Shown in pieces: positions 1 through 64,000 of a DNA stretch of 64,000 bases. Below the pieces are notes generated by a model. It ran no database searches. It was not told the DNA's origin and saw only the letters and a program-made list of their open reading frames with translations. The DNA is from Aptenodytes patagonicus (lineage: Eukaryota > Chordata > Aves > Sphenisciformes > Spheniscidae), in contig NC_134961.1 in NCBI RefSeq assembly GCF_965638725.1, positions 4,464,001 to 4,528,000 on the forward strand, written 5' to 3'. How positions within the stretch are numbered: position 1 is the stretch's first letter; the number at the start of each line of letters is the position of its first letter. The translations under genes and the position numbers were made by a program.

Positions 1-573
1 GGAAAAAGTCCTGAAGGAGATACAAACATTTGATTTAGAGTGATTTTAGAGAGGTGGTGTTGAGCACTAGTGGAGCCTGAAGTGCTGTTTTACCCACAGA
101 ACAGGAGCAGCCAGTGCAACAGCAGCGCAGGAAGGTGTGGGTCTTCACAGAAAACAAAACAAACCAAACAAAAAACCAACAACCTCCCTCCCCTCAAAGC
201 ACAAACACATATCCAGGATAAATGATGCGTAGCCTCTAGGACTTTGCAATGAGAGAAAACATACATGTGAATTACTCTGCTTTGAAAAATCCTCACCGTT
301 ACCATTATACCATCTCTGCATTCCTGCAGAGGTTTTCAACAAAGACAGCAGATAATCCAGCCAGAGCAGTGTTTTGGGAAACGGACATTACAAATCAAAA
401 AAACCCCTTGTTTTGACAAGTGATTGGCAAATCATTTGAGATGGCAAAAGGTAAACATGCTGTTCAAACCTGCCCCATCACTTACAGTTTCAGAATCACG
501 ATGAACTGCCACTAAATCCTTTGGTTTCTCTGTGAACTCCAAAAACCAAGATTTGTTCTTTTCTGGTTCTCAG

Positions 574-672
574 ACTCGGTCTCGCAAGCTGAGCAAACCC
601 TACAGTGACTGTACGGAGACTGGTGCTGACATACCAGTAGAAAATCTCTATAACAAGAGCTACTCACTCCAG
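574..672 (+). CDS. SCNN1G: SCNN1G coding exon, thumb start
   Basis: This 99-bp phase-0 exon encodes 33 residues, TRSRKLSKPYSDC through NKSYSLQ. A pyrimidine-rich acceptor ending in TTCTCAG precedes it and a GTAAAT donor follows. It is the gamma counterpart of the beta exon at 27155. An N-K-S sequon is present. It is the first gamma exon visible; nothing in bases 1-573 matches the preceding gamma exon. Confidence 0.93.
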
Positions 673-3600
673 GTAAATCTGTTACATTTGTTTTTATCAG
701 TCGCTTGAACACTACCTTCATAAAAAGCTTTACAATATCCTGTAGTTCAGGATCTGAGATTGTGAACAGTCCAGGTGTAGGGTCACTGCTTCTAACACTG
801 ATGTAAAATACCACAGCACTTTTTAAAAATCCAAGTTTTATTCCTAAGTGGTTCATGTTTGAAGTTCCCTTAGGCGCCCTGTTAGATAAAGAGAGAACAT
901 TAGCTCATTAGGCAATTTTCAAGCAATGTGAGACTGGAAAATATTGGCCAAGTAAATGTTGCAGCTTAGTAACCCTTGAAGCCAGAAATTGTGACCTTTA
1001 GGACTCCAAGAATAACAGATACCATCTAATCAGTATCCAGATAGCAGGATGTTTGTTTACAGAGTAAGTTTCCACTAATTTTGCATGGTTTCTGTAATTG
1101 GGTCCTCTTGGAGAGTGTCAGTTGTTCTGGCACTCTCCACTTGAAGAATCATAATTATATTAGCTGCTGCCTACTGCAAAGCCTGTGCCTAGGCTGGATT
1201 TTTATTTTATGGGGTATTATACCTGAAATCTGCTGTGATGTATTGCCAGGTAGGATCACACAGACATTATCTCAGGTTTTTAATAACAGTACTTCACCAA
1301 AACTCAGGGCTTAGGAGGGCTGGGACTGGGACCAAAAGGCTTGACGGCTGGGATTTCAAAAAGAGAAGTTCAGTTCCTGCTTGTTCCAACTGATTGTTTT
1401 AGCACAAAACACTGACTCTACTGCCTTATTAATCCTTACAACTTCAGGTCTACAAATATGCACCAACACAATTTGGTCGAAGCTGTGAACATTTTCACTA
1501 GTGAGTCACATCCCACACCTAGTTGTTGATTCATGGACCACATGCCATGGCAGACCAAAAACCTTCTCTTTGGCTGTGAAAAGAGCAACTGCAACACTGA
1601 AGCTTTTGATGGCTATAGGGGAAGTGGGGGCATTCACAGAAACCCCCCCTCAGAGAGGATTATATTCTTATTTCTTGCACTAGAGCCTAAACCCTCCATG
1701 CCACTTTCTGCCTGTATTTGTATTTACTAGCAACAGAGCGTGAAGGCCCAGGGAAATGGGTTCCCATCTTATTGCTACTATCGTAAATAGAGGATGTTTT
1801 TAGGTGCGTGCGAGCCTGGAGCTTGGCGCTGCGGAAACGCAGCAGCCTGTGCTTCTTAGACACCAGCTCTTGGTTTATCTCCCCCAGATTTGCCTGCACT
1901 CCTGCTTTCAGAAGGCCATGGTGGACTCGTGTGGCTGTGCCCAGTATGCACAGCCCTTACCTGCTGGGGCAGAGTACTGCAACTACAAGAAAAACCCCAA
2001 CTGGAGTAAGTGTTCAAACACCTCCCACATTGCATGTGCCTCAACTGCCCGCTGCCAGCCGCATCCCTCCACAGCACCATCCCCGGTTGGCACGGCCCTG
2101 CCTGCACCCAGCACCACCCCAGCCACACAGTGCACTGGGAAGAGGCGAATCTGCCTTAGCCCACTTAAGACCCCATACCGCAGAGCCTGAAACTGCCTCT
2201 CTTGTTTAAATTGACTTGTTTCTGACAGTTGTCCTAATTGCTTGTCATTTGTGCACACCACAGAAGTGTCGAGTGGAGGACTTGACCGGGTGAGGCAATT
2301 GTTCATGCCTATAGCAAGCGACAACCACTTCTCGGAGTATTTTGCAATATTTATAGGGCAAATCTTTTTATCCCCACCATGTAGGTGATGGCCACAAAGG
2401 CCACCTACACCCCAGAAGCCCCACTCCAGCACAGGTAGCAAAAGATCACTGCTTTTCTTTCTGGCTTCTCATACACATGTCCTGCTCCCTTCTTGCAGTG
2501 TACTGCTACTACAGACTGCACGAAAAGTTCGTGAAGGAGCAGCTGGGCTGCCAGCAAATCTGCAAAGACGCCTGCAGGTAAGTCCTGCCCACAACCAGAG
2601 GTAAAATGCTGCATGTGCATGGGAGTTCAAGCTCACAATTGACAGCCCGCCTCTCTCTCCAGCTTCAAGGAGTGGGCACTCACCACCAGCATCGCCCAGT
2701 GGCCATCCACCGTGTCAGAGGTCAGTTCCTAATTGCGCTCTGCTGTGACAGTAGCATGGCACAACAAGGCATTAAGGAAACCCAGAGATTCAGCACAGAA
2801 GCAGGGGGCCCCTGGGGTATTTGTTAGCACTTCAATGATGCTCCTCCCAGAGGCTCAGTCTGTAGTGTCCAGGTCAGGGCTTCCCCTCCAGGATTTCACC
2901 ATTAAACTAAAATTTGGCTTGTGGGCTGGGACATCCCCATGGGGACAGGTGGCCCATCACACACCTTCAATTCTGGCACCCAAGCTGGTCCAAGGAGGTG
3001 TGGAGCATGAGCTCCCTTTCCAGGGGATTTCTACACAAGCACACAGAGCTATAACAGTAATTTCTGTCTTATTTCCAGGACTGGATGCTTCGAGTTCTCT
3101 CTTGGGACAAAGGGCAAAAAATCAACAAGAAGTTGAACAAGTAAGTTTCCATGTATGTGTTTCTAGCTTGCACCTCAAGCTCAGATATAATCTCAGCGGC
3201 CCTAATGATGGCAATTGGGGAAAAAGCTCCCTTAGAGCAGCCCAGCCCTACTGGTCCAACTGGTTATTTGCATAGTTTTTCAGTATGTTTCATGTTATTG
3301 TTTTACTAAACCCTCAGCCTACCTTTTGTTTCTCCTCTCAGGACGGACCTCGCAAATCTCATGGTGTTTTACAAAGACCTGAACGAGAGATTCATTTCAG
3401 AGAATCCTGCCAACACAGTAAGTGAGCGCAGCAGTTCCCTGCTTGGCATCAGGAGGATGCGGCTCTTCCTCCCAGACAGGCTGGAAGTTTTCATCTTGCC
3501 AGAGGAGTGGTCCCATCCAGGCAGGGGCAGGAAACCATCCACAGACGACGCACCCCAGGGTGCCCGGTCCTGCCCTTCGCAGCCCTTTTATCCAGGACCG

Positions 3601-4244
3601 CTTTTCAAACTGTGCAGTCCCAAGCCCTGCACCCGGGTAGCCTGTGGGCTGCCTGCAGTAAGCGCAGCACTGAGCTCCTGCTGAAGCAGAGCAGGAGAGG
3701 ATAACGCAGGCAGCAGAGGAAGGGCCCATCGCATTTGGTAGCGCTCACAGCAAACCCTGGGTGCCCCAGCTTGGTGCAGCCTCCCCGCACACCGTAATGG
3801 TGCTGTGGACACGCGTCGCAGGAGCCGATAACCTTGTGCTCTCTTCTCTTCCAGCTCGTCATTCTTCTTTCCAACTTCGGAGGCCAGCTGGGCCTTTGGA
3901 TGAGCTGCTCAGTTGTTTGCGTCATTGAGATCATTGAGGTCTTCTTCATCGATTCGCTTTTCATCGTAATGCGGCGCCAATGGCAAAAGGCAAAGAAATG
4001 GTGGAACGACCAAAAAAGGGACCGGTCGGGGAAGACACAGCAGGGCAGCGATCTGGAGAGGCAGGGCCACGATAATCCCGTCTGCATCGATGAGGACTTG
4101 CCCACCTTCAACACCGCCCTCCGCCTGCCGCTGCCCCAGGACAACCCCTTGCCCAGGACTCCCCCCCCCAATTACAGCACTTTGCGGCTAGAGACTGCGT
4201 TCACAGAGCAGCTGCCCGATACACTAGAGGTGGGGCAACACTGA
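574..4244 (+). CDS. SCNN1G: SCNN1G, epithelial sodium channel gamma subunit (3' part, seven coding exons)
   Basis: The gamma subunit joins alpha and beta in the amiloride-sensitive Na+ channel of apical epithelial membranes. Coding exons are 574-672, 1888-2005, 2499-2577, 2663-2720, 3079-3140, 3342-3417 and 3855-4244, all with GT-AG borders and compatible phases. They give 293 residues plus stop, about 45% of the roughly 650-aa family length. Visible are the cysteine-rich thumb (CLHSCFQ, CGCAQY), the palm strands, TM2 with the S-C-S selectivity filter (LWMSCSVVC) and a C-terminal PPPNYSTL PY motif for NEDD4-family ligases. The QLGLWMSCSVVC and EIIEVFFID blocks mark it as gamma rather than alpha or beta. 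The N-terminal half (TM1, finger, furin/prostasin tract) lies off the left edge. The post-TM2 tail is diverged and basic. SCNN1B follows downstream on the same strand, as in human. Confidence 0.96.
1888..2005 (+). CDS. SCNN1G: SCNN1G coding exon, cysteine-rich thumb
   Basis: This 118-bp exon encodes ICLHSCFQKAMVDSCGCAQY and on to KKNPNW. It follows a CCCCCAG acceptor and ends before GTAAGT. Its length equals that of the paralogous beta exon at 30501 (118 bp). The closely spaced cysteines belong to the disulphide ladder of ENaC thumb domains. Confidence 0.95.
2499..2577 (+). CDS. SCNN1G: SCNN1G coding exon
   Basis: This 79-bp exon encodes (M)YCYYRLHEKFVKEQLGCQQI and CKDAC, continuing the cysteine-rich thumb. 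It has a TCTTGCAG acceptor and a GTAAGT donor. Both borders split codons in phase with the neighbouring exons. Confidence 0.94.
2663..2720 (+). CDS. SCNN1G: SCNN1G coding exon
   Basis: This 58-bp exon encodes (S)FKEWALTTSIAQWPSTVSE, the conserved ENaC segment ending the thumb. The acceptor is CTCTCCAG and the donor GTCAGT. The paralogous beta exon at 31630 is also 58 bp. Confidence 0.94.
3079..3140 (+). CDS. SCNN1G: SCNN1G coding exon
   Basis: This 62-bp exon encodes DWMLRVLSWDKGQKINKKLN, with an ATTTCCAG acceptor and a GTAAGT donor. Its length and phase match the beta exon at 32000. Confidence 0.93.
3342..3417 (+). CDS. SCNN1G: SCNN1G coding exon, palm strand before TM2
   Basis: This 76-bp exon encodes (K)TDLANLMVFYKDLNERFISE and NPANT, the last extracellular strand leading to the pore. 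It has a CTCTCAG acceptor and a GTAAGT donor. The beta exon at 32969 is also 76 bp. Confidence 0.94.
3855..4244 (+). CDS. SCNN1G: SCNN1G terminal coding exon, TM2, filter and PY tail
   Basis: This 390-bp exon encodes 129 residues and a TGA stop. It starts at LVILLSNFGGQLGLWMSCSV, which contains the degenerin-site serine, the amiloride-site glycine region and the S-C-S filter. Next come the TM2 helix, the cytosolic block RRQWQKAK and an acidic DEDLPTFNTAL stretch. Close to the C-terminus is PPPNYSTL, the PPxYxxL PY motif that recruits NEDD4-2. In human beta and gamma, loss of this motif causes Liddle syndrome. The linker between RRQWQKAK and DNPVCIDEDL differs strongly from mammals. Confidence 0.96.
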   Translation, partial: LVILLSNFGGQLGLWMSCSVVCVIEIIEVFFIDSLFIVMRRQWQKAKKWWNDQKRDRSGKTQQGSDLERQGHDNPVCIDEDLPTFNTALRLPLPQDNPLPRTPPPNYSTLRLETAFTEQLPDTLEVGQH

Positions 4245-5805
4245 TGCTTATTTATCCACCCATCCAGGTGCCAAACTAAGAGGTGGGTGCTGGACCCACG
4301 TGTCCAGGGGTGAAAGGCACGCATCCAAACGAGCACTGAAGGGCTGTTGGGTCAGACCCTTATTCAGGGATTGAACTTGCAGTCAACGCTTCTCTGAGCA
4401 AAGCTCAGACACAAAAGCCAAGGGCTCAGAGATATTAGGAACTTCAAGCAACATCAATTCTCAAGTTAATCATTGCAGGAGATGGCCGGAGCAGGATGTG
4501 GCACTGAGCTGGGATGTCTTGCCAGACAGAGGCATACATTAGCAACCAACTGCACACACCCCATTGTAAGTGGGCAGGAATTACTCCACAGCAGAAGATT
4601 GATGCCACGTTGGGTATGAACGCTAATTGCTCTCTGCTGTGTGGCTTGACTTGTGGGAAAAACCCAGGGCTTTCAGGAATGCAGCATGACATTTGTAGGA
4701 AGGGACATGACAGAGGTTTGGGAAGAGCACAAATTAGATAAAAGGAAAGCTCTCAAGTTGAATTTTGATTAGGAACCTGATTCCAAAGGTGGCCTGAGGA
4801 GCTCTTTATTCTGAGATGAAAAGTTAGGATAGCCATAGATGTGCTTGTAGAGCAAGTTACTACACAGCTTGAGTAGGAGAACTTAGGTCATCCCAAAAGA
4901 AACATCTGAAAAGGGCATGATATCTCATTTGGATCACAGTAATGAACTGCATACGCTGCAAGCTTGTTTCATTTTACATCGCTCAAGCCGGCCATTAAAT
5001 GTAACCTCAGAGGAGCTCGTTAAGCAGCGCGTGGCCTTGGCCACACGTGACTTCCTAGAAGCTTCAAAGGGAGCTGGCTGCTAAACCTTTCCTGCTCAAC
5101 CCCAGGCAAGGATTTCCCTCCTGTGGCCACCCGGTTCACCGCCCCGGCTGCCGGCCCTGGAGCTGGCAGTGCCCGGGGAGGGGACAGAGCCACGCAGGGC
5201 TGCAGCAGCAGCTGGAGCTGCCCTGGGCTCTGCGCACAGCCCTGAAGGGAGGTGGCCAGAGGATACATCTGTCCCACCAGTACGTCGTCCACCTTGCTTA
5301 CGCCCCCCCCATTCCACCGTACTGCGTCAACACCTTGCGGTTTGCCTCCTGTGCACAGCGCCGTGCTACTCCTACCGCGCCGGACCCTCCCCGCACCGCA
5401 GGCCAGCCGGAGGCTGCCGCCTGCGCCCGCGTGGCTGCGGGGTGCTTGTGAAGAGACCTCCAGGGCACCCAGCTGGGGTGGCAGCACCCTTCCCCTTGCT
5501 CCCACTCCTGCACCTGACTTTTCCTACCATAGCCGATTCTTAGCTGCCTAGAGCACACTGTATAGATGTTGAGGATGAACGTAGCCTACACCGGGTTGGC
5601 TGCGTAGGGCTTTTGTAGAGCAAGAGTGATTGAGTGTGTGTGTAAGTAAGTGTAAGAAAGTCTCTCTTTTCCTTTCTCTATATAAGCTTATTTTATATAG
5701 GACAGTGAGACTCCAGAAAGGTTCTTTAATGTGCAATAAAACATATTTTAACTGGATTATTTAAATAGCTGATAAACTGAAAAAATAAAGATATATTTTT
5801 TAATA
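4245..5805 (+). other. SCNN1G: SCNN1G 3' UTR
   Basis: This stretch follows the TGA stop and contains no further coding match. Two AATAAA hexamers, at 5735-5740 and 5784-5789, lie in an AT-rich end and are the best cleavage signals. That puts the 3' UTR at about 1.5 kb, with the transcript ending near 5755-5805. A GC-rich central part (about 5090-5470) carries chance open frames. The extent is inferred from the hexamers only. Confidence 0.6.
5735..5789 (+). terminator. SCNN1G: Tandem poly(A) signals of SCNN1G
   Basis: AATAAA occurs at 5735-5740 and again at 5784-5789 in an AT-rich context, followed by a T14 run near 5811-5824 that could act as the downstream U-rich element. No better signal is visible between the stop codon and here. 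Confidence 0.6.
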
Positions 5806-8800
5806 ACTGCTTTTTTTTTTTTTTAAATCAATATGCAAGTTCCTTCCGTGCAGGCATCCCAAGAGATTATGGGACTTGCCTGCGCCTGCCCTGGGGCTGC
5901 CAGGTGCCCTGGGCTCCTCTGCAGAGGTGGGGCTGTGCTGCAGACTGCCGCTAGACCTGGCTCGGGAGCAGGCAGGGGGAGCCGGGGGTACAAGCACGTG
6001 CATAGTGAAAATACCTTTCAGAAAGCAGCATTAGCCAGCAAGGTGACCCAAAATGCTGGAACCTCAGGTGTCTCCAGACAGTTCTACTCCTGGACAGTCC
6101 TTTGGGAACCAGAGGAGAAGAGAGAACTGGGTGTGCTCTGCTTCAGAGCCCCTTCTCTAACGCACAGAGGTGAGGTGCTCGGAGCGAACCAACGCGTGTC
6201 CCCATCGCCTCTCCAACACAGCATCAAATAACAGCACTCGTTGCACTGGGCTTGCCCCATTTGCAACAGTGGCAAAACAGAACCTGGAGAAAACCGCTGG
6301 GGTAGCCTACGAAAGGCATGTGCACACCAGGCCACCTCCCCCTTTGCATTACAGGCGTGAGCTGTCGCAACTACAGCAGTGGTGGAAATAACAGCAAACT
6401 TCAGAGCTGGATAATGTCTTACAATAAGCTCCTTCCTTTCCAGTTTGTTGCTTCTTTATATAGGAGCTCGTTTGGCTCAGTAACACCTGACTAAGGACTT
6501 TCTTCCAGATGCAGACAGTTGCTAGGGCCAATTTTGACTCCAACTCTTACAAAGCACAGCGTCCTACAAATATGGGAGGGGGGGAACCATCTCCCTGGGA
6601 AAAGGCAAGCAAACATTGCAAAGTGGGACATACCAAAATTCTTCTGTTCCTCATCTGTACCTGTGTGGGCAACAGCACTCGACAGACTGCAGCTCTCCAC
6701 AGGACAGGCGAGGTTTGCTCAATTCCGCTTGCAGACAGTACCGAGAAGGGGCTGCAGGATCTCAGCTTGCTGCTGGGACAGCACAGCTCCTTCCCCGCTG
6801 CTGAACCCGCTCACGCAGGGACTCCTCTTCCTCTCAGGCTGCTCAGGTGACTCTACCCCACTCCCAGCAACCCTCCAGCACCAAGAGCTGGGTTAAATCA
6901 GCAGGTGCTATTCATGCCATCATTTTCCTTCCAGAAAGGAAGGAAACCCCCCGCAGCTGCTGCCTGGAGCATCGCGCTGCACCTGGGTCCTGCAGCCAGG
7001 GAAGGCGCCGGCAGCTGGCGCAGCTCGGGACGGGCTGACGGGGCACGGCCTCGGAGGGTAGCCGTGTCCCCAGTGCTCGTCAGCGGCCACGCTTCCCATC
7101 ACGGTGGCAGCCAGAAGCTGTGTCGTGTGGATGTCTCAGGCTGGTTCCCAGATCTTTCTCTGGGGTACCTGAGACTTCATGAGACAGACAGAGCCTCGCA
7201 GTAACGCATTCGTTAGAGCAAAGCCAGACCTCAGTGAGAGCTGTAAAGCAGATGATGCTTCGATGAAAGCCTTGTATTTTTAAAGGCTTCCCAGAGCAAA
7301 ACAAAAGCCTTTTAAAATAAACTAGGTGGTGCCAATCCTGCAAGAAAGCAGTTGTATTGACTGGTCAAACATTATACCCAATAACTCCAGTTCTAATAAG
7401 GAAAATATCATTTGATTGAGAGCAAGGCTGCTGAAGCATAGCATTTCCTTGCAGCGTGCCTGTAGGGCCTCTCTGGTCAATAACCTGGGATGTGTGTCCT
7501 GCCAGGTGCTTTTTGGCATGAACATCCACTCTAAACTCTTTGGAAAAGCACAGGTTTTCTGTAGGTGCTCTTTGCATTTGCTTCTCAGGGCAGGCACAGC
7601 ACCTTTACTCCTTGTATGAATAATCCTTGGGAGGCAGAAAGCCATGGAGTAGCTACAGAAACGGATTACTTCATCGTAAATTAAATACTGAACTCTACTG
7701 AACTCCTGAGTCACCTTAAACACAGAAAACTTCCTGGGACGGTATGAGAATCAGGTATGACACACGCTAAACATCATAACCTCAAAGCGTTTGAGAAACT
7801 CAGCTTGGCGTTTATGGGAACAACAGGCAGCAAAATTTGTGGTTCAGTGATATCCCCTCCTCCGCCGCTGCAGCCGCTGCTCCGAGGGTCAGGTGGGAAC
7901 CCCGGTCTCTTCCTATGGGGACAGTATTCCCAGGAGACTCGTGGCGTGTGGTGGGAGCCCAGCCAGGCCCAGGCAGGGCTTGGGAGCAGGCAGCCCCCCT
8001 CTCGCCAGCACCGTGGGGCTGCAGGGGAGCGGCTGCGGTACCTGAAAACGCGGCGAAGGCGCAGGCAGAGTCGCAGGCACCGCGCTGCCTCGGCGCCGGG
8101 GCAAAGGACGGGCCGGGGAGAGGTGTCGAAACAAACCCGCAGCAGGCAGGTGCTGGTGACTCACAGGGAAAAGCTGCCTGCACACCAGGACCGGCCCTTT
8201 GGAGCAGGGGAGACGCAGCGGGCCAGCCTCGCTCAGCTCTTCCACAGCTCCCAGCAGCAGTTGCTGCCGGAGGGGAGAAAGTTGCGGGTCACAGAGGAGC
8301 TGCTGGGGGGGGCTGAGGAGGAGGAAACTCCAGCTGCACAGAGAAGGTTTGCCGGACGGCAGGAATCTGCCGGTGCCTCTCCCAGCAAGTGATGCCCAGA
8401 CAGAAACTGGGTTTGAAAACACACGGAGCCTGCTGGCCCTTCTCCGTCCTACTGGGGAACGGACACCTCCGTACACCACGTTATGGAGTCTGCTGGCCAT
8501 ACCCAGGGCTAGCTTTGTCTCACTTAATACACAATTGCCCCCTAACAGCCTTCAGGGGCACAGACCAAATCTGGGGGTTTTTCAGAGAAATCTTCCCAAC
8601 GAACCCTAACCCAAATAGCTCGAGCGTTTTGCTTGTGGGTGCCTGATTTCTGTAGTTACTGTCCTGACCTACCCCCATCCCTGAAAGGAGCACTGCAAAG
8701 GCTACGCGGGCTCTCGTCCTGCCACGAGGAGTTTGGAGATTGGTTTGTCCGAGCTGTGGTGCAAGGACTTACAGAGCAGGCATCAGTCCCGCTGCTGGCC

Positions 8801-11217
8801 TCGCCTGCTGGTGGCTTTCCCAGTGCTCCCAGCTCCTTTGACACAAGTGTGCAAACATGTGCTGTGAAAACCATGGAGAGAGAGGGGCAGCTGTGCAGAA
8901 ACAAACTCCAGTTGCAGTAGCGGGACTTGCTGCTTAAGTACTTTTGAGAATCAAAACTGCGGGGCAAAGGCTTTTCCTGGGTGGAAAGCAAGACTTTCAC
9001 CCTGACTCTGCTTGTTTCACTGCTTGGCATGAACAGCCAGCACAAAAGTGACTCAAAGACAGGACAGCCAAATGCGGGCAGGATGTGTGGTTTCCCTATC
9101 AGACAGAATTTCACCCGGTAATCCAGAGAGACATGGGAGCATCCAACCTCCCAGTCAACCGAGATGAAAAACTTGCCCAGGATGTGACAATGAACAATAA
9201 GTCACAGGTTCCTTGGAAGACACATCTGAGATGCAGCCCGACCCCATCCCGATCCCAGCTGGCCAAGGCACCACTGCCCCCAGCCCCACGGGGTGCAGCA
9301 ACCTGGGATGTCAGCCTGGAGGGGTAACTCCAGCCTCCCTCAGAGCAAAGGGATGGCTGCCCAAAGCTGCTCCCAGCAGATGCAGCCAGGCAGCACTGAC
9401 GGGGTTAAAGGCTGCCCGGGCCCCCTTCCACGCTGGGTGACATTGCAGTGGTCCACAAACAGGTTGGGGAGTTAAATGCCTCATTAATGTAAATGGGGCT
9501 GGGGAAAGGCATCTCCAGCACATGCCTATGGAAAATCCTTTCAGGCTCTGAGCCTTCACTTGTGCCCTGCAATAAGGTGCAGCTCTGGGGAGGCCAGGAC
9601 GTGGCTGGAGATTGTGGATGTTTTAATTTTACCCTTTCACCTTCAGGGCAGGGTGAGCCAGCTCCGTAACTATCAGCATTAGGAGGTTTCTCCTCCAGAC
9701 ACCCACAAAGGGGCTCGCAGGGCTACAGCAGCTCTGCTGCTGCTGTGTTCTCCAGTCAGACCTCCCAGGAAACACCCAAGCGAGGGGCTTTGCCCCACGA
9801 GAGCCCACCCGTGCCTCCTGCTCAGCTGAAGCCCCACGGTCTGGGAAGTTGGTGCTACCTCACCGGCAGCAGCCACAGCTGCCACCAGACCCCAGTCGAT
9901 GACACGCTAAAGCAACAGGCGTTCTCGACACGCAGCAGTGACTTCCCTCTGCTTGGAGCTGCAGCCAGAGAGCCCCAGACCAGCGCTGCTCCCGGGGCTC
10001 AAATCGGCCCGTGAGGCTGTGGCGCTGGGTGTGCGACACGGAGGGTGCCGGGAGGCAGGTACTTTATTGTACAAAATTGTTGCCTTGGCTTCAAAGTCCC
10101 ACTGCCCATCTCAGGCAACACCACAGCGGTGAGCGCCACGTGGCCGGAGCTGGGCAGCTCCCTGGAGCGATTCCCCCCCGCCAGATGCCAGGTCTGAGCC
10201 ATGCCCACCAGCCCAGCCCGCGCTCAGCACTTTGTGGAAGCGTTTTCAAGCAGCCTCAGCCCCGGGAGGGCTGCCGACAGCCGGAGCATCCCAAGCACAG
10301 GCCCGAGCTGTGGCAGCGCTGGAGCAGTTTCAGGCAAGCGTGAGTCAGAGGTTAACCCACGATTGCAGCAGCTGCCCTCTGCAGTGACATGCCATGACAC
10401 GGCTCCAGCACTAATCCCGATGCCAGCATCTCCCTGCGAACAGGACGGACCGGGAGGTATGGAGTCATCGCCGATTCCCCACGCCTCTGCTGGCACACGT
10501 GGGTAACGCCGTCAGTGGGGCTGGGCAGGCGGCGCTGGTCCTGGCTGACGAACCCCGGGAAGAGTGAGAGTTGGGTCTGAGTGTGACCGATGCCTAAGGA
10601 GGGGAAGGAGAGAAAAAAATCCCAGGCCAGGCTGGGCAATTCCATCCGAGAAACCGGAGTTCCCTCCTACGCAGGAGGAGCCTAGAGCTGCCGCTCTGGC
10701 TGTGGGGCAGCGCTGGTCCCGGCTCTTCCCGCTGCTCGCCGACGTCTCCTGGTGCCCCACGCCATGCCGGCAGCTCAATGCCATGCTGCTCCCGAGGGCA
10801 GTGCTGGCAACAGCCATCTCCTCTGCCAGACACCTACGCCTGCCCGGACAGCTCTGCCTGCACACCAGCGTGTGCTCACCAGCCTGGCCCGGCCGGCCCT
10901 GCAAGCCCCAGGCGCACACCGGGCTCTGCTCAGCTGCTCTCCAGGTGGGGGCTGCCGGGCATCGGGCTGCGCTTGCCGGCCCGCAGCCACACGATTGCTC
11001 CCAAAATGAGCGCTGGTCTGCAGCTCTCAGCACTGCGCGCACAAGGTGCTCGGTGCTTTCTGAAGCAACAGCACAATTATCCAACCGCATCGCTCCTGAG
11101 CAGCTTTTCTCTTGGACTGACGCTTTCTGGCAGCAAGGGGACCCCGATCCCTTGGGTTTTTTTATGAAATCTCTTTCTCCATCTGTCCCCCTTCTTCCCA
11201 AAAGCAAAGGCTCTTCT

Positions 11218-11300
11218 CCCACATCCCGCTCATCCCACTCCCGCTCATCCCACCCCAGAGTGCATGAGGGGGCATCCCACTCATCCCACTCATCCCTCTC
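11218..11300. repeat. Short tandem repeat, CATCCCACTC-like units
   Basis: Imperfect copies of a CATCCCACTC / CGCTCATCCCACTCC unit run through this stretch, interrupted once near 11260-11272. It is a low-complexity tandem repeat in intergenic DNA. The open frames across it, such as a G-M-S repeat on the minus strand, are by-products of the repeat. Confidence 0.6.
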
Positions 11301-11336
11301 CAGAGCAGTGGGGGCTCAGGACGCTCCGGCCCCAGG

Positions 11337-11402
11337 GAGCTGGGGGTGGTGTTGGGGGCGGTGGTGGTGGTAGGGGTGGTGGGGACGGTGGTGGCAGTGG
11401 GC
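11337..11402. repeat. GGT/GGGG-rich low-complexity tract
   Basis: This G-rich tract is composed of GGTGGT, GGGG and GGCGGTGG runs on the plus strand, right next to the CATCCC repeat. It has several GGG runs with short loops, so it could fold into a G-quadruplex. No coding evidence. Confidence 0.6.
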
Positions 11403-14400
11403 AGGGGCTCTGCCGGCTGTCCCTGCGGTGCAGGACGGAATGCCGCGTGGCGGGTTCCTGCAGCAGCCGGCCACGCTGCACCGGGGCTCTTCCCTTCCGC
11501 CCAGGCGAGAGCAGCCATGGGCTCGGGGTTGCAACACAGTCCGAGGTATAAACAGGGAAACACACCCGCCCTCCGGGCCGCAGACAGCATGTTCCTTGCG
11601 TTTTGTCCTCTCTTGTATCATCAGCCGTGCTTTGGCACTTTCCTGTAACATTCCTGCACCGCCTTGTCTCTCCCAGTCTTACGCTCCTGCCTCAGTTTCC
11701 CTTCCAGCAGGAGCTGGGTGGGAGCCACATCCCCCTGGGGGGCCGAGCCTCCCCACACTGCCGGGCATGCAGGCAGGCTGCCGGCCCTGCGCAGCTTTCC
11801 ATGCGCGCTCCCCCCAGCGCCATGCCCCACGCTGCCCCAGACGGCATTTTTGCCCTGGCAGCCTTGCCGTCAGGCGGCGTTCCCAAAAGCAGCGGGACGT
11901 GAAGCGCAGGAGGGGACGCTCGCCAGCAAAACCCCTGTGGGGCCGAGTGACACGAACCAGTGTCATCCCCGACCTGCCTGCCTCCTGCCCACCTGAGAGC
12001 AAACCTCCAGGCAGCTGAACAAGCCCAGCCCCATCCAGAACGCTGATACGGGATCACTTCCGTCTCCTTCCACTTATGTTCTTTGTCCAAATATGTTTCT
12101 AGAGATGGAAAAACATGTGTGTTCACTAGATTTATTCACCTGCAATTTAAAACATGCCGCAGTCCCAGTGGAGACGCGATCACCGCGAATCGTGGCTGAA
12201 TGCGGGCACTGGCCAGAGCTGTGGCGAATCACACTGTTTTCACAACGCCTCTTGCTGCAGTACCTTCCCCGCTTGTGTTTTAAGACCTTCTCACCCAAGC
12301 TTACATAACAAATCCTGAAAGGTACAACCTGTTCCTCTAGATGATCACAAAGGGTAACCATCCCTCGCTCTCGTTCTTGTTATAAAAAGTCATCGGTCAC
12401 AAAATATTTCACATTTCCCCCAGAACATGGGAGAGGACCATAAAGCACTGGCCCACGGGGACCTTTACAGTGCTCCGTCCCGGCCGGCACTGCGCTGGCG
12501 CTCCCTGCCCTGCGCCGGGGCAGCGTGGCATCCCCGGGGCCTGAGCCCACCCGCAGCTACCGCATCTTTAGACGCTGGAGTCATGGCAGGCTGGTTATTT
12601 TTTCCAGTAAACTTCTATGACAGAAAATGCAAATGAGTGCAACTAGTTCCCTGTCACACCAATTAGTTACGGAGCGGGTCTGGGGAAACCCCACCTGTGA
12701 CAAACCACTGCCTGAGCACGCAGCCCGCCGCCGTCCTGCGCCGAGAGCCTGCTTGGTTTCACCCACACAGAGGAGTGCAGCCTCGGTGGGGCGAGTCGAG
12801 ATTCAATTATCAATGTCATTGACGCTCAGGCTGAAGGGAGCTGTGCCTGAGCTGGGTTTTGCCCCATCCCTCCCATTCCCGAGCCGACAGCTTGGCTCCC
12901 AGAATTGCACAGAGCGGTGGTACCCGCGCCCCAGCAGTGCGAGCCCTGGCGCGGACTGAGCCCCTCTCCTGCCAGCCCTGCAGCCAGGCCGTGGTCGCCG
13001 GCTGACCGTGCTGTGCCAGGCTTGCAGGAGCCGGGCCCGGGGGGGCCGCTTCCCTCCCCTCTTCTGCTGCTTGTAAAACAAAACCAGTCTCGGTTTTACT
13101 GCCTGATCTTTGTAACACAAACAGAGGTCAGTTAAAAAGGTTTTATACGCAGCGGTTACCGGTGTAGGTTGGCTGGTGAGATGCTCGCTATCATTTGACT
13201 GTGATTTTACTGGTCACAACTAAATTACTCTATTTTGTTTAGTGACAGCGTGTCTCTGAAAGTGCACCCGATAAACCGAGCAATTAAAGTGCTGAATGAG
13301 CCTGTTTGCACCCTGCATGGGAACGGGTGATGCCCGGCTTCCCTCAGCAGAGCGGAGCAGGATCAGCCTCCCCGCTGCCGGGGCTGCAGCGCCGACCACC
13401 AACACGGGGTGAGCGATGGTGATGGGGACCGGCGCGCTCCTCCCTTACAGCAGCGCTGCCTGCAAACCCCAGAGCTGTCCAACTGGAAGCCAGGCTGCAG
13501 ACGTGACTAATAGTTAGCACGTACATCTCGCAGCTCCTGCTAAATGGCAATCTAATTAGCGGGTGCGTGTGCGCTGGCGGTGCCTATCGTCGGCCATGGG
13601 CAGGGCGGCTGGCCACGCCGCCCCGACACCTGGGCTGGGAGAGGGGCTGCCCGGGAGGGGACTCCTGCAGAGGCCAGGCGGGTAACACCGGGCAGCAAAG
13701 CCACGGCACCTCTCCCGTTTCTGGAGCCCGAAGAGCCTTTTCAAATCCTCATGAAATCCCTGAGCACCGAGGAGTGACCTCGGGTCTGACGGCCGCCACC
13801 GCAGCTGCGCCGGGCTGGGACCCCCCACCGGGACCTCCCCCCACACACACTGTGCCGAAGGGCATAATTTGGCCAAAAGCAACGCAGATTTACACAGAAC
13901 CAGATATGAACAAGTCATACGGTTTTTCCAGCGACCTGAACTCAGTCCTACCAACAGGGTTGTAATTTTGGGGTGAGTTCCTTCCTGCAGAGCTGTCCTT
14001 GGGTCTCTGCGTCGGGCTCCAGCACAAGCACCTCTGCTCTTCTTCGTCTTTACATACAGGCCTAAAAACCAGCCCAGAAACCTTTTCAGCTTTCTTTGTA
14101 CCCACTCTAGTCACCATTAAATTTTCATTTTACCAGATAAATTTAGGACCGGTTGATATTTTCAATATTTTCTGGGCTGATTTGCCCCGTGTATCCAGTT
14201 TCTCAGCTGTATTTAGCTGCTGTCAGTGGTGCATCACGCCAGCACAACACCCTGACTCGGAACACAATGCCTGGGGTGCAGAAGAGCTTTCCACAGTGTT
14301 TTTCAGCTGTATTTGTAGCAGGAGGTTTTTGCTTATGAAATAAACTTTCTCATGAAGCAAGTGAGAGAGACAACGCAAAGGCAAGCCAAATTCAAGGTCA

Positions 14401-15521
14401 TGTGGCTTCACTGGCTTCACAGCTGATGTTTCAAACCACTGAACAAATGCAGCGTGCTCTGTTTTCAGTGTTAGAGCTGCCAGTGCTGGTAACAGACATT
14501 GTTCTCGGGGGAAATAAGTAGCGATAGAAGGGCAATTATTTTGACAGGAGAGAGGTTAGAAACTGGGTAAGTCCTGGTACTCACCATCAAACCTGTTCGT
14601 TCTAGCTTCACTTGGAAATACTGTTTAAACACAATCCCGCATTCCACTTCTGACATAATGATAGGAGGTACCCCTTGTGCAACTTAAAAATAAAAATCCC
14701 TTTTGTTCCCAAACAACAAAACACGGGGACATTTGGGAAAGTCTGACCGAGTCCTGATTGAACAAGAACCTGTGATTACTTTTCCTAGCAAGAGGCAATC
14801 GTTACCTTTTACAATGCTTTGCTGCTCTGCAGTGATTTATAGTTCCAAGGAGGTTTATACACGTTCACTGTTCTGTTGTGAGGAGTTAACGTCTCCCACA
14901 GTCACTCAAGATGCTCAGGGTTTTACCTCTAAACCGTGTTTGTACAGTAGTGTTGGGCTCAGGGATCCCACCCCACGGCATGCAGTGTGCTGGCCCCAGT
15001 GTAGGAAAATACAGAAAATAAATGGGGGGACACGCGTCTCTCCAGCCCCCCTGAGCGATAATTGTGTGATCAACAGGGATCGGTCTGCAAGACACGTAAG
15101 ATTGAGATTAAGTCATAAAATGCAGAAGTGCATGCTAACCACCGTGAAAATCGCAGACAACTGGACTACGAGCGTGTTCATGAGGGCACCCGGCCCTGTC
15201 CGAGCCACTTGTGTTGCACCCCCAGAAACAAATAGAAGAGCTGCTTAGTCTTTTAATTTTGTTGTCATTTTATGGAAGGAGAGCTCGTTTCTCCTGGCAA
15301 GAGATTGTCACCTTTCAGACTCAGCCTGCCGGTACCACCGAGGCAGAGTTCTGCCCCTTCTATTTAAGCATCAACATCTTCTGTAGTCCGAGCTTGAAAG
15401 ACCTGCGGTGTACAAAACACTGCCAGGAAAGCATGCCCAGCAGCAGCCTTGATAGTAAACACAGCTGCTCAGGGAGACTTTTTTTAGGAAAAAAAACCCC
15501 AAAATTACAAGATCTTATACT

Positions 15522-15562
15522 TCTTTAAAAAAAGATTATGGGATCTTTTTAAAAAAAGATTA
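15522..15562. repeat. AT-rich direct repeat
   Basis: Two copies of TTTAAAAAAAGATTAT lie about 23 bp apart, separated by a GGGATC-containing spacer. This is a small local duplication in intergenic DNA with no evident function. Confidence 0.5.
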
Positions 15563-16199
15563 TAAAACTGTTTCAAAATACTAGTGCAGTTCACCTGCAG
15601 TTATTTAATCTGTGCCAAAGGCCTGTCACGGGGGATGGCTGGCACGAGGGAAGCCAAAGCAGCGAGATGATGTCCTGGCGCCTGGGACATTTCAAACCAG
15701 ACCGAGAAACACACCGCAAATTGCTGCAGCGCAGGGGTCAGGGCAGTGGCCACAAGACCTGGTCCTGCTGTGAAGCTCTCCCTGCACCTTCCAAGCAACT
15801 GCCCGCATGCCAGCTGTGACCCAAGCGCTCCTTCCCCACGCCTGCCATTCTAATAGGACTTTTTCTTCTTTTTGGGGGGAAAAAAACAAGGACAGGCGCT
15901 CATCTCTTAGCAGCGGGACGGAGGCACAACTTCCTCAGCAACTTGTGAAGCGGGAGCGGGCAGCGTCACGGGGAGATTTGTGCCGCTGACCCCACACTGC
16001 CCGTGGCTTTGTAGGACTGGGGTAGGAGCAGCAGAAGCGGCTGCAGTTCCTGGAGGCGGGGGGGGGGTGGGGGGGATGTTGGGAGAAAATCAGCGCCGGG
16101 AGAAAATTAAAGCAAGATTTCAACGAAGCCTGGACGAGCCGCGACTAAACGGGGAGCGACTCCATCTGAAGGGGGAGGGAGGGTTTAGATGCACCGTCG

Positions 16200-16310
16200 T
16201 GAAATGACAAGGGGCGGGATGGGGCGGGACTGGGGCGGGGGAGGCGGCGGGGCCGCTCCCGCTCTCAGCGGGGAGCGCTGCCGGAGCCGTGCGGGCGGCA
16301 GGTACGGGGG
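16200..16310 (+). promoter_or_regulatory. SCNN1B: Probable SCNN1B promoter and non-coding first exon
   Basis: Three GGGGCGGG GC boxes (16211-16218, 16221-16228 and 16232-16239) open a CpG-rich block. The block continues to a GCGGCAG|GTACGG donor-like site at about 16302. Mammalian SCNN1B has a GC-rich promoter and an untranslated first exon, and the coding exon at 22029 begins with a splice acceptor, so an upstream 5' UTR exon is required. The placement here is inference: GC boxes plus a donor, no transcript. A G13 run and other G-rich stretches lie nearby. Confidence 0.45.
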
Positions 16311-16357
16311 GACCGGGGGCGGCCGTGGGGGGGACCGGGGAGCGGGGTCGGGGACGG

Positions 16358-16445
16358 CCGGGGACGGGGGCCCCGAGCCGCCGCCGGAGGGATGCCCGCG
16401 TCCGCGGGCATCCCTCCGGCGGCGGCTCGGGGCCGCCGTCCCCGG
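16358..16445. repeat. 88-bp near-perfect palindrome (inverted repeat)
   Basis: Two 43-bp arms, 16358-16400 and 16403-16445, are reverse complements with a single mismatch (16368 against its partner) and a 2-bp TC spacer. The inner 28 bp of each arm match perfectly. The whole lies in the CpG-rich block just downstream of the presumed SCNN1B first-exon donor. It could extrude a very stable GC-rich hairpin or cruciform, or could be a fold-back sequencing or assembly artefact. Confidence 0.9.
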
Positions 16446-16597
16446 CGCGGTGGGGCAGGACCTGCGCGGGTTAGATAAAATGTCAGCATTTAGGTGTTGC
16501 TGCGGTTTTTCCCCTGCTTCTTGCAGTGGAGGATGCGGTTTTAAGGCATACTATTGTTTAACAGAAGGGGAAAAATAAGGGTAGTCCTTTGTTGACA

Positions 16598-16621
16598 TTT
16601 TTTTTTTTGGGGGGGGGGGGG
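16598..16621. repeat. T11-G13 homopolymer junction
   Basis: Eleven T bases (16598-16608) run directly into thirteen G bases (16609-16621). This is low-complexity DNA and a likely sequencing-error hotspot. No function can be assigned. Confidence 0.8.
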
Positions 16622-19600
16622 AATGAAAAACTTTAATTCGGTCGTGGTGTCTTTCTGCGCTGATACAGACGTGAAGTCATCCCATCTTCGCGTGCTTGTG
16701 CAGCAACGGCGCAGGTTTTCACGCCAGTCAGGTGTTCTGGATGTGCGCAGTGTGCAGTCAGGTGTAGTCGTTCTTATTTAGCCTCTGTTTACACAGGGTT
16801 TTCTTTAATCTCCCTGATAAAAGGTATGGAAGCAAACCGCAGCTTTCTGAACAATTCACTGTCCGTTTCCTTTGTTGTGGGAAATGTGCCATCCGCCCCA
16901 GGCTGCTGCCTCCCGGGTGAGGGCAGAGGATGCTCCCTCTCCGGGACACCGGCCTTATTGCAGAATAAGAGATCTGTGGGTGGGGAGGGAGCTGCTGGGG
17001 GGTTTTGCTGCTCTTACGTTCCAGGATTCACGTTGTTCATTGCACAAGCAGCAGAGTTAACTCTCAGCAAGGTGACCTTACTGGCACGTGAGGAGTAAGG
17101 CTTGTCATCGTCCTAGGAGACAGGGACATCACGGGAAACACAGGGTTAGGCAGGCAGGGGAAGAAGCGATGGAGCGTCTAACATACGGTACAGAGTCAGG
17201 CAAATGCTATCTAAACTTCCAGACTGTAAATACTCTTCGAGTGCTGTACTCGTGCCCGCTGGGATTAGAGACCCGGAGGCGCCTGCGTGGATCGGGGCGG
17301 CCGTGGGTGTCTGAGCCGGTGGCTGCATACGTTGGCCGCTCTATTCACACACAACAGCAAGGCAGAGCGTCTGCTGGGCACTCTGTGACCCCGGGCTCAG
17401 GAGGGGCTTTAATTGCTCGCTGACACGTTACTGCTCCACTTTTCTTTTTCAACTGCCAACCTGTACACTTGTGATGTAATAAAAAAACTTCCTTTAATTT
17501 GCAAAAATACCACTAGATAGCATAAATGTCTTCTCTAGGAAAACAAGGTCTTTTCATCAGGCTCTGGAGGAGATGGCAGATGAGCAGCGGGTCATCCAAG
17601 AGGAATGACTGTTGTGTGTCCCAGTAGAGAAAGTACTGAATAATTGCAGTATCAGGCCCAGCAGTATTGGAGTGGTTTTGCAGCCGAGGTACCGCCCTGG
17701 AGCCTCCAAGAGTGTGCTGAGTTTTGCTTATGTCTTTATTTTCTTTAAGTGGCAATTGCCCTAGGAAAACCCCAGAGGAGATTCAACACAGTCAACACAA
17801 TCATTTCGTAACGTGGGAGTCTGATCTCACCCGTAAGGTGGAGGAGTTTCACCTGGGATGATGCTGGGGTGATGCAGGGCTGGACTCGCGGCTGCCGGGG
17901 GAAGCTGAGGACACCTCCTTCGCAGCACAAAGCAAACCACGTTAGAACCAGGCGCAGGTTGCTTTTAGGACAGCGTCGGTCATCATGGGTATGCGGGTAC
18001 TGCCAGGAGAAGGCCATGTGGCACCCTGTGCACCACAGGGGTCTTGTGGCCCTAGGAGCTGTTCCTGAAAGTCATTTTAGATGACACCAGTGTGCTGACA
18101 AGGGACAGCCCAGAGCAAAGCACGGCAGTGGGGAGGCGGTGAGGGAAGTAGCGGTGGTTCCCCAGAGAGGGTCCAGCACGGGCTGGCGAGGCCGGCGCTT
18201 GCAGAGCACGGTGTGAGCTGCAGGCGCTGCGGGGACCCTCGGGGCTGTAAAGCAGCAGTAACACACTGCTGCAGCTCACCTGCAAAGGAGACGAAGCCAG
18301 TTCTTAACCGTACATTACAGACCGGTCCTGCAAACGGAGCGGTGTGACAATAAAAAATGCAAAGGAGGAAAAGGAGTGGGGGAGCCTAACGGGTCTGTGT
18401 TCCCCTTGCCTGACCAGGGCCTTGGAAGTGGAGCAGCCAAACAAGAAATAAAACCAGTGAGGGGCAGCTGGGAGCTGCCAAATGTCCGGGCCCTTGAGCT
18501 TCACACACTGTGTGAATAACGGGGGATTTGAGGGCGGCAGCAGGGACAGATTTTTGTGACCGTGAGACTGCCCTGCATGCCACACACCAGCAGGAGCCGG
18601 GCTGCATGTCCATCAAGGGGGAAGCACCTTCTGAGTCCCCAGCCCTGATCTCCTCAGCTCCCGTCCCACCGCAGCCTCCCGCTCCCTTTCTCTAGAGGGG
18701 CTTTTGGGAAGGGGTGACAGTTACCTGTGAGCCGACGGAGGGTGGGTCTTGTCATCCCTCATTTGTCATCCGTCTGCTCCAGGTACAGCGTGCTGATGGG
18801 GGAGAGCAGGACAGGCTCCAGGCTGGCACCAAAACCAGTACCAAACCCCCTCTGAACAGCTACGGCGTCCGAGCACTGAGCCTCTGTGCCCGGGGCAAGG
18901 AGCCCCCCAGTAACAGGGGCTTTGGCTTCCGATCGGGCAAGGCACCTCGCACAGAGTGGCTTTCAGCAGTGAGAAAGAAACAAGCACTCTATTTGGAAAC
19001 ATTCTGGAAATAAAGGTAAGAAGAAAACTATTAAAATGAGAAAAAGATTGAAAAAATGTCATCCAAGTATGGTCAAGCGCAGCTTTTGCTTAATGTCATT
19101 TCTTTTATCAAACGACCTTCCATTTAAAAGCACAGTTTATGCCTAAAGGAAGAGTAAACCTGGGTCTTTCGCTCTGCTGCCATGTTAAGATGTCCCCTGC
19201 AAAACCTGTGACTGTCTGCTTGGCTGTATTGCCAGCACACCTTTGTTAACTTGTTAATTTTGGGATCCGTGTGTTTCCATGGCGGGGCGGGATGCTGCAG
19301 GCATCCTGCGTGAGGCAGCTCTTCCAGCCGACCCCGTCCCCGTGCCTGTGCTCCCGCCGGCAGGTGCCCTGCGGGGCCGTGGGATGGAGCAGCGCTTGCA
19401 AAGAACAGGCCCAGGAGCTCTGACACTGGGGAAAAAAATGTTCTGAATCAGTTTAAAACATATCTAAAAACTAGTTTAACCTTATTTTCCACAGCGTGGC
19501 CTGAATCTACTTTAAAAATGTGAAAATGCTGCCCGTCAGCACAGCGTTTTTACGGTTGGTGAGCTGAAGAGATGAAGTGAGCTGGAAGCACTCTAATCTT

Positions 19601-22028
19601 TGCTTAAAACTGATTTGGAGCTGGTCTTCCTTTCCTAGCGTAGCATCTTCCCATTGCTATCGCTAGCAAGCATACTGTGACTTTGCCAGGCACTCTCAGG
19701 TTAGGTGCTTAAATGGAGATAAATTCAAGGTGGAGAATAAGCGTATCGATGACTCCTGCAAAACCACGAACAAAGATAAAGCAGCTTCAAAATTAGCCGT
19801 TCAGTGTCTTTAACTTTACTCAGATATGAAAGTAGAGCTTTTACTCTGCGTGTGCTCCTGAAACCATAAGTATGTGTCTCAACATTGCCATCAGGAAAAA
19901 AAAAGCTAAAATTCAGCCTCAGGAAACAATATAAAAAGAAATAATAACTTCTTACAGCAATGTCAGGTTGATGAGCAACCCACAAAGATCTGTACAAACT
20001 GGGATCCCTCCGTGGCAGGTCTCAGACTCTCGGCAGGAGCCCACGCTCCGTGTTTGGCCGGCGCGGTCTGTGAGCAGCAGAGCAAACAGAGGCTGCAGGG
20101 CATGCAGCCAGTCAGGTCCAGCCGGGCTGGATTTTGCCCAGTGCAGTGTAGGTGTGTTTTAAATTTTAATCTAATCTAAATCTTTTATTGGATTTCTTAA
20201 AAGGCGGAAAATATTTACTAGTTTGCCTTGCTAGTCTCTCTGGATTTAAATGTATTTTGACAATACCATTTTATAAAGCAGAGACCAATCTTGAGGCTGT
20301 TCCTTGAGATGGGTTTGTGTTCACACCCGGCAGCAGAAGGCTTGGGCAGAACAGCCGCGCGTGTTTCACGTCTTCCCTTCAGCCGCGGGTAATTAAGCAG
20401 AGGCTAAGGTCGTTGCTCCTGTTTTCGTTATAGTCCTGCCCAAAAGCCAGCAAGCATCTGATGCAATGTAAGCTCCTCCTGTGAATAAAACCTTCTGCAG
20501 GCAGCTGTGGGTGGGAACCTCTGTGGCACGAGTTCACGGAGGATGAGCTGATGATGTGCTGGTGGGTTGAGGGTCCGGGAGGTCCAAGTCCCAGGACACG
20601 TGTTCCTTGGAGAACAAAACGCTTTCACACGAGAGTAGAGCCTGCCCTCAAATCTTGGAGGAAGCAGCTGAAGTTTCTTCCTTCCAAAGCACTCTCCCAT
20701 CGAGACCTCATGGTGTTAGGCTACATCTACATCACATCTAATGGGGTGTGCGATGAAAATCATCATATCTCTTTGCATCATAAAATCTATTGGTTTTACA
20801 CTGTTATCAAACTCTGTATATACTACTCAGGAGATTTTGCAGATCTGGCCAATAAATCAATGAATCAGTATTACCTTTTTTTTTTTTTTTGAAACGTAAG
20901 AAGGACACAGTTGCTCCCGCTCCCCAAGAGGCCTGTGCGCACCCTTCAGCTTCCTTTTGTACCTTTGGTAGTCTATCTACAAGTAACTTTGTTTTAATCT
21001 AGTTTCTGCATTGCTGAGTACTGCTCACTATTGAAATATTGCTGTATTATTTCAGCACTTTCTTCTAGGATGCTGGGTGATACGCAGCATTAATCTTTAA
21101 TTCTGTTCTCCTACAGTTTAAATCTGAAAAATGTTCTAAGCAGCTGACTTGGGTTTGTTTTGAAATCCTGCCTCGGGATATTAAGATTTAGTAACACAAA
21201 TTCTCACCTTAAAATAGCAGCACAAAATGTTCTATTTACTCACAATATGAATGTAAAATATGCAGCATCCCTCACATGAGCAGTGGAAGCATACCGATAG
21301 TATCTGAAAGACAAAGGAATCTGGTGGAAAAAACCAATCCGTGGTCCTTCCTCTGGCGGGCAGCAGCACTGAACAGCATTCCTGGTCCTGGGAAAGGTGC
21401 TGCTGGTTCCAGGTCCTCTTCTCCTGCCCCCTCCGATAGCCTGGTGCACTGTAATACTTTCTACTTTTAAGAAAAATTGTCTTAAGCCCTGTATTAGCTT
21501 GAATACTAAACACTGTCAGCCTGAATTCTACCTGAAACCAGCTCAGGTGTGTACTGCTTGGTCCGTCTAGTGTTGGCAAAGGTTTCAGACAATGTTAGAG
21601 GCAGACCAGTTTGCACACAAAACACCGACTTCCTAAAAAGTTGTCTTGTTATTTACTTCAACATCTGCACAGCCCGGGGGCCAGTACTCCGTAAGTCACC
21701 GCAGGCACAGCCATGTCCGGCAGGTCCAACTCACTTAACCCTCCTGGGGCCAGAAGGGACGTGACAGAAACATTCACCACTTTTGGAACTGCAAAGCACA
21801 AACCTCCCCCTTGTACCCTCTCAGGAGATGAGGGGCTCCATGCCATTTCACTGCCACGGTGTGACCCTGCAGAACATCTGCTCTGAATTTCTCCTGGGTT
21901 ATAAAACCACGGTCGTGCCATCACATAACTACGCCAGTTCTGCTTTGCTGGCAATACAGGTACGCTTGGCGTAATACAAACCTTGCCTCTCAACGTAGCT
22001 GTTTTGATGCCTTTTCTCCCACTTGCAG

Positions 22029-22347
22029 ACAGCAGCATGAACCTGAAGAAGTACTTCATTCGGGCGCTGCACCGCCTGCAGAAGGGCCCTGGTTACACCT
22101 ACAAGGAGCTGCTGGTCTGGTACTGCGACAACACCAACACCCACGGCCCAAAGCGCATCATCAAAGAGGGGCCAAAGAAGAAATTAATCTGGTTCTTCCT
22201 AACGCTGCTCTTTGCGTCTCTGGTCTTCTGGCAGTGGGGCATCCTCATTAACACCTACCTCTCCTATAACGTCACGTCATCTCTCTCTATTGGCTTTAAG
22301 ACCATGAAGTTCCCAGCAGTCACGGTCTGCAATGCCAACCCTTTCAA
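22029..22347 (+). CDS. SCNN1B: SCNN1B exon with start codon, TM1
   Basis: The exon begins after CTTGCAG (22026-22028); 8 bp of 5' UTR precede the ATG at 22037. It encodes residues 1-103 plus two bases of Lys104: [20 protein letters not shown], the His36-Gly37 motif in [11 protein letters not shown]1 ([20 protein letters not shown]) and the first extracellular strand ending CNANPF. The donor is GTAAGT. TM1 and the N-terminus are close to mammalian beta apart from Lys43. Confidence 0.96.
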
Positions 22348-25300
22348 GTAAGTTTTTCTTCACCTAATTTACCCAGTCGTGCTTTAACACCCTCCGTTGT
22401 ATGGCTAGCGCAAGGTACTGTGGAGCCACTCCTGTCTCAGATACCATGTTAGGAGCATCAATGGAAATGATCCTTTGACTCACCAAGTGGCACTAAAAAC
22501 CAAATAAAGGAGGACAACATAAAGGCGAACGGCTCAGGTCCAGAGGAGGGTCGGTGTGCCTGCGACTTCGCCTGGGTTTCCTTACTGTATCAGTTAATCT
22601 AATGATGGGTATTGCCTCCCTGTAAACTTTCCCTGGCTCAGGGAAAACTCGAAGTTCAACTCACTTGTCACAACCAAAATCAGTCTCTCGATCTTTCCCC
22701 ACAATTCTTTTCTTTCTCCTTCCTCGCCGTGAACGTACCTCTTATCTCTTACACTCCGGCCATTAAGAGCTTGTTAAACAGTAGTATCGGCTGGGAGCTG
22801 CAGTTATATAACTCGATCGTCATTTCAAAGGAGTAACTGATTTTTGTTAGAGTTGCTTCAAATTTATATCCATGCAATAGTGTAGCCCAAGGCAAGATGC
22901 TCTCGACCGACACACAGGAATTACTCTGGTGTTTTTTCATCTCTGCTTGCTAGAGATGTTTTGTGTAAACTATAGTGAATTACTGAAATACAACCAATTC
23001 ACTTCTGCACTGACAGAGCATTGTTCACCACCACAGCGCTCCCTGTTTATCCTCCCACTGGTTTTCTGCCCGACTGCAGGCTGCTGGGATGCCTGTGTCC
23101 GAGGTGGCCGTGCTCTGCACAGAGGCTCCCTTCGTTCTCCAGTAAATCTTTAGGCAGCGATCCGAGGTCCCCAGGAAGGTCCAAGCCAGCGGAGCGGCAG
23201 ATGGGCTGCTGCACGTCCCCACCGCCTTGACACTGCCTGGTAACCGCCCTTTGTCCTGCAGATACTCAGAGGTGAAGCATCTGCTGAAAGAACTGGACAG
23301 GCTCATCGAAGTGGCGCTGGAGAGGATCCTGCAGCCCGCGCCGGGGAACAGCAGCGAGAACGCCTCCCCGCCGCTCGACCTGGAGCTCTGGCACCAGATA
23401 CCGCTGGTCCTCATCGACGAGCATGACAAAGACAACCCCGTCATCGTGGACATCTTCGAGAGAAATCAGACTGCTCTGGGCAACCAGACTGCTGGGGGCA
23501 ACCAAACCGCTGCAGGCAACCAAACTGCTGCAGGCAACCAAACCGCTGTGGGCAACCAAACCGCTGCAGGCAACCAAACAGCTGTAGGCAACCAGACTGC
23601 TGGGGGCAACCAAACCGCTGCAGGCAACCAAACAGTTGTAGGCAACCAGACTGCTGGGGGCAACCAAACTGCTGCGGGCAACCAAACGGCTGCTCCACCT
23701 GCCCAAGCCAACACGACATCAGAAGAAAAGAAGTACAAGCTGGCGGTGAAGCTGGTGAGAGGGGTCCCGCGGGAGGCAGCCGGGAGGGGCGAGGGACGGG
23801 CAGCGCTGGGTGCCTCGGCAGGGATGCAGCGTGGAGATCGCTGCCTCTTCCCCACCAGCTGCCCACAGCCGCTCTGCCTCGGGGCTCTGGTCCGGCTGCG
23901 CCGGGGCCGGGGGCTGCCCATGCTGGTGGCATCCTCGGTACAGGGCAGTTTGCAGGTTATGAGATGTTATTTCAAGGCTCCAGGGCTGTTTGCTTGTTTT
24001 TTTGAGGAAGGCAGCACCGAGGTATTTTAAGATGTTTCTAAATTTTCAGAGGGGGTCTGATCCCCTGCAGGTTACACAGCCAGACATCCAGCTGAAGCTG
24101 CTGGATTTCTGCACATGGGGCCTGCAGCAGGATCATACCCTAAATATGCTTCCTTAAATGAAAGGAAACCCAGCAAGGAGCCATGTTGTTAGTCCATGAT
24201 GAATGTAAGTAGCTGCACAGCATCAGCAAGATCAGCAGGTTCCTCATAGAAAAAGGGACTGACAGCGCGTAGCAGCCTAGCACTGCATCAGAGGTGCAGG
24301 GTGGATCCTGCCAGCGGGTCCGTCAGCCTCTGGCGAGGGGGATGCTGGAAATGCTGGGCGGCAACAGGCAGTAACCGAGCTGTGCACAGCGTTGGTCGGT
24401 GGAGTCTGCCCGCAGCGCAGAGGACAATGCCGTACATCCTCTGGGGTCACCCAGCGCAGCCCTGGGTGCAGGGCAGAGCCAGGGCAGAGGTGCTCCGCGC
24501 AGGCTCCCTGCCGCCTTCACCTTTTCCTCGGGTCCGGCACCCAAAATGCCGGGGAGAGGCTGCGGCTGCTGCCCGTGCCCCTCTCCTGCTGTGGTCCTCA
24601 GCACAGAGGCACATGGTGGTCTCACGACTCCCCACCCTCTGCTCCCACGGAGGCTTCAAGGACCCTGCCTGACCAGACCTTGGAAGCTGGGGCGACTCCA
24701 GCCTTAAGGAATTGGCCAAAAAGTGACGTTTTCTGTAAGCTTGTGGAGGTAATGCTGGGACCGATGGAGAATCTGCCCAGCTGGGAAACCTCCCTGGGGA
24801 GGGACCCGTGGGTAAACACATGCAGATGTGACAGCTGGCTCCGCAGCACGCGCACCGTACGTCCCTCCTGCCGTCCCCACCCGCGGGACGGGCTCAGACC
24901 TGCCTGCTGTCTGTCCCCAGTGCAGCCATCAGGGCTCCGACAACTGCACCTACAGGAACTTCACCAGCGCGGCACAGGCGGTGACCGAGTGGTACATCCT
25001 GCAGTCCACGAGCATCCTCTCCAAAGTCCCGCTGCAAGAGAGAATCAGGATGGGCTACCAGGCAGAAGACATGATCCTGGCGTGTCTCTATGGGGCCGAA
25101 CCCTGCAACTACAAGTAGGTGCATACCGAGCTCCCTGCCCTTTTCTGTCACATTAGGAATGGTACGGGATGCTAAAGGCATGACAGCCTTTTTCTTTTCT
25201 CTTTTTAAGGTATGTATCAGTTAATAGAGAGATTTCTGCTGGTCCTTAACTCTAACAACATTTCCCAGAGGGTTTCTGGATGCGATCCTGGCTGAAACGG

Positions 25301-28300
25301 GTTATTTTAGGATAGCGCTGGCTTGAGTTTTAGTTTTGGATGGGCCGTTCTGCTCATGACATATCGAGACTAACAGCATCCGTGGGACCTTCCCAGGGTA
25401 TTTAGTGATAACCAGCTGCCGGCCCAGGTGCTGAGTCAGCGTACCCCTGGCACAGCAGTGCAACCCCCAGTTACAGCCCCCACTCTTTTTACACAAGGCT
25501 CTGAGAAATGCATTTTAGCCATCGTTGTTTATTACGAATGCCAAATTTCTATATCCAGTTTTGACAAACGTGAACACATAGCAGCAGCCCAGGCTGCAAG
25601 GAGTCCTGCCCCTTCTGCAAAGAGGCCAACGGAGACTTATTATCAAAGAACGAGATATAACACCGGCTAAAACCTGTTACCATAGCTCAGATCAAGCAAT
25701 TATTTCTCTCATCTGTGTGACAGACTATTCCTTTCCATTCCGACAAAGCGTTATCCCCAGTGGCTGTGTCTCAGTGCACACCAGTACCTTGTTTTGCTTT
25801 TTTTTCAACAGCAGATTGATTGAAATTATATCAGCTGAAATTTCTATACAGGCATTCAACAAACAAAGCAATTTAAAGTGAATCCCAGACATATGCATTA
25901 TTTTATAACCCTTTAGTCCTCCCTGAGAGTCACAGTTTTATGTGCATGATTCTTCCAGGAATTTCACCCAAATCTATCACCCAGACCACGGTAACTGCTA
26001 CATCTTTAACTGGGGCATGGACGAAGAGGCTTTGAATTCTTCCAACCCTGGAGCCGAGTTTGGTAAGAGAGAGCCCTGCTAAGGAGGAAGGAGCTAAAGG
26101 AACAGAAGTGCTGGGAGTTGTTTCATCTCTCAGTGGCCACTTCTGTTATATATGACAGATCTATGATTTCTGTGTCTCTGGAGCACTACAGCAGGGAGTA
26201 ACGGCTTTCCAGAAGGGGATAAGCCCCCAAAAGGGAAATTAGTGGAAACAAGTAATGTGACTACAGATGTTACACGTAATAGAAGTGCAACATCTGGATA
26301 GCTGAAATATCTGAGGCAGTGTCTGAATATTCACTCAGATATTTCCGTTCTGTGCATTCGCCATCATGCGTATTTATGCACAGGTAAGGCTGCTGTGACA
26401 GCCAGGCCCCGGCCCTTCCCCAAGGAACAGAGATTTCTGTGCACAGCGAGAAGAAAATAGACTCCGGTTTTTTTCCAAAGACTCGCATTTCAATACAATT
26501 CTTGTTCTGAGTGTTTTGTCTGGTGTCCCAGGGCTGAAGCTAATTCTGGACATCAGCCAGCAAGACTATATCCCCTACCTGTCATCTGCTGCCGGGGCCA
26601 GGCTCATGCTGCATCAGCAGAAGAGCTTCCCCTTCCTTAAGGATCAGGGCATCTATGCAATGGCTGGGACGGAAACCTCCATCGGCGTGTTAGTGGTATG
26701 TGTGGCATTCCTCTAGAGCAGATTGTCTGAGAATATTGTTATCTGATGGGACTGCAACCAAGTTTGTTTTAAGTCTTGGCTGAACTGGCTCAAACCAAAA
26801 GAGTCAAGGTGTACGCTAGCTGTGGGCTGGAACAATTTATGGAGACTTTTATGTAATTGTCCTGGCAAAGTGCTTTATTGAGCCAAAATACTGAGCTCGG
26901 GTCATTGTTCCCTCTTCCTTTAGCATGTCAGAAGGTGCCTTGCTAAAACATGCTGCTCTTGAACAGCCTCATCTGCCTCGATCCGCCCTGGGGAATGGGC
27001 TGCATCTCTTTCAGCTCTGCCGCCTACAATTCTTTGATTTTTTTTTTCAAAGCCAGCAGGGAATACAGGAATTACAGAGTCTCTGGAAAATGGGCACCAG
27101 GGACCTGGGGAGGAGCGATGACTACTGAAGTTTGCCATTTTGGTTTTCTTTCAGGATGAACTGGAACGGATGGGCTATCCCTACAGTGACTGCACCATGA
27201 ACGGGTCTGATGTCCCCGTAAAAAATCTCTATAGCCAATACAACACTTCCTATTCCATACAGGTAAAACACATTTTTAAATCAAACAAGGCTGTTTAGGA
27301 AAAATCATCAAAGCAATTAAAATTTTTGACTAGCGTGCAGGATTACTGGAGCATCAGCAATGATAAAGTAGAAAGCATAACCAAGTACAGGAACCTTCTT
27401 TTCTGGTAATAAACCAGCACTCGAGTCTGAACACTCAGTAGCCCCAGGTTTGGAAACGATCCCAGTGGATCCAGTGGAAATAACTGTGTATTGCAGGAGC
27501 AAGACCTAACGATGCAGGTATTAAAACTTGCATCAAAAGATAAGGAACATTGCTTTGGCAGGCAGCACAGTTCAGCGTAATCTTTGGTTTTCATTCTCAT
27601 ACCAAAACAGCTCATATGGCCAGGAAAGGGCATCAGCAATTATTGTTCCCTTAGCCAGCTATGAATTTTGTTTCATTTTGAGAGGGATGAACACGGTCAT
27701 TTCTGTCATTTTCTCAAAAGCCGAAACACAGCAAACCTCCCAGGATCTCTGTTGTTACACGGGACCCTGCTATGTGTGACCTACCAGCAAAGTGCTAACT
27801 TGCAGACAAAAAAGCAAGTATTTTTACCTCCACGTACGAGCGCAGTTTAATGCTGGTCCTTTCCTTGTACCCTGTCGCCTCAGAGCTCGGCTCCCCAAAG
27901 TGAAGGGTTCCCACGCATCCTGAAAAGCAGGCAAAGCGAGAGCAGGGTGTGCCTGGGCCCCTTGGTCCCTTAAAAACCACCGGTTCTTCAGTTCCCCCCC
28001 GTTTTGGCTCCCCGAGCAGCCCCGGTTGCCGTCACGCACCAGTCGGTTACTGCCTCGGCTCAGAGGGCAGAACCGCAGCGCCGGCCAAGGGGACCTCGTG
28101 CCCCCGTCCTGCCTGGCCTCACCCCCTCCCTGCACTGCTTTCACTGGGGGGTGCTGGGGACCGCTGGAGCCCCAGGGTGACAGAGCCAGGAGGCAGCCCC
28201 CTCCTTCGGCGCAGGGCAGAGCCTCTGGAACGGGCTGAAACTCCCAATAGCTTTGGCTAATGCCAGTTCCTTAATAATGTAGGGAACGCTGGGAAAACAC

Positions 28301-31300
28301 ATCTCCCAGAGCGTCCAGTGGGGAGCGCGGAGCTCCCCGTCCTGCCCAGGGTCTGTGCAGGGACCTCGGGCAGCAGCGGGAGGGACCCGACCTGCTCCCA
28401 GGCGGCTGCAGGCGCAGCGCTCGCCCGACGCTCCTCTGCCGGCTGCCCACCTAAGCCACAGGAGGCTGCAGAGCAGTTTTTCTCCTTTAAAAAGAATAAC
28501 TGCTCGTGCCACGTCATTAAGGCAATTAATTTCTTTTTCAGCTGTGAGAATACCTTTTTCCCCTACAATTTCCACGCTTGGCTGAAATCTTTTAATTATA
28601 GGTAGATCAACCAGCAAGGGGTGGACTCCAGTCATTACCCGTGTCCAACAGGCTAACTCCCCCGAACTCAAGGGGTTATTGAGCAATCGCCACAGCTGCG
28701 TGTGCCGCTGTAACCGGGACGGCAAAGCTGCTCCCTCCGCAGCAACCGCAGGCGCCGTCCTGCAGCGTGAAGGGTGGCTGCGGCTCTGGGGAGCTTTTGC
28801 CGAGATGTTAATGTGACACTTTTCATGAGATAGGCTGGCCTCTGCTGCTCGGGGTGCTCTGGGAGGATATAAGCTATCTATCTGGAGAACTGTTGGGCCC
28901 CGGGTTTTAGCTGTGGCGTTGGTCTAATGTGCAAAGCAGCTCGTATTTTGTGTCCGCGAGAAATATTTATCCCTGACAAGAGAGGAATATACAGGAGGGA
29001 TTCCTCTCCTGGACACTCCTACTCTTTTTAATCCTTTTCTCTTTAAGGGAATCAAGTCATTTTTCACCCTGAAAATGCCTGCTTGTTTTGCATAGGAAAT
29101 GAAGACAGACCTTTGCCTTTTCTTCACTTTAAAATTGGGATGAGAAAGTTGAGTGTTTGTAAACCTTGAATCTGTAGAAAAATACAGTGTAAACATTAAG
29201 CACTGGTTAATTTGTAACAGGCTATAACATAAGGGAGAAGCATTTCTGGAGGGTGAGATCTGGCAATAAGGAAAACATCAAAACCATTTTGGGGGTTATT
29301 TACAAAAGCCTGAAGAATACACCCCAGACAAGTGGGAAGGCTTTGGTCTAGCAGGGTTTTTTATATTTCTGCCTTTATATAATTATAACAATTGGACCAC
29401 TTTACCCTACTCTTTAAGATGCTTGTATAACGTTTAAGCAAATACTTGAAATGATTGCATTATTACTTAAAAGTTGCTAAATGCTGACTGGGGTTCTATG
29501 TCCACATAATTCACGTCACTTCAGAGACCTCTCAGCAAAATCCGGCTTTTCCATCACTCCCTGATTGCAGTGAACTCTGTAAGCATTTTGTATCACACAG
29601 AAATGCTCTGGTTGTTCTACCTAGCTGGAGCTGTTAAATTTAATTATCTTTTCATAGACTTTGTTATTGCTTTGTGCACTGTTTCATCCAGAATCCCACT
29701 CCAATCTCAGATGATTAACTTCATGCCTCACTGAGCTAATGGCAGCGCTGCAGCCTGGCTCGCACACTGCCGAAGCTGCAGCTGCAATCCTTTCAAGGAG
29801 AGAAGCAGATGCACAGATAAGATAATTCAGATTTCTAAAACCTGCTCTTTATGTTGAAGTATTTTTAAAGTCCTGGCTTTAAAGTGGAAACCAGCCCTTT
29901 GTCAGTATGTCGTGTAAAGCCTGGAGACAACAGCAGTGTCTATGGGTGTAGTAGAACATTTTTATTCCTTTTTGGAAACTTCATATTACTTCCGTGAAGC
30001 TCTAAATAGTGAAGAAATGAGCAGTTTCTTGTGCGACTGGGAGCAGGCACTGAGTTCCCTTCTGCTCCTGCAAGGTGACTTACCCACGGGCAGCTTACAA
30101 CTAAGATGTACCTTAAAATCTGGAGGAGCAGCAGTAAAAATGCATCATAAAGAAAACCGTAACTGCCGTGCAACCCTACACATGGCAGCTTATCCACCCG
30201 CCTCGTCTTGCCGTTGTAAAGCCAGTGCGACTGGCTTCCAGAGCCTGCCGTGCCGCCTGGCGATGCTCGGTGCATGCTGGAGGATGGGATCATGCCATTG
30301 CACGGGGATGGGCTCTGGCAGCACCCGCTCCCTCTGCGGCTTCAGCCTTCTCTGTGTGCAGCCACAAAACCATCTGTTCAGCGCAAAAGAGAGAAAATAC
30401 CTCAGGGCCGAGTAATTCTCACAGCCAGCGTAGACTCCAGCAGCAGAGGTGCGCAGGGGGTTCAGCCCACGTCTAAGCAGCTCCCTGTTCCTTTTTTCAG
30501 GCTTGCCTGCGCTCTTGTTTCCAAAATCACATGATTGAAATCTGTGGATGTGGTCACTATATGTTTCCTTTACCTGAAGGGGTGAATTATTGCAATAACG
30601 AAGATAACCCAGGTTGGGGTAAGAACACGAACAAAACTAAATTGCACAGCTTCCCCAGGGTCCTGGCACGCAGGAGGGGCGGGAGCGGACACGAGCTTTA
30701 TTTGTAAATGCAACAGGTGAATGGCTTTTGCCTATGTAAAGTCTCCTCATGGCCGTTCGGGTCAGTGCCGGGGAGAAGGGGCGAAATCTTGGTCCTGGCC
30801 GTGGGCTGAGGGTCCTCAGCTTCCGCGCTGCCCCAGGGGAGGGCTCTCCCGGGGAGCTGGCTCCAGCCGGGGGAGGTAAGGGGACCCTCTGGGTACCAAA
30901 GGGAGAAAAAGGGGTAATGCTCTAGGCCTCCGTGCCTGAAGAGTTCAGAGACAAGCTGGCCCGAGCAGGGGCAATGGGCTCCTGCAAGGATACGCAGAGG
31001 TGTGGGGGGGTCTGGTGCTCCCCCACAGGCAGGCAGGGACCAGCAGCACGTCTCCGCACAGGCAGCTCCGGCAGGCACCCCTCCTACCCCTGCAGCTGGG
31101 CAGGGCTGTGCCAAAAACACTGACATCGGGCAAGCTGACTCTAGAGAAACAGTCTACAGAAAAAAAATATTTTTAATTTATTATTAAATTGTCTGACGGC
31201 TTTGCCTGAGCTTCTCAAGGCAGGGAAGGTTAGAGGGGAAGACAGCAAACCTGTGCAGCAGGCTCATACCTAAATATATATTTTATTAAATGAAATTGAT

Positions 31301-33863
31301 ATAATCCAGTAAGCGGGGTCCTTATCTAAACAGATGCTTTGATTTTTTTGTTTTCACCAAACAGCATATTGCTATTCATCACTGAGATCAAGTATAAGAC
31401 ACAGACAGATTTGTATTGACTCTTGTAAGGAAACATGCAAGTAAGTACGTAAGCTGTTTCTGGCAGCTGTAAAGGTGGAGGGGATCCTGCATTTCATCTC
31501 CCATCAATTCTGACCTTTCTAAAATGGCAGCGAATCATGCGGGCCTGCTTTTCTGCATGAGAACTGAAGTTCCAGTGACTTCAGAGGAGGGGAAACTTCT
31601 GTACCAATGTTCTCCCCTCCTCTCCCTAGCGACACGCAGTATAAGATGACCATCTCCATGGCAGACTGGCCGTCTGAAGCTTCGGAGGTAACACTGATTT
31701 CTTGTTTTGAAACATTCATTAATAATTACCTGTTCTTAGCCACATGAATCACTCGGTATTTTCAGAGCTAATGTCCAGGTAGCAAGTGCCTCTTTGCTAA
31801 ATTACACATTTTCAGCATGCAAACAAACACGAGTGCCAGGGCATGAGACAGGAGGAGGGACACCCCCAGGGCGGCTCCTCCACCCCGGGGGTCCTGCACC
31901 GAGTCCTGCAACTCCCTTGCAGCTCCCCTGGGTTCCTGCCCCAGCAGGCGCCCAGAAAGGATGCTTCTGCTCAGTTCTGAATGAGTTTTGTTTTCCTAGG
32001 ACTGGATTTTCCATATTCTGTCTTATGAAAGGGATATGTCAACAAATGTGACTCTGGACAGGTAAGTGAAAGGAACAACCACTTTATCTTCTCTATTGAG
32101 CCTGTTAACATTAGATTAACATGAACCTTGGCGATGGGCCAGAGCACATGTGTGCTAATGCAAAGGGAGGACAAGATTTGGCACATGTTTGCCTGGAAGA
32201 TACATAAAGCAAATCTGAAACGCACTTCGTGCATATCCTCTGCTCTCCGTAGTGACAAACTGGGTCAGGCAAACGTGAGTTAAGTTAAAATCGACATTAA
32301 CCGCAGCACTCCTGATCAGTTGCATATAGGAGTCTGGAAGCTCTGAAGCTGTGAACTGCCAGGGTCCAGCTCCTGGATTGTAACGTTCATCCCTTCGTAC
32401 TTAACGTCTTTGAATCTGCCAACAGCAGCAGCAGTAGGGGGGATGCACAAAAATTAGGGTAACTGCTGAATTACCCTTTGAAAACCTAAACCCTGAATTA
32501 GTGGGAAAAGAGGAGGGTTTTTTCCCCAAGGAAAAAAACCTAGAGAATCAGGAAATGGTTTCACAGATACTGGCTGATCTGTACACATTAAGTCCCCTGT
32601 AACGCAGCTGGTCGTGACGCAGCCGCTCTGTGCGTGCACACAGGAACACGAGGCGCAGGGCACCGAGGAGGGGCAACGGCCCCTCTAGACCAACCAGGGC
32701 AGCTGGGAAAAGCAAAGCAAACAGCACCAAAGAAGCTTCCACGTGCGCAAGTGCTGCTTCAGGAGGAACCTCAGAACCGCGTCTCTCTTCCCTTTGCAGC
32801 CAGTGGCACTTTTTAACTTCTTCCACCTGCCTGGCAGAGGTTTCAGCGGGCACTCGTGAGCAGCTCCGGCCGGGCTGTGCGCAGCCCTTCCCGCAGGCAG
32901 GCGTTGGAGCAGAGGCGCTGGGTGCCCGCAGGCCGGCTCTGTGCTGAGCTGCCGTTTGTCTCTTACAGAAACGGGATCATCAAGCTGAACATTTACTTCC
33001 AGGAGTACAACTACCGCACCATCTCGGAGTCTGCCGCCACGACGGTGAGTGCCCATCCCTGCCCCTTCTGCACAGCGCCCGGTGAGCAGACACAGAAACA
33101 AGTCACCCCAGATGCACAGGCAGGGCTCAGCTCCTCAGGGCTGATCAGCCCTGTCCGGGGACACTCCTCAGCGGGAGTCTGCCGAGTCCCTCAGTGCTGC
33201 TGCTTCACATGTCCGTGGCAATGAAGTGGACGAAGCTGCCTCCACTGTCCGGTTCGCAGTCCCCAGTTCGTTCTTCCCCTCCACCTCCCATCCCCATCAC
33301 CAGTGCGAGGCGGGTCACTGAGAAGCAGCACCAGGGAGTGCAGCCCCTGCAGGGCAGCACCCGCAAGGCGAGGGACTCAGCAGGCAGGTCCCTGGGGCAG
33401 GAGGGGCAGGAGCATCACCAGCACACAGGGTGATCGGCGGGGGCTGATGAGGGACCGGGGTCACCACCTCGGCTCACTCCTGCTCTCCTCCCCGCAGATC
33501 GTTTGGCTGCTGTCGAGCCTGGGAGGCCAGTTTGGGTTCTGGATGGGGGGCTCGGTGCTGTGCCTCATCGAGTTCGGGGAAATCATCATCGACGCGCTGT
33601 GGATCACCGTTATCAACATGATCAGCTGGTGCAAAGGCCTGAAGCAGAAGCGGGTGCAGGCGCGGTACCCGGATGCACCCCCGACAGTGTCGGAGCTGGT
33701 GGAGGCTCACACCAACCTGGGCTTCCAGCACGAGGACACGGATGCCCTGCCCAGGGACGAGGTGCTGCCCCCCGAGCCCGGCACCCCCCCGCCCAACTAT
33801 GACTCGCTGCGCGTCCAGCCCCTCGACGTCCTTGGTCCAGACAGTGACGCAGAAACCGAGTGA
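22037..33863 (+). CDS. SCNN1B: SCNN1B, epithelial sodium channel beta subunit (complete CDS, 12 coding exons)
   Basis: Beta subunit of the heterotrimeric ENaC that brings Na+ across apical epithelial membranes. Exons: 22037-22347, 23262-23754, 24921-25114, 25959-26062, 26532-26695, 27155-27262, 30501-30618, 31365-31440, 31630-31687, 32000-32061, 32969-33044, 33498-33863. All have GT-AG borders and phases agree; total 2130 bp, 709 aa. Human beta is 640 aa. Landmarks: gating His36-Gly37, TM1 about 50-71, thumb cysteines, degenerin-site Ser594, amiloride-region Gly601, filter GGS (605-607), PY motif PPPNYDSL. The extra length is explained by residues 172-249, thirteen N-Q-T repeats in the extracellular loop. 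The ATG at 22037 is the first in its exon and aligns with the mammalian start. Position 43, a palmitoylated Cys in mammalian beta, is Lys here, while the cytosolic Cys after TM2 (WCKGL) is kept. Confidence 0.97.
23262..23754 (+). CDS. SCNN1B: SCNN1B exon with the 13-fold NQT sequon array
   Basis: This 493-bp exon encodes residues 104-268 and is unusually long for this position. The first part ([20 protein letters not shown] and the [11 protein letters not shown] strand) aligns well with mammalian beta. After VDIFER come thirteen N-Q-T hexapeptides (172-249), then [19 protein letters not shown] and a GTGAGA donor. Two more sequons (N-S-S, N-A-S) precede the array and one (N-T-T) follows it. 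The cysteine pair of mammalian beta in this segment (C-N-A-H-G-C) is absent. The frame stays open past the donor to 24030, but the next exon (CSHQGSDNC) requires splicing at 23754. Confidence 0.95.
23464..23697 (+). repeat. SCNN1B: In-frame minisatellite, 13 x 18 bp, encoding NQTAxG repeats
   Basis: Thirteen uninterrupted 18-bp units with consensus AACCAAACYGCTGYRGGC encode N-Q-T-A-x-G, where x is L, G, A or V. Asn, Gln and Thr are identical in all 13; the fourth residue is Ala except in unit 10 (Val), and the last unit ends in Pro. Units 7-9 (23572-23625) and 10-12 (23626-23679) form a 54-bp second-order duplication with three differences. Each unit is a consensus N-glycosylation site. Because the unit length is a multiple of three, other frames are also open; they are not separate genes. 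Confidence 0.98.
24921..25114 (+). CDS. SCNN1B: SCNN1B exon, finger domain
   Basis: This 194-bp exon encodes residues 269-332 plus two bases: [20 protein letters not shown], then [16 protein letters not shown] and [12 protein letters not shown]. This is a canonical beta segment with two N-linked sequons. Acceptor GTCCCCAG, donor GTAGGT. Confidence 0.95.
25959..26062 (+). CDS. SCNN1B: SCNN1B exon
   Basis: This 104-bp exon encodes (K)[20 protein letters not shown] and on to NPGAEF, the conserved ENaC G-N-C-Y-x-F-N block. Acceptor TTCCAG, donor GTAAGA. Confidence 0.95.
26532..26695 (+). CDS. SCNN1B: SCNN1B exon, palm domain
   Basis: This 164-bp exon encodes (G)[20 protein letters not shown] through [14 protein letters not shown]. 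It belongs to the beta-ball/palm strands of the ENaC fold. Acceptor GTCCCAG, donor GTATGT. Confidence 0.95.
27155..27262 (+). CDS. SCNN1B: SCNN1B exon
   Basis: This 108-bp phase-0 exon encodes 36 residues, [20 protein letters not shown] through YNTSYSIQ, with N-G-S and N-T-S sequons. Acceptor CTTTCAG, donor GTAAAA. Confidence 0.95.
30501..30618 (+). CDS. SCNN1B: SCNN1B exon, cysteine-rich thumb
   Basis: This 118-bp exon encodes [20 protein letters not shown] and continues to NNEDNPGW. It follows a 3.2-kb intron. Acceptor TTTTTCAG, donor GTAAGA. It is the paralogue of the gamma exon at 1888. Confidence 0.95.
31365..31440 (+). CDS. SCNN1B: SCNN1B exon
   Basis: This 76-bp exon encodes [20 protein letters not shown] and KETC between an AACAG acceptor and a GTAAGT donor. 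Codons are split at both borders in matching phase. Confidence 0.94.
31630..31687 (+). CDS. SCNN1B: SCNN1B exon
   Basis: This 58-bp exon encodes (N)[19 protein letters not shown], almost identical to mammalian beta. Acceptor TCCCTAG, donor GTAACA. Confidence 0.95.
32000..32061 (+). CDS. SCNN1B: SCNN1B exon
   Basis: This 62-bp exon encodes [20 protein letters not shown] plus two bases of Arg563, with an N-V-T sequon. Acceptor TTCCTAG, donor GTAAGT. Confidence 0.95.
32969..33044 (+). CDS. SCNN1B: SCNN1B exon, strand before TM2
   Basis: This 76-bp exon encodes (R)[20 protein letters not shown] and SAATT, the strand leading into the pore. Acceptor TCTTACAG, donor GTGAGT. Confidence 0.95.
33498..33863 (+). 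CDS. SCNN1B: SCNN1B terminal coding exon, TM2, filter and PY tail
   Basis: This 366-bp exon encodes residues 589-709 and TGA. It begins [20 protein letters not shown], with the degenerin-site serine and the GGS filter, then TM2 and the cytosolic tail. The tail keeps the [12 protein letters not shown] block and ends with [17 protein letters not shown], the PY motif (PPxYxxL) for NEDD4-2. A Cys in SWCKGL matches the second palmitoylation site of mammalian (mouse) beta. Confidence 0.97.
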
Positions 33864-34080
33864 GCAGCGCACCCTGTTACCTCCCAATGGCCGCCGACGG
33901 CAGGCTGCCATCGCCACGCTCAGTCTGCCACTTGCTGAACAATCTTCTACTCTCTATCAAAATTGGGAAGGAACCAAAAAGCCCTGGCTGTCCTCCCCTC
34001 CCCGACTGAAAGTGTTCACTGTGAAGACACTCTGTCTAATAAACTCTGTAATAAATCTCATAGAGTCAGCGTCAGGCTCT
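33864..34080 (+). other. SCNN1B: SCNN1B 3' UTR with two poly(A) signals
   Basis: This short 3' UTR contains two overlapping-region AATAAA hexamers at 34038-34043 and 34050-34055. Transcription probably ends near 34070-34080. The end point is inferred from the hexamers. Confidence 0.65.
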
Positions 34081-37000
34081 GGCTTTAGTATGTAGAGCTT
34101 CTATACATCAGCATTGCTATATAATCGTAAGTCACCATTTCTTTTTAACACGTGGGTGGGAAGCACTTCCTAGTGAGAAGACTGGGGCGCGGGCAGCTGT
34201 GAAGGGCCGCAGCCGGCGTCTGAGGCAGGGCTGCGGCAAGGCAGGCGGTGCTGGGGAGAGGCCAGGACGTCCCGATGGTGGATGCATGGCTGTGGCCCAT
34301 TGGATGCTGAGACACGGCACGGTGTGTGCCGCAGCTGTGCTGCACCGTGGGTCGGACCCTTGGGTTGGGACCCAAGCTACTTCTGACTTCTGAGGTGGCA
34401 GTATTTCCACCCCTAAACAACTACAATGGAAACAGAGCGAAAGAAAGCCATTCCTTTGCTTCCAGGGCCCGCGGGTGCTTTGTGTTTGCTGCTCAGGGTT
34501 TGTTAATGCTCACACCGCAGGTGAGCACGGCTGTTAACGTGTGTTGGAGAGAAATACTCCAGCCTCCATAAAGATTCAGGTGGGGAGGAAGTGCCAGGCC
34601 GTTTAGCAGTACCACTCTTGGCAATAAATAAATTAATTTAAAAGTTGCCTTTAAAGTTTCCTGTTGGCAGTGGGTGCAGTTCAGTGCTGGCAAAGGCTGA
34701 TGGCCGCGGCTGGCAAGAAGGGGGGGTGCTGTGCATGCCCTGACATGAGGGCGGCCGGGGGGTTTGGTGGTCCCCACGGGGCTGGGCTGAGCGGGACAGT
34801 GAGCCCACCCGGCCCCCGGCTGGTGCCGGCCCACAGCTTTCCCAGGAGCCCATCACAACCCACTGGGACCTGCCTTACTGAAGTACTTTTGCAAAACTTC
34901 AAGAGGAAACACGATCGTGTGGTTAAATCATACGACTGGGAACACGATGTTCTGGGCACGGCGCCCAGCGCAGCGCGAGCGCGAGGTGGTGGGGGCGGCC
35001 ACGGCGGCGAGGGGGGTCCACGCTCCTTCTCTGCTTGAAGCTCCCCGAGCACACGGTGCTCTGGTGCAGAGCTGCCGGGGCAGAGCATGCCGAGGGTCTC
35101 TGCATCTCCCCTCGGTGGCAGTGGAAGCGGTGGGTCTTGTTGCTGACAACCATCACAAGCAGGACCGAAGAACTGGGCAACGCTCTGCCAGATGAGGTGC
35201 CGCCAGCACGGCTGATGCTGCCCTGCACGGGGGAACTTCCGCGTTCAAAATCCACTGAAAAAGTCAAACCCTTGATTAACAGTGTATAGCTGCTCTAACG
35301 CTGCTGCAGTTACAAGATAATAATGCACTAGAATATCTGCAGTCTTCATTTTATAAGACGATTCATGAATTTTTTAAATTTATGATTAGCTCCAAAAAGT
35401 AACAGCAACTTAAAATATAGATTTTCTATTACTTCTGATATATGGATTTTTACAGACATTTTCCAATTTCACTTGGTGATCATAAGAACAAGAAGCTTAA
35501 CCACTTTCTTTAAATTAAATTCAGATTCTTAAATAATGAAGTCACCCCAGGAGCCAGAGCTACAAGCAGACGCACCAGTTGTGATATCAAGCAGCGGCAG
35601 AAGCAGCTGCCACAGGTAGGCGGTTTTCTGTACGTGGGAGCCGTTCAGCTTTGGAAATCACATTCTCAGCCTGTTTGTGTTTTCTGCTGTTGAGAAAGAG
35701 AGGTGAGGATCAGGAGAGTTTGGTGCGTACCCGTGGCGTGCTCCTTCGCATCCTCCTGGGTTTCAGCTCAGTGACTGGAGTCCCACCACCTCTCGCTCAA
35801 CATGTGCGGACGCTCAAAAAGGGGTAAGTTAACAAATCCTACAGAGCCAGACATTGGAGCTGATTTAGAAACCATGCAAAGGTTTCACCATTGCTTCTTG
35901 ATCAGTGCTTCAGCAACCCACCTGGCCGAGACTTTTGATCCTGACAGTGCCCAGAAACTGATGCACAGGGAAAAACCTGCACCCGGGGCACGTGCAGAAC
36001 AGCCCTTCCTCTGGTTCACGCTCCTGGCAGCCCACGGTTCATGGACCTCCTGAGCTGGAGGCTGCGTTTTAGTTGCCACTGCTTGAAAATCAGGAGATGA
36101 GGAGGTTATTTAGAAGCTGACGCTATGCCACTTGGCAGAGCAGTTTCATCAGCAGAACTTCCTACTCATTCCACCAACTAGTGTTTTACAGGCTTTTTAG
36201 CACCTGGAACGATTCCTCGAGAAGAAGTTTTGCCTCAGAAACAACATATGATTATCTTTTATACATGAAGCAAACAACTGACTTGCTAGATACATTACAC
36301 TGGGAGAAGGAGATGACACTTTCATCCTTTAGCACCAGATTCCTTATGAACTGGAACAGTTAAGTGAGGACTCAGCACACAGAACTCATCCCTTGCCACC
36401 AGCCTTACTGGGCTGGTGAGCAACCATACCTGCCTCTGATCTTAATTGGGATGAGGAGTGAAAAAATAGGGGTAATTTACAGTTATCTGCAGCCAGAGAA
36501 TGCCTAAAATAAAAGATATGAGGAATAAAAATCCAGATTCAGGGAGCACCTTCTTAACGAGTCCACGTGCTGACCCCAGACCCTTATCTGTCGGCTAGTT
36601 CTCGTTTGCAAGACTGAACGACCAACAGCCCGTGAACACGGCTGCTCCTTAAGGAAACCATCTAACCCTGGGTACAGCATGAGCTCAGCAAGCATATAAA
36701 ACCAACCGGAGCAGTGACAGGGCAGACGAAAGGCGGTTAAGGACGCTTGTAAAGACAGAGGAATCCAGCTCTTGCAAACTGTCCTAGACTTTTCCTGCCC
36801 GACGCCTCACTTCCCTTCTCCCTAAAGGGATGCTTCCCTCCCCGAGCACCGTAAACCCACGGTACAGCCTCCTTCACCAAAAAGGCGAGGCCCTGTAAAG
36901 AGGCAGCGCTTCATCCCACATCACGGCCGAGTTGGAAGCAAGCACCTGACACCCTCCCGATTCAACGTTCGGTGTACGCACGCAAGCCGATACTCGACGA

Positions 37001-39430
37001 AGACCTCCGAACGATTTTGCAACAGTGAAAAAACACTGCTCCCTGCAAAAGACACAATAGAGCAATTTGCTTAAAACACTAGGAAAGCCGAGAACAATAA
37101 CCTGGGCATCTATTCCCATGCTCTCACCAACAGACAACGCTGTCAACATCGCTACCAGTAAGTCCGGTCGTGTGGGAATCCCAGTAACATAAAGACAAAC
37201 ATTATTCAAACATAAAGATACTGCAGAGACATCAGATGCTTTTCCATAGGGCAAAACAACCGTCCCGAGCCTGCTCCTGTGCTGATGAAATAGCGGTATC
37301 GGCGAGGAGCTCGCCGCAATGGGACGGGCTGCAGAGAGAGGGGGAAGGCAGAGCTGTTTTCCCAGGCCAGCCCTCTCCAAGGCACTCTGAAACGCAGCAC
37401 CTCGGCTGCTGACATCCTGGGATGGGCTCTGGCATCTGCTGCCACGGAGCTGTAACGAACAGAAGAGGCAGCAGCAGGTCTCAGGCTGCAGAGCTGGCAG
37501 GGCAGTCTGCACCTTCCAGTTCCTCACACCTTCAGCCCCAGCTGGGTGCCTGCCCGGGGCCATCTGCCCGGCAAAATGCAATAGCAGTAGGCAAAGAACA
37601 GCCTTAGAAATCCTCACCTTCTAGTGACAAGGCAGAAGGATGGGAGAGGCACAGACAGTGAGATTCACCCGTCTCACACCAAGGGTAAATTGGAACAGCG
37701 TGTTCTTTGGCAGGACATGGACAGTTTACTATTCCGGTTATTGCTGGTTTATAGAGGGTGTCTAACAACTAATAAAAGTGGAAAGCGTCTCAGGTACTTG
37801 ACTTCGGCTCTTTACCAGCTTGGCTCTCTCCCCCAAATGGACTGATTGCAGATAAGGGTATCTGTGCAAAGGGGTTTTTTTCTTGCTGCAGCAGCAGCGC
37901 AGCCGCTGGAAGGCTCAGCTGAGCACTGCATGGGAGCGGGCACAGCGCTGGGCGCAGAGCTCTCCAGGGGAAAGGCTTCACAGATCGCAGCCAAACGAGA
38001 CACTTGAGAAGTCCCAACTCAATACAGTACCAAATTTCCCAGTCATTTGGGGATTTTTTTTTTTTTTATAGACTCTGAAACAAAAGAGTAAACATCTAAC
38101 TGAAAACCTTGCCAAGAAAAAACCCAAACATTCCAGAAAACACATTTTACTTCCCTGCTCTGAAATTTTTTTAGGTGCCAAAATTCACGAAACCCAAAAC
38201 CTGTTTATAAAGCACCTCTGCTCTCCTCACCCTCCCCAAAACCCTTGCAGTTTTGGCAGTAAACCATCACCAAAGTCCAGCTGAGAACAGCAAAGGAATC
38301 CAATTTCACTCAAAAAACTGTATCGCTGGTAAAATATAAGCCTGTATCGGCATGTTACATGTGTGCTGTAACACACAGAAAAGATGTTGGTGTGTCAAAA
38401 AAAAGACGTGGGACTGCCTAGAAAAGAGGCAGATTTGGCAGCCGTGGCAGCTAAGCACACAGTCACCCGGGGGAGAACACATCAGACTAACGAGTCCCAA
38501 AAGGAGGACCACAAATGCAGCAGCGCTGGGACGAGAAATGACAGCTGTCCAAAGGACAGAGGCTGCCAGGGGAAAAACAGTCAAAAGCAAAGACAGCAAA
38601 AAGATTTGTGGATCAGGCTAAACACTAATTAGAGCAGCCTGAACCAAGTTAAGGAAAGAAGAGGCAAGAACACGGACACTGAGAAAAGAATTATTCCCCC
38701 AAGGCATCTGGTGGTGAAGAAAAGGGAAAACTGCAGAAGTAGATACAGATAAGGGGAAGAAAGATGTTTTTCCCCTCCAAAATAGAAGAGTTTGCATGTG
38801 AGGTTTTATCCAGCAGTCTCACACAGCTGGCATTCCGGTTTTGGGCCCTCTTTGTATTCCGTCCAGTTTTCTCCTAAGAAAAAAAGCTGTGGGAGTGTCG
38901 GAAGCATACTTAGGCTAGATGAGGGTTTGTTTTTTTTTTTTTTTACAAAGATCTATATACCAAGCTTTAATAAGTTTTACAGGAAAGCAACACCTTCCTT
39001 ACATTTCTTATAAACTTCGTAGCTTTCAGTAGAATACATTAATCGCACAAGGAACAACCTACAAAACTGGTTTTATTCTCAGGGTTGAGCTTCATCATGC
39101 CTCATCTACTAATTGATGAGACTTGTCTTCCTGACTTTGAGAATAATGACAGACTTGAGCAATGACGACTGCCTCCAGGTAGAAGAGCTTCCAATCAGTC
39201 GATCTTTGTTGTACCTACCCCATAATTTTAGATTCAGAATTGATTAAATTTTCTGAAAAAGCCAGTCATCTCACCGCCACGAAGCATGAACTCTCCAGCA
39301 ACCGGCAGACCATTTCTAGTCAGAAGCCAGCACTGCTCAGCTTACTCAAGGTCATCCAGATAGTTTTTGGTAAATTTGGCTGTAGGACATCTTCCCGTAT
39401 TTCTAAAGATGGAAAAATGGAACAAGCTTT
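34081..39430. other. Convergent SCNN1B/COG7 intergenic region
   Basis: Between the converging 3' ends lie about 5.3 kb without a recognisable gene. The region mixes GC-rich (34.7-35.2 kb) and AT-rich (35.3-35.5 kb) parts and several short A or T runs (near 38049-38066 and 38931-38944). A single long minus-strand open frame at 36874-37617 is listed separately. No CR1 or other repeat family was recognised here. Confidence 0.55.
36874..37617 (-). other. Unassigned 247-codon open reading frame
   Basis: An uninterrupted minus-strand frame of 247 codons starts at an ATG at 37617. The predicted N-terminus MRISKAVLCLLLLHFAGQMA looks like a signal peptide, but the rest has no domain or motif I know. 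The middle is cysteine- and serine-rich. Base composition is near 50% GC here, so a frame this long is less expected by chance than the open frames in the GC-rich blocks. There is no promoter, splice or homology support. It may be chance, an unannotated lineage-specific gene, or part of a non-coding RNA. Confidence 0.2.
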
Positions 39431-39582
39431 TCCTAGACAAAAGACATTTATTAGAATTTATTCAGAAATAAATTCCCCTAATCCCCAGAGATATTTTCAC
39501 TGTCCTTGCAAATTTTATAGAGAAATAAACCCAACCCAAACAGTTCAGCCCTTGAACAGTGTCCAGCAGCAGGGACATTACA
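39430..39582 (-). other. COG7: COG7 3' UTR with poly(A) signals
   Basis: On the minus strand AATAAA occurs at 39457-39462 and 39447-39452, about 120-135 nt after the TAG stop. This gives a short 3' UTR ending near 39430. Longer forms are possible: another AATAAA lies further down near 39070. The end is inferred from the hexamers. Confidence 0.5.
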
Positions 39583-60272
<20,690 letters not shown>

Positions 60273-60670
60273 CGCCGCCACCGCCTCGCCTCCGGGCCCG
60301 CGGCGGGCACCCGCGGGCGCAGACCGGCCGCGGCGGCGGCCCCGCCGGCCGCCAGCAGCTGCGGCCCCGCAGCGCACCCGGAAACGCGCCGCCGGGCCCC
60401 TGCCGGCCACCGTACCCGCTGCGCCGAGGGCGCCCGGCGGCCGCCCTCCGCGGGGCGTTCCCCGGGGCGGGCGGCGGAGCTCGGCCGGCCCCGCGGGGAG
60501 GGCGGCCCGGTGGCGCCCCGCGGAACGGAGGCCCCGGCCCCCACCCCCGGAGCGGCCTGGCCGCCGCGCGGCTGGGCGCCGGCTTAAAGGCCGAGAGACG
60601 CGACCCTCAGCGGGGTCTGCGGCGGAAAACGAGCGGGTGGTCCCGGGGCGGGGCAAACGGGCACCGAAAT

Positions 60671-61290
60671 AACGGCCGCAGCTGCCAGGGCCGGAGGAGG
60701 GTCTCGTGGAAGGTCCTCCCAGGCCCTCCGGGACCCCGCTGCACCGGGGGCAGCTGCCTGCCGCCCTCCAGAAAACACCTCCCGCCCGCAGGCCTCGGCC
60801 CGCCTGGTCCGGCCGTAGCGAGCAACGAAATGAGTCCCTTCTCCCCCCCCCCCGCAGCCGGCAGGGCAGGGCCTCTTCACAGAGCGCCGCGGCGAGCGAG
60901 GTCTCGGATCCGCTGTGGGTTTACGTGGTCGCTAAAGGCGTTCAGCTCGCGTGCAAGAGGCGGCCGTGCTGAGGAGAACCCCCGGGCGCGCCTGCAGCGC
61001 TGCGGAGCCCAAAGGACGGAGCCGGTGCAGGACAAGCCGCGGGGCCTGGGGACGGGCGAGCTGGTTTTTTTTCCTCACAGACTGGCCCCAAAGCCCTCCC
61101 CCTATTTACTCTCTTCACTCCGTTTTGTACCTTTCCCTATAAAGTGCATCCACCAGAGTCCGGACAGCCCAGCTCGCACCGTTCCTCATGTTCTTGCCTG
61201 CGCATCAGCACACAGGCCCCAGTGAAAACGGGCAGGGGGGTGATCCTGCCCCGGCTCCAAGCAGTCTGCCATAAGGGCTGATTGGTGGTA
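60671..61290. other. GGA2-COG7 intergenic spacer
   Basis: A short head-to-tail spacer between the COG7 promoter and the presumed end of the GGA2 transcript. It includes a C-run (around 60840-60851) followed by CAG that mimics a splice acceptor. No exon match is seen. Confidence 0.5.
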
Positions 61291-61626
61291 TAGGTTTGTT
61301 TTTTTTTTTTAATTGAAAAAGTAACGGGGAAGAGAGAAAGTTGGCCCAGAAAGCAGCAGGAAACACTTGTATGGAAGAAGCATTAAGGCTCCCGGGCTGC
61401 AGGGCTCTACAGCAGTCTCCTGTAAAGCAGCATCAGAAAAAGGCCGTGGCAGAAGCAGCCAGTTTACACTCCTCCTGCCAGACACCTGCACAGAAACCAA
61501 AAGGAAGAAGGGGATGGCGGATCCCGAGGAAAGGAGCCGTTACGGAGTCCAGGCCGGCATTGCTGGCACACAGTCCTTCCCCACCCACCACTAAGGCAAT
61601 ACGGCAACGTCCCAGCCTGCTGAACT
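61290..61626 (-). other. GGA2: GGA2 3' UTR (presumed)
   Basis: After the stop codon an ATTAAA variant hexamer lies at 61308-61313 (minus strand), next to an A-rich run. No canonical AATAAA is visible nearer. The extent is a guess from this hexamer. Confidence 0.35.
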
Positions 61627-61737
61627 TCAGCTCCTGCCCCAGAGTTCTGCTTCTGGGAAGCCAGTCACCTCTCCCACCTCACTGAAGGGCTGCGCGCCTT
61701 GCGTGAACGCTAGTTTGTATCTCAGTCGGATGGGATC
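61627..61737 (-). CDS. GGA2: GGA2 terminal coding exon
   Basis: This 111-bp segment encodes 36 residues and TGA: DPIRLRYKLAFTQGAQPFSE then VGEVTGFPEAELWGRS. Acceptor TCATAG. The last ten residues differ from mammals, as is usual for this C-terminus. Confidence 0.93.
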   Translation of the reverse strand, partial: DPIRLRYKLAFTQGAQPFSEVGEVTGFPEAELWGRS

Positions 61738-63095
61738 CTATGAGAGAAAGGAACAGAGAGAGGGGCACGTCACGGTTGCAGATTCCTAGGTCCCCGTCAG
61801 CCTCACCCCTGCCAGCCTTGCTGCAGCGAATCACCCTCTGAAAGGGGACAGTAACGCTTCAGCCATGCGGAAGCTCTGCTCGGAACAAGACCTGGATCCT
61901 CGTAAGATATGCGAGGAGTGACTGGGAGACCTGTGCAAGCCACCCAAGGGCATGCCTGGCAATCCAGGTCTGGCCAACCTTCTCAGTGACAGAGGATTCC
62001 TTACACCCATCTTCGGTCTCATTATTATTCATCAGTGCCACAGAACTGCCACCCATCGCTTGTGGCTTGTGTGGCCTCGTGTTCCATCAGTTGCAAACAT
62101 CTGCACAGTGTCTACACCAGGAGCCATCACTGCAGGTACACTGAAGCAGAACTGTGCAGGGCCCTGCAGCAACTGCCCATTCGATTCTTCAGATTATAGC
62201 TCTGGAAAGCCGTTTCAGTGGAAAAAATGTCATCCCAGCACAGCCCAAACTGCTCTGTCTCTCCCCTGCATCTCCCCACTAATAACACTCTCCCTGTCTT
62301 TCATACAAATACCCCACCCACTACAGTGACATTCCGAGTGCTCCACCAGCAGACTCAATCACCACACGTACCTTGTGCGGATTGGAGAGCAGCAGGACCT
62401 GGGACACCACCGCGGGGGGGAGAAGAGGGCTGAAGGCAGGCAGCTCAGAGCCGGATGCTGGCTGTAACTTTATTTTCATGGTCTGAAAGACAAAACAAAG
62501 GGAATGCTTGTTGGTCCACGCTGAAAAAGGGCTGGGAGTATTACCAAGCCATAAGAGCTGGTTAAAGATACATCAGCCAGATTTTGTCATTTAATGAAAA
62601 GCATGCCTTTCCACAGCCTACATCTAAAGGCAGATATTCCTAAATAGACAATTCTATGCTGCACATACACAGGCAGAACGAGTGCCTTGCCCAGGAGGCT
62701 AATAGCAGCATGTCCGGAGCCCTGTCTAGTTGTCTCAAGGCCGGGGATATACTCTGTGAAACAGGCACCGGGACCACAGACACCACCATACAACAGGTTC
62801 ACCGTTCACAGAAAGCAAGCCGTGAAATTTCCAATGAGCAAGGCAAATGCTAAGCAAGAAATGGCAAACCTTCTCCTCAGGACATTTCTGAGTAGTCCCA
62901 CTCTCTGCTACTCGTCATAGGCTTCTCACCTTTGGGACTGCAGCCTGGAACGCTATGTCCTTAATTGGTTGAGCTGATGTGCTCAGCATAGAAAGAACCA
63001 TCACCAGCACATCTGGTCGGCCAGGAGCCGGGTCTCTGGAGAAGTGGAGCATAGCCTTGAAACCATTCCTATCGTACACAGTAAGTGGACAGACA
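61627..63095 (-). CDS. GGA2: GGA2, Golgi-localised gamma-adaptin ear-containing ARF-binding protein 2 (3' part, three coding exons)
   Basis: GGA proteins are monomeric clathrin adaptors at the trans-Golgi network. The C-terminal GAE (gamma-adaptin ear) domain binds accessory proteins, while the VHS, GAT and hinge parts bind cargo, ARF and clathrin. Only the GAE domain is visible, in exons 62930-63095, 62372-62482 and 61627-61737. It runs VCPLTVYDRNGFKAMLHFSR through the conserved KLQPASGSELPAFSPLLPPA to PIRLRYKLAFTQGAQPFSEV and a TGA stop. The PASxS-LPAFSPL-PPAV and QPFSEVGEV blocks point to GGA2 rather than GGA1 or GGA3, and its place next to COG7 agrees with human. The N-terminal exons are beyond the right edge or not recognisable in the last 900 bp. 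Confidence 0.93.
62372..62482 (-). CDS. GGA2: GGA2 exon, middle of GAE domain
   Basis: This 111-bp phase-0 exon encodes 37 residues, TMKIKLQPASGSELPAFSPL then LPPAVVSQVLLLSNPHK. Acceptor CTTTCAG, donor GTACGT. The C7 run in the LPPAV region is in frame. Confidence 0.94.
62930..63095 (-). CDS. GGA2: GGA2 exon, start of GAE domain
   Basis: This 166-bp exon encodes 55 full codons, VCPLTVYDRNGFKAMLHFSR through DIAFQAAVPK. The donor is GTGAGA. Two overlapping AG acceptors exist (exon start at 63095 or 63099); the first keeps the codon split simple but the choice is not certain. Confidence 0.9.
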
Positions 63096-63099
63096 CTGC

Positions 63100-64000
63100 C
63101 TGCCGGAGACAGAAAGAGAATCGGAAACAAAGCATGGATTCCCCTCTCTTCTGAGGGCAGAACAGCAAAGACGGGATAAGGAACAACAAAAAGGAAACAT
63201 GCATACAACTTTTACTTCCTCCAGCAAACTCACAGACCAAGCAGCATACAGTACCTGCCTGTGATTTACATTTTGCCTCTAAGGCAGAGAAAGGAATCTG
63301 AGTGTCTAAATTAGAGATTTAGCAGCTCAGATTTCAACAGTCAGTTAGAGATGTCAGGTATGAATCCAACAGAGATACGATGGGAAAAGCAAAATGTAAC
63401 TCTTTGGCACACGCAAGACTTAGCCCCTTATCATCACTGCATGATAAATCCACACCTGACTGTCCCCATCCAGCCCTTCCAAAACCTGGTAAATCCTTCA
63501 CTCGAGAGACTGAAGTCAGAAGACAATCAGGTCAGAATGTCTTTGCACCTGCCCTCTTCCAAAAGTAGCGATGCCCAAGGCTCTGCAGTCCTCTTAACAG
63601 GACGTGCCCTGCTCTGAGGCACCGGGGTGCCACGCGCCCAGGGTAGCGCTCCACGAAGTGGTCGCAGGGCTGGGCCGTACAGCGTTGAATCAAAAAGCAG
63701 AGGTGGAAAGAACAGCTCTGCTTTAGGAAGCGGGACGACTCCCACCCATAGATATCTTTTAAGCCTCTGGAGAAGAACTGCTTGAAGCCTGATTAAAGGT
63801 GCTAAGGGCAAACAGTTTAGAAGCACATCACAAAGGTTAGCCAGGGCAGGAAACTCCTGACTACTGAGTAAGGAGGACAAGGACATTTCCACGGGGCGAT
63901 CCCTAGCACTTGCTCAAATCCTCAGATACATTAAGTCCTTCATAGAATAGTCATGACTTTTCTCCAGCCAACCTGCACAGCATGAAGCTACTTTGGCTTG
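63100..64000. other. GGA2 intronic or unresolved sequence at the right edge
   Basis: No VHS, GAT or hinge segment of GGA2 could be recognised here on the minus strand. The stretch is taken as intron of GGA2. A 121-codon open frame at 63527-63892 shows no family similarity. Confidence 0.5.

Follow-up and report, generated by a model that had tools for sequence, protein, structure and literature searches.

Thirteen tandem N-glycosylation sequons in a predicted penguin beta-ENaC

The beta-ENaC gene (SCNN1B) of Aptenodytes patagonicus contains, within exon 3, an uninterrupted array of 13 in-frame 18-bp units (23464..23697, + strand), each of which encodes an NQT sequon. Positions are those of the window, the 64,000-nucleotide stretch of DNA that was analysed. 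A first-pass annotation had described this array, and its coordinates, frame, unit count, spacing and residue range (172-249) all proved exact. The gene is intact, the array occupies a defined position in the channel, and there are no non-synonymous differences among the N, Q and T codons of its units. We consider it probable that the array is a coding minisatellite, housed in a tolerant loop and N-glycosylated into a flexible arm. That estimate covers the glycosylated flexible arm itself; two alternatives considered below, a neutral minisatellite and a mechanosensory tether, contest only the effect of the arm and overlap with it.

The array lies in an intact SCNN1B gene

The host gene has 12 coding exons (numbered 2-13), all on the + strand, with 709 codons and a stop codon (33861-33863) in an intact frame. 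Coding exon 2 (22037..22347) provides the ATG and the first transmembrane helix. It is followed by exon 3 (23262..23754), which carries the array between an AG acceptor and a GT donor, by exon 4 (24921..25114), aligned to human beta-ENaC (PDB 6wth chain B), and by coding exons 5-13 (nine exons with their introns, 25959..33863). A Pfam search of three pieces assigned the first and last coding exons to the ASC family; exon 3 matched no Pfam family at E up to 1. At the internal boundaries, AG is present at 11/11 acceptors and GT at 11/11 donors. As these boundaries were placed by eye, the reading phase and the protein alignment, which agree with them, are stronger evidence than the splice sites.

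When compared with the human ENaC structures, the encoded protein scored 1011 bits against 6wth_B (beta), 450 against 6wth_C (gamma) and 377 against 6wth_A (alpha). Outside the insertion it matches human beta-ENaC along its length; shared features include the GRIP strands that flank the insertion and, in the last exon, a PPPNY (PY) motif near the C-terminus. The earlier identification of the gene as SCNN1B is borne out by this score, the intact exons and the PPPNY motif. We considered whether the locus might be a pseudogene, which the intact 12-exon, 709-codon gene rules out. No Rfam match at gathering score was found within the window. A search for relatives of exon 3 returned 14 pattern-matching stretches among viral contigs and 95 among prokaryote contigs; none of either set encodes a relative, as expected of a vertebrate gene.

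Tandem arrays are prone to mis-assembly, and the array could be an artefact of assembly or annotation, with a wrong copy number or with the repeat spliced out of the transcript. We regard this as very improbable. The array contains nine distinct 18-bp sequences among its 13 units, the frame is unbroken over 234 bp, and both flanks are intact. Skipping of exon 3 is unlikely, as its 493 nt are not divisible by 3 and its loss would break the frame. The four GT sites within the array, judged by eye, look like poor donors.

Units and higher-order period of the array

The sequons are spaced six residues apart and NQT is present in 13/13 units. The first-pass annotation wrote the units as NQTAxG; this holds for NQT throughout, but the units are not uniform. 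Units 1-12 follow NQT[A/V]xG, unit 10 (NQTVVG) being the sole one with V in place of A after NQT, and the last (unit 13) is NQTAAP. The variable residue x is A six times, G three times, V three times and L once. Chance as the origin of the array is ruled out by the 13 in-frame units, and when all six frames of the window were searched for three sequons at six-residue spacing, the array was the sole match. With 13 head-to-tail, in-frame units of 18 bp, the array falls within the unit size of coding minisatellites (VNTRs; about 10-100 bp). It resembles in this the mucin-type coding VNTRs such as MUC1, where an in-frame minisatellite likewise encodes a repetitive stretch that is glycosylated (here, that is predicted to be). 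The mucins bear chiefly O-glycans, whereas each unit here encodes an N-glycan acceptor.

Tandem Repeats Finder independently covered most of the array (23479-23693), with a period of 18 (score 276) and a period of 54 (score 360). Mean identity among units 2-12 was 0.924 at lag 3, 0.911 at lag 6 and 0.833 at lag 1, and the lag-3 peak was significant when unit order was shuffled (p = 0.008). The lag-3 peak, together with the 54-bp period, indicates that both single units and blocks of three were probably duplicated as the array grew. We count this pattern in favour of the glycosylated arm, whose minisatellite would have grown in frame through 18-bp and 54-bp duplications.

When both strands are considered, four of the six frames of the array are fully open, a fifth has a stop at its last codon only and the sixth has two stops. 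Several frames stay open across the array because the unit length is a multiple of three; only the SCNN1B frame is treated as coding.

The array replaces a loop of the GRIP domain

In the alignment to 6wth_B, the array's first Asn (residue 172) lies opposite human beta residue 170, and the alignment resumes at Tyr262, opposite human Cys189. By these limits, 92 residues (170-261) replace the 21 of human beta (168-188). Human beta-ENaC has an additional GRIP disulfide (PMC6197857). Cys189 presumably belongs to it. Exon 3 (23262-23754) encodes no cysteine in frame and Cys189 aligns to Tyr262, so this additional disulfide has probably been lost. As the bond is documented here from human beta only, its absence is read as a lineage difference and not as bearing on what defines beta.

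The segment immediately before the array is, by our own assignment, strand P2 of the GRIP domain. In alpha- and gamma-ENaC, the second (distal) protease site likely lies on the C-terminal side of P2 (PMC6197857). Given the alignment and the placement of P2, the array stands at beta's counterpart of the alpha/gamma cleavage loop, and the claim that a sequon array has been inserted in the extracellular region is supported. The two differ in content: the alpha and gamma loops hold polybasic cleavage sites, but the array is without any basic residue. Beta is described as the member of the alpha-beta-gamma channel that does not undergo such processing (PMC8791634, PMC6197857). In the part of a PMC8791634 table available to us, without its column headings, the chicken and turtle rows give no beta cleavage site and all four middle columns are blank.

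Human beta residues 168-178, opposite which the array begins, are unmodelled in a 3 A structure (PMC7413742), which we count in favour of a flexible glycosylated arm. In an earlier human structure, however, beta was resolved over almost the whole stretch from helix alpha1 to helix alpha2, which its authors credited to the additional disulfide and a bound Fab (PMC6197857). The loop in human beta is thus not simply disordered, and this counts against the arm.

The unmodelled human residues would equally suit a neutral minisatellite that slippage or unequal exchange had lengthened within a loop indifferent to length. The sequons would then be passengers, possibly glycosylated, with no adaptive effect. 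Few regions of ENaC are as poorly conserved as the GRIP domain (PMC8791634), and the 54-bp pattern, like the homogenisation of the units, is consistent with duplication in the recent past; both agree with this neutral reading, which we hold to be a real possibility though one short of even. For a trafficked channel, on the other hand, the addition of 13 glycans would be unlikely to remain wholly without cost or effect.

Codon changes suggest possible retention of the sequons

The codons of the array bear most directly on the choice between kept and passenger sequons. We counted the fewest changes per site across the array codons, those in the x codon being counted by hand. In the N, Q and T codons, all five of the changes required at minimum are synonymous, with p = 0.0003, 0.0007 and 0.0017 at transition weights of 1, 2 and 4, respectively. 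This argues for the arm and against a neutral array. Outside the x codon, third positions hold 5/6 of the changes (p = 0.018).

Other tests are weaker and count against the arm (p = 0.012-0.12), being marginal or not significant in a manner that suits the neutral reading. Allowing any sequon-preserving change gave p = 0.03, and the N and T codons alone p = 0.012. The synonymous share of the sequon codons did not differ significantly from that of the x codon (p = 0.12), and comparison with the x and A codons combined gave p = 0.07. There are no silent changes in the A codon, nor in the G codon of units 1-12, and recent homogenisation therefore accounts for part of the conservation. In addition, Q is conserved as much as N and T, though it is not required by the sequon. 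Homogenised units and Q conservation also weigh against the arm. Taken together, the codon pattern favours sequons that have been kept, in a suggestive but not decisive manner.

Predicted N-glycosylation

All 13 array units provide an N-X-S/T acceptor in which neither X nor the +3 residue is Pro. By the same rule (no Pro at X or after), the protein has 24 predicted acceptors; the array raises their number from 11 to 24. The core protein comes to 79 kDa, and glycans on the 24 candidate sites would be predicted to shift it by tens of kDa. Exon 3 contains 16 N-X-S/T triplets, in agreement with the first-pass annotation, which took each as a possible N-glycan. One of them, N137, reads N-A-S-P and is outside the 24. 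A proline after the sequon makes a poor acceptor, leaving 15 good candidates in the exon. The same annotation had mammalian beta carrying only scattered sequons, which understates the case: human beta is the ENaC subunit with the most predicted N-glycan sites, namely 11 (PMC6197857), the same number as found here outside the array.

Not every sequon need be occupied. Some sequons with an internal Cys are skipped by STT3A, as are closely spaced NXS sites, and skipping in SHBG, a single protein, affected NXS more than NXT sites (PMC4750078). N276 (NCT), outside the array, has an internal Cys. On the basis of these data, many of the 13 NXT sites are likely to be used. Since each unit presents an NXT acceptor in what is likely an unfolded stretch, many of the array sites would be glycosylated co-translationally. 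Glycans matter to the channel more widely: they are needed for ENaC maturation and surface expression, and a role as shear tethers has been suggested for those of alpha-ENaC (PMC10178586).

Extended arm or folded solenoid

AlphaFold2 was run on exon 3 alone with no alignment, and returned a model with a mean pLDDT of 62 and a pTM of 0.43. Over model residues 71-140, which make up the bulk of the array, pLDDT was 76-84 and every 18 residues of chain formed three short strands, giving a beta-solenoid. That AlphaFold2 gave a folded solenoid, and not an extended chain, counts against the glycosylated arm. The array might accordingly be imagined as a hexapeptide beta-solenoid whose 18-residue coils each comprise three hexapeptides. 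It would then be a stiff rod lined by ladders of Asn and Thr, most of it without glycans. The 54-bp higher-order period would correspond to one such coil. For a translation of the array in a wrong frame of the opposite strand, the model had long strands, a pLDDT of 33-51 over the repeat and an overall mean pLDDT of 42. AlphaFold2 does not, therefore, give a solenoid for just any repeat, and the difference in pLDDT lends the predicted fold some support; the control is only a partial one because its composition differs from that of the array.

We nevertheless find the solenoid quite improbable. Given random perfect repeats, AlphaFold2 produces solenoids in >40% of cases, most of these at a pLDDT of 70 or more, and models human mucins as solenoids as well (PMC11795689), a bias that tells against the model, as do its low mean pLDDT and pTM. 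Foldseek returned 82 matches at E up to 10, with none at E 0.001 or better (best 0.32). The best 50 of these 82 include bactofilin, MinC and ice-binding proteins (probability up to 0.54), which we take to be beta-helical folds and which speak for a solenoid. With phmmer, the array matched LpxA, presumably a hexapeptide enzyme, at E = 0.31; an unrelated RNA polymerase chain scored better (E = 0.12). No significant match to a known solenoid was thus found by Pfam, Foldseek or phmmer. In a fully glycosylated solenoid, moreover, neighbouring sugars of a stack would be about 4.8 A from each other, an arrangement that seems unfeasible.

A glycosylated extended arm is likelier than a solenoid, because glycosylation acts on the unfolded chain. 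As six is divisible by two and by three, the sugars would face one way in an extended strand or in a polyproline-like chain. We think a flexible arm more likely than the rod-like one that the first-pass annotation proposed.

Possible effects on the channel

On the reading that we favour, the loop after P2 tolerates length, and the minisatellite within it would yield a flexible, glycan-bristled arm at the outer rim of the beta subunit, with both the occupancy and the extended shape being predictions. Such an arm could shield, tether or do nothing, and bulk effects seem the least demanding. Bulk would be its chief means of action: it would screen the periphery and gain additional glycocalyx contacts that may alter the shear response or surface stability. 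The first-pass annotation had suggested that it could act on proteases, shear gating or surface residence. The array also lies within the domain on which proteases act to gate the partner subunits.

A more specific proposal is that the glycans link beta-ENaC to the glycocalyx as a mechanosensory tether, the length of the array setting shear activation in a force-from-filament manner. In delta-ENaC, engineered N-glycosylation motifs raise the shear response, and in the construct tested the effect was largely abolished by hyaluronidase, i.e. it depended on the ECM (PMC7958617). Like those motifs, the array adds N-glycan acceptors to an ENaC ectodomain, and it would represent that intervention in an extreme, naturally occurring form. 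It differs in that one or two sites in the palm and knuckle of delta were mutagenised there (PMC7958617), as opposed to 13 natural sites in the beta GRIP domain. Only certain glycan positions mattered in that work, which weighs against the arm in general and the tether in particular. Among the alpha sites, only those in the palm and knuckle had an influence; another three in alpha, and three native ones in delta, were without effect, and a multi-site study cited there found no obvious change in shear response (PMC7958617). The array, in the beta GRIP loop, is outside the places probed in PMC7958617. We judge the tether unlikely.

Rather unlikely, too, is that the array is an evolved rheostat, a length-variable N-glycan brush in which each 18-bp unit adds one sugar chain. 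Unit number would then tune glycocalyx coupling, protease access or surface life, with copies differing among bird lineages by salt and water economy.

The evidence for N-glycan tethers of ENaC in the open-access work available to us comes from mutants with one or a few sites removed or added. A natural subunit whose predicted glycan count is more than doubled, and in a defined loop, makes the role of the glycans directly testable. The array is possibly an N-glycan counterpart of the mucin VNTRs, in an ion channel. Among the matches listed from the open-access literature, a scope outside which most subscription journals fall, there was no description of a sequon array in ENaC, as the first-pass annotation had supposed. 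The repeat peptides of the array were not found in the open-access literature either, and the main text of PMC8791634 has no words beginning with glycan, glycosyl or insert.

Neighbourhood and comparison with chicken

Upstream of SCNN1B on the same strand lies a gamma-ENaC-like last exon (about 3798-4241, +) with GGQLGLWMSCS and PPPNY. We take it to belong to SCNN1G on account of the motifs GGQLGLW and PPPNY. A chicken SCNN1G primer matches inside this exon with 3 mismatches in 20, although 1/100 shuffled primers also matched. SCNN1G and SCNN1B are known neighbours, and the gamma-like exon upstream fits this synteny.

A primer pair for exons 2 and 3 of chicken SCNN1B has been published (PMC3851161). 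At 22306-22328, 22 of the 23 bases of the exon 2 primer agree with the window. The exon 3 primer had no match in the window within 3 mismatches, and its best site in the joined coding sequence had 8. The two results make chicken an unlikely source of the sequence and suit another bird, short of proof. If the frame of the exon 2 primer is carried over, the exon 3 primer translates as LNNSNA; this stretch thus seems to be rich in sequons in chicken as well, but has no bearing on whether chicken carries the array. Judging by these primers, birds seem to differ at the glycan-rich start of exon 3.

Some 6 kb before the SCNN1B start codon, GC-rich short tandem repeats with periods of 10 and 22 occur at 16211-16369, possibly marking the SCNN1B promoter or an untranslated first exon. 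The most GC-rich part of the window is at 60-62 kb (GC 0.67). Within it, an open frame on the - strand that starts at 60920 includes a 22-residue stretch resembling the first exon of COG7.
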